Source: Acetobacter sp. (GTDB taxonomy: Bacteria > Pseudomonadota > Alphaproteobacteria > Acetobacterales > Acetobacteraceae). Taken from it: a stretch of DNA of 64,000 nt. Under the pieces are notes generated by a model that saw only the letters and a list, made by a program, of their open reading frames with translations, did no database searches and was not told the origin of the DNA. Of this stretch, positions 1 to 64,000 are shown one piece after another; the stretch's first letter is position 1; every line of letters begins with the position of its first letter. The stretch spans positions 372,001 through 436,000 of the forward strand of contig NZ_JAKVME010000002.1 in NCBI RefSeq assembly GCF_022483985.1, in the 5' to 3' direction. A program made the translations under genes and the position numbers.

Positions 1-2
1 GT

Positions 3-167
3 GATTTTGAGACCATTGAGGAATCTGATTCACCTCTGCATCCGATATACCCGGAGTCAATTTCCCGGATGAGCATCATGGAGGTAGGTGAGCCGTTTTC
101 GGCTTCAGCTTCCTACGGTATCAGCACCGGGCCGGATTTGATTTCTGTGGGTGCAAAACAGGTTTGA
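3..167 (+). CDS. 3' end of an unidentified protein (partial)
   Basis: An open frame enters from the left edge and runs 54 codons to a TGA at 165-167. The visible tail is moderately acidic and ends with GPDLISVGAKQV. Codon choice is mixed and the frame is free of stops while the other two forward frames are interrupted, so coding is plausible. I do not recognise the family. Its neighbours are accessory-island genes, so it may be an island or conjugation-related protein, but that is only context. Confidence 0.35.
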   Translation, partial: DFETIEESDSPLHPIYPESISRMSIMEVGEPFSASASYGISTGPDLISVGAKQV

Positions 168-205
168 TAAATTTTCTATAAAGTTGGAAGGTTTTTGAGT
201 TTAAA

Positions 206-952
206 ATGAATGGTAAACAGAAAAAAGAATTGGAGAAAATTTCGTCAGAAATAGAAAGGAAAATTTCTGAGATATCTTCTGATTGCCAGTCTATTGTGAG
301 GGATTTTATCGAATACATCGGTGATGATGTTAAAAAAACATTTTCTGACAATATGAAAAACTGGACAGTATCGTCCGGAAGTATTATGTGGGTTATTTTT
401 ATCTATATACTATATAAATTTATCCCTCAATTATTTGGTTTTAGTTATAAAACTGTTAATGATGTAAATGGTTCTGAGGGCGTATTATTGTTTTTAATAA
501 CTATATGTTCTGCTATGATGCTTTTATCTCAATTTTATGTATTGGTTAGTAAGGCGGTTCCTTATTCTATAGGATGTGTTGTTGATCCAATTTTGAATGA
601 AATAGAAAATATAAAAAAATATAAAATAAATGATGATGACGCAAAAATACTAATTGATAGTTGTGTGAAAAAGCAAAGAATATTTATTATAATGTCTTAT
701 GAGAAAACATTGAACTCTATGTTTTCGAAAAAGGAAAATATTCTACTTTTCGATTTTGTGGTTTTAGCTGTCATCATGATTTCTATGGCTGCTTTTGTAT
801 CAAAAAGAGAAATGATATCGGCCTGTTATCCTAAAACTATGGATGAATTGATCCTTGATCCCACAGGAGAAAAATGTTCAAATGAAATTAAAGCATGGAA
901 ATTAAGAAAAACTCCTGAAAAAATCAAAAAGAATGCCGACAAAAAATCTTAA
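206..952 (+). CDS. AT-rich orphan membrane protein
   Basis: A 248-residue protein of unknown function. The N-terminal 50 residues are charged and probably coiled coil. Three hydrophobic segments follow, at about residues 58-80, 91-118 and 176-198, so an inner-membrane protein with a cytoplasmic helical head is likely. The C-terminal 40 residues are lysine-rich and hydrophilic. The gene is strikingly AT-rich, with many AAA, ATA and TTT codons, unlike the GC-rich chromosome to the right. This points to recent acquisition from a low-GC donor. No strong ribosome binding site is visible; a GGAAGG lies about 15 bases upstream. It sits between an unknown partial gene and a serine resolvase. A role in exclusion, immunity or defence would be speculation. 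Confidence 0.6.
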   Translation: MNGKQKKELEKISSEIERKISEISSDCQSIVRDFIEYIGDDVKKTFSDNMKNWTVSSGSIMWVIFIYILYKFIPQLFGFSYKTVNDVNGSEGVLLFLITICSAMMLLSQFYVLVSKAVPYSIGCVVDPILNEIENIKKYKINDDDAKILIDSCVKKQRIFIIMSYEKTLNSMFSKKENILLFDFVVLAVIMISMAAFVSKREMISACYPKTMDELILDPTGEKCSNEIKAWKLRKTPEKIKKNADKKS

Positions 953-1068
953 TCGCCGGTTCTGTTGTTCTGTCCCAAAATCACCTGGTTTTGTTACACT
1001 GTTCCTGAGACCACCAACCAACACGGATGGAATGCATTCAATGCACCAGAAACAGGACAAAAATCACC

Positions 1069-1641
1069 ATGGAACGCTATGGATATATGAGGGTCAGCAC
1101 ATCGAAACAGACCACTGACAGCCAGTTCACCGACCTCACCAAGGATGGCGTTGTGCCGGACCACATCGTCGCGGAAACCCTGTCCGGTTCCCTGCCATGG
1201 AGGTCACGTCCTCGGCTTCGGAAACTGATCAGACGACTGAAACCGGGTGACTCTTTGACCGTCGCAAAAATAGACCGGCTGGGTCGCAATGCCATTGATG
1301 TCCTGACACTGGTGGAGACCCTGAAAAAACGAGACATTTCCGTCAGAATACTGAATCTCGGTATAGATACCTCCGGTGCAGGCGGGAAGCTGTTTCTGTT
1401 GCTTCTGGCCGGGTTCTCGGAGTTCGAACGCAATATTATTCATGAACGGATTATGTCCGGTCTGGAAACCGGAAGAGCCAAAGGCAAACGCCTTGGCAGA
1501 AAACCCATCCTGTCCCCGGAAGAAGTCTCTCACATCCACCGTCTGAGGGATCAGGGGCTGTCCATCAGAGCTATCAGTGACACCGTTCAGGTATCAAAGA
1601 TGACTGTCTGGAGAGCACTCAGGACACCCACAGCGGTCTAA
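1069..1641 (+). CDS. serine recombinase / resolvase (first copy)
   Basis: A 190-residue small serine recombinase of the resolvase/invertase family. It begins MERYGYMRVSTSKQT, the usual N-terminal strand with the catalytic serine in RVST. The IDRLGRN segment and the FSEFERNIIHERI long-helix region of the catalytic domain follow. The last 45 residues form a helix-turn-helix of the Hin type (LSIRAISDTVQVSKMTVWRAL). An upstream in-frame ATG at 1027 exists, but the family normally starts where MERYGY does, and an AGGAC lies shortly before 1069. Such enzymes resolve plasmid dimers or transposon cointegrates. This is one of two resolvases in the island; they are clearly different sequences. Confidence 0.9.
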   Translation: MERYGYMRVSTSKQTTDSQFTDLTKDGVVPDHIVAETLSGSLPWRSRPRLRKLIRRLKPGDSLTVAKIDRLGRNAIDVLTLVETLKKRDISVRILNLGIDTSGAGGKLFLLLLAGFSEFERNIIHERIMSGLETGRAKGKRLGRKPILSPEEVSHIHRLRDQGLSIRAISDTVQVSKMTVWRALRTPTAV

Positions 1642-1807
1642 CTATGTTCAGCATCATATATTCATATTATGCATTAAACACATATTCCGGAATCAGGTGA
1701 TTCAGAGATAACGTCCGGGGAACATATCTTATTTCCGGGGACTCTGTTCATCATGACCGCCAGTATAAGAGCCTGTTTTTGGCTTTCTTCCGTGATTCTA
1801 TAGTCAA

Positions 1808-2485
1808 ATGGACATCACGATTTTTGGAAAACCGTTCTGGATATACGGAATCGAAGGAACGGTTTACGGATTACGAAAATGGACTTCCACATCCGTCGAG
1901 ACCACCGGAACAGCCACGACCTATGAAATTGCTCCGGGCGTTTACCGAACGGATGGCCCCAAAGCCACGAGCACCATTAACCAGTACCAGGAGTGCTGGA
2001 TCAGGTCGCCCGGTGGTCGGGAAAAACAGCTTCAGGGCGTCTATCCGGTAGCGGATACGCAGACTGTCCGGGTTGTGTGGGGAGCCCCGAAAGGTGTGAG
2101 CGCTGGTCCTGATCTTGTTGTTCAGAACGTCGGTACTGGTGCGGGTTGGACCGTGAACGGTAGCCTACCGTTTGCTGTCACTGGCCATGGTGTATGGCGT
2201 CTGACGCGCCAATATATCGTGGCGATTCTAATTCTTATCGCCGTGATCGATGCGTTCTGGTGGATGATTGGTCTTCCGCAAAGACGCGCTGTGTTCGTCG
2301 GCCAGCCTGATGTTCCGGAGTATCAGGTTCTGTTCGTTGGGGCTTTCGGTATAGCCCTTCTTCTGGGACTTGCAGGCTTCATTCATCGCAACAGACTGAT
2401 GAACAGCAATCACCGGAAAGCCATGGCCATTATCCTGAAGGCTATTTCAGATAACCCTGACTTCCGGACAAGTCTTCAGAAATGA
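1808..2485 (+). CDS. unknown two-pass membrane protein
   Basis: A 225-residue protein I do not recognise. A hydrophilic region of about 130 residues (beta-rich, with two tryptophan-containing GIEGTVYGLRKWTS-like stretches) is followed by two hydrophobic segments near residues 134-155 and 173-192. A basic tail comes last. No clear Shine-Dalgarno precedes the ATG, so the true start is uncertain. Its stop overlaps the start of the next gene in an ATGA, and a third envelope gene follows, so the three are probably co-transcribed as a cell-envelope cassette carried by the mobile island. Confidence 0.6.
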   Translation: MDITIFGKPFWIYGIEGTVYGLRKWTSTSVETTGTATTYEIAPGVYRTDGPKATSTINQYQECWIRSPGGREKQLQGVYPVADTQTVRVVWGAPKGVSAGPDLVVQNVGTGAGWTVNGSLPFAVTGHGVWRLTRQYIVAILILIAVIDAFWWMIGLPQRRAVFVGQPDVPEYQVLFVGAFGIALLLGLAGFIHRNRLMNSNHRKAMAIILKAISDNPDFRTSLQK

Positions 2486-2979
2486 AAAAGTCCCTTAAAA
2501 TCCTGTCTGTTTTCGCAGGAATTCTATCCTGTGGAACAGCAATGGCTGACGACATCCACAAGGCACAGACGCGTTTTGGTCTGGTGGATGGCCCTGACAA
2601 TATCCTGAAAATCAATGGCCGTCTGACGACACCCGAGATTGACGGCAATAACAGTCTGTTTGTCGAGAAAATCACCCGGACAGAGGACGCTGACTACCTG
2701 TTGCTGACGAATGGAGGCGGAACAGCCTGTCCAGCCCTGTTCTCCATTGTGAAAGTCACAGCATCATCCGCGACCCCTGTTTCGTTCTTCGGAAACTGTG
2801 CTGATGAACCCAAAAGAACAGTCGCGCCCGGAAAAAGCATCACACTATCATTTCCGGCGTTCCGTCCCCTGAAATTCAAGGGGGCACCGGCTACCACTTA
2901 TGTCTACGACATTCCGACCGGTCATCTGACGCGGGATGGAAAATCTGTTTCGACTGCCTGCAATGGGAAGTGTCAGTGA
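2482..2979 (+). CDS. unknown secreted (periplasmic) protein
   Basis: A 165-residue protein with a textbook signal peptide: MKK start, hydrophobic core, and AMA before DDIHKAQ, giving cleavage near residue 22. The mature part contains four cysteines (about residues 83, 104, 160 and 164) that could form disulfides. No family was recognised. The start overlaps the upstream stop by four bases, indicating translational coupling. It belongs to the envelope cassette at 1808-3397. Confidence 0.65.
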   Translation: MKKSLKILSVFAGILSCGTAMADDIHKAQTRFGLVDGPDNILKINGRLTTPEIDGNNSLFVEKITRTEDADYLLLTNGGGTACPALFSIVKVTASSATPVSFFGNCADEPKRTVAPGKSITLSFPAFRPLKFKGAPATTYVYDIPTGHLTRDGKSVSTACNGKCQ

Positions 2980-3004
2980 CACCTTCCACAACCTGGATAT
3001 CCCG

Positions 3005-3397
3005 ATGAAAAATATCAGAACTGTGATCGCATTGACGATGCTTGCGAGTGTGTCTGCCTGTGCTTCCGGTGGCAATGCGTCCATCAGGAACACAACGATC
3101 ACCGAGGTTGATCAAAACATTCATGATGGTGTCACGACTTCCGCTCAGGTGCGTCAGATTTATGGTGAACCATCGGAGACGACCTACGAAAATGGCCATG
3201 AGGTCTGGACATACAGCTTCTCGTCCGACAGGTCAGATGGTCTCTCCATCGCTCAGAATGTGGTTGGACTTGGTGTTCTGGGAACGAAATCAAACAGCAG
3301 GACCAAGGCTCTTTCCATCACGTTCCGCAATGGTGTCGTGCTGAAGCACAGCTTCTCCACTGCGAATAGCAGTATCGGTAGTGGATTGAGGCAATAA
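3005..3397 (+). CDS. small lipoprotein with a BamE/SmpA-like layout
   Basis: A 130-residue lipoprotein. The ATG at 3005 gives MKNIRT, a hydrophobic stretch and the lipobox VSAC with the lipidated cysteine at residue 19. The open frame extends to 2936, but only the 3005 start yields a proper signal sequence. The mature segment (VTTSAQVRQIYGEPSETTYENG followed by a W-x-Y strand) resembles the SmpA/BamE fold: a helix ending in GxP and then a two-stranded sheet. That resemblance is inferred from pattern, not alignment. It closes the envelope cassette of the island. Confidence 0.65.
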   Translation: MKNIRTVIALTMLASVSACASGGNASIRNTTITEVDQNIHDGVTTSAQVRQIYGEPSETTYENGHEVWTYSFSSDRSDGLSIAQNVVGLGVLGTKSNSRTKALSITFRNGVVLKHSFSTANSSIGSGLRQ

Positions 3398-3433
3398 GAT
3401 TATGAGCGGAACCATGCAGGCGAAACCGGAAGG

Positions 3434-3799
3434 TTAATCCTGATTTACGGGTTTCTCTCTCCCGCCTCTCTTTACATCCCGTCCAACCCTGTTGAGCAAT
3501 GCCACAGCATTTTTTGACAGGGAAACCGGGATTTCAACCCCGGCACCTGCCAGTGTAGCAATCATACCCACGAATTCATTGGCGTCCTGCATGCATACCG
3601 GGGCCTTCCCTACAATAGTCAGAGACCGAGCACCGTTCCGGTCGGACTTGATCTTCTCCCGAATGGCCTGCTCAATATACTGACCCACAGGAATACCGGC
3701 CTTTTTCGCCTGGGTTGATACAGCTTGCCGGATGTCTGGGGAAACGCCTCTGATGCTCCACGAACCTTTTTCTGTATTAATATCCTCTACCATTGCCAT
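3434..3799 (-). CDS. ribbon-helix-helix-like DNA-binding protein
   Basis: A 121-residue protein whose first half (WSIRGVSPDIRQAVSTQA, then GIPVGQYIEQAIREKI) has the strand-helix-helix pattern of Arc/ParG/CopG-type regulators common on plasmids. The second half, with a short helix-rich region, is unassigned. Three copies of an ATGTMTGACA-type motif lie directly upstream between 3813 and 3866, the right place for autoregulation or a partition site. No ParA-type ATPase is visible nearby. Function as plasmid regulator or stability factor is inferred. Confidence 0.65.
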   Translation of the reverse strand: MAMVEDINTEKGSWSIRGVSPDIRQAVSTQAKKAGIPVGQYIEQAIREKIKSDRNGARSLTIVGKAPVCMQDANEFVGMIATLAGAGVEIPVSLSKNAVALLNRVGRDVKRGGREKPVNQD

Positions 3800-3812
3800 A
3801 CATTCTCCGCAC

Positions 3813-3866
3813 TATGTATGACATTATAGCTGAAATGTCTGACATCTTTCCGAAAGCGTCAGACAT
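3813..3866. promoter_or_regulatory. triple ATGTMTGACA repeat upstream of the RHH gene
   Basis: Three related sites occur within 54 bases: ATGTATGACAT near 3814-3824, ATGTCTGACAT at 3835-3845, and the inverted form CGTCAGACAT at 3857-3866. Related copies reappear upstream of the next gene at 4215-4223 (inverted), 4273-4282, 4296-4303, 4339-4347 and as a palindrome at 4362-4378. Placement immediately upstream of the RHH gene suggests operator sites, or iterons of a former replicon. Confidence 0.5.
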
Positions 3867-3890
3867 GGCAATTTTGTTTCGAAAATGGCT

Positions 3891-4184
3891 TCACGGCACC
3901 ACCGTCCAGCTTTCCGTTTCTTTTGGTGCAGATATTGACTTGTGCAAGGCTATGGCACGGAAGCCATAGGTGGAGTTCCTGATTTCATTCTGGATTTCAG
4001 CAAGCCTGTTCGTCACATCATCAGACAGATTAAGCGTGTCTATTTTCTCAATGATACCTCCCAGTTCAGAAAGCGCAGAAACAGCGTCAGTCCAGTCACG
4101 CTGTTGTTTTTGTGTCTTGCGTTGCTGGCGTTCCTGGTTAGTCATGGCTCTGGAATGAATAGGTGGACGACCTCTTTTTCTCAT
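3891..4184 (-). CDS. small basic AT-hook-like plasmid protein
   Basis: A 97-residue hydrophilic protein starting MRKRGRPPIHSRAMTNQERQQR. KRGRPP is an AT-hook-like minor-groove motif, and the RAMTNQERQ segment resembles short proteins often found on alphaproteobacterial mobilizable plasmids. The rest is probably helical. The open frame continues upstream to 4250, but the ATG at 4184 has an AAGGA about 10 bases before it and fits the protein better. The gene lies in tandem with the RHH gene and downstream of the repeat cluster, so a role in plasmid control or relaxosome/partition function is possible but unproven. Confidence 0.6.
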   Translation of the reverse strand: MRKRGRPPIHSRAMTNQERQQRKTQKQQRDWTDAVSALSELGGIIEKIDTLNLSDDVTNRLAEIQNEIRNSTYGFRAIALHKSISAPKETESWTVVP

Positions 4185-4361
4185 AATAATAAAATCCTTC
4201 AATGCATATAATATATCATACATTTCGTGTTTAACGAAAATAAAAAACACTATGTATTACAGATAATCTGAAATGTATGACAATTTACCGGAAATATCAG
4301 ACAGAACACGGAATCCTGTACAACAGAAATGCAAAAACCGTCAGACACAGACAGGTATTGC

Positions 4362-4378
4362 GTCATACAGCGTATGAC
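4362..4378. repeat. GTCATAC-AGC-GTATGAC palindrome
   Basis: A perfect 7-bp inverted repeat with a 3-base spacer, built from two half sites of the same TGTMTGAC motif as the repeats at 3813-3866. It is the most symmetric copy of the set and a good candidate for the primary operator. Confidence 0.5.
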
Positions 4379-4383
4379 ATAGA

Positions 4384-4765
4384 ATTTCGTGACTAACGAT
4401 ATTCTGTATTTTCGTGTTACACAAAAATCTGGAATTATGTGTCACACGAAATTCGATTTCTATTTGTATTATGCAAACATAAAAATATGGATTGCGCGCA
4501 ACAGTGTTGTTTCTGCATGAAAAATGCGCCGGATAACCATGGCGAATATCATTGGATGACTTTACGAAAATAGCAGAAAACAGCTACTTTCATCGTGTCT
4601 CTCTGATTATAATTTTTCGAGAACAGGAAAAGTCTGTGCGGAAATGTGTGACATATCGGCACAAATGCGCCAAAAGCTGTGTATATACATACAGATTTTT
4701 GTGAGACGCGAAATTGCGAAATTATGTGTCACACAATATTCTGCTTTTCGTGTCTCACGAAATTC
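4384..4765. repeat. cluster of TTTCGTG-n3-CACGAAA imperfect palindromes
   Basis: At least six related sites occur in an AT-rich, gene-free stretch: ATTTCGTGACTAACGA at 4384, TTTTCGTGTTACACAAAA at 4409, ATTATGTGTCACACGAAATT around 4434-4453, TTTTTGTGAGACGCGAAATT at 4696-4715, ATTATGTGTCACACAATATT at 4721-4740, and the near-perfect TTTCGTGTCTCACGAAA at 4746-4762. A further copy lies at 5478-5497. The stretch carries no gene. Clustered palindromic iterons of this kind are typical of plasmid origins or regulator arrays. Confidence 0.5.
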
Positions 4766-5320
4766 TCAGGCGTAATTTTGCTCAGAATTATGATTCAGAA
4801 TGCAGTAGACATGGGTTTTTGAAATACCTGTCTGTCGCATGATTTCAGCGACACCACGCCCCTGTGCCTTCAGGACTTTCACGCGGTCATGATCCAGCAT
4901 CTGTTTTCGACCTTTATAGACACCTTTTGCTTTAGCAATTCCTTCGAGCTGACGTTCCCGCCGGAGTTCATTTTCGAATTGAGCAAACACCCCAAGCATA
5001 TTCAGGAAAGCTTTGCCAATCGCATTGCTGGTGTCGATAGGCTGTTCCGTGCAGATCAGTGAGACATTCTTCTGTTCCAGCGTTCGCATGATGTCCTGAA
5101 GGTCACTGATTGACCTCGCCAGCCGGTCAATTCTGGTGACAACAAGGGAATCACCGGGGCGAAGAAACTGAAGCAGGATATCGAGTTCATTTCTGCCGGT
5201 GCGTGATGACCCGGAGACTTTTTCTCCTCTGATGATTTCACATCCTGCTTTCCGGAGTGTTTCTTCCTGGAGTTCCAGGGACTGGTCAGTCGTGCTTACT
5301 CGCGCGTATCCATATCGCAT
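4766..5320 (-). CDS. serine resolvase (second copy)
   Basis: A 184-residue Tn3/Hin-type serine recombinase starting MRYGYARVSTTDQS, with catalytic Ser9. IDRLARSISDLQ and FAQFENELRRERQ mark the catalytic core. A C-terminal helix-turn-helix follows (GRGVAEIMRQTGISKTHVYCIL). Length and architecture are complete for the family. Directly upstream, at 5327-5396, lie nested inverted repeats that could be its res/crossover site. It may resolve multimers of the plasmid ancestor of this island. Confidence 0.92.
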   Translation of the reverse strand: MRYGYARVSTTDQSLELQEETLRKAGCEIIRGEKVSGSSRTGRNELDILLQFLRPGDSLVVTRIDRLARSISDLQDIMRTLEQKNVSLICTEQPIDTSNAIGKAFLNMLGVFAQFENELRRERQLEGIAKAKGVYKGRKQMLDHDRVKVLKAQGRGVAEIMRQTGISKTHVYCILNHNSEQNYA

Positions 5321-5326
5321 CCTTTG

Positions 5327-5396
5327 TGTTCCTTTTGAATCATAGGGACGACGGTTCTCATCGTTCCCTGTGACTGATTATAATTTAAAAGGAACA
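5327..5396. other. candidate resolvase site (res) upstream of the resolvase
   Basis: The leader of the resolvase gene holds two nested inverted repeats. The outer pair is TGTTCCTTTT at 5327-5336 with AAAAGGAACA at 5387-5396 (10 bp, perfect). The inner pair is AGGGACGA at 5344-5351 with TCGTTCCCT at 5361-5369 (imperfect). Resolvase genes commonly sit next to the site they bind, where binding also represses the gene. Confidence 0.4.
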
Positions 5397-5605
5397 CGGA
5401 TTCCGGGAATTGCCCGAAATCATATGGGACTACCGATGAGGACCATGGAAATTGCTCTCCCAGATAGAGGCGAATATTTTTGTGAGTCACGTAAATGAGT
5501 TCGGGAACTGCTTCCCAGACCTACAGAGTCTGAATGCGTGAAATCGTTCTTCTGTCATTCAGCGGAATGGTATTGCCGCGATGGTCAAGGATGATAGACA
5601 GATGC

Positions 5606-5656
5606 AGAAGTTGCCAAACCGCATGAACGCGGACATCGCGCTATTTGGTAACTTCT
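5606..5656. repeat. 13-bp inverted repeat pair in a gene-free stretch
   Basis: AGAAGTTGCCAAA at 5606-5618 faces TTTGGTAACTTCT at 5644-5656 with one mismatch and a 25-base spacer. No gene is supported between the resolvase start at 5320 and the gene ending at 5768. The pair could be a solo element remnant or a strong hairpin. Confidence 0.4.
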
Positions 5657-5714
5657 GAGATCGTGGCTTCAGTCAATTTCCCACTGACATTTCTGGATAA
5701 AAGACCCGGTGAAT

Positions 5715-5756
5715 CTTTGTGACTTCATTCCACGATCATGAAGGGAAGTCACAAAG
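5715..5756 (-). terminator. perfect 12-bp hairpin after the 139-aa gene
   Basis: CTTTGTGACTTC at 5715-5726 is exactly complementary to GAAGTCACAAAG at 5745-5756, with an 18-base loop. It lies 12 bases beyond the stop of the minus-strand gene ending at 5768, the position of a terminator, although no long T run follows. A recombination or protein-binding site is an alternative. Confidence 0.45.
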
Positions 5757-5767
5757 AACGACCTCTT

Positions 5768-6187
5768 TCACTCTGGAGAACCTGCTTTGTGCAGAATGGG
5801 GAACAGCCCATATTGGAGGTGGCGTCCGATTGCCTGCCTTACAGATTCCTCAATACTGGTATCTTCGTCGAATTCAATGCCTGGACCACTACCCAGAGTA
5901 AACGTTTTTCCGGTTACGTCCTGAGCTTTGCTGACAAAAACGTAATCATCGTCAAAGGCAGAATCAGACAGACCTTCAAAGTGATTTTTCTGGCGGTAAA
6001 AATCAATATCCAGTTTTTCGATTCCGCCCGGAATCTGACTGGCTATATCGGGAAAAAGATTTTCCAGATCATTGCGACTGAAATGAAAAGTTCTGCAATG
6101 CTTTGCACTACCAAAGTCTCGAGAATTGCTCTCTGAAACATCTTGGCTCAAAGACATGCTTTTAATTGTGTCGAAAATAACTCCCAT
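5768..6187 (-). CDS. unknown acidic island protein
   Basis: A 139-residue acidic soluble protein that I do not recognise. It has no signal peptide or membrane segment. The ATG has a GAGG about seven bases upstream, and the amino-acid composition is natural. The overlapping forward frame (5738-6136) lacks a good start and has odd composition, so the minus strand was chosen. It is divergent from mobC and shares with it the AT-rich region 6188-6465. Confidence 0.55.
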   Translation of the reverse strand: MGVIFDTIKSMSLSQDVSESNSRDFGSAKHCRTFHFSRNDLENLFPDIASQIPGGIEKLDIDFYRQKNHFEGLSDSAFDDDYVFVSKAQDVTGKTFTLGSGPGIEFDEDTSIEESVRQAIGRHLQYGLFPILHKAGSPE

Positions 6188-6322
6188 TGTGAAACCTCAT
6201 TGCGCCCCTCTTGTGGGGTCTGTCACTCTCATAGCACAGCTCAAATTTTTGTCAAGTAAAAAATGAAATTTATGATGATATTCGTATCATAAGTATAAGT
6301 ATATATGTCACATTGCGACTCT

Positions 6323-6367
6323 GTATATAAGGTAAGTGGTATACTGCATCCTCAGTCCACTTATATA
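6323..6367. other. candidate origin of transfer (oriT) upstream of mobC
   Basis: An interrupted inverted repeat precedes the mobilization genes: GTATATAAGGTAAGTGG at 6323-6339 and CCACTTATATAC at 6356-6367. TATACTG is also directly repeated around 6339 and 6363. Downstream is a second hairpin, GGGGCTTCGCCCC, near 6428-6440. An inverted repeat followed by a nick region just upstream of mobC and the relaxase is the standard place for oriT in mobilizable plasmids. The exact nic site cannot be read from sequence alone. Confidence 0.45.
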
Positions 6368-6465
6368 CTGCCAGGCGTGGCATCCGGCTACACATTGCAT
6401 GTGTTTCCTCCTGTCAAAGCTGGCCAGGGGCTTCGCCCCGTGGACCCCACAGGAGACATGCAACC

Positions 6466-6792
6466 ATGAGAAAGGATACCCGTATTTCAGTCAGATGCAC
6501 CCGTGACCAGCTTGAGCGATGGAACACGGTTGCCAGACAGCACGGGCATCAGACCGCCTCATCATTCTTCCGGGAACTGATGGCATCTGCTGATTTCGTT
6601 ACTCACGAAAAGAAACAGCTACTGGGTGAACTGGATCAGGCCACCGATCAGATTGCCAGATGCGGGAACAATCTGAACCAGATCGCTCATCACCTGAATG
6701 CGGGAGGGCATGAGGACGCCTCTGTCGCTGTCAGTGAATGCCGGTCGCTCCTGAAGGACATGAAGCGGATCGTCAGGGATATCCGGCAATGA
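6466..6792 (+). CDS. mobC: MobC-family relaxosome accessory protein
   Basis: A 108-residue protein. The N-terminal part (TRISVRCTRDQLERWNTVAR) fits a ribbon-helix-helix DNA-binding domain. The helix GNNLNQIAHHLN near residues 67-78 is the hallmark of MobC proteins. MobC binds oriT, opens the strands around nic and helps the relaxase. Its stop codon overlaps the relaxase start in ATGA, so the two are translationally coupled. Confidence 0.88.
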   Translation: MRKDTRISVRCTRDQLERWNTVARQHGHQTASSFFRELMASADFVTHEKKQLLGELDQATDQIARCGNNLNQIAHHLNAGGHEDASVAVSECRSLLKDMKRIVRDIRQ

Positions 6793-8507
6793 TCATCCAG
6801 TCAGCACGCATGCTGACATCATCCGGTCCGGGAAAGACCTGTGCTCATGTATTCCGGGTTGCGAAGAACGAGAGCATCGAAGTCATTCAGGGTTCAGAAT
6901 TCCAGGTGATGGAGGAGTATGATGAAGCCGGTGTCCGGGGTGACAGATATGCTGTCCGGCATTTCAAGATCAATCCGCAACATGACCTGAGCCGTGAGCA
7001 GTTTCTGGAATCCGTTTCCATGCTGGCTATCGAATTCGGCTTCGATCCGGATGCCTGCACTATCGTTGAACACACGAAGGCCAAAGCCACAGGGAAAGCT
7101 TCAAAGCATATCCATTTTTATGTCAGGGAACGGACAGCAGACGGGAAGGCTCTGGACAGCCGGTTCATGAAAGTCCGTCAGGAGAAGATTTCCCGGACGT
7201 GTGAGGTTCTGTTTGGTCATGACATCGTGCATGGACGCCATCAGCAGGTCGTCATCCATCAGCTTCATGATGAGGGAAAGCATGACATTGCGGATGCCAT
7301 CCAGAAGGCCACACCTGACCTGAATCAGTCTGTTGAGTCATCGTTTACGCTGACACAGCAACGCATGGCCGAACGGCATGGCATCAGTCTGCCGGATATT
7401 CGCCAGCATCTCAAAGACCTGAGAATTTCGTGTGACACGTTTTCCGGCATGATTGAGCAGATGAAGCACATGGGGCTTCATGTAAAAAAAGGAGATAAAG
7501 AGAATACCTATATTATCGTGAGTGACGATAATCATTTCATAGGTTCAGCAAACCGCTTGCTCGGGATGAAGAAAGGCGAGTTCTGTCAGCAGTATGAATC
7601 CTATGTCGCTGGCACGGATACCCAATATGAACCTGTTGAAGGGGGTTCTTCGCCAGCGGTCCCGAAAATAGCCCCTAAGATGCCCGTACAGCAAATTTCT
7701 GAAGAAATCGGACCCAACATCCATCAAAAGGACAGACTCCCTTCAGAGGTCCGGAAATCCTCTCCTGTTCCTGAGACCGGGACTATCGGCCATGTTCGTG
7801 CGGACCTTGGCAACGATACCAGCGAGACAACTGAGGCCATGAGCCGGGAAGAGAAAACCGCCATCCATGCTCAGAACGCTGATCGCATGCAAGCGAGCCA
7901 GACCATCCGGAAGATGCTGGCGGATCAGGAGGAATTTCATCGAAAACTTCTCGAGCTTGATAAGCAATTCCAGAGCCGGTGGAGCCATATCAAACCGGAA
8001 CCGTTTCCGGATGAAGCGGAACGTAATTCCTTCCTTGTCCGTCAGAAGCACGAAGAAATCCTGAGACCGCTTCGGGACAAATATCTGACCGAAAAAGAAA
8101 AGTGGTTCAATGGATCATCAACTCGCAAGGCTCTTCAGGAGTTTCAGAGTGCGTTGAAGAAACTACGCTATGACCGGGGTGATTTTAAGGCTCTTGATAT
8201 GGCGAACAATGAGGCGGACTTCAGTTACTGCCTGAACTGGATGGCAGACTTCTATGTTGCCGGACGTGAACGCACCCGAAAAGAATGGTCATCGGACTTA
8301 TCTGTCCAGAGCTACCTCAAGGCAAAGAAGGATTTCGATGAACTTCTGAACTACATAAAGAAAACCGGGGATGTCACGGTTCTTGAAACAGCGATGAAAA
8401 ATCCGGTTCATGCATTACAGATGATACGGAAAATGAAGACGCCGGAAACTGGTTCCAAAATAGGCGGACAGCCCGGTCCTTCAGTTAAAATATCCTTTGA
8501 TAGATAG
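6789..8507 (+). CDS. mobA: relaxase / mobilization nuclease
   Basis: A 572-residue plasmid relaxase that would nick oriT and pilot the strand through a conjugation channel supplied by another element. The N-terminal domain carries histidines in the expected spacing: H58 in RHFKINPQHD, H95 in IVEHTK, and the HxH pair H107/H109 in SKHIHFYV. This is consistent with metal binding by a MOBP-type relaxase. The C-terminal half is helical, charged and poorly conserved. A longer frame opens at 6738, but the ATG at 6789 overlaps the mobC stop and yields the correct N-terminus. No type IV secretion genes are in view, so the element would be mobilizable rather than self-transmissible. Confidence 0.85.
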   Translation: MIIQSARMLTSSGPGKTCAHVFRVAKNESIEVIQGSEFQVMEEYDEAGVRGDRYAVRHFKINPQHDLSREQFLESVSMLAIEFGFDPDACTIVEHTKAKATGKASKHIHFYVRERTADGKALDSRFMKVRQEKISRTCEVLFGHDIVHGRHQQVVIHQLHDEGKHDIADAIQKATPDLNQSVESSFTLTQQRMAERHGISLPDIRQHLKDLRISCDTFSGMIEQMKHMGLHVKKGDKENTYIIVSDDNHFIGSANRLLGMKKGEFCQQYESYVAGTDTQYEPVEGGSSPAVPKIAPKMPVQQISEEIGPNIHQKDRLPSEVRKSSPVPETGTIGHVRADLGNDTSETTEAMSREEKTAIHAQNADRMQASQTIRKMLADQEEFHRKLLELDKQFQSRWSHIKPEPFPDEAERNSFLVRQKHEEILRPLRDKYLTEKEKWFNGSSTRKALQEFQSALKKLRYDRGDFKALDMANNEADFSYCLNWMADFYVAGRERTRKEWSSDLSVQSYLKAKKDFDELLNYIKKTGDVTVLETAMKNPVHALQMIRKMKTPETGSKIGGQPGPSVKISFDR

Positions 8508-8660
8508 GGAAGATTTATTTCCTGCGGAATCCTGAAGTGAAAACTTTCATATTGTGCTGATGTCCGCCATATTATTCGCAGTGCCATGATGATTCATACT
8601 GTATATACTTTGTATTTTTCTATTTATTCTTGATTTTGATCTATAATATTGATAGATACA

Positions 8661-8748
8661 AAAAAGCCCCAGAGAGACGGCAAATCTCTCGGGGGCGGGA
8701 TTGCAGGGATGAGATTAGAAAGAAAACCTCCCTACGAGGTTTGGAGCG
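8661..8748 (-). ncRNA. candidate antisense (countertranscribed) RNA of the rep leader
   Basis: On the minus strand a promoter is readable: TTGACT (8783-8778), a 17-base spacer, and TATCTA (8760-8755). Transcription leftward would pass a small hairpin (AACCTC/GAGGTT, about 8725-8741, with a C-rich loop). It would end at a strong intrinsic terminator: GCCCCCGAGAGA pairs with TCTCTCTGGGGC (8696-8666) and runs into TTTTTT. The RNA would be about 85-90 nt and complementary to the 5' leader of the rep gene starting at 8843. This is the layout of antisense copy-number control in many plasmids. It is a prediction only. Confidence 0.5.
8666..8696 (-). terminator. intrinsic terminator of the candidate antisense RNA
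   Basis: The stem is GCCCCAGAGAGA at 8666-8677 with TCTCTCGGGGGC at 8685-8696, one mismatch and a 7-base loop. On the minus strand it is followed by six T residues (8665-8660). It could also stop leftward transcripts from the integrase fragment. The stretch 8508-8660 is AT-rich and carries no gene. Confidence 0.65.
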
Positions 8749-8842
8749 AGATTGTAGATAGCGTTATTATAACACGAAGTCAACAATAAAATATATTTTC
8801 TTTCTTTTTTATTTCTGTGGTCTCCAGAATGGAGCAATAGAG

Positions 8843-9590
8843 ATGAGAAATATATGTATTAAAGATATTGAAGACAGTAATGGCCAGAAGGACAACGACC
8901 TGTCCACCTTCTGGGACATTTCCAGATTCCCGAAAAACCGCGATGGTTCTACGTGTTATGTCAGTATCCTTGGTTTCTGGAAGGATTTTTGGTGTCCAAA
9001 GTTTTACGATCCCCATGCAAAAGAACACAGACCCGGAAACAGGGTTTTCAGAAGATATTTTCCTGCCACTGAAGAGGGGATGAGCGGAATCAGGGAACTG
9101 ATCGACAGCAATAAATTCGAAGCCCTGTATCGTTCTCAGGCATTCTTCCCGAAGATCAGGAAAACTCAGCGGAAAGAGGATATTTCCGCCATATCCCATG
9201 CGTGGCTGGACCTGGATATCAACAAGATTGGCGAGAAACGCAGACTCATCAAAGGGGATAAATCCAAGGGATTACCAGATAGATGGGTGGATAATAACCA
9301 TTATCGTCCGGACCTGTTTTCTGAATGGCAGGCTCTTGACGATGCAGGTAAGGCGGAGTGGCTGGTTCAGTATTGTGTGACTCACGAAATTCCGGAGCCT
9401 ACCGAAGTCGTGTTGTCTGGTGGTGGTGCCTATCTGCTGTGGCAGTTCACTGACACCGTGTTCATCAGCAGACGACGCAGGAAGGCAGGTCAGACCAATC
9501 AACCGAGGTCATATATTGATGTCATTGAAGATATTCACAGGAATCTGCGTAATCGTCTGGATTACCTGATGGCTGCTGGAATAGGTGCGG
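8843..9590 (+). pseudogene. plasmid replication primase (RepB/AEP-like), 3'-truncated
   Basis: About 249 genuine codons of a plasmid replication protein. The segment HAWLDLDI (D123, D125) carries the LDxD acid pair of archaeo-eukaryotic-type primases. PTEVVLSGGGAYLLWQF is the second typical motif of RepB/primase-like initiators. A GGAG lies about 10 bases before the ATG. At GIGAD the family-like sequence stops and the frame runs on to 9997 only by reading the opposite strand of the integrase fragment. The C-terminal part of the initiator is therefore missing. The candidate antisense RNA in the leader supports a former rep gene. Replication from this locus is unlikely. Confidence 0.7.
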
Positions 9591-9597
9591 ATAGGTT
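9581..9597. other. deletion junction between convergent rep and integrase genes
   Basis: Rep-like coding sequence on the plus strand and integrase-like coding sequence on the minus strand both lose family resemblance at this point, and each continues as the antisense of the other. The junction carries a short tandem, ATAGGTGCGGATAGGT, that is, ATAGGT at 9581 and at 9591. A single deletion between two converging genes would produce this arrangement. Confidence 0.55.
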
Positions 9598-10363
9598 CAT
9601 CGCCATTGATTTCAATCCACCTGCGATAGACGTTGGCCATCATCGCCAGTTCACTGTTTGGCTTGGTTTTAATGTCTTTCGACGAGATGAAGGCAGAGAC
9701 TGCTTCGGAGAACAGGGGAGAAGGTTTCACCTCCAGTTGCCGGAAGACAGGGGAAAGCGTTTCTCTCAACAGAGCGGACTGGTTCTCGAAGACCTTGATG
9801 GTTTCCTGATGCCCCTGGACCCTGGAAGCAAGGATTTCACCAGAATGGATGACCTTTTCGATAGCGGGTCCGGCTGTATCCTTCAGATACCCTGTCAGAG
9901 CAGTCATGCGGTCTGCTTCTTTGACATGAGACAGGAGATGTTCCGCATTGATGGCTTTATATTGAGCGATCAGCGATTCAATTTCGAGCCGATATGACCG
10001 GATCACTGAATCAAGGAATTCCCTGGCGTCATTGTTTTTGAGATTTGACCGGACGTAATCCGTCAGGTTGTCTCTTGTTTCTTGGGCGTTGTCGGTTTCG
10101 GGAGGAAGGGCGGAACGCCTGAGAAGGTCAAGATAATCCCGTTTATCGTCGTCCGAAATGATCCACGGTTCGTTAGCCATCGCGTGTTCGATCTTTGCAA
10201 AGAGTGCCTGTGTCCGTTCGTATGCCGTTCCAGCACGAATGAGGGCGACTTTCCTTGATCTGGTGAACAGCGAAAAGCAGATTTCATTCTTTTTCAGAAT
10301 CTCACAGAAATGTGAGGGAACTCGTGTCCTGAAATAGAAACCTGTTGCCCGGCACTGGAGCAT
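9591..10363 (-). pseudogene. tyrosine integrase, N-terminal part only
   Basis: The first about 257 residues of a phage/island-type tyrosine recombinase. The start MLQCRATGFYFRTRVPSHF and the TRSRKVALIRA segment match the N-terminal domain common in alphaproteobacterial tRNA-targeting integrases. The core-binding segment LFSEAVSAFISSK with WIEINGDEPIRTY follows. The catalytic domain (R...HxxR...Y) is absent: after IRTY the frame runs 27 more codons of unrelated sequence to a stop at 9509. The gene lies 114 bases from the 3' end of tRNA-Leu, the expected place for the integrase of a tRNA-inserted island. Without the catalytic domain it cannot recombine. Confidence 0.75.
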
Positions 10364-10397
10364 GTTCCTGCCTTGTTCATCTGCCCCCTCATCGGTC

Positions 10398-10418
10398 TGT
10401 GTAAGACCTTGTGTAAGA
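10398..10418. repeat. direct repeats TGTGTAAGA beside the integrase
   Basis: TGTGTAAGA occurs at 10398-10406 and again at 10410-10418, a 12-base period, between the integrase start and the tRNA. Short direct repeats here could be integrase arm-binding sites of an attachment region. Confidence 0.3.
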
Positions 10419-10477
10419 GTTTCGGGGGTGTGTGTTTCCGGAAATCCAGAATCGTGAACAAAAACAGTAAGTTATTG

Positions 10478-10563
10478 TGGTGCGAACTGCGGGACTCGAA
10501 CCCGCACGCCCTTACGGACTCGAGATTTTAAGTCTCGTGCGTCTACCATTCCGCCAAGTTCGC
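10478..10563 (-). tRNA. tRNA-Leu(UAA)
   Basis: The minus strand reads GCGAACTTGGCGGAATGG, then an anticodon loop with TAA (gacTTAAAatc), a long variable arm, GGTTCGAGTCC and an acceptor ending AGTTCGCACCA. The 7-bp acceptor stem GCGAACT/AGTTCGC is perfect, and CCA is encoded. The long variable arm and UAA anticodon give leucine. Its 3' end faces the mobile island, marking the likely attachment site. A short T run follows the gene. Confidence 0.97.
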
Positions 10564-10624
10564 GTTGGTGGCGGGCTTCTAGCATGTCACAAAGTGATCG
10601 GTAAGAGCCTTTTACGTGGGCTTG

Positions 10625-11359
10625 TCAGCCCGCTCGCATGAGCGAAAGACCTTGATTTTTGAGCCAGAGCTCCGCCCCATTGCGGGTCGGGCACATCTGA
10701 TCGACCAACGCCCAGAAAGCAGCGCTGTGATTGTGGTGCTTCATGTGCGCGAGCTCGTGCAGAATGACATAATCCTGCACAAAATGCGGCGCCATGATGA
10801 GACGCCAGTTCAGCATGATCCGTCCCGCCGTGCTGCAACTGCCCCAGCGGGAGGTTGCGTCACGCAGAGCGAATGTTTTGGGCGCAAAACCTGTTCGTCC
10901 GGCAAGGTCCTGTAGCCGCTGGCCCAGTTGTTTGTGTGCCAGTGTCTGAAGGAAATCGCGCACCCTGCGCCCAAGAAAGGCGACATCCCCGCTGACGTGC
11001 AGCTTGTGGTCCGCACCCTCCCAGGCTCCTCCACGACCGTTCGGTGTGTGATGGATTGTGTGCGCAACACCATTGATGGGAATAATGCTCCCCGCAGTAA
11101 AGCTGATCGCCGTCGGTTGCCGCTGCAATTGCCGGATGATCCAGTCGCGGTGCGCGTTGAGAAGCGACAGCCCGGTTTGCGGCGAAACACGGGGCGGCAA
11201 TGTCACAACCACACTGTCACCAGCGCGGGACAGGCGGAGGGACAGGCGCCGCGCGCGCGTTGAGCGTCGCCATGTGATCGGGAAAGGGCCGGAAGGAAGC
11301 AGGATGCTGTCCGGGAGCGTATCCTCGGATGAAGAGGGTCGGGGGACCCGAGGCTTCAT
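10625..11359 (-). CDS. YgjP-like (DUF45/WLM-type) metallopeptidase
   Basis: A 244-residue protein of the YgjP/DUF45 family. The zinc motif HELAH is at residues 201-205, with a third histidine ligand in NHSAAFW (about 211). The family signature RWGSCS is at 171-176. Members are SprT/WLM-like zinc proteins presumed to be peptidases; their substrates are largely unknown. The start ATG overlaps the stop of the preceding minus-strand gene in ATGA, so it is coupled to the YcgN-like gene. Confidence 0.88.
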   Translation of the reverse strand: MKPRVPRPSSSEDTLPDSILLPSGPFPITWRRSTRARRLSLRLSRAGDSVVVTLPPRVSPQTGLSLLNAHRDWIIRQLQRQPTAISFTAGSIIPINGVAHTIHHTPNGRGGAWEGADHKLHVSGDVAFLGRRVRDFLQTLAHKQLGQRLQDLAGRTGFAPKTFALRDATSRWGSCSTAGRIMLNWRLIMAPHFVQDYVILHELAHMKHHNHSAAFWALVDQMCPTRNGAELWLKNQGLSLMRAG

Positions 11360-11823
11360 TCGGCAGGCTCATCCTTTGGGTCGAGTGCGGGCCATTCGAC
11401 GACATAGTCTTCGAGATTGCCAGCCCTGCGCTCGCTGATACAGCGATCACCGGCAGAAATACCGGCCTCGCGGACGCTATCCGGATTGCCGGTCAGCAGC
11501 GGGTGCCAGTCGGGCAGAGGCAGACCATCCGACAGGCGCTTGTAAGCGCAGGTTGACGGGAGCCAGTCGATGGTTTCCAGCATGGGAGCCGTCAGTGTGA
11601 TGCAGTCCTGCACCTTGCGGTGACGACCGGCATAATCCGTGCAGCGACATGTGTGAGTGTCCAGCAGGCGACAGGCGACGTTCGTATAATAGAGGCTGCC
11701 GTCATCTTCATCGCGCAGCTTGTGCAGGCAGCAGCGTCCGCAGCCGTCGCAAAGAGATTCCCACTCTTCGGTGGTCATCTGCTCAAGGGATTTGGTTTCC
11801 CAGAAAGGAGTGTCGGTGGCCAT
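11356..11823 (-). CDS. YcgN family cysteine-cluster protein (UPF0260)
   Basis: A 155-residue protein with the family pattern CDGCGRCC near the N-terminus and further cysteines in NVACRLLDTHTCRCTDY, probably binding a metal or iron-sulfur cluster. The biochemical role of the family is not established. The open frame extends upstream into the permease gene, but MATDTPFWETKSLEQ is the usual N-terminus, and a GAGGG lies about 11 bases before it. It is followed by the YgjP-like gene with a four-base overlap. Confidence 0.85.
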   Translation of the reverse strand: MATDTPFWETKSLEQMTTEEWESLCDGCGRCCLHKLRDEDDGSLYYTNVACRLLDTHTCRCTDYAGRHRKVQDCITLTAPMLETIDWLPSTCAYKRLSDGLPLPDWHPLLTGNPDSVREAGISAGDRCISERRAGNLEDYVVEWPALDPKDEPAE

Positions 11824-11876
11824 GACGAAAGATACCCTCAACGCGCTTTTGGGGAAAGATGCGGGGCGATGGTCTT

Positions 11877-12347
11877 TCAGGGCCCAGCCAGCGGACGCCA
11901 GAGCAGGGCGAACGTCATGATGACCGCAAGCAGTGCTGTGGCGACGCTGCCCAGAATCATCCGGCGACGTAGCAGAGGCAGCCACAACAGCGACGCCCGG
12001 CTGGACCAGTTCGCACCAAGGGAGCGCGCGGTCCGAGTGACATCCGGCTGCGCGTTGACCAGAGCGCCCATCAGGGGAAGCGTCAGGGAGGGGCTGATGA
12101 GGAATCCCTGAATGATGGAAATGAGGGTGGGAATGGGTTCACGCGGAAAGAATTGCGACGACAGGACCAGAGAAGGCAGCAGAAAAGCAGCAAGGATATC
12201 CGGTATCCAGAAGGCGATCGTCAGAAAATACCAGATCTGGGAACGGGATGTCGCCAGACAGAGAGCCGCCATCAGTATCGCGGCGACAAAGGAGATGATC
12301 GCATGCGTCGCAACAACACCAGGAGGGAAGCCGGGAAGGGGAATCAT
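11877..12347 (-). CDS. short ABC-transporter permease (single, reduced)
   Basis: A 156-residue hydrophobic protein with four to five membrane segments. Its cytoplasmic EAA-like loop (GALVNAQPDVTRTARSLGAN, residues about 94-113) marks the inner-membrane subunit of a polyamine/iron-type ABC importer. Typical permeases of this class have 260-290 residues, so about the first 100 residues are missing. It follows the binding protein by 12 bases on the same strand, and the ATPase is upstream. No second permease is present. The whole system looks reduced; see the ATPase entry. Confidence 0.65.
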   Translation of the reverse strand: MIPLPGFPPGVVATHAIISFVAAILMAALCLATSRSQIWYFLTIAFWIPDILAAFLLPSLVLSSQFFPREPIPTLISIIQGFLISPSLTLPLMGALVNAQPDVTRTARSLGANWSSRASLLWLPLLRRRMILGSVATALLAVIMTFALLWRPLAGP

Positions 12348-12359
12348 CTTGCCATTCTC

Positions 12360-13388
12360 TCAGCGCTGGCTGAGCCATTGATCGAAGCGGGTTTTGATCG
12401 CAGGCAGGTTCCTGCGCCAGAAATCGACATTCAGAGGAAAGGCCGGCGGTAGCGTTCCGACACGCGGCTGGGCTGACTCCGGTGGCGCAATGATCAGACG
12501 TGCGTTGAGAGCATTCTGCTGCTCGGACGCGGCAGCCCACGTGGCCAGCCCCAGCGCTGACGTTACGTCTCTGCTGCCGTTGGTGGGAATGACCCAGTCG
12601 TAATTGACCCGCAGAAGGGGAAACCAGAGGTTCCTGAAGCGCGGTGTCGGCAGACCGGCGTTGGCGGCGGCGATCTCACTGGTTGGCGTGACGCTCATCA
12701 GCGCAGCGCCCTTGGTGAGGATATGCATGGCTTCGGCGGAGGTCGTCCACCAGACGATATAGGGCTTTAGCTGGGAGAGACGCCTGAAGGCCCGGTTGAG
12801 TCCGGCAGGCGTAGCCAGAGTGCTGTAAATGGCATCGGGAGAAACGCCATCAGCGAGAAGGGCGATTTCCAGAGTGATGCGGGGATCGGCGCGCAGCCCG
12901 CGCTTGCCGGGGTGTCGGGCGACATCCCAGAAGTCCCGCCAGCTCGGTGTATCGGCGAACCGAGAGCTGTCCCATGACAGCGCGTAGTCCAGCGAAAGCG
13001 CGGTCACACCGCAACGGGCCGGATCGGCATTGCTGCTCTCGGAGGCCGTCGCGGGAAAAGGCAGGAAGAGTCCCTCAGTACACCCTGTTTCGGCGTCATC
13101 ATCCTGTATGAGCAGGAGAGACCAGTTCTGTCTGCCAGAGCGGAGCAGGGTGTAGTTGGCGTCAGTCAGATCGGACCAGAGCGTGGTTCTGACCTTCTGA
13201 TGGGTCAGTTGGTAAAAGGGTTTCCAGACGACTTCGTTCAGTGTGGCGTTCAGGGAACCGCCCTGGGTCGCAACCACGAGAGGGCGCGTGCCGGTCCGCC
13301 TGACATGGGAGGCGGCATCCGATTTCTGAACAAGGCAGCAGGTCGAGAGCAGGACGGCCGACAGCCCGGCCAGCAGACGGCCAGGCAT
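12360..13388 (-). CDS. periplasmic solute-binding protein, spermidine/putrescine or iron type
   Basis: A 342-residue secreted protein. The ATG at 13388 gives MPGRLLAGLSAVLLSTCC, a signal sequence ending at about AAS or at a lipid cysteine. A TTG further upstream at 13436 would add 16 residues without benefit. The mature chain begins RPLVVATQGGSLNATLNEVVWKPF, the first strand-helix of cluster D/F binding proteins (PotD/AfuA-like), followed by the usual two-lobe pattern. The ligand cannot be deduced. It is the middle gene of a three-gene ATPase-binding protein-permease unit on the minus strand. Confidence 0.7.
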   Translation of the reverse strand: MPGRLLAGLSAVLLSTCCLVQKSDAASHVRRTGTRPLVVATQGGSLNATLNEVVWKPFYQLTHQKVRTTLWSDLTDANYTLLRSGRQNWSLLLIQDDDAETGCTEGLFLPFPATASESSNADPARCGVTALSLDYALSWDSSRFADTPSWRDFWDVARHPGKRGLRADPRITLEIALLADGVSPDAIYSTLATPAGLNRAFRRLSQLKPYIVWWTTSAEAMHILTKGAALMSVTPTSEIAAANAGLPTPRFRNLWFPLLRVNYDWVIPTNGSRDVTSALGLATWAAASEQQNALNARLIIAPPESAQPRVGTLPPAFPLNVDFWRRNLPAIKTRFDQWLSQR

Positions 13389-13472
13389 TTCATTGAGCCG
13401 GAACGACTCACCCTTGCTCGGTGAAGAAGAAAACAAGATACGCCCTTGGGTTAGCCTAGACTGGTCCGCAGA

Positions 13473-14588
13473 CTAGCCTTCTTTGTCCTGTGACGGGAAG
13501 ACCACCGCTGCCGAGGGGCCCCAGGCCAGCAGAACCGTCTGTCCAACGGCAGTGCCGGGTGGCAGCGAGCCTGCCGGTCGATGTACGACCATCTCCGTGC
13601 TGTCTGCGAGTCGCACGCGGAGAAGAAGCAGGTCTCCCACGTTGCGGATGTCACTCAGGGTCGCGGAAAGACTGCCTGCCTCGCCATCCGTATTGGCCGC
13701 TCCTCGTGGAAACATCAGCGCAATTTTGCCGGGGCGGATGCACAGCTCTACAAGATCGCCTTCCGCGACATCACCTTCGGCAAGCGCTTCCATCGTACCA
13801 CCACAGGCGAGACGCGTTTCCACAATGTCATCCTCGACCGTGAGGGCCAGCCCGGTGAGGATATTGGCGTCCGTCATGGCGGATGCGAGCCGTGCGGAAG
13901 CGGGCCGGTCAATCAGCTCTGCGGCTGAGCCGATCTGCAAAAGCGCGTCATCTGCAATGACGCCAATGCAGGTGGCGGCAGCCAGTGCGTCACTCCGGTC
14001 ACGGGTCAGGAGCAGAAGGCTGGTCTCGCGCGCCCTTTGCAGCCTGATCAGGCGGTGGTGGATATCCGTGCGGGTTTCACTGTCCAGCCCGGCGAAAATA
14101 TCCTCCAGAATGAGGGTGGCCGGGTCCGTGGCCAGCGCCCGGGCCAGTTGTGCCCGCAGTCGTTCAGAGGCTGTCAGGGCTGATGGTGGCGCGTCGGCCT
14201 GCTGTTCCAGCCCGAGAAGCGCGAGAAGCTGGGCAATCTTATGTGCCGCCTGATCCTGCGACAGTTTTCGCGCCCGTAGAGGAAAGGCCAGATTCTGCCG
14301 GATGGACAGATGTTCGAACAGAGGATCACGTGCGCCAACGACAGCAAGGCCGCGCTGGCCGACAGGGCGGTGTGAGATATCCTGATCCAGAAGCGTCAGA
14401 TGGCCGCTACCGACAGGTCGGTGCCCGGAGAGGATATCGGACAGCGCCCGCAGAGCCTGCCCCGAATCATTCAGCATCAGGAGCGCCAGACATTCTCCCG
14501 CATGCAGCGCAAAAGAAAAGGCAGGGCCATCTGGGGCAAGGCTGATAGTGTTCACTCTCAGTGTGGTTGAACGGGTGCATGATGTCAT
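13473..14588 (-). CDS. ABC ATPase with degenerate catalytic motifs (PotA/FbpC-like)
   Basis: About 371 residues with the fold of a polyamine/iron importer ATPase: nucleotide-binding domain, then a C-terminal TOBE-like domain (CIRPGKIALMFP, VVHRPAGSLPPGTAVGQTV). The catalytic signatures are lost. The P-loop position reads LMLNDSGQALRALSDILSG with no GKST lysine. The Q-loop is VGARDPLFEHLS. The LSGGQ position is LTASERLRAQLA. Walker B is LILEDIFAGLD with the DE order broken, and the switch histidine is arginine in LLTRDRSDAL. The reading frame is intact. It may be a non-hydrolysing regulatory or vestigial subunit. The start is uncertain: a TTG at 14606 is also possible. Confidence 0.7.
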   Translation of the reverse strand: MTSCTRSTTLRVNTISLAPDGPAFSFALHAGECLALLMLNDSGQALRALSDILSGHRPVGSGHLTLLDQDISHRPVGQRGLAVVGARDPLFEHLSIRQNLAFPLRARKLSQDQAAHKIAQLLALLGLEQQADAPPSALTASERLRAQLARALATDPATLILEDIFAGLDSETRTDIHHRLIRLQRARETSLLLLTRDRSDALAAATCIGVIADDALLQIGSAAELIDRPASARLASAMTDANILTGLALTVEDDIVETRLACGGTMEALAEGDVAEGDLVELCIRPGKIALMFPRGAANTDGEAGSLSATLSDIRNVGDLLLLRVRLADSTEMVVHRPAGSLPPGTAVGQTVLLAWGPSAAVVFPSQDKEG

Positions 14589-14692
14589 GCCGACAGGGAA
14601 CCACAACCTGACGGGAGAGTTAAGATGGGTGCTGGAGTCCGGGATAACCGGACAGAACTGACAGTCAGGTCAGCAAACAGGAGCGAGTGAAT

Positions 14693-14974
14693 ATGTCCGC
14701 AGAAAAGATCAGGAAACAGGCACAGGCAGCAGTGGACGAAGCCTCAACGACGGCGCGTGATGAACTGGAAGCGCTGAAGAGTCAGCTTGAACATTTTCTG
14801 AGCACCCATGTTGTTCCACCGCTTTCCGATGCGGCGAACTCGGCGGTTTCCAATGCGCGCGAGATTGCCGAGCATCAGAAGGCAAGCGTTGCGACCAATG
14901 TCAGCGCGAAGCCCTTCCTCTCCATCGCGATTTCTTTTGTCGTCGGATTTGTCGTCGGACGCCTGTCGCGTTAA
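14693..14974 (+). CDS. ElaB/YqjD-like (DUF883) membrane-anchored protein
   Basis: A 93-residue protein: a lysine/glutamate-rich amphipathic helix (about residues 1-65) followed by one C-terminal membrane segment ending in FVVGFVVGRLSR. This GxxxGR tail is the hallmark of the ElaB/YqjD/DUF883 family, which in E. coli binds ribosomes at the inner membrane in stationary phase. The ATG at 14693 has an AGGAG nine bases upstream; the GTG at 14687 is too close to it. The next gene is a holin-superfamily protein, a common pairing. Confidence 0.8.
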   Translation: MSAEKIRKQAQAAVDEASTTARDELEALKSQLEHFLSTHVVPPLSDAANSAVSNAREIAEHQKASVATNVSAKPFLSIAISFVVGFVVGRLSR

Positions 14975-15142
14975 TGTTTTGTCTCAGGAACCTGTCATCA
15001 GGGCGCCTGAGGCCAGATCAAGAGTCTACCTTCCTGTGAGGTGTTCTGCTCCTGCCTCGGTTGCTTTATGGATGAGGCAGGGGTCATAACAGGTCGCCGG
15101 TTCATCCTCGATGCCGGCTTATGTGAGGTAGACGGGGATCCA

Positions 15143-15550
15143 ATGCACTTTTTCGATGTCGGCAAATCCGCGGCTCAGGCGGAAGTTCAGCTTCTTCAGC
15201 AGAAAGCGATGCGGATCGGGCGTCAGGTTGCCCTGTTGCTGGTTGCGGCGCTCCTTGGCTTTTTCTCGCTGATTACCGGTCATGCGCTGCTCTGGGCCAT
15301 CTTCCGTTATGAATTCGGGTTGGGTCCGGTCCTTTCACCGGCTCTGGTCTTCTTTGCCGACATCTTTCTGGCTCTGGTGTTCGCGTTCTTCGGACGGCGT
15401 TCCTATCTCTATCCGGCTGAAGTGGAAGCGCATCTCAACCGGGATCGTCGCCTCAACGAACTGCGGCAGTCCCTCAACATGCTTTCGCTGGCCACTCTCT
15501 TAGCGGGGCCGCTGGGTCGTTATCTCGGATCGAAGCTGCGGCGGCGGTAA
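15143..15550 (+). CDS. phage-holin-superfamily (DUF1469-like) membrane protein
   Basis: A 135-residue protein. A charged N-terminal helix is followed by two membrane segments (about residues 32-54 and 64-84) and a basic C-terminal helix. This layout, next to a DUF883 gene, matches the Phage_holin_3_6 / YqjE family, a chromosomal family unrelated to lysis. The ATG at 15143 with GGGGA six bases upstream was chosen over the longer frame from 15041, whose added N-terminus is cysteine-rich and unlikely. A strong terminator follows 23 bases after the stop. Confidence 0.72.
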   Translation: MHFFDVGKSAAQAEVQLLQQKAMRIGRQVALLLVAALLGFFSLITGHALLWAIFRYEFGLGPVLSPALVFFADIFLALVFAFFGRRSYLYPAEVEAHLNRDRRLNELRQSLNMLSLATLLAGPLGRYLGSKLRRR

Positions 15551-15573
15551 CGGTGCTTTCTGATGTGCGCGGA

Positions 15574-15602
15574 AAAACGGGCCTTATGGCCCGTTTTTTT
15601 TT
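15574..15602 (+). terminator. strong intrinsic terminator
   Basis: AAAACGGGCC at 15574-15583 pairs with GGCCCGTTTT at 15588-15597 across a TTAT loop. A run of T residues extends to about 15602. It ends the DUF883-holin unit. Confidence 0.9.
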
Positions 15603-16003
15603 GAGGATTCCATCACATACAATAATGAATTACGAATAAAACCCATCGAACCAGTAGCGGCATGGACTCTGCTTCGTCTGAAACGGGCTTCTCTTCTGCA
15701 TATTCTGGAGGACTGTATTTTGGCTGCGGAATGCGCGCTACTGACAGTTACGCATCATGCTTATAATAATCCTAGCGGCACGATGGGCGCGGTGCATGTG
15801 CTGGGTGGCTTTGTTTACTGTCATGATAGTATGTTCTGTCGCATTGCATGTGTGGGTGGAGCGCCCTTCGCACAGACTGGCAAGGCGATTGGCAGGTCCG
15901 CGTATCGTGGCATAATTCGTATCCGATGGGAGGCGGAACCTGTCTGTTTTCGCATCTGCATATTATGGTTTTACGATAGATGGTCTTTCTTAAATAAACG
16001 AGG
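15603..16003. other. gene-free interval
   Basis: About 400 bases between the terminator and the Sel1-repeat gene. A forward frame starting at 15720 has cysteine/tryptophan-rich, unnatural composition and overlaps the next gene, so I do not accept it. An AT-rich segment near 15950-16000 could hold the promoter of the downstream gene. Nothing else is seen. Confidence 0.5.
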
Positions 16004-16012
16004 GTGTTGGTT

Positions 16013-17041
16013 GTGTGGCGTAAATTTCTGGACAAACGAAAACGTGCGTCCGGAAGGAGAAAACGGGTCGAGCAGGCCGGAGAGGGGTCTGTCGACGCCA
16101 TGTTTTCCATGGGCGAGGCCTATCTTGCCGGCGAGGAAGGTGTGGCGCCCCATGCCGGACACGCGGTCTGGTGGATGGAGCGGGCTGCGAGAGGAGGTCA
16201 TCCGCAGGCTTGCGTGCATGCTGCGCGTCTGGCGTGGGACGGTTTTCTGCCGGATGAACAGGCGCTGGGCCAGCCTGTAAGGCGGACGCCTCGCAAAGAG
16301 GACGCCCTGATGTTCGCTCGGTTGGGGCATCAGAGAGGTGATCCGGAAGCTTCACTCTTTCTCGTCTGGCTGCTGGACGCCGCCGGAATGGAAGAGGAAA
16401 CGGAGCGACTTGAAGCATTACAGGCGGCTGCTGCGGAAGGCCTGCCCCTGGCGCTGGTCGGGTTGGCGGACAGGGAGGCGCGTGCCGGAGCATCGGCTGA
16501 ACGCCTCATGGATATGCTGTCGGTCCCGTTGGAGAAAAAACTTGGTATTGCCCACCATATGGTTTCCACATGGTACGGGCATGGGATCGTGCTGGCTCAG
16601 GATGAGAAAAAAGCCCGGCATCATCTGGAGATCGCTGCGGGAGCGGAATATGTACCCGCCATGGCGCTGCTCGGGGAATGTTTGATGGTGGAAAATCACC
16701 GTCAGGGTGTGGACGAGCAGGAAAAAGAGCGTTTGCGCTTTCTGACGCGAGGTGAGAGCCTGCTGCGTAAAGCGGCAATCAGTAATGGAAGAGCCGCCTG
16801 TGTTCTGGGAGATTACTGGTCGGGTATTGCTGAAACGCCTGATATCGGCCAAGCGGTCCAGTGGTATGAAAAGTCGGTTTCCTTGGGATTCCCCGGTGCT
16901 TTTTTCATGTCGGCCTGCCTTGTTCTGGAAGGCCGTTCCAATCACATGACGCAACAGGATGCCTGGACACGAATGGAACAGGCTGCCGGAGCCGGTCATG
17001 CGGGAGCTGAGAAGGCCTTGTCAGAAAGAGTCTTGCCCTGA
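16013..17041 (+). CDS. Sel1-like repeat protein
   Basis: About 342 residues made of tandem Sel1-type helix pairs (SLR, a TPR relative). Clear units include DAMFSMGEAYLAGEEG, HAVWWMERAARGGHPQA, the later YGHGIVLAQDEKKARHHLEIA, and QAVQWYEKSVSLGFPGAFF. Such proteins are protein-protein scaffolds, often in envelope or stress functions. There is no signal peptide. The GTG at 16013 has a GAGGG about eight bases upstream and was preferred to the GTG at 16004. It stands alone on its strand between gene-free DNA and a small NTF2-like gene. Confidence 0.75.
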   Translation: MWRKFLDKRKRASGRRKRVEQAGEGSVDAMFSMGEAYLAGEEGVAPHAGHAVWWMERAARGGHPQACVHAARLAWDGFLPDEQALGQPVRRTPRKEDALMFARLGHQRGDPEASLFLVWLLDAAGMEEETERLEALQAAAAEGLPLALVGLADREARAGASAERLMDMLSVPLEKKLGIAHHMVSTWYGHGIVLAQDEKKARHHLEIAAGAEYVPAMALLGECLMVENHRQGVDEQEKERLRFLTRGESLLRKAAISNGRAACVLGDYWSGIAETPDIGQAVQWYEKSVSLGFPGAFFMSACLVLEGRSNHMTQQDAWTRMEQAAGAGHAGAEKALSERVLP

Positions 17042-17152
17042 GAAAGGTTTTCCGTTTCTCATGCATGCTCTGATGTTCCCATCATTCGATAGGGTTCTTC
17101 TACTTTTCAACTCTCCGGAATCAAGCCTCTTTTCGACGCAGGATCGTACATC

Positions 17153-17626
17153 ATGGAACAACCTCGCCCACCGTGCCCGCCTTTTCTGACGACAGCCGAT
17201 GCGGCCAGAAAAGTTCGGCTGGCCGAAGATGCATGGAATAGTCGCGATCCTGAAAAGGTCGCGCTGGCCTACACGGCTGGCAGCATCTGGCGAAACAGGG
17301 TCTGCTTTCTGGAAGGACGTGAGAAAATCATCGAGTTTCTGGAGAATAAATGGAGAAGGGAGCAGGAGTATCGGCTGATCAAGGAACTGTGGGCGTTTCA
17401 CGAAGACCGTATTGCCGTCCGCTTTGTCTATGAATGGCATGATGATCGGCAGAACTGGTTCCGCTCCTATGGAAATGAGTTGTGGGAGTTTGATGCGGCG
17501 GGCCTTATGCAATGGCGTGTCGCCAGCATCAACGACATGCCGATTGCGGAAAATGAGCGCCGGTTTTTCTGGCCGCAGGGACGCCGTCCTGACGATCATC
17601 CGGGACTGACGGAAATGGGGCTGTAG
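17153..17626 (+). CDS. NTF2-like protein (DUF1348 family)
   Basis: A 157-residue soluble protein of the DUF1348 family, a SnoaL/NTF2-like cone fold. Recognisable segments are [18 protein letters not shown] near the N-terminus, [16 protein letters not shown], and [12 protein letters not shown] with DMPIAE towards the end. Family members are small single-domain proteins of unproven enzymatic role. An AGGA about ten bases before the ATG supports the start. It is probably monocistronic; the next gene begins 112 bases on. Confidence 0.82.
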
Positions 17627-17738
17627 CCCGAGCAGGCAAATGGGGACGCCGCGAGGCTGAACGCATCGGAATATTGCCTCCCGCCGCTGGCTGGCGCACA
17701 ACGTCCTCAGCGATAGTCAGCAGGAGGAACGCGGTCGC

Positions 17739-18761
17739 ATGTCAGGCGCCACAGTCAGCACGGATGTTGTCATCATTGGCGCGGGTCCAACCGGACTGTT
17801 CGCCGCTTTCCAGTGCAGCATGCTCAGGATGAGCTGTGTTCTGGTCGATGCGCTGGATGAGATCGGTGGCCAGTGTGTGGCGCTCTATCCCGAGAAGCCG
17901 ATTTACGACATTCCCGCCTGTCCCGCCATCGAGGGTGGTGAGTTGATCGAAAAACTCTCCGAGCAGATCGAGCCTTTCTCCATTCCAAGGCTTCTGGGTC
18001 GGCGTGTCGAGGGGCTGACGGGGTCGGCTGGCGATTTCCGTCTGGAAACCAGCAAGGGTGACGTGATCCACGCAAAAGCTGTGGTCATCGCGGCTGGCGC
18101 GGGAGCGTTCGGACCGAACAGGCCCCCGCTTGAAGGGCTTGAGCAGTATGAGACGACTGGCGCGGTCCGCTACAGCGTTCGGCGTAAGGCTGATTTCGAA
18201 GGCAGAAGTCTGGTGATCGCCGGAGGTGGCGATTCCGCGATCGACTGGGCGCTGTCCCTGTCGAAGGTCGCCCGCAAGATTTATCTGGTTCATCGCCGCG
18301 ACAAGTTCCGTGCCGCTCCGGAAAGCCTGAGTCAGCTTGAGGAAGCAATTGCCGGAGGGGTGGTGAAAAAGATCACGCCCTATCAGCTTAAGGGACTTCG
18401 GGGCGCGGAAGGTCAATTGACGGGTGTGGACGTCGCGACACTGGAAGGCGAGGTGCGAACGCTGGAGGCCGAGCATCTGCTGGCTTTCTTCGGCCTTGCC
18501 ACCGACCTCGGGCCGATCGCGCAATGGGGTATTGACCAGACGCGCTCGACGATTCCCGTCACGCCATCATCCTGTCAGACTTCTCTTGCGGGCGTATACG
18601 CCATTGGCGATATCGCCTCCTATCCCGGCAAACTGAAGCTGATCCTGCAAGGTTTCAGCGAGGCTGCCATGGCGGCGCATGCCATTTACAGCATCGTCAA
18701 CCCTGATCAGGCGCTTCATTTCGAATACTCAACGAGCAAGGGCGTGCCGGGCTCGGCCTGA
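17739..18761 (+). CDS. ferredoxin--NADP(+) reductase, thioredoxin-reductase-like
   Basis: A 340-residue flavoprotein. The FAD-binding Rossmann motif GAGPTGLFAAF is near residue 14. A second dinucleotide site, IAGGGDSAIDWAL, is near residue 165. The C-terminal FAD motif is VYAIGDIASYPGKLKLILQG, near residues 287-306. The CxxC redox pair of true thioredoxin reductases is missing, as expected for the TrxR-like FNR class (YumC type). It passes electrons between NADPH and ferredoxin or flavodoxin in the cytosol. The gene stands alone; alanine racemase follows after 150 bases. Confidence 0.9.
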   Translation: MSGATVSTDVVIIGAGPTGLFAAFQCSMLRMSCVLVDALDEIGGQCVALYPEKPIYDIPACPAIEGGELIEKLSEQIEPFSIPRLLGRRVEGLTGSAGDFRLETSKGDVIHAKAVVIAAGAGAFGPNRPPLEGLEQYETTGAVRYSVRRKADFEGRSLVIAGGGDSAIDWALSLSKVARKIYLVHRRDKFRAAPESLSQLEEAIAGGVVKKITPYQLKGLRGAEGQLTGVDVATLEGEVRTLEAEHLLAFFGLATDLGPIAQWGIDQTRSTIPVTPSSCQTSLAGVYAIGDIASYPGKLKLILQGFSEAAMAAHAIYSIVNPDQALHFEYSTSKGVPGSA

Positions 18762-18913
18762 AGCGGCTTCGTCCTGTCGGGTGTCAGAGAATCTACAGGG
18801 AAAGAAAGCAGGTTTGTCAGCAATCTTTCTCTGTCAGCCGGTTTTCAACCTGCCCCATGATGCTCTATCTCTATAGCTGAGAGCGAAATGATCAGTGGCG
18901 GAGATATGAGGTG

Positions 18914-20059
18914 ATGGACGTGGCGGCGCAGTGGGCTGGCGGCATTCTGAATATCGATCTTCAGGCCGTCGCGGACAATTATCGCACGCTGTGCCACGTC
19001 ATTCAGCCGTCGGGCCAGACATCCGTTTCCCGTCCACTCTGCGCCGCCGCCGTAAAGGCGGATGCTTACGGGCTGAACGCGTCCCTTGTCGCGCCTGTCC
19101 TTGAGGAAGCCGGTTGTCGGCATTTTTTCGTCGCGCATCTGGCCGAGGGCGTGGCGTTGCGCCCCTTTGTCAAAAATCCTCAGTCCTCGATCTTCGTGCT
19201 GCATGGACCGCCTCCCGGCACAGCGCGTGATCTGCTGGAAGCCGGGCTGGTGCCGGTCATCAACAGCATGGAGCAACTGGTCGAATGGCGTGAGTTGAGC
19301 CGTACGCTGGAACGACGGCTGCCTGCGGTGTTGCAGGTTGACTCCGGCATGGCCCGGTTTGGCATGAACGCCGATGAGGTCTTGAAAATCGCAGCCGATC
19401 CCACGTTTCTGGACGGCATCGAAACGGTTCTGGTGATGAGCCATCTTGCCTGCGCCGATACGCCCGAGGTCCGAAGCAATCGGGCGCAACTGGAAGAATT
19501 CCAGCGTCTGGGCGTGATGTTGCCGAAAACGCCGCGCAGTCTGGCCGCTTCCTCGGGCATTTTTCTCGGGTCGGACTGGCACTTCGACCTCGTTCGGCCC
19601 GGCGCCGCGCTCTATGGCGTCAATCCGACACCCGGTAAGCCCAACCCCGTGAAATCGGTCATCCGTCTGCAGGCGCGCGTCATCCAGACCCGTTCAATTC
19701 CGGAAGGACAGGCCGTTGGTTATGGCGGCGGTTTCATCGCTGCCCGTCCGAGCCGTATCGCACTGCTTGGCATCGGGTATGGCGACGGTTTTCTGAGAAG
19801 TATTTCCGGGCAGGGCACCGCCATTCTGCCGTCACAACCCGCTATTCCCCTGCCGGTTATCGGGCGGGTCTCGATGGATTCGCTGGCCGTCGATGTCACT
19901 GATCTTCCTGAGGGCAGCGTCCGTGCGGGCGATCTGGTCGATTTGATCGGGCCGCATAACTCTCTGGATGCCGCCGCGACTGCTGCCGGGACCATCGGTT
20001 ACGAATTTTTGACCGACCTCGGCAGACGTTACCATCGAACCTATGCGAGAAATGAATAA
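18914..20059 (+). CDS. alr: alanine racemase
   Basis: A 381-residue PLP enzyme making D-alanine for peptidoglycan. The PLP lysine is K48 in AAAVKADAYGLN. The catalytic tyrosine of the C-terminal beta domain lies in GIGYGDGFLR, near residue 289, and GRVSMDSLAVDVTD is the conserved C-terminal signature. The ATG at 18914 follows GGAGA by about nine bases; a GTG three bases earlier is an alternative. It is transcribed in the same direction as the reductase and acs but with its own spacing. Confidence 0.95.
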   Translation: MDVAAQWAGGILNIDLQAVADNYRTLCHVIQPSGQTSVSRPLCAAAVKADAYGLNASLVAPVLEEAGCRHFFVAHLAEGVALRPFVKNPQSSIFVLHGPPPGTARDLLEAGLVPVINSMEQLVEWRELSRTLERRLPAVLQVDSGMARFGMNADEVLKIAADPTFLDGIETVLVMSHLACADTPEVRSNRAQLEEFQRLGVMLPKTPRSLAASSGIFLGSDWHFDLVRPGAALYGVNPTPGKPNPVKSVIRLQARVIQTRSIPEGQAVGYGGGFIAARPSRIALLGIGYGDGFLRSISGQGTAILPSQPAIPLPVIGRVSMDSLAVDVTDLPEGSVRAGDLVDLIGPHNSLDAAATAAGTIGYEFLTDLGRRYHRTYARNE

Positions 20060-20314
20060 TTTCCATAGCGATAATGAAGAAGCGAAAACTGACGGTTTTC
20101 AGACCGTGAAGTAGGTCCGCTTTACCTGTGTATGTGAATTTACAACGTTTTCATTTATGTAAATATGTGCCGTAAAAGCTGCAGTTTTCCGGGAACTCTG
20201 TGGTCTGGATAATATTTTACTTGTCCGTCTGGCGGGAAAGCGGTCAGTATTGGTGCAGTGACTGGTTTCGGCGCTGAATTCAAACTCTCTCACCAAAAAG
20301 AAGAAGACTGCTCC

Positions 20315-22213
20315 ATGTTGTCCACGCCCCGTTTGACCCCTGAATCTTACAAGCGTTTGGTTGAAACGGCCCGAAACGATCCGGAAGCTTTCTGGCTCAG
20401 GGAAAGCCGGCGTCTGGAGTGGTCCGCCGTGCCGACCGCATCGGTCGATGCGGGCTCCGGCTGGTTTGCCGATGGAAAGCTCAATGCGAGCGTGAACTGC
20501 CTCGATCGCCATCTGGCGATGCGTGGTGATCAGACGGCGGTCATCTGGCAGGGGGAGGAGGACACCAATGTCCTGCGTCTGACCTATCGGGACCTGCATG
20601 ACCGCGTCTGTGCTCTGGCCAATGTTCTGCGGGACAGCGGCGTAAAGCGCGGCGATCGCGTGGCGATCCATCTGCCCGCCGTGGCCGAAGGCATCGTCGC
20701 CATGCAGGCCTGCGCCCGGATCGGCGCGATGCATATGGTCCTGTTCGGTGGTTTTTCCGCGGAGGCCATTGCTGACCGTCTGGCTGACAGCGGCGCGGTT
20801 GTCGTGATCACGGCCAATGTCGGGCGGCGCGGCGCGAAACGGATTCCGTTCAAGACCACGATGGACGCGGCCATCGCCCTGCGTGGCGAGACTTCAACGG
20901 TCCGCCGCGTGCTGGTGGTCGAGGTGACGGATGACGCAGTGCCCCTGACAGAGGGGCGTGACGCGCTGCTGACACCTCTGCTGGAAGCGGCTGCGACGAC
21001 ATGCGAGCCGGAAGCGATGAATGCGACCGATCCGCTGTTCCTGCTCTACACGTCCGGCAGCACCGGCAAGCCGAAAGGCATCGTTCACGGCACCGGTGGC
21101 TATCTCACATGGGCGTCCTACACCCATGAACTGATCTTCGATCATCAGCAGGGGGACGTGTTCTGGTGCACAGCCGATATCGGCTGGATTACGGGCCATA
21201 CCTATCTGGCCTACGGTCCCCTCGCCAATGGTGCGACGCTGCTGCTGTTTGAGGGCATGCCGTCTCACCCGACACCCGGCCGCTGGTGGGATGTCATCCA
21301 GAAGCACGGGGTCACGACGTTCTACACGTCGCCCACCGCCATCCGCGCGCTGATGAGCGAAGGCAACGAGATTCCTGCGGCCTATGACCTGTCGAGCCTC
21401 CGGGTGCTGGGGTCGGTCGGTGAGCCCATCAATCACGAGGCATGGACGTGGTTTCATGATGTGATCGGCGCAGGGCGTTGTGCGCTGGTCGATACATGGT
21501 GGCAGACGGAAACCGGTGGCGCGATGATCTCGTTGGTGCCTTACGCCGTCGAACCACGTCCCGCGTCGGCCACTCTGCCGCTGCCGGGTGTCAATCCCGT
21601 ACTGCTGGATGAGAAGGGAACGCCGCTCGACGGCGCTGTCGAAGGCATTCTGTGCATTGACGGCTCATGGCCGGGGCGCGCCCTGACCATCTGGAACGAC
21701 GACGCCCTGTTCCAGACGACCTATCTCAAACCCTATCCCGGCCACTATTTCACGGGTGACGGCGCGCGCCGCGACGCGGATGGCTATTACTGGATCACGG
21801 GGCGCGTGGATGACGTGATCAACGTGTCCGGTCACCGCATCGGCTCAGCGGAAATCGAGGACGCCATATCGGAAGTTCACGATATTTCCGAGAGTTCCGC
21901 CGTGGGTATTCCTCATGACATCAAGGGGCAGGGTCTTGTGGTCTATATCGTGCCGCATGAGGGGCTGAACGAAGAGCAGATGGCTGGCCTGAAGGATCAG
22001 GTCGTCAGGATCATCGCCAGCAAGGTGGGGCGTTATGCCGTGCCTGAGGCAGTCTATGTCGTGCCGGATCTGCCGAAGACACGGTCAGGCAAGAATGTCC
22101 GCAGGCTCATGCGCAAGATCGCCTGTGGGGACACGGAGGGATTTGGCGATCTGTCCACGCTGGCCAACCCGGGAATTGTCAACGATCTGATCAGGATCGT
22201 CGGCAAAGCGTGA
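20315..22213 (+). CDS. acs: acetate--CoA ligase (acetyl-CoA synthetase)
   Basis: A 632-residue AMP-forming enzyme that activates acetate to acetyl-CoA. The ATP-binding P-loop TSGSTGKPKGIVHG is near residues 248-261. The A8 region is GDGARRDADGYYWITGRVDDVINVSGHR. The catalytic, acetylation-regulated lysine of the A10 motif lies in TRSGKNVRR, near residue 593. Acs is central to acetate use in acetic acid bacteria. The open frame reaches back to a GTG at 20258, but MLSTPRLTPESYKRL is the natural beginning. The 3' side carries a weak ATGAAGG/CCTTCAT hairpin at 22218-22243. Confidence 0.93.
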   Translation: MLSTPRLTPESYKRLVETARNDPEAFWLRESRRLEWSAVPTASVDAGSGWFADGKLNASVNCLDRHLAMRGDQTAVIWQGEEDTNVLRLTYRDLHDRVCALANVLRDSGVKRGDRVAIHLPAVAEGIVAMQACARIGAMHMVLFGGFSAEAIADRLADSGAVVVITANVGRRGAKRIPFKTTMDAAIALRGETSTVRRVLVVEVTDDAVPLTEGRDALLTPLLEAAATTCEPEAMNATDPLFLLYTSGSTGKPKGIVHGTGGYLTWASYTHELIFDHQQGDVFWCTADIGWITGHTYLAYGPLANGATLLLFEGMPSHPTPGRWWDVIQKHGVTTFYTSPTAIRALMSEGNEIPAAYDLSSLRVLGSVGEPINHEAWTWFHDVIGAGRCALVDTWWQTETGGAMISLVPYAVEPRPASATLPLPGVNPVLLDEKGTPLDGAVEGILCIDGSWPGRALTIWNDDALFQTTYLKPYPGHYFTGDGARRDADGYYWITGRVDDVINVSGHRIGSAEIEDAISEVHDISESSAVGIPHDIKGQGLVVYIVPHEGLNEEQMAGLKDQVVRIIASKVGRYAVPEAVYVVPDLPKTRSGKNVRRLMRKIACGDTEGFGDLSTLANPGIVNDLIRIVGKA

Positions 22214-22274
22214 TTTGATGAAGGGCAGGCTTATGTCCTTCATTTCTGACGCCAGCGGTTCTGAGGATTGATGC

Positions 22275-22400
22275 CTATGCGGGCGCTGCCTCGCGCCCGC
22301 GAGGGATAACGGGGCTCCTTGACCCCAGCCGTTTGATATAAATGGCTTCCAGAGGCACGCCTTTGGACGGGATTCGGGGTGGAGTGCCAAACTGTCTCCC
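22275..22400 (-). repeat. interspersed repeat copy 1 (inverted)
   Basis: Read on the minus strand, this stretch contains CCGAATCCCGTCCAAAGGCG, TGCCTCTGGAAGCC, TATATCAAACGG and GGGGTCAAGGAGCCCC. It ends in the hairpin CGGGCGC/GCGCCCG. It aligns by eye with copies at 34423-34527 and 54680-54787. It fills the gap between acs and the GntR gene, where no coding sequence is supported. Confidence 0.55.
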
Positions 22401-22510
22401 CGGACAATGGGCGCTCCATAAGACCGCTGGCATGAGATGTTCACAGCAAACGTGATCAGATGAGCCGTGTCCTTTTATGGGGCACGGCGTAAAACCCCTC
22501 AAACTGTCGC

Positions 22511-23203
22511 TTATTTGGCAGCCGCTTCCTCAGCGACCTTCCTGCGGAAAACATCCACCGAGATGGCGGCGGCTTCCAGAATATGCTCCCGGGTCAGACG
22601 GGCGCACAGTTCCGGATCGCGGGCGCGGCAGGCCTCCAGTATGGCTTTGTGTTCACGATCGGTAATGGCCTTGCGTCCCTCGATCACCAGATGCCCGCGG
22701 ATGTAACGATCCAGCTTGAAGTGCAGATCCTCGATCATTTCCAGCAGGCGAGGCTGTTTGGCGGCGGCATAGATGGCGTTGTGGAACGCCCTGTTCAGAC
22801 TGCCCGAATGGGCCACCCCATCCTGCACAAACGCTTCGTAGGCGTCCTCGACATGGGCGAGATCGACCCGCGTCATGTTCCGCACGCCCTCTATGGCGGC
22901 CTGTTCTTCCAGCAGGGCGCGGATGCGGGAATATTCGAGAATGTCCCCCTCATCGAGACCAATGACCACCGCGCCGCGATTGGGCAGGCAGGTGACGAAC
23001 CCTTCTGCCTCCAGCCGCTTCAGGGCTTCCCGGACAGGGATGATGCTGACGCCAAAGCCATTGGCGAGTTCGGACTGGGGAAGAGCCTGTCCAGTCTGGA
23101 TGATATCCGCGAGGATGGCGTTTCGCAGGGCGATGCAGATCGTTTCCGCTGCGGTGCCATGCGCGATGGTTTCCACACTGGCAAAAAGTCGGGTCGGCAG
23201 CAT
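22511..23203 (-). CDS. GntR-family regulator, FadR/FCD subfamily
   Basis: A 230-residue regulator. The N-terminal winged helix-turn-helix spans about residues 20-85 (LPQSELANGFGVSIIPVREALKRLEAEGF). The C-terminal all-helical FCD ligand domain has histidines in FHNAIYAA and DREHKAIL, which usually bind a metal and a carboxylate. It is divergent from putA across 264 bases that contain a TGTATCATACCA site, so local control of putA and of itself is likely. The effector is unknown; proline or its breakdown product would fit the context. Confidence 0.88.
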   Translation of the reverse strand: MLPTRLFASVETIAHGTAAETICIALRNAILADIIQTGQALPQSELANGFGVSIIPVREALKRLEAEGFVTCLPNRGAVVIGLDEGDILEYSRIRALLEEQAAIEGVRNMTRVDLAHVEDAYEAFVQDGVAHSGSLNRAFHNAIYAAAKQPRLLEMIEDLHFKLDRYIRGHLVIEGRKAITDREHKAILEACRARDPELCARLTREHILEAAAISVDVFRRKVAEEAAAK

Positions 23204-23244
23204 TTCGGCGGCATTCCGGTCAGAGGAAGGTCTGTGAAGAAGAG

Positions 23245-23256
23245 TGTATCATACCA
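23245..23256. promoter_or_regulatory. candidate GntR/FadR operator
   Basis: TGTATCATACCA is a near-palindrome of the TGGTATACCA/TTGTATACAA type bound by many FCD-family GntR regulators. It lies 42 bases upstream of the gntR start in the divergent gntR-putA region. An AT-rich tract (ATATAATATAATATATTG, about 23337-23354) further on may hold the putA promoter. Confidence 0.4.
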
Positions 23257-23467
23257 CAATCGTAATGTTTGGTCAGGCCTCAATCCGGATGGGAGGATCG
23301 ATCGCAGGAGAGGGGCCGTCAGAGCGGGTATCGGTCATATAATATAATATATTGCAGTAATTATATTTCTATGACATGGGAGAAATTATCATTGTGATAC
23401 CGCAACCAGATAGGTCAGCATCGCATCAGGGCTGACACTCTGGCCGGCCTTTTGGAATGTCGGTCCC

Positions 23468-26400
23468 ATGCCAGCAACGCGCTCTCCCGATTCAGTCTCC
23501 GCCTCTGACTTTTCCTCCCTGCCGCCGTTGAGAAAGGCCATCATCAACGCCTTTCGGCAGCCTGAGAGCGCGTGTATCGAGGCTCTGACACCCGCTGCGA
23601 CCCTCTCGGACGAGCAGAACGCCGCCGCGACCGGCATCGCGTCCCGTCTGACGGAGACCCTGCGCGCCCGCCGGAATCCGGGACTCGTTGAAACGCTGGT
23701 GCAGGAATTCTCCCTGTCCACGGTGGAAGGCGTGGCGCTGATGTGTCTCGCCGAGGCGCTGCTGCGGATTCCGGATACGGCGACACGCGATGCGCTGATT
23801 CAGGACAAGATCGGGGAGAGTGACTGGCTCTCGCATGTCGCGCGTGGCAAGCCGATGTTCGCCAATGCAGCGGCATGGGGGCTGGCGCTGACCGGACGGC
23901 TGATGGGCGAGCATGACGAGAAGCGCCTGTCCGGTGCGCTCATGAGCTTTGTCGAACGCAGCTCCATGCCGGTGGTCCGCAGGGCCGTCGATGCGGCCAT
24001 GCGTCTGATGGGCGAGCAGTTTGTGCTCGGACAGACCATCGAACAGGCCCGCAGGAACAGCCGGAAGCTGGAAGAGCTGGGTTTCAGCTATTCCTACGAC
24101 ATGCTGGGAGAAGCGGCTTTTACCGCCGCCGATGCCGAACGTTACCGGCAGGATTACATCAAGGCGATCGACGTGATCGGGAGCAGCGCCAGTGGCGCGA
24201 ATGTTTACGAACGGCCCGGTATCTCCATCAAGCTGTCGGCGCTGCATCCCCGCTATTCCCGCGCCCAGCGCGATCGGGTGATGAACGAGCTGTTGCCGAT
24301 CGTACAGGATCTCGTGCTGCGGGCGCGGCGCTATGACATCGGGATCAATATCGACGCCGAGGAAACGGAGCGTCTCGACCTCTCGCTCGATATTCTGGAA
24401 GCGCTGTGCGCCACGCCGGGGCTGGAAGGCTGGAACGGCATCGGCTTTGTGGTGCAGGCATATGGAAAGCGTGCGCCCTTCGCGCTGGATTTCATCATTG
24501 ACCTTGCGCGCCGGACGAAGCATCGCATCATGGTGCGTCTGGTCAAAGGCGCTTACTGGGACAGCGAGATCAAGAAGGCGCAGGTTGAGGGGCTGAGTGA
24601 CTTTCCGGTCTATACCCGCAAGTGCCACACCGACATCAGTTACATTGCCTGCGCCCGCAAGCTGCTCGACGCACGGGATGCGATCTTTCCCCAGTTCGCC
24701 TCGCACAACGCCCGTACGATGGCGACCATCTACACGCTGGCAGGCCCGGACTTCCATGTCGGGTCCTACGAGTTTCAATGCCTGCACGGTATGGGCGAGC
24801 CGCTCTACCGTCAGGTGGTCGGCGCGGACAGGCTGAATCGTCCGGCCCGTATCTATGCGCCCGTCGGCACGCACAAGACGCTGCTGGCCTATCTCGTGCG
24901 TCGTCTGCTGGAAAATGGCGCGAATTCGTCGTTCGTGAACCAGATTGGCGACAGCGCCATTCCGGTGGCGCGACTGGTTGAAGACCCGCTGGACGTTGCA
25001 CGACGTTATACACCGTATGGCGCGCCACATTCGGAAATTCGTAGGCCGCAGGACATGTTTGCGCCGGAACGCGCGAATTCGGCTGGTGTTGATCTGGCGG
25101 ATGATCGCGTTCTGTCCGAACTGGATGCGGGTATCCGCAGTGCTCCCCGCACGCTGGAGGCTGGCCCGATTGTCTCAGGCAGGACGATCACCACTGGACC
25201 GAAGCAGGATGTGACCAATCCGGCTGACCGACGCGATGTTGTGGGAGCGGTCGTCTGGGCGACGCCGGAGGTGGTGACACAGGCTGTGGATGCCGCCGTG
25301 AACGGTCAGGCGGCATGGGCGGCAAAGAGTCCTGCCGACCGGGCTGCTGTTCTTGCAAAAGCCGCTGATATTCTGGAAGAACGTCATCCGGCGCTGATGG
25401 CTCTTCTCGGGCGTGAGGCGGGAAAATCCCTGCCGAACTCCGTGGCTGAAGTGCGCGAGGCTGTCGATTTCCTGCGTTACTATGGCGCGACCATCCAGCG
25501 TGATTTCAACAACGACACGCACAGGCCGCTGGGCGTGGTGACGTGTATCAGCCCGTGGAATTTCCCGCTGGCGATTTTCCTGGGACAGGTCTCGGCGGCC
25601 CTTGCGGCGGGCAATGCCGTGATTGCGAAACCGGCTGAAGAAACACCGCTGATTGCAGCCGAGGCCGTGAAGATCATGCACGAGGCAGGCGTACCTGTGG
25701 ATGTGCTGCATCTGCTGCCGGGCGAGGGCGATGTTGGAGCCGCAGCCGTGGCCGATGAGCGCGTGATGGGCGTGATGTTCACCGGTTCGACGACGGTGGC
25801 CCAGCTTATCAACCGTCAGCTTGAGGGGCGTCGCACGGCCACAGGGCAGCCTGTTCCGTTTGTTGCTGAAACGGGCGGTCAGAATGCGATGATCGTTGAT
25901 TCATCCGCGCTTGCGGAACAGGTGGTTGTCGATGTGCTGGCGTCCGCTTTCGACAGCGCTGGTCAGCGTTGTTCGGCGCTGCGTGTTCTCTGCGTGCAGG
26001 AAGACTGTGCCGACCATATCCTGACCATGCTGCGTGGGGCGATGGACGAGCTGCGGATTGGTAATCCGGCGGAACTGTCCTGTGATGTCGGGCCGGTCAT
26101 CACGGAGGAAGCGGCGGCGGGAATCACGAAACATATCGAGATGTTCCGCAAGCGTAAAGCGCCGGTTACGTCCCTGAAACTGCCGGAGGAATGCGCGCAT
26201 GGCAGTTTTGTTCCGCCAACCCTGATCGAGGTTCACAGTCTTCGTGAAATCGGTCCGGAAGTCTTCGGTCCTGTGCTGCATGTTGTGCGTTATCAGCGTG
26301 ACCAGTTGGATGCGTTGCTGAATGATATCAATGGCACCGGGTATGGTCTGACATTTGGTCTGCACACACGTCTGGATTCCATGGTGAAACACGTGCTGTC

Positions 26401-27118
26401 ACGGATTGATGCTGGCAATCTCTACGTTAATCGTAACACCATTGGCGCTGTCGTCGGTGTGCAGCCGTTCGGTGGGCGCGGACTGTCCGGGACGGGACCG
26501 AAAGCAGGCGGCCCGTTGATCCTGCGCCGTCTGCTGTCGGGCGTTCCGGCTGTCGAAAAGACGGCTGTCAGTCAGGTGACGCCGGAGAAGACGATGTGGA
26601 CGGACTGGCTGTGTGGCCGTGGCGATGTGCGCGCCCAGAAAGTGTCGCATGACTGCGCCAATCAGTCGCTTCTTGGCGTAGAGCGTGTTCTGCCGGGTCC
26701 AGTCGGTGAACTGAACCTCTATCGCCTGACGCCGCGAGGGGCGGTGCTGTGCATTCCCGTCACGCAGGAAGGACTGTTTGACCAGATTTCTTTCGCCCTG
26801 TCAGGCGGAAACAGGGTGCTTGTTCTGGCGTCTGCCGATCTGACGGGATGGATCGAGACGCTGCCTTTCAGGCTGAAGCCAGCGATCCGTCTTGTGACAA
26901 GCGCGACCGCCGAACCCTGTGCGGTTCTGCTTGGAGAGGAAGATAATGCGGTCTTCCGGCAGGCGCGCAAGGAACTGGCGGAGAGCAATGGGCCGATTGT
27001 CCCGGCCTATCTGACTGGAGTGTCCCTGCCGCACTCTGAAAATGTGCTGGAGGAGCAGTCCCGCAGCACCAACACGACGGCGGCAGGTGGAAACGCCAGT
27101 CTGATGACGCTGGGGTGA
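23468..27118 (+). CDS. putA: bifunctional proline dehydrogenase / P5C dehydrogenase
   Basis: A 1216-residue PutA that oxidises proline to glutamate. It lacks the N-terminal ribbon-helix-helix of trifunctional PutA, so it is not its own repressor. The FAD-linked PRODH barrel covers about residues 190-500 (MVRLVKGAYWDSEIK near 355, YAPVGTHKTLLAYLVRRLLE). The aldehyde dehydrogenase domain covers about 570-1040, with the catalytic cysteine near 834 in GQRCSALR and VQPFGGRGLSGTGPKAGGP. The last about 170 residues form the ALDH-superfamily C-terminal domain of long PutAs. Electrons would go to ubiquinone. The gene is divergent from the GntR regulator. Confidence 0.95.
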   Translation: MPATRSPDSVSASDFSSLPPLRKAIINAFRQPESACIEALTPAATLSDEQNAAATGIASRLTETLRARRNPGLVETLVQEFSLSTVEGVALMCLAEALLRIPDTATRDALIQDKIGESDWLSHVARGKPMFANAAAWGLALTGRLMGEHDEKRLSGALMSFVERSSMPVVRRAVDAAMRLMGEQFVLGQTIEQARRNSRKLEELGFSYSYDMLGEAAFTAADAERYRQDYIKAIDVIGSSASGANVYERPGISIKLSALHPRYSRAQRDRVMNELLPIVQDLVLRARRYDIGINIDAEETERLDLSLDILEALCATPGLEGWNGIGFVVQAYGKRAPFALDFIIDLARRTKHRIMVRLVKGAYWDSEIKKAQVEGLSDFPVYTRKCHTDISYIACARKLLDARDAIFPQFASHNARTMATIYTLAGPDFHVGSYEFQCLHGMGEPLYRQVVGADRLNRPARIYAPVGTHKTLLAYLVRRLLENGANSSFVNQIGDSAIPVARLVEDPLDVARRYTPYGAPHSEIRRPQDMFAPERANSAGVDLADDRVLSELDAGIRSAPRTLEAGPIVSGRTITTGPKQDVTNPADRRDVVGAVVWATPEVVTQAVDAAVNGQAAWAAKSPADRAAVLAKAADILEERHPALMALLGREAGKSLPNSVAEVREAVDFLRYYGATIQRDFNNDTHRPLGVVTCISPWNFPLAIFLGQVSAALAAGNAVIAKPAEETPLIAAEAVKIMHEAGVPVDVLHLLPGEGDVGAAAVADERVMGVMFTGSTTVAQLINRQLEGRRTATGQPVPFVAETGGQNAMIVDSSALAEQVVVDVLASAFDSAGQRCSALRVLCVQEDCADHILTMLRGAMDELRIGNPAELSCDVGPVITEEAAAGITKHIEMFRKRKAPVTSLKLPEECAHGSFVPPTLIEVHSLREIGPEVFGPVLHVVRYQRDQLDALLNDINGTGYGLTFGLHTRLDSMVKHVLSRIDAGNLYVNRNTIGAVVGVQPFGGRGLSGTGPKAGGPLILRRLLSGVPAVEKTAVSQVTPEKTMWTDWLCGRGDVRAQKVSHDCANQSLLGVERVLPGPVGELNLYRLTPRGAVLCIPVTQEGLFDQISFALSGGNRVLVLASADLTGWIETLPFRLKPAIRLVTSATAEPCAVLLGEEDNAVFRQARKELAESNGPIVPAYLTGVSLPHSENVLEEQSRSTNTTAAGGNASLMTLG

Positions 27119-27152
27119 AAACTTTTTCACAAAAAATCATTAAATTGTAAGA

Positions 27153-27230
27153 AAGTTTTTGGTGAAGTTTTTTTCAAAGAAGCTTCAGAAACGCCATCTT
27201 TTTGGAAAAAGGCGGCATCCAGAAACTTTG
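27153..27230. repeat. 78-bp hairpin-rich repeat element
   Basis: The terminal inverted repeats are AAAGTTTTTGG (27153-27163) and CCAGAAACTTT (27220-27230), with one mismatch. Inside lie two more hairpins, TGAAG...CTTCA and GCC-x-TTTTT-GG-AAAAA-x-GGC. This compact nested-palindrome layout is typical of REP/BIME-like interspersed elements. It sits just after putA. Confidence 0.5.
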
Positions 27231-27265
27231 ATAGTTAATAAGATGATTCGGACAGGTGCCTCAAA

Positions 27266-27304
27266 AGCGAAAAACCGGAAGCGCAGCCTTTCCGGTTTTT
27301 CGCT
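27266..27304. terminator. bidirectional-looking terminator after putA
   Basis: AGCGAAAAACCGGAA (27266-27280) pairs with TTCCGGTTTTTCGCT (27290-27304), a 15-bp perfect stem with a 9-base loop and the T run within the stem. It separates putA from wrbA. Confidence 0.8.
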
Positions 27305-27405
27305 GGTCGTGAACCCGGGGCGGGATATGGTGCGAGACTGAAAACGTCGGATGGACCAGAGCCCCGTCGGGTCGTCTGGGTCCGACTTGCTGACAGGTGA
27401 TCGCG

Positions 27406-28005
27406 ATGACCAAGGTTCTCGTTCTGTATTATTCCTCTTATGGCCATATCGAGACGATGGCGCACGCCGTGGCGGAAGGTGTGCGCGCTGCTGGAGCGCA
27501 GGTCGATGTGAAGCGGGTGGCCGAACTGCTGCCGGAAGATGTCGCGAAAAGCAGCCATTTCAAGCTGGAACAGTCCGCGCCTGTAGCGACCCCGGCCGAG
27601 CTGGTCGAATATGACGCCATCATCGTCGGCGCTCCGACGCGTTTCGGTCGTCTTCCTTCCCAGATGGCGAATTTCTGGGACCAGACCGGTGGACTGTGGG
27701 CGAAAGGCGCGCTGCTCGGCAAGGTTGGCGCGGCGTTTACGTCGACGGCCAGCCAGCATGGTGGTCAGGAAACCACACTCTATTCCATCCTCACAAACCT
27801 GATCCACCACGGCATGGTGATCACCGGCCTGCCTTACAGCTTTCAGGGTCAGTTGACGCTGGATGAAGTGGCGGGCGGCTCGCCTTACGGCGCCACCACC
27901 ATCGCCGCGGGGGACGGTTCGCGTCAGCCGAGCGCTGTCGAACTGGATGGCGCGAAATATCTGGGCGGTCATGTCGCCGGTATTGCGTCCAAACTGCTCG
28001 GCTGA
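27406..28005 (+). CDS. wrbA: NAD(P)H:quinone oxidoreductase WrbA
   Basis: A 199-residue flavodoxin-like FMN protein. It shows the phosphate-binding loop [12 protein letters not shown] at residues 8-19, [23 protein letters not shown] in the WrbA-specific insertion, and [15 protein letters not shown]. It reduces quinones by two electrons and protects against redox stress. The ATG at 27406 follows AGGTGA by six bases; the open frame begins three codons earlier. The gene is convergent with the LysR gene, and a hairpin separates the two. Confidence 0.93.
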
Positions 28006-28027
28006 GGACTGCACGGCTATATAACCG

Positions 28028-28055
28028 GACGGGGCATGAACGATCATGCCCCGTC
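28028..28055. terminator. shared hairpin between convergent wrbA and lysR
   Basis: GACGGGGCATGA (28028-28039) pairs with TCATGCCCCGTC (28044-28055) through a 4-base loop, a perfect 12-bp stem between two gene ends. It probably serves both directions. Confidence 0.8.
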
Positions 28056-28057
28056 TG

Positions 28058-28984
28058 TCAGTCAGAGGCTTTGCTCTCCTGTGCCCATGGCATGGTGGTG
28101 AAAGCCTGCATCAGATAATCCATGACCGTGGTGACACGCAGTGGACGACGCGTGCTCGGCGGCGTGATCAGGTAGATGCCGATCGCGGGCAGCCCCCAGT
28201 CCGGCAGAAGCGAGATGAAACGGCCATCCCGTAATCCCCGCCAGACCATGAATTCAGGAAAAAACCCGTAGCCGAGACCGGCTTCCAGAGAAGGGAGAAA
28301 CGCCTCCGCATTGTTGGCGCGTATCAGGGCCTGCTGGGAGAGCGCGAAAACATCACCGTCCTGATGGATGAGTTTCATGCTGCCGGGCGTATTCGTGTTG
28401 GTGTAGACAAAGCCTTTAAGCTTTGAGAGTTCTTCCGGATGCGTGATGGGTCCGACCTGACCGCACCATGCCGGAGTGGCGACGAGCATCAGCCGCACCG
28501 AGCAGAGTTTTCTGACTTTCAGAGTTGAATCCGCAAGGGATGTGATGCGGATCGCCATGTCGAACCCGTCCGCGACGACATCTGTCAGCGCGTCGCTGAA
28601 GTGGATGTCGAGTTCAAGATCCGGGTGACGCTCCAGCAGGGCAGGCAGCATGGGAGAGAGGTGATCGACCCCGAAGGTCATCGGGGCCGCAATCCGGACT
28701 ACGCCGGAGGGAATCCGCGTGCTGTCACGGGCTTCGCTCTCCGCGGCTTCGGCGTCGGCCAGCATGCGCCGGGCATGAAGCAGCGTATCGCGCCCGGTCT
28801 CGGTCAGTGAAAGCTGGCGGGACGTGCGGTTGAACAGCGCAATACCGAGATGCGCTTCCAGTCGGCTGACGGCCTTGGAGACGGTGGGGGTGGAAAGCTG
28901 GATGGCCTCAGCGGCTCTGGCGAACGAACCATGCTCGGCAACCTTGACGAAAATGGCCCAGGCTTCGAAGTCCGGCAGGCGCAT
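28058..28984 (-). CDS. LysR-family transcriptional regulator
   Basis: About 308 residues. The N-terminal winged helix (FVKVAEHGSFARAAEAIQLSTPTVSKAVSRLE) is of the AaeR/DsdC-like group. The effector domain begins at SGVVRIAAPMTFG. ATGs at 28996 and 28984 are both possible; an AAGG lies about 12 bases before the second. The gene is convergent with wrbA, and the alpha/beta-hydrolase gene, also on the minus strand, lies upstream of it. Its target is unknown; either neighbour could be. Confidence 0.88.
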   Translation of the reverse strand: MRLPDFEAWAIFVKVAEHGSFARAAEAIQLSTPTVSKAVSRLEAHLGIALFNRTSRQLSLTETGRDTLLHARRMLADAEAAESEARDSTRIPSGVVRIAAPMTFGVDHLSPMLPALLERHPDLELDIHFSDALTDVVADGFDMAIRITSLADSTLKVRKLCSVRLMLVATPAWCGQVGPITHPEELSKLKGFVYTNTNTPGSMKLIHQDGDVFALSQQALIRANNAEAFLPSLEAGLGYGFFPEFMVWRGLRDGRFISLLPDWGLPAIGIYLITPPSTRRPLRVTTVMDYLMQAFTTMPWAQESKASD

Positions 28985-29134
28985 GGCTGTTCGCATCCTT
29001 GTTTGTGGCCATCACAGAGAGGTGTCCGTGATGGCACTCATGGGAAGATGCGTCCAGCGACCAGCCGGGCGATCCACTCTGTCAGGTCGGTCCCCATGCA
29101 GTGGAAAACAGGCCGGTCGGGGGCTGTATGCCGG

Positions 29135-30067
29135 TTATGGCGTCGGGAGTTTCAGGAAATTGATGACTGCTGCCGAGAACAGCTCAGGATTCTGTAGAAA
29201 GGCGAAATGGCTTACATTCGGCAGGATCAGCAGCCCGGCCTGAGGGATCACATGCGCGATGTGCTGGATGTGGGGAAGATGGATCATCTCGTCATGATCG
29301 CCGTCCACGATCCACATCGGCGTGGTGATGGCGGCGACCTGCGCGTCGCTCCAGTTTGGCTGATCCGACCACATATGCTCAATGCTGGACTCGAATTTTC
29401 CAAACCGTCCCGGCGAGGGGGAAAGGTGACGATATTCCTGTTTCGTGCGGGCGATGAACGCCTGCACTGTCGGCGTGCTCTCCGCCGAGGTGTCCACGCC
29501 ATCCGTCGTGATGTTGGGCGCGAAGGAGAAGACGCGGGTGATGTGGTCGGGGTGACGCAGCGCCAGATCGATGCCCTGTATCCCGCCGTCACTCCAGCCA
29601 ACAACCGCCGCCCGCCCGATCTTCAGGTGTGTGAGCACGGCTACGGCGTCGTCCGCCATGCGGTCATAGCCGATGGGCGTCCTGCCGAGCGAGCTGCGTC
29701 CGTGTCCACGGGAGTCCACGACGATCACCTGATAATGCGCCGCCAGCAGGGCGCGGGCCAGTCCACTCATATAATCCGAGTTTGCAAGGCCGCCATGCAG
29801 CAGCAGAACCGGCTCACCGTCTCCGGCCTGTGCGTAATAGATTTTCGCACCATCATCCGTTCTGACATATCCGCTCTGGACCGGCAGGCCATTGGCGTCA
29901 GCGGATAGGGGGGAAGGCGTCGGAGGCAGGGTTTTCCACAAGGGCGTACCTGAGGGCACATCTGGAGCGGCGACAGTCTGGGCGCAGGCGCCAGAAGAAA
30001 GGGTGAGCAGCACGGTTCCTGTCGCAAGCAGGTTGCGCATGGACGTGCGGACGGTCTGAAGGAACAT
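29135..30067 (-). CDS. secreted alpha/beta hydrolase
   Basis: A 310-residue protein with a cleavable signal (hydrophobic core LLATGTVLLTLSSG, then ACA-Q). The hydrolase fold shows the oxyanion segment LLLHGGLANS, the nucleophile elbow GWSDGG, the acid in VDGDHDEM, and the catalytic histidine in NVSHFAF. Substrate specificity cannot be read. The ATG at 30067 has AGGA seven to eight bases upstream; the longer frame to 30145 would bury the signal peptide. It is divergent from the riboflavin operon. Confidence 0.85.
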   Translation of the reverse strand: MFLQTVRTSMRNLLATGTVLLTLSSGACAQTVAAPDVPSGTPLWKTLPPTPSPLSADANGLPVQSGYVRTDDGAKIYYAQAGDGEPVLLLHGGLANSDYMSGLARALLAAHYQVIVVDSRGHGRSSLGRTPIGYDRMADDAVAVLTHLKIGRAAVVGWSDGGIQGIDLALRHPDHITRVFSFAPNITTDGVDTSAESTPTVQAFIARTKQEYRHLSPSPGRFGKFESSIEHMWSDQPNWSDAQVAAITTPMWIVDGDHDEMIHLPHIQHIAHVIPQAGLLILPNVSHFAFLQNPELFSAAVINFLKLPTP

Positions 30068-30255
30068 GGCGTTTCCTGTCTGGTTGCGTGATGGAACAGG
30101 TAACGCATCACAGATGTTTCCGTCTGACAACGGTCCCTTCGGCATGTCGGCAAACAGACATTTCAGGGGGAAACCACGATAGTTGAGTCATCGTGAAGTG
30201 ACGCTTCATGAAAAGTTTCTTGCTTTTTCCGTATACAGGCCCACATAGTTGCAGA

Positions 30256-30405
30256 CGTTCTCAGGGCGGGGTGCAATTCCCCACCGGCGGTAATCGCTTC
30301 CGAAAGGAAGCGGAAGCCCGCGAGCGCCTGCCTCTCACGGGGCAGGGTCAGCAGATCCGGTGTAATTCCGGAGCCGACGGTATAGTCCGGATGAAAGAGA
30401 ACAGC
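30256..30405 (+). ncRNA. FMN riboswitch (RFN element)
   Basis: The conserved core is unmistakable: TTCTCAGGGCGGGGTGCAA near 30259, CCCCACCGGCGGTAAT, the variable hairpin GCTTCCGAAAGGAAGC, AGCCCGCGAGCG, GGTCAGCAGATCCGGTG, TCCGGAGCCGACGGT and AGTCCGGATGAAAGAGAAC. It precedes ribD by about 100 bases and should reduce rib expression when FMN is abundant. Confidence 0.97.
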
Positions 30406-30501
30406 GGAGCAGAACAGACGCCCTTGGTGTGTCCTGTGACTGCGGCCGTTCGTCCGCCCTGATTCGACGTGTGTGCTGTGTCGTAGTGGCGGACGAGGTG
30501 A

Positions 30502-31548
30502 ATGACCGACCGTTCTGTATTCCATCAGGTGGGAAAAGCGTTTCAGACCGCGCTGGCGGAGGCGCGCCGTTTTGTCGGCGCGACTGCCCCCAATCCGCCG
30601 GTCGGCTGCGCCCTGCTTGACGCGGAGGGGACCATCCTCGCCGTGGCCGCCCATCATAGGGCCGGAGCGCCGCACGCCGAAGCCAACGCTCTGCGGGTCT
30701 GCGCTGAACGCGGCCTGACTGACCGCATTGCCACAGCCCTTGTCACTCTGGAGCCCTGCAATCACACGGGCCGGACGCCGCCCTGCTCGGAAGGTCTGCT
30801 TGCGACACCGGTCAAAACCGTCTGGATCGCCTGCGCTGATCCCAACCCGAAAGTGGCTGGTGGCGGCGCAGCAAGACTGGAAGCGGACGGTCGTGAAGTG
30901 CGCTGGCTTGAGCGTGAACAGCACCATATTCCTGATGGCCGGATTCTGGTCGCCCAGTGCCGGGGGCTGATCGCTCCCTTCATTCGCTGGAGTGTGGACC
31001 AGCGTGCGTGGCTGACAGTGAAACAGGCCGTCAATATTGACGGGCTGATGGTGCCGCCCACGGGCAGGACCACCTTCACCTCCAATGCCGCCCTGAATCT
31101 TGCTCACCGTCTGCGTCGTGCGACAGATGCCGTTGTCACGGCTGGTGGAACCGTTCGCGCTGATCTGCCGGGGCTGGATGTAAGGCGTGTTGACGATCAC
31201 ATGGGCCGTAAGCCCCGCATGCTGGTTGTCTGCTCCCGCACTCAGGACGTGCCGCGGAACTGGCTGACCATGGCCGAGCGGCGTTTCGACGTGATCTTTG
31301 CTGATTCCGTCGAGGATGTTCCCCGGCGTCTGGCGGAAGCCGGTGTGCTGTGGGCGCTGGTTGAGGCAGGCCCGACCCTGCTCGGTGAACTGCGGGCGCG
31401 AAGTCTGTGGGACGACTGGCTGCGTATTGCCGTACGTCCTGACGGCAACGAGGATTTTTCAGTTGAACGGCGTCATGGCGCAACACCTCTGGCGCTCTTT
31501 GACGAGCTTGCCGGGGCCGTGGTCGCTGGCCGTAGTGAATCTGTGTGA
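30502..31548 (+). CDS. ribD: bifunctional deaminase/reductase of riboflavin synthesis
   Basis: A 348-residue enzyme catalysing the deaminase and reductase steps from the GTP-derived pyrimidine. The N-terminal zinc deaminase domain has H58-A-E60 and cysteines C86 and C95 (EPCNHTGRTPPC). The C-terminal reductase domain starts at WLTVKQAVNIDGLM and contains GGTVRADLPGLDVR. First gene of the rib operon behind the FMN riboswitch; the next gene starts nine bases after its stop. Confidence 0.95.
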   Translation: MTDRSVFHQVGKAFQTALAEARRFVGATAPNPPVGCALLDAEGTILAVAAHHRAGAPHAEANALRVCAERGLTDRIATALVTLEPCNHTGRTPPCSEGLLATPVKTVWIACADPNPKVAGGGAARLEADGREVRWLEREQHHIPDGRILVAQCRGLIAPFIRWSVDQRAWLTVKQAVNIDGLMVPPTGRTTFTSNAALNLAHRLRRATDAVVTAGGTVRADLPGLDVRRVDDHMGRKPRMLVVCSRTQDVPRNWLTMAERRFDVIFADSVEDVPRRLAEAGVLWALVEAGPTLLGELRARSLWDDWLRIAVRPDGNEDFSVERRHGATPLALFDELAGAVVAGRSESV

Positions 31549-31556
31549 GAGGACGT

Positions 31557-32159
31557 ATGTTTTCAGGAATCATTGAACATCTCGGGACAGTTGCGGCCGT
31601 GCAGCCGGGAGACGCGTCCTGCATCCTCGATATAGACACGGGGATGACCGATGTGATCCTCGGCGAGAGCATTGCCGTGAACGGGGTCTGTCTGACCGCG
31701 ACGGAATTCGACGAGGCAGGGAGGGTCCGCTTTTTCGTCAGCGCCGAAAGCCTCGCCCGCACGGCGCTCGGACGGCTGACGGAAGGCTCCCGCGTCAATC
31801 TGGAACGCGCCGTCACACCGGCCACGCGCCTGTCAGGTCATATCGTGCAGGGGCATGTGGATGGCGTGGCGACATTCTGCACGGCGGATCTGGTGGGCGA
31901 GGCGCGGAAGCTTGTTTTCGCGGCGCCGGCGGCCCTGCGCCGTTACATGGTCGAGAAGGGATCGATCACGCTGGATGGCATCAGCCTGACGCTGAACGCC
32001 GTGAGCGAGCCGAAAGATGGGGAATTCACCGTCGAGGTGATGATCATTCCTCACACATGGGATCACACCACGCTCGGAGCGCTTTCATCGGGTGAGCCGG
32101 TGAATGTCGAGGTCGACGTGATTGCAAAATATGTGGAGAGCGTATGTCAGTATCGTTGA
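31557..32159 (+). CDS. ribE: riboflavin synthase, alpha subunit
   Basis: A 200-residue protein with two lumazine-binding repeats: MFSGIIEHLGTV at the N-terminus and SGHIVQGHVDGVATF near residue 93. It dismutates 6,7-dimethyl-8-ribityllumazine to riboflavin. The ATG at 31557 follows AGAGGA. The last 16 bases overlap ribBA, indicating coupled translation. Confidence 0.95.
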   Translation: MFSGIIEHLGTVAAVQPGDASCILDIDTGMTDVILGESIAVNGVCLTATEFDEAGRVRFFVSAESLARTALGRLTEGSRVNLERAVTPATRLSGHIVQGHVDGVATFCTADLVGEARKLVFAAPAALRRYMVEKGSITLDGISLTLNAVSEPKDGEFTVEVMIIPHTWDHTTLGALSSGEPVNVEVDVIAKYVESVCQYR

Positions 32160-33451
32160 AAGACAGGATGCCTCTCTCGCTGTTGCGGGCGGTCGAGGCG
32201 ATCCGCGAAGGCCGCATGGTCATCATGGTCGATGACGAGGATCGTGAGAACGAGGGTGATCTCGTGATGGCCGCCGAGTTCATGACGCCTGCGGCGATGA
32301 ACTTCATGGTGACGCACGGACGCGGCCTTGTCTGTCTGCCGCTCACGTCGGAGCGTGTCGAGCAGCTTGCCCTGCCGATGATGGTGAAGGTCAACAATGC
32401 TCCGCGCAGCACCGCTTTCACGGTGTCCATCGAGGCGCATGAAGGCGTGACGACCGGCATTTCCGCGCATGATCGTGCCCGCACCATTCTGGCGGCTGTC
32501 GCACCGGATGCGAAACCCGCTGATCTGGTCTCGCCCGGTCATATCTTCCCGCTGCGAGCAGCGCCGGGCGGCGTGCTGGAACGCGACGGTCACACGGAAG
32601 GATCCATCGATATCGCACGTCTGGCCGGATGTGCGCCTGCCGCTGTGATCTGCGAAATCCTGAGTGAAGACGGCACGATGGCGCGGCGTCCGGAACTGGA
32701 AGTGTTCGGACGCAGGCACGACCTGCCGATCGTCTCCATCGCCGAACTGACGGCATGGGTGCGCCAGCATGGCACGACGCCGATCTCGGAAGAAACCGTC
32801 ACGGTTGATCCTGTGACCAGTTCCGTCGTGGCCGAACTGGCCGAGGCTCATCTGCCGAGCATCTATGGCGGTGAGGACCTGATGATCCACGCTTTCCGTG
32901 ATGCGGAAGGCGTCGAGCATGTGGCGCTGGTGAAAGGCAACCCGGCCGCGAAGGGCGCTGTGCCGCTCGTGCGGATGCACTCCGAATGTGTGACGGGGGA
33001 TGCGCTGGGGTCGATGCGGTGCGACTGTGGCAACCAGTTGCAGAAGGCGCTGCGCGAAATCGGACAGGCGGAGAGTGGCGTGCTGCTGTATGTCCGTGGT
33101 CACGAGGGACGAGGCATCGGTCTTGGCAACAAGATCCGTGCCTATGCGCTTCAGGATCGCGGGTTGGATACGATCGACGCCAACCACGAACTTGGCTTTG
33201 ATACCGACCAGCGTGACTGGTCCGCCGCCGCCGCCGTTCTGCGCGATCTGGGCGTGACGGTGCTGGACCTGCTGACCAACAATCCGGCCAAGGTGAAGGC
33301 GCTGGAGGAACGCGGCTTCACCGTTCGCAAACGTGTCGGGCTGGAAGTCGCGCCGAACCCGTTCAACCGCGCCTATCTCGACGCCAAGCGGAAACGGATG
33401 GGGCATACCCTGCTGGCTGAATCCGTTCCGACTCCTCTTTCCGTTCGCTGA
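32144..33451 (+). CDS. ribBA: DHBP synthase / GTP cyclohydrolase II fusion
   Basis: A 435-residue bifunctional protein. Residues about 10-205 form 3,4-dihydroxy-2-butanone-4-phosphate synthase (DDEDRENEGDLV metal/catalytic loop, HTEGSIDIARLAG). Residues about 225-420 form GTP cyclohydrolase II (ECVTGDALGSMRCDCGN zinc cysteines, YVRGHEGRGIGLGNKIRAY). Both key signatures are intact, so both ends of the pathway input are probably active. It overlaps ribE and is followed by ribH after 27 bases. Confidence 0.95.
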   Translation: MSVSLKDRMPLSLLRAVEAIREGRMVIMVDDEDRENEGDLVMAAEFMTPAAMNFMVTHGRGLVCLPLTSERVEQLALPMMVKVNNAPRSTAFTVSIEAHEGVTTGISAHDRARTILAAVAPDAKPADLVSPGHIFPLRAAPGGVLERDGHTEGSIDIARLAGCAPAAVICEILSEDGTMARRPELEVFGRRHDLPIVSIAELTAWVRQHGTTPISEETVTVDPVTSSVVAELAEAHLPSIYGGEDLMIHAFRDAEGVEHVALVKGNPAAKGAVPLVRMHSECVTGDALGSMRCDCGNQLQKALREIGQAESGVLLYVRGHEGRGIGLGNKIRAYALQDRGLDTIDANHELGFDTDQRDWSAAAAVLRDLGVTVLDLLTNNPAKVKALEERGFTVRKRVGLEVAPNPFNRAYLDAKRKRMGHTLLAESVPTPLSVR

Positions 33452-33478
33452 TTTTTACTGAAAAGGTTCTTTCCTGAT

Positions 33479-33961
33479 ATGAGCACACGTTCTCCTGAAT
33501 CTATGCCTTCTCTTCATCTGACCCCGGCACCGCGTCTGGCGCTGGTCGTCAGCCGTTTCAATGAGGACGTGACAGGCGGTTTGCGGAACGGTTCCATCGA
33601 GTGGCTGGGTGAACACGGCATTTCCGTCGCGGACGAGGATGTGTTCCTCGCGCCGGGCGCATTCGAACTGCCGCTTCTGGCCCAGACGCTGGCGAAGACC
33701 GGTAAATATGAAGGCGTGATCTGCCTCGGTTGTGTCATCAAGGGTGATACGGCGCATTTCGAGTTCATCAGCCTTGGTGCGACGATTGGCATCCAGCAGG
33801 CATCACTGACGACGGAAACACCGATCGCGTTCGGTATTCTCACGACCTATACCGATGTTCAGGCCGTGTCCCGTTCGCGTGCGGATGAGCATAACAAGGG
33901 CCGTGAAGCCGCTGCGGCCTGTGTTGAATCGATTGCGCTGCTGCGTCGTATCAAAGGCTGA
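33479..33961 (+). CDS. ribH: 6,7-dimethyl-8-ribityllumazine synthase
   Basis: A 160-residue lumazine synthase. Motifs: VSRFNEDVTGGL near the start, APGAFELPLLAQTL, GCVIKGDTAHFEF (catalytic histidine region), and TDVQAVSRSRADEHNKGREAA. It completes ribD-ribE-ribBA-ribH, all genes needed for riboflavin in one operon. An AAGGTTC segment lies about ten bases before the ATG. The usual alphaproteobacterial partner nusB is not here. Confidence 0.95.
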   Translation: MSTRSPESMPSLHLTPAPRLALVVSRFNEDVTGGLRNGSIEWLGEHGISVADEDVFLAPGAFELPLLAQTLAKTGKYEGVICLGCVIKGDTAHFEFISLGATIGIQQASLTTETPIAFGILTTYTDVQAVSRSRADEHNKGREAAAACVESIALLRRIKG

Positions 33962-33979
33962 GGCAGGGAGCGGAGCATC

Positions 33980-34375
33980 ATGACGGGCGACCCTGTTTTG
34001 AAAAACAGCTCTTTGCCAGTGCTGGTTTCATGTCTGGTCCTGTTTTTTGGCGTGATGCTTCAGCCCGATGTCGCGAAGGCGCAGAGCCGCTATAATGGAC
34101 GAGCTTCCTCGACAGCCAGCCGCATCGAAGGCTACCGTCAGAGCGGCACATCAAGGACATTGTCCAGAGTTGGTGCGGTTCCGGCCGCGCCTTCCGATGC
34201 TTTGGAAAAGAGCAGTACACGCTCCTCTCGCCCGGAACGGATTGGTGGCCCCTATCGTTCAGTGCTGACGCCGCGCACTGCGCCGACCGCGCCCACTCTG
34301 CCGCATATCGCAAAGGCTGTTGAGCCGCAGTCCTATAAAAGCGAGCACGTTCCGACCTCGACCGCAAAGCGGTAA
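33980..34375 (+). CDS. small secreted protein of unknown function
   Basis: A 131-residue protein starting 18 bases after ribH. A hydrophobic core (LPVLVSCLVLFFGVMLQP) and the site AKA-Q suggest export. The mature part is short, low in complexity, rich in serine, arginine, proline and threonine, and resembles no family I know. The overlapping minus-strand frame of similar length has unnatural composition. The position suggests read-through from the rib operon, but a role in flavin metabolism is not shown. Confidence 0.5.
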   Translation: MTGDPVLKNSSLPVLVSCLVLFFGVMLQPDVAKAQSRYNGRASSTASRIEGYRQSGTSRTLSRVGAVPAAPSDALEKSSTRSSRPERIGGPYRSVLTPRTAPTAPTLPHIAKAVEPQSYKSEHVPTSTAKR

Positions 34376-34422
34376 GCTGAGAGTTGTAACAACGCTCTTT
34401 CCGTCTGATCCTGTTTCTGGAA

Positions 34423-34527
34423 GAGATTTTCTTGGCGTGGTTCCGAATCTCGTCAGGGGCTCGTCTGTGAAAACAGTTTGATCAACGGATCGGGATCAGG
34501 GGGCGTGGCCCCTTACAGGTGCGGGCA
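34423..34527 (+). repeat. interspersed repeat copy 2
   Basis: Contains GAGATTTTCTTGG, CCGAATCTCGTC, CTGTGAAAACAGTTTGATCAA, GGATCGGGATCAGGG and the hairpin GGGGCGTGGCCCC. It aligns by eye with the copies at 22275-22400 and 54680-54787. It occupies most of the interval between the small secreted protein and the giant Hint gene, which holds no coding sequence. Confidence 0.55.
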
Positions 34528-34694
34528 GAGCTGGCATAAGCGTCACTTCACAGCGCTGTTGGTTTTGCGTGGAGTTCGCGGGACGTTTCCTGTTCCTGTG
34601 AAACCATTCAGGAATCACTTCAAAGCGTCAGTGTCGGAAAGAAACGAGACTCGAAACTCTTTTGGTGCCCAGACATTGTTGCGAAACCGGCTCC

Positions 34695-37600
34695 TTACAG
34701 CAGAAAGAGACCATTTTCACATATCTGCCGGAAGGGCGCTCCAAGCATGGCGGCGCGCTGTGCGTAACGCGCCTGAAGCGTTGCGATGATTTCCCCTTCC
34801 CTTATCAGGGGGGCGGCCATGATCACGTCCGCGGAAGACGGCAGGGAGCCGACGTGCTGGTCGTAATTGTCGAAACCACGGCGTGACGCATCGTCATCGG
34901 TCAGGGATTCCGTCGCCACACCTTCAGCAAAAATGATGTTCTGGACGCCGATGTCGAGATGGTAATACTCCATCGCGGAACCGCTCTGTTCGATAAAAAT
35001 GGTGCGGTCGTTGACGAGGGCCGCCGCCGGAACAAGCAGTTCGTCAATATAGAGCATATGCAGTTGTGAAACACGTAGATCCCGACAGGGGAGACCATGC
35101 CCCAGCGCATCAGCCCTGATGACCAGAGGTCGCAGGGCTGCGCCAAGAACCATTTGCCTGCGGCTGTATCGTCTGACGGCTTTCCAGCGTAACGTGACCA
35201 TACGGCCATCAAGAGTAAGAATTCCTGTTCCTTCAAGGATATTTTCGATCAGCATCGGTCCGAATTCTGTGTCGATCCGGGTGCCCCGACAGAAACAGGC
35301 CACAGGCGCGAGTGTTATGAGGATATCGTTGCTGTTGGCGTAAAGCGGGTCCGTATCGGCCCGTGACAGGACGAAATCCCGGGTGAGATAGACATCGTCG
35401 GCCGCAGACAGATTGATCGTGATGATTCTGCCATCATCGTCAATGGTCAGAATATTGTCGGCGAAACTGACTGTGTCCGTGTCCGACCATGATGTGTTCA
35501 GCAGTTCAATGGAGCCGCCGGATGTCAGATACGTATCGCTGCTGGTTGCGGCGCTGTCGATCTGGAAAAGAGCGCCGCTGCTGATTGTCGTGTCATCAAC
35601 CGTGGCGCCCGCCACACCCAGCAGGATTGCGCCTGACTCAAGGATCGTGCCCTGTCCGGTGCCGCCGGAACTGACCGTAAGACGCGTGCCGGACTGAAGC
35701 GTCACGGCGGAAACCGTGCCGCCGGAGGTGGCGCTCGTCTGTGCGGTTCCGGTGAGGATGGCGCTTTCAAATGTGCCGCCGCTCTGCGCCGTTATCGCTC
35801 CGGCGTCGTAGCTGGAGCCGCTGAGAACAGCCCCATCGGACAGGGTGATCTGGCCCGCTGTGTCCAGTGTCACGGACCGGACGGAGGCATGCGCTCCACT
35901 GAGAGACAGCGTACCGTTTTCGACCGCGATCGTGTCGGCCTGCGCATTATCGAGAACGGTGAGGGTGCCGCCGCCCGCGATAGTGGCGTCAGAGACGCTG
36001 CCGCCGGACGAGACGATTTCCTGTGCGGTCGCGCCGCTGATCGTATCCGATACTGTGGAGCCGGAGATAAAGGCGATACTGTGGTCTTCGATCAGCGTGG
36101 CGCTGGCGATGCCGCCGTCTGCCACGACGAGTGTGGAGGGAGAGGACGCATCGCTCGCCAGCGTGACGTGGATGGCGGAGCCGCCGGAACTGATGGTCAG
36201 GAGGCCGCCGCTGACCGTGCCGCCGCTTTCGAGGCTTCCGGAAAAGACGGTTTCCTGTCCACCGGATTCTACAACTGTGTTGCTGCCGATGCCGCCGGAC
36301 GAGACGGTCATCACACCACCGGAGGAGACGACCGCATTCTCGCTGATGGAGGGATCACCGACTGCGAGCAGCCCACCGGAGAGAATCTCGGTCTGCCTGG
36401 CGTAACCGTCGTCATCGATTTCCATCGTGCCGCCTGAAAGCGTGACGCTGGAAACCTGTCCGCCATAAATATGGATATCACCATTGTCAGTGACCGTCGC
36501 GGCGCTGAGAACACCTCCTCCCGAGACGAGGAGTTGTCCGCCTGACACCGTCAGATCGTAGCCTGAGCCGGTCGAGACGATGGTGGTAACGGTGTTGGAG
36601 GATAGCCGGGTCGCGCTGAGAACCGCCTGATCCGTCACACTGATGAGCGTGCCGTCTGTCAGTGTCAGATTCTGGGCTATTGCGCCGGATGTCAGGGTGA
36701 GGGTGGCGTTGTCCGATAGCGAGCCGCCCGAAAGGATCGCTGCGCCAGTGAGTGTGATGGCGCCGCTCCGGGCGGTGATGCTGTCGATTTCGGCGCCATT
36801 TTCCACGGTGATCGCACCGTTGACGGTGTTCAGTCCTGAAACAGCGGCACTGTCCGTCGCCTCCAGCGTGCCGCCGTCGAGCAGACTGATCTGCCGACCC
36901 AGCGCACCTGCGCCGCTGAGCAGAAGAGCGCCGCTGATCGTGCCGCCGCTTTCGAGACCACCTGCGGAAACGGTTTCCTGCCCTCCGGCTTCGACCAGCG
37001 TGTTGCTGCCGCTACCGCCCGAGGAGAGGGTCATCACGCCACCGGACAGGACGGTGGTGTTTTCGCTGAGGGAGGAACTGCCAACCGTGAGCAGGCCGCC
37101 CGACAGAAGCTGTGTGTCGGTGGCGGAGCCGGTACTGTCGATACTCATCAAGCCGCGGACAGTCGCTCCGCTGGCTACGGCGTTTTCCGTGACCTGAAGC
37201 TGCCCACCGGATTCAACAGTCGCGGAAAGAACGGAGACATCGGCATCCTGAGCGGAGAGCAGACCGCCCGAGAGAATGGTGGCATCGTAGGACGTTGCGC
37301 CACCGCCGGTCGAACTCAGGAGATGTGCTGTGCCGTCGCTTCCGATCGTGGTGCTGTGGATCGAGCCGCTGTTATAGACTTCGATATGGCTCTGCGAGAG
37401 GACGACGCCCGAAGCCGTTCCGCCATTGATATAGGCTCCGTGATCATAAACACCGTTTGTGCTGCCTTGGGAATTGACAGTCAGATTATCGACCGTGCCT
37501 TTGACAATGATGCTCGCGTCATTGAGCGTGACGCCGGAGGCGGTGGCGTCCGCATTCACCACCATGCCATCGTTGAACACGGTCGTATCGTAGGCAGCTC

Positions 37601-40600
37601 CGCCCGAACTGACCAACATGAGGTTGCGGCCTGCGCCAGCGTCCGACGGGCCGCTGAGGATCGTACCGCTGACCACACCGTCAGAGGAAACCGTAACAAG
37701 GGCGCTATCCTGAATGGTGGTGGCGACGGCCGAGCCGGCAATCGTCACGGTGGCCGACCCTTTGACGGTGACGCCGGATGTAAAGCCGCCGTTTTGCACG
37801 AACAGTGACAGGGTCGGCGTGCTGGCCTCCACGCTGACGCTGACGGCGGACCCACCGGCGCTGATGGTCAGGGTGCCGTCGCTGACCGTGCCACCGCTTT
37901 CAAGGCCACCGGAGGAAACGGTTTCCCGTCCGCCGGAACTGACCTCCGTGCCGCTGCCCACGCCGCCGCTGGAAAGCGCCATTCTGCCGCCGGACGAGAT
38001 GATCGTATTCTCACTGAAAGATGAAGCAAGAATCGTAAGCAGGCCGCCCGACAGAATCTGTGTGTCGCTGGCGGACCCGGTGCCGCTGACGTTCATGGTG
38101 CCGATGAGCGTCGTGCCGCTGGCGACGGCATGATCGTTGATCTGAAGCCTGCCGCCGGTTTCTACGGTCGCGGAGATGACGCTGGCGTCGGCGTTGAACG
38201 CGGAAAGCCGTCCGCCCGAAAGGATGTCGGCCGCATACGATGCCCCGCCGCCTCCGGTCGAACTCAGGACATATTCCACGCTGCCGCTTGCGATCGTGTC
38301 GTTATAAATCGAGCCGTTGTTATAGACTTCGATGTGGCTCTGTGAGCCGACAACGCCGGAAACCGTTCCGCCGTCGATGAACACGCCGTAAGGCAGGATA
38401 GCCGGATTCTGATAATTGACCGTCAGGTTTTCAAGGGTGCCCTTGACGGTCATGCCCGCGTCATTGAGCGTGACGCCCGAGGCCTGAGCGCCTGAATCGA
38501 TGACAATGGTGCCGTGCGTGACGGTAGTGTTGTAGGCCGCGCCTCCGCCATAGACCCAGAAACCGTTGCTGACGCTCTCGGAACTATCAGGACCGATAAC
38601 CGTCGTATCCCGGGCCACTCCTCCCGAGGAGACAATGATCTGGCCGCCATCGTAGATGGTCGTGGCGATGGCTGAACCTGAAATCACTGCCGAGGCGGAC
38701 TGTTGCACGACAGTACCGGAGACGACGCCTCCGCTTTCCACACGCAGCGCTGGAGCGGCTGTTCCGGTCGCCAGCGTGACGCTGACTGCCGACCCGCCGG
38801 AACTGACGGTCAGCAGACCACCGCTGACCGTGCCGCCACTTTCGAGGCTGCCGGATGAAATGGTTTCCTGCCCCCCGGTTTCTACCAGCGTATTGCTGCC
38901 AGTTCCCCCGGAGGAGAGAATCATGACGCCGCCGGAAGAGACGATTGCGTTCTCGCTGAGGGAAGGATCGCCGACCGTGAGCAGACCACCAGACAGAACG
39001 ACTGTGCTGGTCGCGGACCCGTTGCTGTCCACGTGCATCGTGCCGCTGACGACCGTGCCGCTCGCGACGGCGTCCTGAGTGACCTGAAGCAGTCCGCCTG
39101 CTTCGACTTTTGCCGACATGACCGTCACATCGTCGTTGTAGGCGGAAAGCAGCCCTCCCGAGAGGATGTCAGTATTGTATGATGTCGCGCCTCCTCCGTT
39201 GGAAAGAAGCAACTCGACACTGTTGCTTCCAACAGTGTCGTCGTAGATCGAACCGTTTCCGTAAACGGCGATGCCGCCAGCGCTGAGTGTCGATATACCC
39301 GACACGGTTCCGCCAACGACCAGCACGGCGTAATAGTTGTTGCCGCTGGGATTGATCGTCAGACCGTCAACTGTCCCGTTGATGGTCATGCCGGCCTGAT
39401 TCAGCGTCACATCCGAGGCGTAGGCGCCCGAGCCGACGGTTATCTTGTCGTGGAATACGGTCGTATTGTAGGCCGATCCTCCGGAGCCGACCGTGAGGAC
39501 GGTGTTCTGCAACTGGGAATCAGCTGGACCGGAGACGTTCGTGCCGCTGATGATCCCTCCGGCGGAAACCACTGCGGAAGCGCGGTCGTAGAGAGTGGTT
39601 GCAAAAGCCGAACCGGAAGAGACAACCATCGTGCCGCCGGAAGAAACGACGGTGTTTTCGGCGGTGGAAGCGCTGCCAACCGTGAGTTGGCCACCGGATC
39701 GAACCTGCGTGCCGGTGGCGGAGCCGCTGGTGCTGACAGCCATCGTGCCGCTGACAATCGTGCTGCTTGCCTGAGCAGTCTGGGTTACCTGAAGCGATCC
39801 TCTGGCTTCCACGGTCGCGGAGATGACTCGGGCATCGCTCAGATAGGCGTAGAGTGTGCCTTTGATGTCGGCGTTGTACGATGTTGCGCCACCATTGTCG
39901 CCGATGACGAATTCCTTGCCGTCGCTCCCTATTGAATCATTATAAAGCTGGCCGCTGTTATAGACCTGAATGACGCCGCTTGTTGTGGTGACGCCTGACA
40001 CCGTCCCGCCGTTGACATAGGCTCCATAGATGCTCCGGGAGGTGAGGGTCAGGTTATCAAGTCTTCCGTAAACGGTCAGACTTCCGTCATTGAGTGTGAC
40101 GCCGGAGGCATAGGCGCCCGAATCAACGATCATGCCTTCATGAAACAGGGTCGTATTGTAGGCCGCGCCCCCGGCGCTGACCCAGAGGAGCGTGTCGTTC
40201 AGGCTTTGATCTGTGGGACCGACGATGTTTGTGCCGCTGATGACGCCGCCGGAGGAAATCACAACATGGCCGCCAGAGGAGATGGTGATGGCGGCAGCCG
40301 AGCCGGAAATGACAGCGATGGCGGATGCCGCCACGACTGCGCCGGACACAACGCCTCCGGCTTCCACGATCAGTGAATTGGCCAGAACGTCAGTTTCCAG
40401 CGTGACGCTGACTGCGGAGCCACCGGAACTGACGGTCAGCAGACCACCGCTGACCGTGCCGCCGCTTTCGAGGCTTCCGGACGAAACTGTTTCCTGTCCT
40501 CCGGATTCCACCAGCGTATTGCTGCCAATCCCTCCGGACGAGAGGGTCATTGTTCCGCCGGAAGAGATGACTGCGTTCTCACTGAAAGAAGCGGCACCGA

Positions 40601-42911
40601 CCATGAGAAGCCCTCCCGAACGCAACTGTGTGCCGGTTGCGGAGCCATTGCGGTAGACGTTCATCGTGCCGTTGACGCCGCCGACGGACGCGTCGCTCGC
40701 TACGGCGCCGCTGATGATTTCCAGCAGGCCACCTGTTTCGACAGTTGCTGAAATGACCTGAACATTGTCGTAATAACCGGAGAGCTTTCCGCCGGACAGG
40801 ATGTCGGCGTTATACGATGTCGCGGCCATCCCTCCGTCACCGACCACGGCTTCCGTGCCGCCGCTGCTGATGATGTCGTTGTAGATAGTGCCGTTGTCGT
40901 AGACGAGCGTGCGGACGAGGTTCGAGGTTGTGACGCCTGATGCCACGCCTCCGTTCGCAATGCGTACCCTGTAAGCCCCGTTCTGGGAATTGGCAGTCAG
41001 GTTATAAGCTATTCCCTGAACGACTATACCGGCATCATTGAGCGTGATTCCGGACGCGGAGCCTCCCGCGCTGATGACCATGACGTTGTGAAATAGGGTC
41101 GTATCGTTGGCAGAACCGCCCGAGCTGACGATCACGCTATAGTTCGTGCCGGGGCCACTCGTGGTGCCGCTGACAAAGGTTGTGGGACCGCTGACATAGG
41201 TGCCGCTGGCGATCCCTCCCGAGCCGATCCGGAGAGCGCCGTTGTCGTTGACAGTCGTGGAGATGGCCGAGCCGGAAATCACAGCGACGGCGGATGCCGC
41301 CACGATCGCGCCCGATACGACGCCACCGCTCTGCACGGATAACTGCGTTGTGGACGAAGCATCGGCGGACAGCGTGACGCTGACTGCGGAGCCGCCGGAA
41401 TTGACAGTAAGCAGACCACCGCTGACCGTACCGCCGCTTTCGAGGCCGCCGGATAGAACAACTTCCGTGCCGCCGGACGAAACGACAGTCGCCGACCCGA
41501 TGGTGCCGATGATGGCCGAGCCCCCGGCCATGATCTGTGTCGCCGTAGCGACGCCGCCATGCTGGGAGTCGATTCCGCCAGCCTGCGAAAGCACACCACC
41601 GGAGGAGATGATGGCGTTTTCGACAAAGCCGCCATTCTGCAGGACCAGCCCACCAGACTCGACAAGATCGTTTACAGCCGAAGTCTGTTTGTAGAGTGAC
41701 GTGCCGACACCCATGACGCTCTGCACGCCGCCGCTTGAGATCGTCAGGCCGCTGACAGCGCCATACAGGGTCTGGTGCGCACCGTCTTTGACGACGCCAC
41801 CGTATTCCGTGGCATGAACATCAATGTAGAGAGTCGCCAGATTGCCGGAAGCCGTGGGATTATAAACCGCGACTGCCGTTCCCGTCTGACCGGCATTGAG
41901 AAACCCGTTCTCCAGAACCTGCACATCGTAAGAGACGCCACCCTTCATGACCTCAAGGGCCTGTGTCGTCGCGGTGCTGCCACCGATGATGGTGCCGCTG
42001 TCGATAGCGCCACTTTCTATGAAAACGATTGTGCCGCCATTGATCAGCGTGCCGACAGCCGTTCCGCCGCTGGTGACATCCATGAACGCGGCAGCGCTGC
42101 CGCTCGACGTCGCGGCAGCCAGAATGGTCGCGCTGGCCAACCCGCCTGACAGGACGACGACGTCCCCTCCGCTGGAAATGGTGGTGGCGTGAACCGTCAC
42201 GCCTGAACTGAGGGTCAGGACGGCGCCACTGGCGACCGTGACCTGATCCGCCATATAGCCGCCGCCGGGAGAAAGGAAGAGGGAACCTCCCTGTGAAATG
42301 ACCGCGCTGGAAATGAAAGCGCCGGACGTCAGAACCTTTACGACGCCGCCACTGCTGATAATCACGCCAACGGCCAGAGAGTCGGTCTCCGCCAACTGAA
42401 CCAGACCACCGAACCCGACGAGTGTGTTGGACGCTGTAAAACCGCTGTCCAGAAAAAGATAACCGTTGTTGAAATAGCCGCTGGTGTCGGAAGCGCCATA
42501 AACGGTCGTGTCGATGAAAGTCCCTGAACGACCGGCTGCGCCTGCAAGGCCGGTGGCCTCGGCGCCGGAGATCAGGGCGCCCACCACCTGTCCGTTATCC
42601 AGAGTGATGCTGCCCTGGCTCGTCAGGACAGCGCCGCTGAGATAGCCGCCGCTGTCGATACGGATCGAGTAATTGTCTGCATACACGGACAGCAGCGTGC
42701 CACCGACAACACTGACTGTGCCGTGCGCCGTGACATTCCCGGCCGTTCCCCCGGAGGACACGGTCAGCCCTCCACCACTGACAACCGTGATGGTGTCGAC
42801 CGTTCCTCCAGAGGAGATGGTCAGTCCCGCGCCGCTGGCAACCGTGATATCCGACAGATTCTGTCCGGAAGACACAGTGACTGTCTGCCCGGAGGCCACA
42901 GTTGCCGTCAT
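34695..42911 (-). CDS. giant beta-helix repeat protein with C-terminal Hint domain
   Basis: A 2738-residue protein. The first about 2500 residues are short glycine/serine repeats of the type VSSGGxxxxTxVxSGGxxx, as in AIDA-like passenger domains, which stack into a right-handed beta-helix. On top of this are about five super-repeats of 240-320 residues, each with NGSIYNDTI-, SYNADILSGG- and SLESGGTVSGGLLT-like segments. Near residue 2540 begins a Hint_2 domain (CFCRGTRIDTEFGPMLIENI, VLTLDG-like turn, LRVSQLHML, YYHLDIGVQNIIFAEG). Hint domains can self-cleave or ligate. There is no signal peptide and no beta-barrel translocator. An AAGGA lies seven bases before the ATG. It may be a surface adhesin exported by an unlinked system. 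Confidence 0.85.
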   Translation of the reverse strand: MTATVASGQTVTVSSGQNLSDITVASGAGLTISSGGTVDTITVVSGGGLTVSSGGTAGNVTAHGTVSVVGGTLLSVYADNYSIRIDSGGYLSGAVLTSQGSITLDNGQVVGALISGAEATGLAGAAGRSGTFIDTTVYGASDTSGYFNNGYLFLDSGFTASNTLVGFGGLVQLAETDSLAVGVIISSGGVVKVLTSGAFISSAVISQGGSLFLSPGGGYMADQVTVASGAVLTLSSGVTVHATTISSGGDVVVLSGGLASATILAAATSSGSAAAFMDVTSGGTAVGTLINGGTIVFIESGAIDSGTIIGGSTATTQALEVMKGGVSYDVQVLENGFLNAGQTGTAVAVYNPTASGNLATLYIDVHATEYGGVVKDGAHQTLYGAVSGLTISSGGVQSVMGVGTSLYKQTSAVNDLVESGGLVLQNGGFVENAIISSGGVLSQAGGIDSQHGGVATATQIMAGGSAIIGTIGSATVVSSGGTEVVLSGGLESGGTVSGGLLTVNSGGSAVSVTLSADASSTTQLSVQSGGVVSGAIVAASAVAVISGSAISTTVNDNGALRIGSGGIASGTYVSGPTTFVSGTTSGPGTNYSVIVSSGGSANDTTLFHNVMVISAGGSASGITLNDAGIVVQGIAYNLTANSQNGAYRVRIANGGVASGVTTSNLVRTLVYDNGTIYNDIISSGGTEAVVGDGGMAATSYNADILSGGKLSGYYDNVQVISATVETGGLLEIISGAVASDASVGGVNGTMNVYRNGSATGTQLRSGGLLMVGAASFSENAVISSGGTMTLSSGGIGSNTLVESGGQETVSSGSLESGGTVSGGLLTVSSGGSAVSVTLETDVLANSLIVEAGGVVSGAVVAASAIAVISGSAAAITISSGGHVVISSGGVISGTNIVGPTDQSLNDTLLWVSAGGAAYNTTLFHEGMIVDSGAYASGVTLNDGSLTVYGRLDNLTLTSRSIYGAYVNGGTVSGVTTTSGVIQVYNSGQLYNDSIGSDGKEFVIGDNGGATSYNADIKGTLYAYLSDARVISATVEARGSLQVTQTAQASSTIVSGTMAVSTSGSATGTQVRSGGQLTVGSASTAENTVVSSGGTMVVSSGSAFATTLYDRASAVVSAGGIISGTNVSGPADSQLQNTVLTVGSGGSAYNTTVFHDKITVGSGAYASDVTLNQAGMTINGTVDGLTINPSGNNYYAVLVVGGTVSGISTLSAGGIAVYGNGSIYDDTVGSNSVELLLSNGGGATSYNTDILSGGLLSAYNDDVTVMSAKVEAGGLLQVTQDAVASGTVVSGTMHVDSNGSATSTVVLSGGLLTVGDPSLSENAIVSSGGVMILSSGGTGSNTLVETGGQETISSGSLESGGTVSGGLLTVSSGGSAVSVTLATGTAAPALRVESGGVVSGTVVQQSASAVISGSAIATTIYDGGQIIVSSGGVARDTTVIGPDSSESVSNGFWVYGGGAAYNTTVTHGTIVIDSGAQASGVTLNDAGMTVKGTLENLTVNYQNPAILPYGVFIDGGTVSGVVGSQSHIEVYNNGSIYNDTIASGSVEYVLSSTGGGGASYAADILSGGRLSAFNADASVISATVETGGRLQINDHAVASGTTLIGTMNVSGTGSASDTQILSGGLLTILASSFSENTIISSGGRMALSSGGVGSGTEVSSGGRETVSSGGLESGGTVSDGTLTISAGGSAVSVSVEASTPTLSLFVQNGGFTSGVTVKGSATVTIAGSAVATTIQDSALVTVSSDGVVSGTILSGPSDAGAGRNLMLVSSGGAAYDTTVFNDGMVVNADATASGVTLNDASIIVKGTVDNLTVNSQGSTNGVYDHGAYINGGTASGVVLSQSHIEVYNSGSIHSTTIGSDGTAHLLSSTGGGATSYDATILSGGLLSAQDADVSVLSATVESGGQLQVTENAVASGATVRGLMSIDSTGSATDTQLLSGGLLTVGSSSLSENTTVLSGGVMTLSSGGSGSNTLVEAGGQETVSAGGLESGGTISGALLLSGAGALGRQISLLDGGTLEATDSAAVSGLNTVNGAITVENGAEIDSITARSGAITLTGAAILSGGSLSDNATLTLTSGAIAQNLTLTDGTLISVTDQAVLSATRLSSNTVTTIVSTGSGYDLTVSGGQLLVSGGGVLSAATVTDNGDIHIYGGQVSSVTLSGGTMEIDDDGYARQTEILSGGLLAVGDPSISENAVVSSGGVMTVSSGGIGSNTVVESGGQETVFSGSLESGGTVSGGLLTISSGGSAIHVTLASDASSPSTLVVADGGIASATLIEDHSIAFISGSTVSDTISGATAQEIVSSGGSVSDATIAGGGTLTVLDNAQADTIAVENGTLSLSGAHASVRSVTLDTAGQITLSDGAVLSGSSYDAGAITAQSGGTFESAILTGTAQTSATSGGTVSAVTLQSGTRLTVSSGGTGQGTILESGAILLGVAGATVDDTTISSGALFQIDSAATSSDTYLTSGGSIELLNTSWSDTDTVSFADNILTIDDDGRIITINLSAADDVYLTRDFVLSRADTDPLYANSNDILITLAPVACFCRGTRIDTEFGPMLIENILEGTGILTLDGRMVTLRWKAVRRYSRRQMVLGAALRPLVIRADALGHGLPCRDLRVSQLHMLYIDELLVPAAALVNDRTIFIEQSGSAMEYYHLDIGVQNIIFAEGVATESLTDDDASRRGFDNYDQHVGSLPSSADVIMAAPLIREGEIIATLQARYAQRAAMLGAPFRQICENGLFLL

Positions 42912-42935
42912 TGTGAGTTCCTTTTGATTTTATAA

Positions 42936-43558
42936 GGTTTTTTCATAATTCAAGGCGATGTATTTGCGATGTGGCCCGACGGCGGCTGGGTGACGGATGG
43001 TCGTTGATCTGTACTGGACGGAAATGTCTCGGGATCAGACCGGTCCCGTGTGTCGCTGGTCCGGCCGTGAGAGGGGGCATGATCCATATGTCTGAAAGGT
43101 ATCTGGTGGCGCGATGTGATCTTCAGAGCCTCTGCCCGGATATCGGCGGCGGCTGATCCGCCTCCATCTCTGCTCAGGCTCTGGTTGCGAGCGTTTTTCG
43201 CACACCGGAACGCCCGGATGCTGGTTCACAGTGCTGCTTCTGATCATACGGAAAAATTATTTTTCCTGAATAAAGATACAGTTAATCAGCATGGGGCTCG
43301 ATGGTCCTCCTGTCGGACAAAGCCTGCTTGCATGAGCCATGACGAACGGGCCGGAGGCAGTCGTTCGTGACAGGCCGGTGCAGCGCCTCCGATGCGGTCC
43401 GTCACGCCGTTTTCCTGACAATAATCCCGGAAATACGGCTCGTGGTCTCAGCGCGTGAGGGGAAACAGCCGTCGCCCTTACAGCCGGACGTGCTCTGTGC
43501 TATCAGCAGGCTTCTTATTCACAGCAGGCCGTGCAGGCCGTGACATGACGGAAGAGCC
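42936..43558. other. gene-free interval between the Hint gene and gyrA
   Basis: About 620 bases between divergent genes. Only short frames with poor composition are present, and I accept none. AT-rich tracts at 42925-42950 and 43245-43280 are the likely promoter areas for the giant gene and gyrA. One palindrome at 43250-43266 is listed separately. Confidence 0.55.
43250..43266. promoter_or_regulatory. GGAAAAAT-T-ATTTTTCC palindrome
   Basis: A perfect 8-bp inverted repeat with a single-base centre in the divergent region upstream of gyrA and the giant gene, the kind of site a dimeric regulator binds. No cognate regulator is adjacent. Confidence 0.3.
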
Positions 43559-46348
43559 TTGACCGAGAACTCAGACCTGCCCGCTTCGCCCTCCGACCTC
43601 GTTCCGGTTGCCATCGAGGAGGAGATGCGCTCCTCCTATCTCGCTTATGCGATGTCCGTCATCGTCAGCCGCGCCCTGCCGGATGTGCGGGACGGCCTGA
43701 AGCCGGTGCATCGTCGCATCCTCTACGCCATGCGTGAGAGTGGGTTCACGGCGGACAAGCCCTACCGCAAATCGGCCCGCGCGGTCGGTGACGTGATGGG
43801 TAAATATCACCCGCACGGCGACTCCTCGATCTATGACGCCATGGTCCGCATGGCGCAGCATTGGTCGATGCGCGTGAAGCTGATTGACGGGCAGGGTAAC
43901 TTCGGCTCGGTTGACGGTGATAGCCCGGCAGCCATGCGTTATACCGAAGCGCGTCTGGCCAAGTCCTCTTCTTTCCTGCTTGATGACATCGACCGCGACA
44001 CGGTCGATTTCCAGCCGAACTACGATGAGAGCGAGAACGAACCAACCGTTCTGCCCGCTTCCTTCCCGAACCTGCTGGTCAACGGCGCGACCGGCATCGC
44101 CGTCGGCATGGCGACCAACATCCCGACGCATAATCCGGGTGAGGTCATCGACGCGACGCTGGCGATGATCGCCAATCCGGAGATCACGCTCGAAGAGCTG
44201 ATGGAGATCATTCCCGGACCGGATTTTCCGACCGGCGGCATCATTCTCGGACGGTCCGGCATCCGCTCGGCGTTCGCCACGGGCCGTGGCTCGGTCGTCG
44301 TGCGGGCCAAGGCGGACATCGAGGAAATCCGCAAGGACCGCAAGGCGATCATCATCACCGAGATTCCGTATCAGGTGAACAAGGCGACGCTTCAGGAGAA
44401 AATCGCCGAACTGGTGCGCGACAAGACCAGCGATCGCCATATCGAAGGCATCTCGGACATCCGTGACGAATCGGATCGTTCCGGCATGCGCGTGGTGATC
44501 GAACTCAAGCGTGACGCCACACCGGAAGTCGTGCTGAACCAGCTCTATCGCTTCACACAGCTCCAGAGTTCCTTCGGTGTGAACATGCTGGCCCTGAATG
44601 GCGGCCAGCCGCAGCTCATGGGCCTGCGCGACGTGCTGTCGGCCTTCATCGCTTTCCGCGAGGAAGTGATCATGCGCCGCGCCCGGTTCGACCTGAACAA
44701 GGCGCGGGATCGCGGGCATATTCTCGTCGGTCTGGTGATCGCCGTCGCCAATATCGACGAGGTGATCCGCATCATCCGTGCGGCTCCGGACGCCGCCACC
44801 GCCCGCGAGCAGCTCATGGCCGCCGAGTGGGACGCCGCCGATGTCGAGCCGCTGCTGGCGCTGATCCATGACGAGGGCAATATCGTCGTGGGCGGCAAGG
44901 TCCGTCTGACCGAAGCGCAGGCCCGCGGTATTCTGGAACTGCGTCTCCAGCGCCTGACCGGTCTTGAGCGCGAGAAGATCCAGAACGAACTGTCCGAAGT
45001 CGCCACGAAGATCAATGAACTGCTGGAGATCATCGGCAGCCATATCCGCCGCATGGAAGTCATGTGTGAGGAACTGCTGCTGGCGCGCGCTGAAATCGCC
45101 ACGCCTCGCGCGACCGAAATCTCTGATTACGCGGGCGATCAGGACGATGAAAGCCTGATCGAGCCGGGTCTGATGGTCGTGACCATCACCCGTGACGGCT
45201 TCATCAAGCGCACGCCGCTTGAAATCTTCCGCGCCCAGAACCGTGGCGGTCGTGGCCGCACGGCGGCCGGGCGTCGTGGTGACGATATCGTCGTGCGTTC
45301 CTTCAACGCGCACACCCATCAGTGGGTGCTGTTCTTCTCCTCGGGTGGCAAGGCCTATCGTGAGAAGGTCTGGCGTCTGCCGGAAGCCAGTCCGACCGCG
45401 AAGGGCAGGGCGCTGGTCAACCTGCTGCCGGATCTCGGCGGCGACGAGATTACAGCCGTTCTGCCTCTGCCGCAGGACGAGGAACTGTGGGACGCCCTGC
45501 ATCTCGTGTTCGCCACGGCGAGCGGCGGCGTGCGGCGTAACCGTCTCAGCGACTTCCAGAACATCCGGTCTTCCGGCCTGATCGCCATGAAGCTGGATGA
45601 GGGCGATCGCCTGATCGGTGTGGCGACCTGCCGCGAGGGTCAGGACGTGTTCCTCGCCACCCGCAAGGCGCGCTGCATCCGCTTCCAGATCACGGACGAG
45701 ACGTTGCGTGTGTTCGCGGGACGCGGCTCGACCGGCGTGCGTGGTATCAGGCTCGCCAGCGGTGATGAGGTCATCAGCCTGTGCGTTCTCAACCATGTCG
45801 AGGCGACGGTCGAGGAGCGGGCGTTGTATCTGCGGGCGGCCAACGCCAAGCGTCGCGCCGAAAACGCATCGGACGAGGCGGACGCCGAGGAAATCGGCGC
45901 CGAGGCGGAAGAGGCCGTTCTCACTGAGGATTCCGCGCTTTCGCCCGAGCGTTTCGCCGAGCTTGAAGCAGCCGAGGAAATTCTCCTTACCGTCAGCGAT
46001 GGCGGCTTCGGGCGTCGTTCATCGGCCTATGATTACCGCGTCAGCGGACGCGGTGGTCAGGGCATCGCCAACATGACCTTCTCCTCCAGCAAGCGCGGCT
46101 CCGAAGTGGTGGCCACGCTCCCTGTGCTTTCGGGTGTCGACGTGATGCTTGTCACCAATGCCGGGCGTTTGATTCGCGTTCCGGTCGATCAGGTGCGAGT
46201 CATGTCGCGTCAGGCCAGTGGCGTCACGCTGCTGCGTCTGGACGGCACGGAAGCAGTGACCAGCGTGTTCCCCGTTCTGGAGGATGATTCTTCCGACGGT
46301 GATGGCGATGCTGGCGCGGATGGAGAAAGCGCGGGCAATGAAGACTGA
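43559..46348 (+). CDS. gyrA: DNA gyrase subunit A
   Basis: A 929-residue gyrase A subunit. The catalytic tyrosine is Y128 in [10 protein letters not shown]. The quinolone region reads [10 protein letters not shown] (S89, D93), the sensitive form. The GyrA box is QNRGGRG in the C-terminal beta-pinwheel. An acidic, alanine-rich insert (about residues 763-808, with [15 protein letters not shown]) separates two pinwheel blades, and the tail is acidic. Translation probably begins at TTG 43559, preceded by GGAAGAG; no in-frame ATG gives the conserved N-terminus. Its last 11 bases overlap coaD. Confidence 0.96.
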
Positions 46349-46850
46349 GAGACCCGCACGGGTCGGATTCTATCCGGGCACGTTCGATCCTGTGACATTC
46401 GGGCATCTGGATGTCATCGAGAGAGCGGCTCGGCTGGTTGACCGGCTGGTGATCGGGGTCGCGGTGAATGCGGGTAAAAACCCGCTTCTGCCGATCGATG
46501 AACGGGTCATCTCCATTCAGGAAGCCATCCCGCCTCTGGCGGAGCGAACTGACTGCGAGATAGAGGTTGTTGCGTTCAATGAGCTTCTGGTGGACGCGGT
46601 AAGGCGTTCCGGCGCGACCATGATCGTGCGGGGTCTGCGACTTCTGGTGGATTTTGACTACGAGGCGCAGATGCTGGGTGCCAACCGCCGACTGGCCCCC
46701 GAGATCGAGACGATTTTCCTGATGGCGTCGGAACGGACCCAGTTCGTTTCCTCGCGGATGGTGCGTGAAATCGCGAATTACGGTGGAGACATCAGGGAAT
46801 TCACGCCGCCCGGCGCTGCGGAGCGGGTGACGGTGCGTCTGGGACGTTGA
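46338..46850 (+). CDS. coaD: phosphopantetheine adenylyltransferase
   Basis: A 170-residue enzyme making dephospho-CoA. It has the nucleotidyltransferase motif [15 protein letters not shown] with TxGH at about residues 20-23, the IVRGLR segment, and the C-terminal [11 protein letters not shown] (ISSTLVR-like) motif. The ATG at 46338 lies inside the gyrA 3' end (11-base overlap), so translation is likely coupled. The frame reaches back to 46284 within gyrA, but that N-terminus is not family-like. Confidence 0.94.
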
Positions 46851-46951
46851 TTCCGGAACTTTGCGTTTCTGACTTTGTGCCGTAAGCCGTTCGGAGCCGG
46901 TGCTTCTGTCTGTGCGGAGCACCGGGTTCCTGTACGTGACTGGATGGGCAC

Positions 46952-47434
46952 ATGACTGACACAAATGATATTCTGAACATGGATCTGGCAAGTGGGCGCG
47001 TCGTTATCCGCCTGCGTCCGGATATCGCACCTCTGGCTGCCGAGCGTCTCCGCACGCTGTCCGCCGAGGGTTTTTATGACAACACGCCGTTTCACCGTGT
47101 GATTGAAGGCTTCATGGCGCAGGGCGGAGATCCGACCGGCACCGGCACCAGCGGCAGCAGCCTGCCGGACCTGAAGGCCGAATTCACCCGTGATGCGAAG
47201 TTCGAGCGTGGCACGATCGGCATGGCGCGCACGATGAATCCGGACAGCGCCAACAGCCAGTTCTTCATCATGTTCGAGCCTTCCCCACACCTGAACGGCC
47301 AGTACACCATCGTTGGTGAAGTGACCGAAGGCATGGACCTTGTTGACAAGATCAAGCGCGGTTCCGGCGCTGGCGGCACGGTCAAGGATCCGGACAAGAT
47401 TCTGAAGATGCGTCCGGCTTCCGCAGAGGCCTGA
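46952..47434 (+). CDS. cyclophilin-type peptidyl-prolyl isomerase
   Basis: A 160-residue cytosolic cyclophilin. Motifs include FYDNTPFHRVIEGFMAQGGD (catalytic arginine in FHRV), FERGTIGMART, NSQFFIMFEPSPHLNGQYTIVGEV. No signal peptide is present, so it is a PpiB-like cytosolic form. It follows coaD by about 100 bases and precedes tRNA-Lys; the gyrA-coaD-cyclophilin order may form one transcript. Confidence 0.93.
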   Translation: MTDTNDILNMDLASGRVVIRLRPDIAPLAAERLRTLSAEGFYDNTPFHRVIEGFMAQGGDPTGTGTSGSSLPDLKAEFTRDAKFERGTIGMARTMNPDSANSQFFIMFEPSPHLNGQYTIVGEVTEGMDLVDKIKRGSGAGGTVKDPDKILKMRPASAEA

Positions 47435-47512
47435 ATCACGGTCTGATTTCAGGTTTTTATGGCGATGGCTGTTGACATGAGCGGCAGCCATCGCTACCCG
47501 GTTGCCCGTGGC

Positions 47513-47588
47513 GAGCCGGTAGCTCAGCTGGTAGAGCATTCGACTTTTAATCGAATGGTCGTGGGTTCGAGTCCCACCCGGCTCACCA
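47513..47588 (+). tRNA. tRNA-Lys(UUU)
   Basis: GAGCCGG at the 5' end pairs with CCGGCTC before ACCA. The D-arm is TAGCTCAGCTGGTAGAGCA, the anticodon loop gacTTTTaatc has TTT, and the T-arm is GTGGGTTCGAGTCCCAC. CCA is encoded. A decayed tyrosine integrase lies directly downstream, showing past use as an integration site. Confidence 0.97.
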
Positions 47589-47612
47589 ACACATCAGGAA
47601 AATGGCAGCTAT

Positions 47613-47850
47613 CAGGCATTTTCCAGCAGGTTGACAGAGCCTGCATCTCCTCATCAGCAAGATGCGTTTTGTTCACGGCTCTCGTGTAGCGGTCCACGTT
47701 CTTCAGTGTCCATTTGATGCAGGTGTCAGCCTGCTCCTGCGTGGCGGTGTGCGACGGCTTTTTCAGGCTGTGGTGAGGGGATGGTCCTTTCGGGATCGAC
47801 GCTTCCTCGCACCATTTGATTGTAGAGCCCGTTCGATGCTGGGCATATAG
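47613..47850 (-). pseudogene. decayed C-terminal part of a tyrosine integrase
   Basis: The minus-strand frame next to the tRNA-Lys 3' end retains the order of an integrase C-terminus. IKWCEEASIPKG corresponds to the segment before the H-x-L-R-K box. HHSLKK is that box with arginine changed to lysine. TLKNVDRYTRAVNKTHLADEEM is the nucleophile-tyrosine helix (Tyr codon about 47686-47688). The stretch between the box and the tyrosine (SHTATQEQADTCIKW) is too short and scrambled, and no N-terminal domain can be followed upstream. The frame then runs into the tRNA. This is the footprint of a lost island. Confidence 0.6.
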
Positions 47851-48138
47851 CCGTTGGTCGTGCGGACGCACGTCTCCTCATGGAGTATTGAGAGACGCGC
47901 TCAGGCGTTGGCGCACGCACGAGACCACGCCAACGGTGAAGTTTGGTCGATTCCTGCCTGAATCCTCATTTGTGGCGTCCATCCCACGAAATTAGATGAT
48001 TCTTAAGCCTCCCGCCTTACCTCTTGATCCCATAGCCGACTGTATCGACAGAGCCTTCTGTTGGTGAAACAGGGACAACGCCTGCCTGTGTGCGGACGTG
48101 TCCTGTCGGAAATGAGGTTACGCAGTTTCGGGGAACGG
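47851..48138. other. gene-free remnant DNA before the flagellar cluster
   Basis: No acceptable coding sequence. A short minus frame near 47726-47920 overlaps the integrase relic in another frame (LYNQMVRGSVDPERTIPSPQ), consistent with frameshift decay. The promoter of the flagellar genes should lie here; an AT-rich GAAATTAGATGATTCTTAAG sits near 47988-48007. Confidence 0.4.
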
Positions 48139-48615
48139 ATGGCGGAAGAAGCTGAGACGGCTGGTGCTGAGGCAACGCCTCCCAAAAAGAGCAAAAAGAA
48201 GCTTGTGATGCTTGTGGGAGCATTGCTGGGCATCGTGCTGCTTGGCGGGGGTGGGTGGTATTATAAACAACATGCCGCACAGGCCGCGAAAAAAAATGTG
48301 CCGGTTGTGCAGGAGGAGCCGTTTTTCGTCGATATTCCGACTGTCATCTCCAATCTCGAAAGTTCATCGGGGCGGCCGGTCTTCGTGAAGCTGACAGCCA
48401 AGTTGCAGGTCAGGGGGGCGACCCAGCAGCAGGTTCTGGCGCAGATGCCTCAGGTCCAGAATATCTTTCAGACCTATCTGCATGAAAGTTCGCAGGCGGA
48501 CCTGAACGGCAATGGAATCTATCGTCTGCGTGAGGCGTTGCTGGCGCGCATCGCCCTGCAACTCGCTCCGATTGAAGTGAGAGACGTTCTCTTCACGGAG
48601 TTTCTGATTCAATGA
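48139..48615 (+). CDS. fliL: flagellar basal body-associated protein FliL
   Basis: A 158-residue single-pass inner-membrane protein. The cytoplasmic N-terminus (KKSKKK) is followed by a membrane helix (LVMLVGALLGIVLLGGGGWYY) and a periplasmic stomatin-like domain ending VRDVLFTEFLIQ, typical of FliL, which supports the stators. The ATG at 48139 has GGGGA just upstream; the frame reaches back to 48061. The stop overlaps the fliM start (ATGA). Confidence 0.88.
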   Translation: MAEEAETAGAEATPPKKSKKKLVMLVGALLGIVLLGGGGWYYKQHAAQAAKKNVPVVQEEPFFVDIPTVISNLESSSGRPVFVKLTAKLQVRGATQQQVLAQMPQVQNIFQTYLHESSQADLNGNGIYRLREALLARIALQLAPIEVRDVLFTEFLIQ

Positions 48616-49748
48616 GTGGCGCACAGGACACGACCAGCACTTCCATTCCGCGTCCGGAGCCGACGGCAGCCCTGAACGAGCTTGGCCGGGGAGAGGATGC
48701 CGCGGCATTTGAGGAAAGCGAAGCCGGGCAGGATGGCGGGGATGAGGATGCTTTCGAGCGTCCTCTGGACCAGTCCGAGATCGACAACCTCCTTGGCAGT
48801 GTTCTCATGTCGGATGAGGACAAGGGGCCGGTCAGCGGACTGGAACGGATCATCGGCGCGGGGCTGGTGGCCTATGAACGGCTGCCGATGCTGGAGGTGG
48901 TCTTTGACCGTCTCATGCGGATTGTCTCCACATCACTGAGGAGTTTCACGAACGATAACGTGGAAGTCTCTCTTGATGGAATCAGTTCCCTGCGTTTCGG
49001 TGACTATCTGAATTCGGCGAGGACATCCTCCATTTTCGCGGTCTTCAAGGCCGAGGAGTGGGAGAATTACGGGTTGATGGTGATTGATTCATCACTGACC
49101 TACTCCATGGTGGATGTGCTTCTGGGAGGAGCCAGAAACCCCAGGCCGCTGAATGTCGAAGGGCGGGCCCACACCACGATTGAGCGCGCGCTCGTCGAGA
49201 AGATGGTACGGATCGTCCTCGCGGACCTGAGCGCGGGGTTCGATCCGATCTGCGCTGTCAATTTCAAGTTCGAACGTCTTGAGGTGAGCGCGCGGTTCGC
49301 AACGATCTGCCGGACTTCCAACGCGGTTTTCATGGCGCGCATGCGGGTGGAAATGGATGATCGCGGCGGAAACATTGATGTCATCCTGCCTTACGCCACT
49401 CTGGAACCGGTGCGTGAGCTTCTGGTGCAGCAATTCATGGGAGAAAAATTTGGCAGGGACCCGGTGTGGGAAACCAACCTCATTGATCACCTGCAGGACA
49501 CGGATATCGTTCTTGACGCGGTTCTCTCTGAACAGACCATGAAATTTTCCGAAGTCTCTGATCTGAAGCCGGGGTCTGTCCTGATGCTGGAACAGGAAGT
49601 CGGAGCGTCCATTGATCTTCGTTGCGGATCGGTTTCACTCTTTATGGGAAAATCTGGCCGGAAAAAAGAGCAGATGGCCGTGAGAATTGAAGAAGACCTT
49701 CTGGTTGCCCGAACAATGTTTCAGTCCCCGGATGGGGTGTACTCCTGA
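48612..49748 (+). CDS. fliM: flagellar motor switch protein FliM
   Basis: A 378-residue C-ring protein. The CheY-binding peptide LDQSEIDNLLGSV is at about residues 52-64, here preceded by an unusually long acidic N-terminal extension. The CheC-like middle domain contains YLNSARTSSIFAVFKAEEW-like segments and LVEKMVRIVLADLS. The C-terminal SpoA domain (FSEVSDLKPGSVLML) binds FliN and FliG. The gene is translationally coupled to fliL. Confidence 0.94.
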   Translation: MSGAQDTTSTSIPRPEPTAALNELGRGEDAAAFEESEAGQDGGDEDAFERPLDQSEIDNLLGSVLMSDEDKGPVSGLERIIGAGLVAYERLPMLEVVFDRLMRIVSTSLRSFTNDNVEVSLDGISSLRFGDYLNSARTSSIFAVFKAEEWENYGLMVIDSSLTYSMVDVLLGGARNPRPLNVEGRAHTTIERALVEKMVRIVLADLSAGFDPICAVNFKFERLEVSARFATICRTSNAVFMARMRVEMDDRGGNIDVILPYATLEPVRELLVQQFMGEKFGRDPVWETNLIDHLQDTDIVLDAVLSEQTMKFSEVSDLKPGSVLMLEQEVGASIDLRCGSVSLFMGKSGRKKEQMAVRIEEDLLVARTMFQSPDGVYS

Positions 49749-49763
49749 TATGGAGGGTCTATT

Positions 49764-50300
49764 ATGACTGCATCTGAATATACTATTGAAATAGCTCTTT
49801 GCATTCTGCTTGGTTTTGGAATTTTTTACAGTATTCATCTGGGGCGTGCTCTGGCTGTGCTCCGTAGGGATCGTCGGGAACTGGCTGATCTGGTGGCGCG
49901 TCTGGATGAGAGCGGCAGACGTGCTGAAGACGGTGTGGAGAAACTTCAGACAGCCGGAGAAGTCAGCGGCCGTTCACTCGGACGCATGATCGATCAGTCC
50001 AGATTATTGCAGGGTGAACTTGAAGTTCTCTCCACAAGAGCGGATACGATTGCCGAACGTCTTGAAACGCTTATTCGTGAAAACAAGTTTCCTGAAAAGG
50101 AAAAAACTGTTGTGGAAACGATTGCGCCCGTCCCGGTTCCGGCTCCGGTCGTGCCGTCTGACCAGATGGTGGGTGCCGACCGGGCAGGTCTGCCTTCCCT
50201 GCCAGCCAGCCCCACTCCGGGAGTTCGTCCTTACGAACAAAGATTGCGCCAGCGGACGGCAGCCGAACAGGATCTGATCCGCGCGTTGCGGATGAGCTAG
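49764..50300 (+). CDS. DUF6468-type flagellar-cluster protein
   Basis: A 178-residue protein: one N-terminal membrane segment (IALCILLGFGIFYSIHLG), a coiled coil (about residues 28-105), then a proline-rich linker and a basic amphipathic C-terminal helix ending in DLIRALRMS. This layout matches the DUF6468 proteins encoded beside fliL/fliM in alphaproteobacteria. Its role is not established; a scaffold near the basal body is likely. It starts 15 bases after fliM and ends four bases before motE. Confidence 0.75.
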   Translation: MTASEYTIEIALCILLGFGIFYSIHLGRALAVLRRDRRELADLVARLDESGRRAEDGVEKLQTAGEVSGRSLGRMIDQSRLLQGELEVLSTRADTIAERLETLIRENKFPEKEKTVVETIAPVPVPAPVVPSDQMVGADRAGLPSLPASPTPGVRPYEQRLRQRTAAEQDLIRALRMS

Positions 50301-50304
50301 TCGA

Positions 50305-51072
50305 ATGCCGAAACTGCCTTTTTCCCGTATTTTTCAGCTTTCGTCCTGTCTTATGGGAGGATTGCTGTCGCTTAAGCTGTATCTTCTGACCAGTTCGCTA
50401 CTGTTCGCCAATACGCCTGACGGGGCAGCGGCGATCGCAGAGCAGGGAAAGAGCCAGACCGCGAAACCGACAGATGCTGCGCCTTCATCAGGTGACGCCG
50501 CCAGTCCTGCGCCTTCTTCTGACGGTAAAGTTTCAGCAAACGCAGGAGCCGATAAGGCTCAAGCCGCAAAGTCGCCCTGTTTGGATGGGATGACCTGCAT
50601 AGGTCAGCAGAACAAGCCTGAACTCGATGTGGATCATAATGCTGATGAGGCCCGGACGGCATTGTTGCAGGATCTGGCCGGACGCACGAAGCAGCTTGAG
50701 CAGGAGAGCCAGAGTCTTGAGGAATTAAAGAGAAGCATTGATGCATCGCAGGCGGTTCTGGAGCAGCGGATGCAGAAATATTCCGAACAACAGGCCGTCG
50801 TTAAAAATCAGGCAAAACAGAAGCAACAATTAAGCGATGCTGATGTTGATCGTTTGGTAAAAATTTATGAGGCGATGGCGCCACGTGACGCCGCATCTAT
50901 TTTCAATGTACTTGATTTTCAAGTAGTGGTGCCTGTGATGACAAAAATGAACCCGAGAAAAGCTTCTGCGATTCTCGCGGGAATGGTGCCTGAACGGGCG
51001 ATGATGGCTACTCAGTTGTTGGCAGGTGTACCGCGCAGGTCTCCTGTGGTTCGGATTGGAACAAACGGCTAG
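50305..51072 (+). CDS. motE: MotE-like flagellar protein (MgtE N-domain fold)
   Basis: A 255-residue secreted or membrane-anchored protein. The N-terminal hydrophobic helix (LMGGLLSLKLYLLTSSLLFA) precedes a low-complexity alanine/serine linker and a coiled coil (about residues 108-175). The C-terminal MgtE_N-type helical domain (DVDRLVKIYEAMAPRDAASI, MTKMNPRKASAILAGM) comes last. In alphaproteobacteria MotE acts in the periplasm as a chaperone or stabiliser for MotC. Cluster position supports the call. Confidence 0.82.
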   Translation: MPKLPFSRIFQLSSCLMGGLLSLKLYLLTSSLLFANTPDGAAAIAEQGKSQTAKPTDAAPSSGDAASPAPSSDGKVSANAGADKAQAAKSPCLDGMTCIGQQNKPELDVDHNADEARTALLQDLAGRTKQLEQESQSLEELKRSIDASQAVLEQRMQKYSEQQAVVKNQAKQKQQLSDADVDRLVKIYEAMAPRDAASIFNVLDFQVVVPVMTKMNPRKASAILAGMVPERAMMATQLLAGVPRRSPVVRIGTNG

Positions 51073-51145
51073 ACCGTTTGAAACTGGATTATAAGGCTGC
51101 GGTTTCTGTTGTGCAGGAAGTCGTATGGCGGAGCGGGAATAAGGC

Positions 51146-53764
51146 GTGCGGATCAGATTTTCTTTGACGTTATGGCTTGCAACGTGCCTGACTTTTCCCG
51201 TTTCTTCTTATGCGGAAGAGTCGAGTGCTGCGGCGCGTCTGCTGGTGCCACATGACAATGGGGCGGTAACGCAGCCGGCGGCTGGAACTGTCGCCGCTCC
51301 AGAAGGGCATGTTGCCCGGCACTCTGTGCGTCGGCGCAAGAACAGGAAGGAAAAGCCTGCCGTTCCGCCGGTCCCGGCATCGTCCGCCCCTCAGACCCCG
51401 CAACCCCCGGCGGCTGCGGGGAGTCTGCCGGAAGGATGGCAGGCGGAGCGTTTCAGTACGCAGTCCGATGTCGGAGCGCAGAAATCGACAGACAGCGCGG
51501 CTGCGAAGACGGATGGATCCGTGGCGTCGCCGAAAGCCGCCACGCCATCACAGCCGGAAGAAAACGGCTCAGCCGCCGTTAACAAAATCTTCCTGCCATT
51601 TGGAGACGGCGCGGGGATCGGCGCGTTCTGGAGTGGAAACGATTTTATCATCGTCTCTGATCGCGCCACGCAGATGGATACCTCGGCGTTGCAGGGAACA
51701 GGCGTGTTTTCGGCTGCGACAGTGCAGACCATAGGCAATACGACGGTTGTCGCCTTTCACTTCAATCAGGTGATCCCGTTGCAAATACAGAAACAGCCGG
51801 GTGGCTGGATTCTGGCAGTCAGGGGTGAAAACGAAGCAAGGCGTCATGCTGTGATTACGCCGGAGATGAAAGATGGCGGTCTTCTTTATCCCATGCCGCA
51901 ATCGGGGCGTGTGATTGAACTTGCCGATCCATCGTCGGGTGCCCGTCTGCTTGTGGCGACATCCGTGGAGGAATGTCCGGGACCGCTGCTGCGCCGCCAT
52001 AAACTTGGTTACGAAATCTGGCCCTCCATGCAAGGGCTGGTTTTCGCCATTGAGTCCGACCAGATCGAAGTGCGTAAAGGAAACGGGGGCGCGTTTCTCG
52101 ATGTTCTCGGCAAGGGCGACATTCCCGTGGCGTCTGGTGCGGAAGGGGCTGTGGCGGATGACCGGGTGGACTGGTCCTGGCTCGGATTACGCGCACTCAA
52201 CCAGACGGTGCTGAAGGAGGACTACCGCCGTCGCTGGACGCAGGCAGCGGTGCAGTCTCCGGAAGACCGTGGCGAAGCGAGGCTGGCGGCTGCCAGAACC
52301 GCCTTCGCGATGGGCGATGCGCGGGAAGCTCGGGCGATTCTCGGGACTGCGATTGAAGACAATCCGGAACTGGCGCTTCAGCCCAATGTGACCTTTCTTC
52401 AGGCGGCGTCGAATCTGATGGCTGGCAACACAGATGCCGCCTCCGCTCTGGCGAATCCGGAGGCGGGTGCGGACGGGGTGCTCTGGCGCGGACTCTATAT
52501 GGCCCGGAGCGGAGCAAATCCGGCCAAGGCAGCGACCCTGATGGCGCAGGGTTTCTCAAATCTGCAAAGCTATCCCGACCCTTTGAAAAAGCAGATACAG
52601 CCGGAAGTGGCGACTTTTATTGCACGTTACGGCTCGGATGAAGACCGCACGGCGCTTGAACCGCTGCCAGATGACGGACGTTTTGATCTTGCCCGTGCTT
52701 TCATGACCCAGAAGGCGGGTGATCAGGACAAGGCGCTGGCGATGTTTTCGCATCTTGCTTCTGACAGAAAGCCGGAAGTCTCTGTTGTGGCTGCGGAACA
52801 GGTTCTCGGCGCGAAGCTTGCCGCCGGTCAGATTCGCCCGGAAGAAGCTGTGTCCGGCTACGAGAAACTGCTGTTCTCAGCCCGTCAGGCGGGAGTTGAG
52901 AAAGAGGTCCGGCATAATCTGATCGCGGCCCTGACGCAGGCGGCGGAGTGGCCCAGGGTGCTTGTCGCGGTCGATGATGATCTGCGACTGTTTCCGGAAG
53001 ACCGTATTGCTCTTGCACCTCAGGTCGAACAGATTCTGGAGCATCTCGCGGAGTCGGACGCTCAGACAGGTGGAGCGAAATCTGTTGAACTGATCGATGC
53101 GGTCGCCATGATTGAGAGCCACATCGACCAGATACCGGATGGGCCTGCCAAGGGGAGGATTCTGGCCGGGCTTGGACGCAAGTTGCAGGGGCTTGGCTTG
53201 CCGGGGAAGGCCGCGATCGCCTTTGAGCGCGCCCTGCCGCTTGCTTCTGACGACGCACAACGTTCGGCGCTGGGCGCTGAACTGGCGCAGGCCGATATTG
53301 ATGCGCAGCGTCTGGGGCAGGCGCGTCGTGCTCTGGATGAAACACAGGACTCGGGGGCGGACGCAACACTGGCGTCGCGCCGACGTGTGATTACGGCTGG
53401 TCTGCTGGCGCGTGAGGGCAGCCGTGATCAGGCGCTTCAGCTTCTGGCGCAGGATGAAAGCGATGCTTCTCTCGATCTGAGAGGTCGTATTCTGGAAGAG
53501 CAGCGCAACTGGTCTGAAGCGGCGCTCGTGGTTGGGCGTCTTGCGACGAAAAACCTGCCGGAAATCGGCACTCTGACATCGGAGCAGCAGCAGCTTGCCA
53601 TTCGTCTGGCAACCGATGCGGCTCGCGCCAATGACTGGAGCACTCTGGATCGACTGCGTGAATGGGTGGGAGGGCGACGGATGAGCCCCGAGCGCCAGAG
53701 GATATTCACGTTGCTTGTGACCTCCCCGGAAGATGAACTGCGTAAGCGCTCTCAAGTCCAGTGA
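51146..53764 (+). CDS. large secreted helical-repeat protein of the flagellar cluster
   Basis: An 872-residue protein with a signal peptide (SLTLWLATCLTFPVSSYA-E). A basic/proline-alanine-rich linker (about 40-140) and a beta-rich domain (about 145-330: FLPFGDGAGIGAFWSGNDFI, GGWILAVRGE) come next. From about 360 onward there are TPR-like helical repeats with no single strong consensus. The GTG start has a GGAG 12 bases upstream. It is the last gene of the fliL-fliM-DUF6468-motE run. I infer a periplasmic motor- or motility-associated scaffold; no family name is certain. Confidence 0.7.
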   Translation: MRIRFSLTLWLATCLTFPVSSYAEESSAAARLLVPHDNGAVTQPAAGTVAAPEGHVARHSVRRRKNRKEKPAVPPVPASSAPQTPQPPAAAGSLPEGWQAERFSTQSDVGAQKSTDSAAAKTDGSVASPKAATPSQPEENGSAAVNKIFLPFGDGAGIGAFWSGNDFIIVSDRATQMDTSALQGTGVFSAATVQTIGNTTVVAFHFNQVIPLQIQKQPGGWILAVRGENEARRHAVITPEMKDGGLLYPMPQSGRVIELADPSSGARLLVATSVEECPGPLLRRHKLGYEIWPSMQGLVFAIESDQIEVRKGNGGAFLDVLGKGDIPVASGAEGAVADDRVDWSWLGLRALNQTVLKEDYRRRWTQAAVQSPEDRGEARLAAARTAFAMGDAREARAILGTAIEDNPELALQPNVTFLQAASNLMAGNTDAASALANPEAGADGVLWRGLYMARSGANPAKAATLMAQGFSNLQSYPDPLKKQIQPEVATFIARYGSDEDRTALEPLPDDGRFDLARAFMTQKAGDQDKALAMFSHLASDRKPEVSVVAAEQVLGAKLAAGQIRPEEAVSGYEKLLFSARQAGVEKEVRHNLIAALTQAAEWPRVLVAVDDDLRLFPEDRIALAPQVEQILEHLAESDAQTGGAKSVELIDAVAMIESHIDQIPDGPAKGRILAGLGRKLQGLGLPGKAAIAFERALPLASDDAQRSALGAELAQADIDAQRLGQARRALDETQDSGADATLASRRRVITAGLLAREGSRDQALQLLAQDESDASLDLRGRILEEQRNWSEAALVVGRLATKNLPEIGTLTSEQQQLAIRLATDAARANDWSTLDRLREWVGGRRMSPERQRIFTLLVTSPEDELRKRSQVQ

Positions 53765-53859
53765 CGGTCAGGGTCTTTGGAAACTGCCGGACATAAGAGT
53801 TTCTGTCTGCGCGCCTGTTCGTGAATCAGTCCTGTGCGGGGTGCGGGACCATAAGAAAT

Positions 53860-53895
53860 CCGGTGTGTTGCCGTGAAGACGACTCACCGGGTTTT
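53860..53895 (+). terminator. probable terminator of the flagellar cluster
   Basis: CCGGTG (53860-53865) pairs with CACCGG (53885-53890) and is followed by GTTTT, about 100 bases after the last gene. The loop is long (19 bases), so strength is uncertain. Confidence 0.45.
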
Positions 53896-53990
53896 GTGTG
53901 ACTGCGTGAGCATCAGGTGTTTAACACCACTGACGGCATGTGTTTTTTACGCTATTCCTGTTGTCCCTCTGTGGAACTGGACAGTGTGAA

Positions 53991-54665
53991 GTGAGTCCAG
54001 CACTCTGGATTTTGTCTGAAAGTCGTGTTTTGCCTGAAACTGTCTTGTCTTCCGGAACCCGTGGTGACGTTCCGGTCCTCTCCCGTCGTGAAGAACGCAG
54101 ACAACAGACCCAGAACGCCTTGATCGAGGCCGCGATGCGGCTGCTGGCCGAGAAAGGATTCGAGGGAACGACAACCGACGAAATCGCTGTGGCGGCCGGG
54201 ATTTCCAGACGCACCCTGTTCCGCCATTTTCCGACCAAGGCGGATCTGGTTACGGCATGGACCCAGCAGATGACGGATGTTCTCAGTGAACGGGTTCAGG
54301 CCTGTCCTCCGGAAATGTCTCCGCAGGAGGTCATCCGGGTCGCGCTGGAGGCAGTCGTTCCTCACATGGCCAAAACCCGGGAAGAAGCGCTGGCCTTTGT
54401 CCGCCTGATTGAAAGGGACCCGGGCCTGCGTTCCGTCAGCCTGCATAAATATTCATGCTGGGAGGACAGTCTGGCGACCGTGCTGGAGCAGCGCCTTCCC
54501 GACATCGAGGGAAGAGCGCTGGCGGCACGAGTGGCCGCCCGTTCCGGCATCGCTGCTTTCCGGACTGCTGTGGATGAGTGGATTCGTGTGAAGGGACGCG
54601 TCGGACTGGTCACCCTTATCCGGCGCGTGTTCGCCTTGCAGATCGCCTGCTTCAGAGAGGACTGA
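53991..54665 (+). CDS. TetR-family transcriptional regulator
   Basis: About 224 residues. A TetR helix-turn-helix (ALIEAAMRLLAEKGFEGTT, then EIAVAAGISRRTLFRHFPTK) spans about residues 42-92, with an unusually long 35-residue extension before it. The C-terminal ligand domain is divergent, and the effector is unknown. The start is uncertain: the open frame begins at 53940, GTG at 53991 gives MSPALWILSE, and starts closer to SRREERRQQT are possible. No obvious target gene is adjacent; ndh lies 216 bases away on the opposite strand. Confidence 0.82.
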   Translation: MSPALWILSESRVLPETVLSSGTRGDVPVLSRREERRQQTQNALIEAAMRLLAEKGFEGTTTDEIAVAAGISRRTLFRHFPTKADLVTAWTQQMTDVLSERVQACPPEMSPQEVIRVALEAVVPHMAKTREEALAFVRLIERDPGLRSVSLHKYSCWEDSLATVLEQRLPDIEGRALAARVAARSGIAAFRTAVDEWIRVKGRVGLVTLIRRVFALQIACFRED

Positions 54666-54679
54666 GGCGCATTGAACGG

Positions 54680-54787
54680 AGATTTTGGGGAGTCGTCCTG
54701 AATCCCGTCAAAGACGGCGCCTCTGAAAACCCGTTGAATATCAATGAATCGCGGTCAGGGAGGCTGCGCCTCCTCGCGGATATGGGC
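54680..54787 (+). repeat. interspersed repeat copy 3
   Basis: Reads GAGATTTTGGGGAGTCGTCC, TGAATCCCGTCAAAG, GCGCCTCTGAAAACCCGTTG, ATATCAATGAATCGCGGTCAGGG and the hairpin GGAGGCTGCGCCTCC. The order of segments matches copies 1 and 2. It lies between the TetR gene and ndh, where no gene is supported. Confidence 0.55.
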
Positions 54788-54881
54788 TGAACCCACACGG
54801 GAAAGCCTCGATCCAGAGAGCCCGTAAAGCCACGGAGGCGCTCTGGATGCGAGCTCTTTTCTTTCAGGCAGTCGGCCCGAA

Positions 54882-56165
54882 TCAGTCGAGCCTGACGGAG
54901 GGGCGGACAAGAGAGTCTATCCAGTCCGAGAAGCAGGACATCAGCCCGCGTGTTAGGCCGTAGAGTTCAATCTGATGCTGGCGGTAGAGCGCCAGATGGC
55001 CCAGACGCGCGGACAGGCCGTTGAAAATACCGCCGCCAAACACGGTGCCGCCCGGCAACGTGCCCCAGCCGTTATAATTGCCGAGAGCGACGATTGCGCC
55101 CTTGTTGTTGAATATGCAGGACGGAATCTCACGCCCGTCACGTAGCCATGCGGGCAGATGACGCGCCAGATGATGCGCCTGCTGACGGGCGACCTGCGCG
55201 GTCGGAGGCAGTGGGTCGTTTGCGATATAGCTGCAATCACCCATGGCGAAGATGGCTGGATCATCGACGCTCTGGAGAGTCGGGTTGACCAGAATCTGGC
55301 CAGACCGGCTGAGCGACAGGCCACCGAAACCGCTGGTCACTTCCGGCGCTTTCACACCGGCCGCCCAGACTCGGAGGGTCGCGGGCACATGGCTGCCGTC
55401 TTTCAGGCTGAAACCGTTTTCATCGGCGCCGGACACCATGGCGGAGGTGCGGACTTTGACCCCGATACGCTCCAGTTCCTTCTGCGCGGCTTCTGAGACC
55501 GGTTCCGGGAAGGCTGGGAGAATGCGGGGGCCAGCTTCCAGCAGGGTGATGTTCAGGGCGGGAGGCGTCTGGGAGAAACTGTGCAGGCGAACCAGTTCCA
55601 GCGCCTTGTGCAGCTCAGCGGCAAGCTGGGTTCCCGTGGCGCCACCGCCGACGATGGCGATATCGAGCGCGCCGTCGCCCGCATAGGCGCGCAGCAGCTC
55701 CATGCGGAATTTTTCGTTGAATCCGTTGGCTTCGACAAGATTGTCGATGAACAGACAGTGCTCGGCGACACCGGGTGTGCCGAAATCGTTGGCGCAACTG
55801 CCGATGGACAGGATCAGGGCATCGTAAGTGACCGTGCGGCCTTCCAGAACCACGGTGCCGTCCGAGCCGTGGAGCGGTCCGAGAACAGCCTCCCGCTGAC
55901 CCCGATCAACCCCAATGACCTCGCCGGGCCAGAATTCGAAATGATGCTCATTGGCCTGCGCCATGAAGCTGATACGGTCGTTCTCATTCTGGGCTGTACC
56001 GGCGGCGAAGCAATGCAGCATCGGTTTCCAGACATGGGAAAAGCTCTTGTCGATCAGGGTGATCCGCGCCTGCCCCTGTTTGCCAAGGGAATTGCCCAGA
56101 CGTGTGGCCAGAGCCAGACCTGCGACACCACCGCCAACGATCAGGATTTCGGATTTCTTGCTCAT
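54882..56165 (-). CDS. ndh: type II NADH:quinone oxidoreductase
   Basis: A 427-residue non-proton-pumping NADH dehydrogenase, an alternative entry to the aerobic chain and important in acetic acid bacteria. Motifs: FAD Rossmann ILIVGGGVAGLALATRLG at residues 7-24, NADH site IAIVGGGATGTQLAAELH near 169-186, and FAMGDCSYI near 308. The amphipathic C-terminus (LMSCFSDWIDSLV) probably binds the membrane. It shares its strand with the upstream aldehyde dehydrogenase gene, which is separated from it by a hairpin. Confidence 0.93.
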   Translation of the reverse strand: MSKKSEILIVGGGVAGLALATRLGNSLGKQGQARITLIDKSFSHVWKPMLHCFAAGTAQNENDRISFMAQANEHHFEFWPGEVIGVDRGQREAVLGPLHGSDGTVVLEGRTVTYDALILSIGSCANDFGTPGVAEHCLFIDNLVEANGFNEKFRMELLRAYAGDGALDIAIVGGGATGTQLAAELHKALELVRLHSFSQTPPALNITLLEAGPRILPAFPEPVSEAAQKELERIGVKVRTSAMVSGADENGFSLKDGSHVPATLRVWAAGVKAPEVTSGFGGLSLSRSGQILVNPTLQSVDDPAIFAMGDCSYIANDPLPPTAQVARQQAHHLARHLPAWLRDGREIPSCIFNNKGAIVALGNYNGWGTLPGGTVFGGGIFNGLSARLGHLALYRQHQIELYGLTRGLMSCFSDWIDSLVRPSVRLD

Positions 56166-56214
56166 GCTGCTTTCCTGTACTGGCCGTGGAACGTCGTATG
56201 AAATCTCATGAAAC

Positions 56215-56240
56215 GGGAGAGCGCGCGGACACGCTCTCCC
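56215..56240 (-). terminator. hairpin between aldehyde dehydrogenase and ndh
   Basis: GGGAGAGCG (56215-56223) pairs with CGCTCTCCC (56232-56240), loop of eight bases, ten bases past the aldehyde dehydrogenase stop on the minus strand and followed there by GTTTC. It probably ends that transcript; ndh would then have its own promoter. Confidence 0.7.
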
Positions 56241-56249
56241 TGTGTTGTA

Positions 56250-57755
56250 TCAGAAGAAACCAAGCTTCTTTTCGGAGTAGCTGGTCAGGATGTTCTTGGT
56301 CTGCTGGTAGTGCTCAAGAACCATCTTGTGTGTTTCACGTCCGATTCCGGACTTTTTATAGCCACCGAATGCGGCACCCGCAGGATACACATGGTAGCAG
56401 TTCACCCAGACGCGACCGGCTTCCAGACCTTTGGCGACGCGGTGGCAGATATTGCCGTTACGCGACCAGACGCCTGAACCCAGACCGAACTCCGTGTCAT
56501 TGGCGATGGCCAGTGCTTCGGCTTCGTCCTTGAAGGTCGTGACCGTCAGGACGGGGCCAAAGATTTCCTCACGGAAAATCCGCATGTTGTTGTCACCGCG
56601 GAACACGGTCGGCTGAACGTAGAAACCATCCTTGAACGCACTGCCAAGATCGGGTTTCGCACCGCCGACCAGAAGCTGCGCCTTGTCCTCGTTGCGTCCG
56701 ATATCGATGTATTCCAGAATCTTGTTCTGCTGCATCAGCGAGTTCTGGGCGCCCATCATCGTCTCGGGGTCAAGCGGGTTGCCCTGCTTGATGGCCTTCA
56801 CGCGCGGAATGACGCGTTCGATGAACTTGTCGTAGATGGATTCGTGCACCAGCGCGCGGCTCGGGCAGGAGCAGATCTGGCCCTGATTGAGCGCGAACAG
56901 GGTGAAGCCTTCCAGCGCCTTGTCGAGATAATCGTCATCCTGATCCATGACGTCGGCAAAGAAGATGTTCGGCGACTTGCCGCCCAGTTCCAGCGTGGCC
57001 GGGATCAGGTTTTCGGCTGCGGCGTGCGCGATCATCTTGCCGGTCGGGGTTGAACCCGTGAAGGCGATCTTGGCGATACGGGTGCTGTTGGACAGCGCCG
57101 CACCGACATCACGGCCCAGACCGTTGACGATGTTCAGGGTGCCTGCCGGGAACAGGTCGCCGATGATTTCCATCAGCACCAGCATGCTGGCTGGCGTCGT
57201 TTCGGCGGGCTTCATGACGACGCAGTTGCCTGCGGCCAGAGCCGGAGCCAGCTTCCATGCGCCCATCAGCAGCGGGAAGTTCCAGGGGATGATCTGGCCG
57301 ACGACGCCGAGAGGCTCGTGGAAGTGGTAGGCGACCGTGTCTTCGTTGATATCGGTGATGCCGCCTTCCTGAGCGCGGATACATCCGGCGAAGTAGCGGA
57401 AATGATCGATCGCCAGCGGGATGTCGGCGTTCATCGTCTCGCGGATCGGCTTGCCGTTGTCCCAGGTCTCGGCGCGCGCCAGAAGCTCAAGATTGGCCTC
57501 CATGCGGTCAGCGGCCTTGAGGAGGATGTTGGAGCGTTCAGCGATGGAGGTGTGGGCCCAGCCTTTGAACGCCTTGTGCGCGGCATCCAGCGCCAGTTCG
57601 ACATCTTCAGCCGTGGACTGCGGCACTTCGCACAGTGTGCGTCCGTCCACCGGCGAGATGTTCTGCATGTATCCGCCCTTTACGGGCGCTTTCCACTCAC
57701 CGCCGATATAATTGCCGTAGCGGGATTTGAAGGGGGGTTCCTGGTTAACCGACAT
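56250..57755 (-). CDS. NAD-dependent acetaldehyde dehydrogenase (AldB/ExaC-like)
   Basis: A 501-residue soluble aldehyde dehydrogenase. The catalytic cysteine is C295 in [11 protein letters not shown], and the general-base glutamate is in [12 protein letters not shown] (about E257). The cofactor loops are [10 protein letters not shown] and FTGSTPTGK. The start [20 protein letters not shown] and the end [10 protein letters not shown] are typical of the AldB/ExaC acetaldehyde dehydrogenase group. In an acetic acid bacterium it would oxidise acetaldehyde in the cytosol. A 440-base promoter region with the palindrome at 57902-57916 lies upstream. Confidence 0.92.
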
Positions 57756-57901
57756 GGGTCACTCCGTATGTCTGGCGTGCTGCCTGGGCGAGAGATAGCA
57801 GAAATGTAATCAGGACTGTATCGGTCTTGATAACTATATTCTGAAATATATGAATGCAGCGGGAGCGGCAACGTGCGGGCAGATAACATGATTGTGATTT
57901 T

Positions 57902-57916
57902 TGACACTGAGTGTCA
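57902..57916. promoter_or_regulatory. TGACACT-G-AGTGTCA palindrome
   Basis: A perfect 7-bp inverted repeat around one base, set in an AT-rich region between the divergent aldehyde dehydrogenase and Rieske oxygenase genes (57756-58212), which holds no gene. It is a good operator candidate; the nearest regulator in the window is the XRE protein at 59374-59748. Confidence 0.4.
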
Positions 57917-58212
57917 TAATTGTTTTAAAAATATAATTATATTTCAATGTGATATGATGTGTTTCGTTGCCTGAAAGAAATTTTTGATGCGACCGGCCTT
58001 ATCGGGCGCACTCCGTGCAAAAGATGTATCCAGTCTTCCGGACTGATAGAAAGCGCCGGTTCTGAAGTGAGGAATCCCGTGTCCGGGACATCGTTTCATG
58101 CGCTGTGAAACATGTGTCTCGCCGTTGTCCGGACATGAAGCAGAACATCTATTCCGTGTCGTCGCCACACGTGTCATTCTGATTCCGTTATTATCTTGTG
58201 GGAGCGACGCAT

Positions 58213-59286
58213 ATGGACACAGCCTCCGCCATCCAGTCTGTTGACCTGCCCCGTCACTGCACCTTCGATGCAGCAGACTGGACTGTTCTGGCCGCCTGCT
58301 GGCATCCCGTCGCGCTTTCACGCGAACTGACCCGCACTGCGCCTCTTGGCGTCACCCTGCTGGATGCGCCGCTGGTGCTCTATCGCAGCGGAGACGCCAT
58401 TGTCGTGGCGGACGATCTCTGTCCTCATCGGGGCGTGCCGCTCAGTATGGGGAAATGCAAAGGTGATACGCTGGCCTGCGCCTATCATGGGTTTCAGTTT
58501 GGAGCGGAGGGGCAGTGCGTGCACGTTCCGGCCCACCCGGACAGCGCGATTCCCAAAAAGCTGAATCTGCGCACCTATCCCGCCGTTGAGCGATACGGGC
58601 TGGTCTGGACCTGTCTGCGCCCGGATGGAAGCGGGCCGAAGATTGCCGACATGCCCCACTGGGATGATTCTGAAGGCGGTCAGGGGGATACTCCGGCCTA
58701 TCAGCGGATCACCTGCCCGTGGATTGATATTGCCGGGTTCGCCGGACGACAGGTCGAGGGGTTCATTGATGTGGCGCACTTTGCTTTCGTGCACACGGCG
58801 ACGTTCGCTGACCCGGAGAACCCTGTTGTTCCCAGCTATATGCCAAAGAGAACGGTATACGGTTTTGAAGCGGAATACCGGAGTTCCGTCGCCAATTATC
58901 CGCATGAAATAGAGAACTCGGCCCCCGAGGGATTTGAGTGGCTGCGTCATTTCCGTGTGCATGTGCCGTTTACGGCCACCCTGGAAATCCACTTCCCGAA
59001 CGATGAACGGCTGGTCATCATGAATGCGGCCTCGCCGGTCTCGGCGCGTATGACCCGGATGTTCGCGCCGATCTGCCGCAACTTCGATATCAATGGCGAT
59101 GTCGAGGCGGTTTACGAGTTCAACCGCCGGGTGTTTGAAGAGGATCGTGCGCTGGTGGAGGCGCAGAAGCCGGAGAACCTGCCTCTGGACCCGACACTGG
59201 AGGCGCATGTCATGGCGGACCGGAGTTCAATCGCCTATCGACGGGCGCTGCGGGATATGGGGCTGAGTCACTTCTTCACGGCGTGA
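58213..59286 (+). CDS. Rieske [2Fe-2S] aromatic-ring oxygenase / O-demethylase-like
   Basis: A 357-residue oxygenase alpha-type subunit. The Rieske cluster ligands are C70-P-H72 and C89-A-Y-H92. The catalytic domain has the mononuclear iron segment EGFIDVAHFAFVHTATF. Similar proteins are vanillate O-demethylase (VanA) and phthalate-type oxygenases. The substrate is unknown, and no ferredoxin/reductase partner is adjacent. The ATG at 58213 has GGGAG eight bases upstream; the GTG at 58198 is less likely. It is divergent from the aldehyde dehydrogenase. Confidence 0.85.
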   Translation: MDTASAIQSVDLPRHCTFDAADWTVLAACWHPVALSRELTRTAPLGVTLLDAPLVLYRSGDAIVVADDLCPHRGVPLSMGKCKGDTLACAYHGFQFGAEGQCVHVPAHPDSAIPKKLNLRTYPAVERYGLVWTCLRPDGSGPKIADMPHWDDSEGGQGDTPAYQRITCPWIDIAGFAGRQVEGFIDVAHFAFVHTATFADPENPVVPSYMPKRTVYGFEAEYRSSVANYPHEIENSAPEGFEWLRHFRVHVPFTATLEIHFPNDERLVIMNAASPVSARMTRMFAPICRNFDINGDVEAVYEFNRRVFEEDRALVEAQKPENLPLDPTLEAHVMADRSSIAYRRALRDMGLSHFFTA

Positions 59287-59324
59287 GGAAGGGCTTTCCG
59301 CCTAGCAGAAGCAACCGGGGGACC

Positions 59325-59362
59325 AAAGGGCTGGATCATCTGTAGAACGAAAAGCCCTTTTG
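59325..59362 (+). terminator. probable terminator after the Rieske gene
   Basis: AAAGGGCT (59325-59332) is complementary to the AGCCCTTT segment at 59353-59360 with a long loop, shortly after the oxygenase stop and before the convergent XRE gene. Confidence 0.45.
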
Positions 59363-59373
59363 ATCCCGGAGCG

Positions 59374-59748
59374 TTATTTTTTCTTGCGGTCGAGCATTCT
59401 TGTAATGGAGCGCTGCACGGAAAGACGCTCTCCCACATCAAGGCTGCGGTAGAGTCGCAGCAGGTCGATCTCGTCAATCGTCAGTTGCACGACAGCTTCC
59501 TGCGTGGCCATGCCCGTCAGAAAAACCTCCACAGGAACCTGAAACAGTTCGGCAAGGCGCGGGAGATATTCCCTGACGCGCCCGTCCCGATCCGTCTCCC
59601 AGTGAGCTATGGCGCTACGTGACAGGCCAAGGGCCGCAGCGACGGCCACCTGAGTCATTCCGGCATAGTGCCGTAACGCCCTGATCCGCTGACCCAGGGT
59701 TTCCTGACTGCCCAATCGTGCGCCGAGACTTGAAGGCGCCTTTGTCAT
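59374..59748 (-). CDS. XRE-family helix-turn-helix regulator
   Basis: A 124-residue DNA-binding protein. A Cro/C1-type helix-turn-helix covers about residues 18-75 (LGQRIRALRHYAGMTQVAVA, LGLSRSAIAHWETDR). A short helical tail follows (IDEIDLLRLYRSLDVGERLS). It is convergent with the Rieske gene and lies 54 bases downstream of gcvP on the same strand, so it may be part of the gcv transcript or independent. Target unknown. Confidence 0.85.
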   Translation of the reverse strand: MTKAPSSLGARLGSQETLGQRIRALRHYAGMTQVAVAAALGLSRSAIAHWETDRDGRVREYLPRLAELFQVPVEVFLTGMATQEAVVQLTIDEIDLLRLYRSLDVGERLSVQRSITRMLDRKKK

Positions 59749-59802
59749 TGGTCCGATTATCCCGAAAAAGCTCCAGCATAATGCATTTATTCAGATTTCA
59801 AC

Positions 59803-62670
59803 TCACAGATATACGGAAAGTTCCGGGCAGGAGCAGATCAGATTGCGGTCACCGTAGGCATTGTCAATGCGTCCGACCGGCGGCCAGTATTTGGTCGCAG
59901 GCGCAACACCCGCCGGAAAGCACCCTTCCGAACGTGTATAAGGCCGGTTCCACTCCGTGACGGCCAGATCACGGGCCGTATGGGGAGCATGACGCAGGGC
60001 GGAGGCTTCGACGGCGATCACGCCCGTTTCGATCTGCCGGATTTCCTCGCGGATCGTCAGCATCGCATCGCAGAACCGGTCCAGCTCGCGTTTACCCTCG
60101 GATTCCGTCGGCTCGATCATGAACGTGCCGGGAACCGGAAAGCTCACGGTCGGCGCGTGGAAACCGAAATCCACCAGACGCTTGGCGATATCATCCACGG
60201 TTACGCCCGTCTCATCCTTGATCGGACGCAGATCGACGATGCATTCATGCGCGACCCGTCCATTCACGCCGCGATAGAGGATGGGGTAGGCGTCTGACAG
60301 ACGCGCCACGATGTAGTTCGAGTTCAGGATGGCCAGAGTGGTCGCGCGCGCCAGTCCTTCGTCGCCCATCAGACGGATATAGGCCCACGAGATCGGCAGA
60401 ATCGAAGCCGAGCCGAATGGTGCGGCTGATACGGCAAGACCTTCGCCCAGTTCCGGACGCCCCGGCAGAAACGGTGCGAGATGTGCGCGTACGCCGATCG
60501 GCCCCATGCCCGGTCCACCACCGCCATGCGGGATGCAGAATGTCTTGTGCAGGTTGAAATGGCTGACATCCGCGCCGTATTTGCCCGGCTGCGAAAGGCC
60601 GACCTGCGCGTTCATGTTCGCGCCATCGAGATAGACCTGACCGCCTGCCTCATGCACCAGCGCGCAGATATCGCGTACGGATTCTTCAAACACGCCGTGT
60701 GTGGAAGGGTAGGTGATCATGATCGCCGCCAGCGTGTCGGCATGTTGGGCGATCTTCGCTTTCAGATCGTCCATATCGACGTTGCCGTCATCATCGCATT
60801 TTACGACGACGACTCTCATGGCCGCCATCTGCGCAGAAGCCGGATTGGTGCCGTGCGCGGAAGCCGGGATCAGGCAGACGTCGCGCTGTTCCTGACCACG
60901 CGCACGGTGATAGCCGCGAATGGCCAGCAGTCCCGCATATTCTCCCTGCGCACCGGAGTTCGGCTGGAGCGACACGGCATCATAGCCGCTGACAGCGCAG
61001 AGCCATGTTTCAAGGTCGCTGAACAGTTCGGCGTAACCCTCCGTCTGATCAACCGGTGCGAACGGATGCAGATCACAGAAGCCGGGCCATGTGATTGGCG
61101 TCATCTCGACGGTGGCGTTCAGCTTCATCGTGCAGGAACCGAGCGGAATCATCGTGCGGTCCAGCGCCAGATCCTTGTCGGCGAGGCGACGCAGATAGCG
61201 CAGCATGTCCGTCTCGGAATGATAGGATGAAAAGACGGCCTGCTGTAGAAAGGGTGTTTCCCGGCATAGCCCGTCGGGAATGTCGGAGGACAGGCCCGGC
61301 CTCGGGTCTGCCGCCGCAGCGAGCGCTTCCGTCGGACAATCCGGATCAAAGCAGCGCCAGACCGCTTCAATCACTTCCGGTGTGGTGGTCTCGTCGAGGG
61401 AAAGACCGATCACACCGTCTCCCACGCGACGGAAATTCATACCCGCAGCAATGGCTCTCTGGTGAATCTCTCCGGTTTTTTCAGGAGCGACACGAACTGT
61501 CAGCGTGTCGAATACGGCTGTGGTCTGTACCTCTACACCCAGCGCGCGCAGGCCGGACGCCAGAGCCCCGGTCAGCCCCGCCACACGTTCCGCGATGGCT
61601 TTCAGACCTTCCGGACCATGATAAACGGCATACATGGCGGCGATATTGGCAAGCAGAACCTGAGCCGTGCAGATGTTCGACGTCGCCTTTTCGCGGCGGA
61701 TATGCTGCTCGCGGGTCTGGAGCGCCAGACGGTAGGCAGGTTGCCCCGCGGCATCGACCGACACGCCGACCAGACGGCCCGGCATGCTGCGTTTGTAGGC
61801 GTCACGCACGGCCATGTAGGCGGCATGCGGGCCACCAAAGCCCATAGGCACGCCGAAACGCTGCATGGAGCCGATGGCGATATCCGCCCCGAGTTCACCG
61901 GGAGATTTCAGAAGGGTGAGCGCCAGCGGGTCGGCTGCGATGACCGCGATCGCGCCCGCTTCATGCAGGGCTTCGATGGCCTCACGCGGGTCACGCACCG
62001 CACCGGATGTGCCGGGATAGGAGAACAGTGCGCCGAACACGTTGGACGCATCCAGATCACGCTCGGGACTGCCAACGACAATCTCGAAACCGAACGGTTC
62101 CGCACGGGTCCGCAGAACAGTCAGTGTCTGAGGATGCGTGTCGGCATCGACAAAGAAGATGTTCGACCTGCTCTTCGCCACACGTTTGGCCAGCGCCATG
62201 GCTTCCGCCGCCGCCGTCGCTTCATCCAGCAGAGAGGCGTTTGCGATATCGAGACCGGTCAGTTCCGTCACCAGTGTCTGGAAGTTCAGCAGCGCTTCAA
62301 GACGACCCTGACTGATTTCCGGCTGATAGGGTGTATAGGCTGTGTACCACGCAGGATTTTCCAGAATGTTGCGCTGGATCACTCCGGGTAGAACCGTGCC
62401 ATAATAGCCCTGACCGATCAGGGAAGTCATGACCCTGTTACGTCCGGCCATTTCGCGAAGACGCGCCAGCACCTCGACTTCCGACCAGCCGCGCCCGATC
62501 CCCATCGGTTCTTTCGAACGGATGGAGGCTGGCACTGTCTCTTCACGCAGCGCTTCTTCGCTGGACGCGCCGACAGCCTCCAGCATGGCCGTGATCTCGG
62601 CCTCACGTGGGCCGATATGACGGGAGGCAAAGGCGTCGGAAGGCGGCAGAAGGCTGGACCAGGATGGCAC
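59803..62670 (-). CDS. gcvP: glycine dehydrogenase (decarboxylating), P-protein
   Basis: A 955-residue single-chain P-protein of the glycine cleavage system. It decarboxylates glycine using PLP and passes the aminomethyl group to GcvH. The PLP lysine is about K709 in [18 protein letters not shown]. The N-terminal half contains [13 protein letters not shown] and [13 protein letters not shown]. Length is normal for the fused form. It is the third gene of gcvT-gcvH-gcvP on the minus strand, 61 bases after gcvH. Confidence 0.96.
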
Positions 62671-62731
62671 GGATCGTCCCCGTATCAGAGAAAAGGTTTC
62701 AGAATTGAGTCGCCGAAGAAGCGGCCGTGAA

Positions 62732-63097
62732 TCAGCCGATCAGCGCGGCGTAGGCTTCGGCGTCCAGAAGGTCCGCAAGCTGCGCCTTGTCTGTCAGCGT
62801 CATCTTCAGCATCCAGCCGTTGCCTTCCGGATCGCTGCTGATCAGGTCAGGGTTGTTCGCAAGGTCAGGATTGCCCTCGATGACCACGCCATTGACCGGC
62901 GCATAGACATCGGATGCGGCTTTGACGGATTCCACGACGGCGACAGAGTCACCCTGCTGCAGGTCATTGGCCGAGCTGTTCAGCTCGAAGAATACGATTT
63001 CACCCAGTTCACTGGCGGCATGTTTCGTGATGCCGACAACCGCGACATCGCCTTCAACGCGCAGCCATTCATGCTCTTTTGTAAAGTAAAGCGTCAT
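62732..63097 (-). CDS. gcvH: glycine cleavage system H protein
   Basis: A 121-residue lipoyl carrier. The lipoylated lysine lies in [19 protein letters not shown], near K60. It starts [16 protein letters not shown] and ends [12 protein letters not shown], as expected. It moves the methylamine intermediate between the P, T and L proteins. It is located between gcvT and gcvP on the same strand. Confidence 0.96.
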
Positions 63098-63180
63098 TCC
63101 ACTGTCTCCACTGTCTCCGGACGTTCAATGTCACGGAAAAGAAAACTCTTGTATCTGTCAGGAATGATCCTGATCCGGTT

Positions 63181-64000
63181 TCAGCGTTTGAAACCCGCCG
63201 GGACGAACGGCATCGCGGCGACCGTCACCGGAATGCGACGACCGCGCAGTTCAGCGAAAATCTTTGTGCCTGCCAGCGCAAAGGCCGTCTCGACATAGCC
63301 CATGGCGACAGGCGCCTGAAGCGTCGGGCCGAAAGCGCCGGACGTGACCACACCGATGGGAGAGCCGCCTTCGCCTTCCGCGAACAGTTCGGCGCCGTGT
63401 CTGACAGGAGCACGTCCTTCCGCCAGCAGTCCGACACGCCGACGGCTGACGCCCTGCTCAAGCTGCGCCAGAATCAGGTCGGCTCCGGGGAAGCCGCCTG
63501 CGCGTGCGCCACCGTTTCGGCGGGCTTTCTGGATCGCCCATTCCAGAGCGCCTTCCACGGGCGATGTCGTTTCATCAAGGTCCGAGCCGTAAAGGCAGAG
63601 ACCGCCTTCAAGGCGCAGACTGTCACGGGCGCCGAGGCCGATCGGTTTGACTTCAGGCTGCGCCAGCAGGGCTCTGGCAACCTGTTCTGTCCTGTCTGAG
63701 GGAACGCTGATCTCGAAGCCGTCCTCGCCCGTGTAACCGGAGCGGGTGACGATTGCCTCAATGCCGTCCAGAGTGACGGTTTTCGCATCCATGAACGTCA
63801 TGGTCGAAACATCCGGTGCAAGCCGCGCGAGGGCTTTTTCGGCTTTTGGTCCCTGTAGCGCCAGAAGAGCGCGGTCTCCCAGTGGCTCCACCGTGCAGTC
63901 CGTGGAGAGTTCGCGCTGCATCAGGGCGATGTCCTGCGCCTTGCAGGCTGCGTTGACGACAACAAGAAACCACGTTTCCATGTTGACGATCATCAGGTCG
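63181..64000 (-). CDS. gcvT: aminomethyltransferase (T-protein), 5' end beyond the window
   Basis: The last about 272 residues of GcvT, the tetrahydrofolate-dependent step of glycine cleavage. Visible motifs: DLMIVNMETWFLVVVNAACK at the window edge, ALLALQGPKAEKAL, SRSGYTGEDGFEIS-like (here TRSGYTGEDGFEI), and the C-terminal VTSGAFGPTL with GYV. The N-terminus lies to the right of 64000. It is the first gene of the gcvT-gcvH-gcvP operon; any upstream riboswitch is out of view. Confidence 0.95.
   Translation of the reverse strand, partial: DLMIVNMETWFLVVVNAACKAQDIALMQRELSTDCTVEPLGDRALLALQGPKAEKALARLAPDVSTMTFMDAKTVTLDGIEAIVTRSGYTGEDGFEISVPSDRTEQVARALLAQPEVKPIGLGARDSLRLEGGLCLYGSDLDETTSPVEGALEWAIQKARRNGGARAGGFPGADLILAQLEQGVSRRRVGLLAEGRAPVRHGAELFAEGEGGSPIGVVTSGAFGPTLQAPVAMGYVETAFALAGTKIFAELRGRRIPVTVAAMPFVPAGFKR

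Follow-up and report, generated by a model that had tools for sequence, protein, structure and literature searches.

The window analyzed here is a 64,000-nucleotide stretch of the genome of an Acetobacter sp. whose nearest named relatives are A. sicerae and Acetobacter sp. UBA5411, with A. conturbans, A. musti, A. nitrogenifigens, A. oeni, and A. estunensis as the next. Within it, an open reading frame for an ABC-type subunit, referred to here as the pseudo-ATPase, runs from an ATG at 14588 to a stop at 13473-13475 and encodes 371 amino acids. The gene is on the minus strand, a detail missing from the initial annotation. Beside it are the genes for a periplasmic binding protein (SBP) of 358 amino acids and a half permease. 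The features, with the evidence for each in parentheses, are as follows.

10625..11359, minus strand: YgjP-like metallopeptidase, downstream; syntenic, a candidate functional link (Pfam, synteny)
11356..11985, minus strand: YcgN-family CxxCxxCC protein, downstream, overlapping the permease end; syntenic, a candidate functional link (Pfam, synteny)
11877..12347, minus strand: half permease of 156 amino acids, equivalent to PotC TM2-TM5, with EAA loop (profile, conservation, model)
11976..12035, minus strand: EAA/coupling loop RTARSLGANWSSRASLLWLP, the best-conserved stretch of the half permease (column conservation)
12360..13436, minus strand: periplasmic binding protein, SBP_bac_8, PotD/GABA-binding type, ligand residues lost (Pfam, profile)
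13473..14588, minus strand: pseudo-ATPase, a PotA/MalK-type ABC subunit (NBD plus TOBE) without a functional ATP-site motif (open reading frame, profiles, alignment, model)
13476..13865, minus strand: C-terminal TOBE/regulatory domain with family-specific invariants DD, C..P, RP, W, and FP (Pfam, column conservation)
13995..14009, minus strand: switch-histidine position, LTRDR, His to Arg, amino acids 194 to 198 (alignment)
14094..14114, minus strand: Walker B position, LILEDIF, with LLLDEP changed to LILEDI (D-E swapped to E-D), amino acids 159 to 165 (alignment)
14163..14177, minus strand: signature position, LTASE in place of LSGGQ, amino acids 138 to 142 (alignment)
14277..14327, minus strand: coupling-helix groove segment DPLFEHLSIRQNLAFPL, still conserved despite loss of the adjacent Q-loop Gln (column conservation)
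14448..14471, minus strand: Walker A position, NDSGQALR in place of GPSGSGKT, amino acids 40 to 47 (alignment)
14687..14974, plus strand: DUF883-like (YqjD-type) gene, a divergent locus marker (Pfam, synteny)
15041..15550, plus strand: Holin_3_6/YqjE-type membrane protein, a divergent locus marker (Pfam, synteny)

When called from its first start, the YcgN-like open reading frame (11356-11985) overlaps the permease gene (11877-12347). Its real start is probably an internal ATG, since homology starts only around amino acids 40 to 60.

The pseudo-ATPase matched ABC_tran (PF00005) weakly (38.2 bits; Pfam cut-off, 25), which places it in the family by descent, and its residues 282 to 364 matched TOBE_2 (PF08402), the CUT1/MalK-type TOBE domain, at 42 bits (Pfam cut-off, 21). 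The closest NCBIfam models were PhnT (TIGR03258) and PotA (TIGR01187). Both scores were far under the curated cut-offs (154.5 bits versus 499.15 and 134 bits versus 355.6, respectively), and the protein is a member of neither family. The AlphaFold2 model was a confident NBD plus TOBE fold (pLDDT, 89.9). Its top Foldseek match in the PDB, with a TM-score of 0.84, was PotA of the Escherichia coli PotABCD spermidine/putrescine importer (PDB 8y5f/8zx1), which shares the NBD plus TOBE layout. PotA was also the first PDB match of the pseudo-ATPase family profile, and the scores of the canonical orthologues reach PotA subfamily level. By descent and predicted fold, the pseudo-ATPase is a member of the ABC ATPase superfamily, of the PotA/MalK type. 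The earlier claim that the frame, the fold, and a C-terminal TOBE-like region persist was borne out by the intact frame, the model, and the TOBE_2 match.

Canonical PotA-type orthologues aligned with the pseudo-ATPase served as the motif reference. None of the five motifs of an ABC ATPase enzyme (PF00005) was present. In addition to the four replacements listed above, the Q-loop VFQ reads VGA, with the Gln replaced by Ala. This agrees with the initial annotation, in which the P-loop lysine, Q-loop Gln, LSGGQ, Walker B order, and switch His were all described as altered. The Walker A lysine was absent from every one of ~58 fully degenerate orthologues, and chance is therefore excluded as the source of the motif loss. 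As judged by alignment, the residues for ATP binding and hydrolysis are all lost; the sequence may be compatible with a noncanonical mode of ATP binding. In the PotA homodimer, each ATP is held by the Walker A and B motifs of one protomer and the LSGGQ of the other (PMC11414716). A dimer containing the pseudo-ATPase would lack Walker A at one site and the signature at the other, so that no composite ATP site would be complete. This would make ATP-driven alternating access through the pseudo-ATPase, and transport driven by it, very unlikely.

The initial annotation had also linked the gene to a binding protein and one short permease, and we found both: the SBP_bac_8 neighbor and the 156-residue permease with its EAA loop. 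Where a complete type I ABC importer has two full TMDs of 5 to 6 TM each with an EAA loop, this is the one permease of the locus. The half permease sequence alone had no Pfam match, while its family profile matched PotC at an E value of 2e-7. It is equivalent to PotC residues 54 to 193, the TM2-EAA-TM5 core. It has no counterpart of PotC TM1 or TM6 and so may be unable to assemble into the usual TMD dimer. Foldseek with the half permease model (pLDDT, 88) returned nothing below an E value of 0.01; the best-scoring matches were nearly all type I permeases, with probabilities up to 1.00.

By profile, the SBP belongs to the same family (PF13416) as its nearest solved relatives, the GABA/polyamine binding proteins (Pf622 and Atu4243; PDB 9d57/4eq7). 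The GABA site of Pf622 comprises W9, T13, F100, residue 102, W202, R205, D228, and Y264 (PMC12999171). The SBPs of canonical loci mostly retain the GABA-site residues, as do the PF13416 GABA/polyamine proteins. Unlike Pf622, those of degenerate loci have the W9, R205, and D228 equivalents replaced (Pf622 residues from PMC12999171). The NGR motif, equivalent to R205, was found in 11 of 15 canonical loci versus 0 of 62 degenerate loci, and SWGG, equivalent to W9, was found in 9 of 15 versus 1 of 62. The intact ligand site of a complete importer is therefore absent, with NGR gone in 62/62 degenerate loci. It is possible that the SBP of degenerate loci binds a changed ligand.

Orthologues at 35 to 87% identity, with the gene order preserved, were present in 35 genomes of the Acetobacter group. 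The Walker A lysine was missing in all 35, and the frame was intact in 33. With identity down to 35 to 40% among orthologues, the precise function may vary by lineage. In two draft Acetobacter genomes (L064 and L065), the pseudo-ATPase is frameshifted. A neighboring gene is split as well (hol in L064 and the SBP gene in L065), so these frameshifts are likely assembly errors. Three related Acetobacter genomes (L052, L054, and L055) share a TAA one codon ahead of the usual pseudo-ATPase end; we rejected this internal TAA as a disruption because of that position.

The orthologue alignment and dN/dS comparison proposed in the initial annotation were carried out. The same motif losses were seen in orthologues throughout Acetobacter and in the 17 genus-level groups described below, nearly all of them with intact frames. 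Over 16 pairs, NG86 dN/dS was 0.05 to 0.18 for the whole pseudo-ATPase, within the range of the neighboring genes, and 0.06 to 0.20 for the NBD half alone. Without selection, the observed dS predicts 10 to 19 stops between close pairs; there were none. The marks of a pseudogene, a disrupted frame and relaxed selection, were not found in the pseudo-ATPase. Substitution patterns thus show a gene held under purifying selection, and the dN/dS of the SBP gene indicated the same. All three importer parts have lost their classical function, yet all are under selection.

A family-wide survey consisting of a search with the binding protein and the gene contexts of 80 further loci located the fully degenerate ATPase in 17 block-type genus-level groups of Acetobacteraceae. 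A search of 187 genomes from other families of the same class yielded no fully degenerate relative; the best score was ≤221 bits, and the five best matches carried canonical motifs. A Streptomyces match (L155), from a profile search of genome contigs built on a 9-row alignment, was rejected as an orthologue, being an unrelated ABC protein (27% over 103 residues).

With the divergent DUF883/holin-like (yqjDE-like) pair as the locus marker, we defined four states of the locus. In state i, the ATPase at the marker locus is canonical (L115, L181, L186, and L191). State ii comprises ATPases that keep Walker A, the Q-loop, and Walker B with LSGGQ and His lost (L193), those that keep Walker A and B (L168 and L170), and those with Walker A only (L119 and L139). 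L194 has an intermediate copy similar to state ii, but no marker pair was seen there. State iii is the fully degenerate ATPase with the half permease and YcgN-YgjP. In state iv, the ATPase and permease are deleted, and the SBP gene is followed by mlaE/mlaF or by YcgN-YgjP; the gaps left (139 to 862 bp) are too short for an ATPase gene. In L171, L181, L186, and L191, the canonical PotA-type ATPase and SBP have no adjoining permease gene. The initial annotation had held that canonical orthologues together with disruptive mutations here would indicate simple decay. Canonical orthologues do exist in the same slot elsewhere, but this gene has no disruptive mutation.

We infer that the direction is from canonical to degenerate because regaining five motifs is improbable. 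Read in this direction, the series would have LSGGQ and the switch His lost early and Walker A last. The ATPase tree places the canonical sequences in a single supported clade (100/99), with the intermediates near its base; because the motif columns were included, this tree is biased toward such a grouping. On the tree of SBPs from syntenic loci, the canonical loci are interspersed with intermediate and ATPase-less ones, and the SBP tree shows several independent ATPase losses.

The SBP is the importer part retained longest, outliving the ATPase and permease in several lineages. The ATPase is thus dispensable in these lineages. In seven loci of small-genome relatives (L123, L130, L132, L134, L136, L192, and L195), falling in two clades of the SBP tree, the SBP gene is kept beside YcgN-YgjP, and the ATPase and half permease are lost. 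In another set (L113, L124-L126, L160-L162, L164-L166, L172, L173, and L184), the SBP gene lies shortly before mlaE, usually with mlaF, and its own ATPase and permease are absent. This adjacency in many Acetobacteraceae genera suggests a link to the Mla lipid pathway. From the same gene order we considered a role in mla lipid transport in the present genome and rejected it, as the best mlaE here is on another contig.

Conservation has shifted within the degenerate proteins. The Walker A columns, invariant in canonical orthologues, are less conserved in degenerate ones than 76% of columns, whereas the coupling groove stays above 69% of columns. The relative conservation of the TOBE domain moves from the 30th percentile in canonical orthologues to the 53rd in degenerate ones. 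In 55 of 56 YcgN-type loci, the degenerate ATPase is accompanied by the half permease, and in all 7 YcgN-type loci that lost the ATPase, both are absent. Because the groove and EAA loop are conserved and the permease and ATPase are co-retained, a retained ATPase-permease contact is favored.

We consider it probable that this locus encodes a conserved pseudo-importer whose non-hydrolytic ABC subunit would serve, on a membrane-anchored half permease, as a scaffold or regulator. From sequence and models, we infer the ATPase-permease complex, the scaffold or regulatory role, and the absence of transport. The pseudo-ATPase would dock on the EAA loop of the half permease via its preserved coupling groove, and the docked, dead NBD would form a fixed, non-switching cytoplasmic platform. 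The TOBE domain, facing the cytoplasm, would carry the present function. At the periplasmic face, the binding protein would be tied to this scaffold or regulator instead of an ATP-driven motor. The pseudo-importer, kept under strong purifying selection in acetic acid bacteria and related genera, descends from a polyamine/GABA-type nutrient importer. We give an even chance to a more general proposal, that a complete importer was converted gene by gene, as one unit, to a trans-envelope complex that is transport-dead, independent of ATP, and selected for a function other than transport, and that all stages survive in one family.

The initial annotation had offered a decaying importer as one option, which in its simplest form would be a pseudogene in progress from an importer that has become superfluous to the lineage. 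As decay would predict, each of the three importer parts is reduced, some lineages have dropped the ATPase and permease entirely, and frameshifted copies exist in two draft Acetobacter genomes. We nevertheless reject it and regard it as highly improbable, because the frames are intact (33/35 in the Acetobacter group), dN/dS is ~0.1 over the whole gene and the NBD half, and 17 block-type genus-level groups retain this degenerate form; the split neighbors suggest that both frameshifts are assembly errors. We give equally little credence to a half permease energized in trans by another canonical ABC ATPase with the dead subunit as regulatory partner in a mixed dimer. The genome encodes many MalK/PotA-type ATPases and the EAA loop is intact, but every ATP site of a mixed dimer would be incomplete, the dead subunit having neither Walker A nor signature, and the permease TM1 and TM6 and the SBP ligand site are gone.

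A stronger competitor, although still a doubtful one, makes the SBP the working component, in a new role linked to the envelope or to lipids, with the dead ATPase and half permease only anchoring or stabilizing it at the inner membrane. The SBP is kept after several independent deletions of the ATPase and permease, is followed by mlaE in 13 ATPase-less loci, and is under the same purifying selection. However, mla adjacency is absent in Acetobacter, with the best mlaE on another contig, and an ATPase that is only an anchor leaves the TOBE constraint unexplained. That constraint, with strong selection on TOBE-specific residues and the coupling groove and EAA loop kept, would fit a signal relay, by analogy to MalK-MalT without transport, in which ligand or envelope state passes from the SBP via the half permease to the TOBE domain and controls a cytoplasmic partner. 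SBPs of the same family act on receptors in other bacteria (PMC11113362), which adds to its appeal. We think such a relay unlikely given that the conserved block encodes no regulator or kinase, the known SBP ligand residues are gone, and the SBP persists without the ATPase. The initial annotation's other option was a non-hydrolytic system that has taken on a new role, for example signaling. Its non-hydrolytic nature and changed role are supported; signaling is possible but has no direct evidence.

In the scaffold or regulator that we favor, the pseudo-ATPase is a predicted pseudoenzyme inside an importer-derived complex. Unlike PotA, it lacks the five motifs and scores below the PotA and PhnT cut-offs; its permease is halved and its SBP ligand site lost. 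MalK has the same fold with a TOBE domain, and the MalK TOBE domain has regulatory partners. MalK, however, hydrolyzes ATP, and the pseudo-ATPase locus encodes no MalT-like partner. ABC domains with altered catalytic residues are found at the degenerate ATP sites of heterodimeric ABC exporters and in tandem sugar ATPases. Heterodimeric exporters with a degenerate site keep Walker A, still bind ATP, and pair with a consensus site, unlike the pseudo-ATPase, which is without both half-sites and has no consensus partner encoded. Kinases and proteases without catalytic activity are familiar cases. Our search of the open-access literature turned up no earlier description of this system or of a family-conserved importer-type ABC subunit without both half-sites.

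These results carry a warning for annotation, as genes labeled "ABC transporter ATP-binding protein" at these loci probably encode no transport ATPases. With canonical, Walker-A-only, motif-free, and deleted forms in one slot, the orthologue series allows the order in which the parts of an ABC motor are lost to be asked. The same series can be used to ask which interfaces persist once catalysis is gone and whether the architecture of an importer can be of use in the absence of energy coupling.
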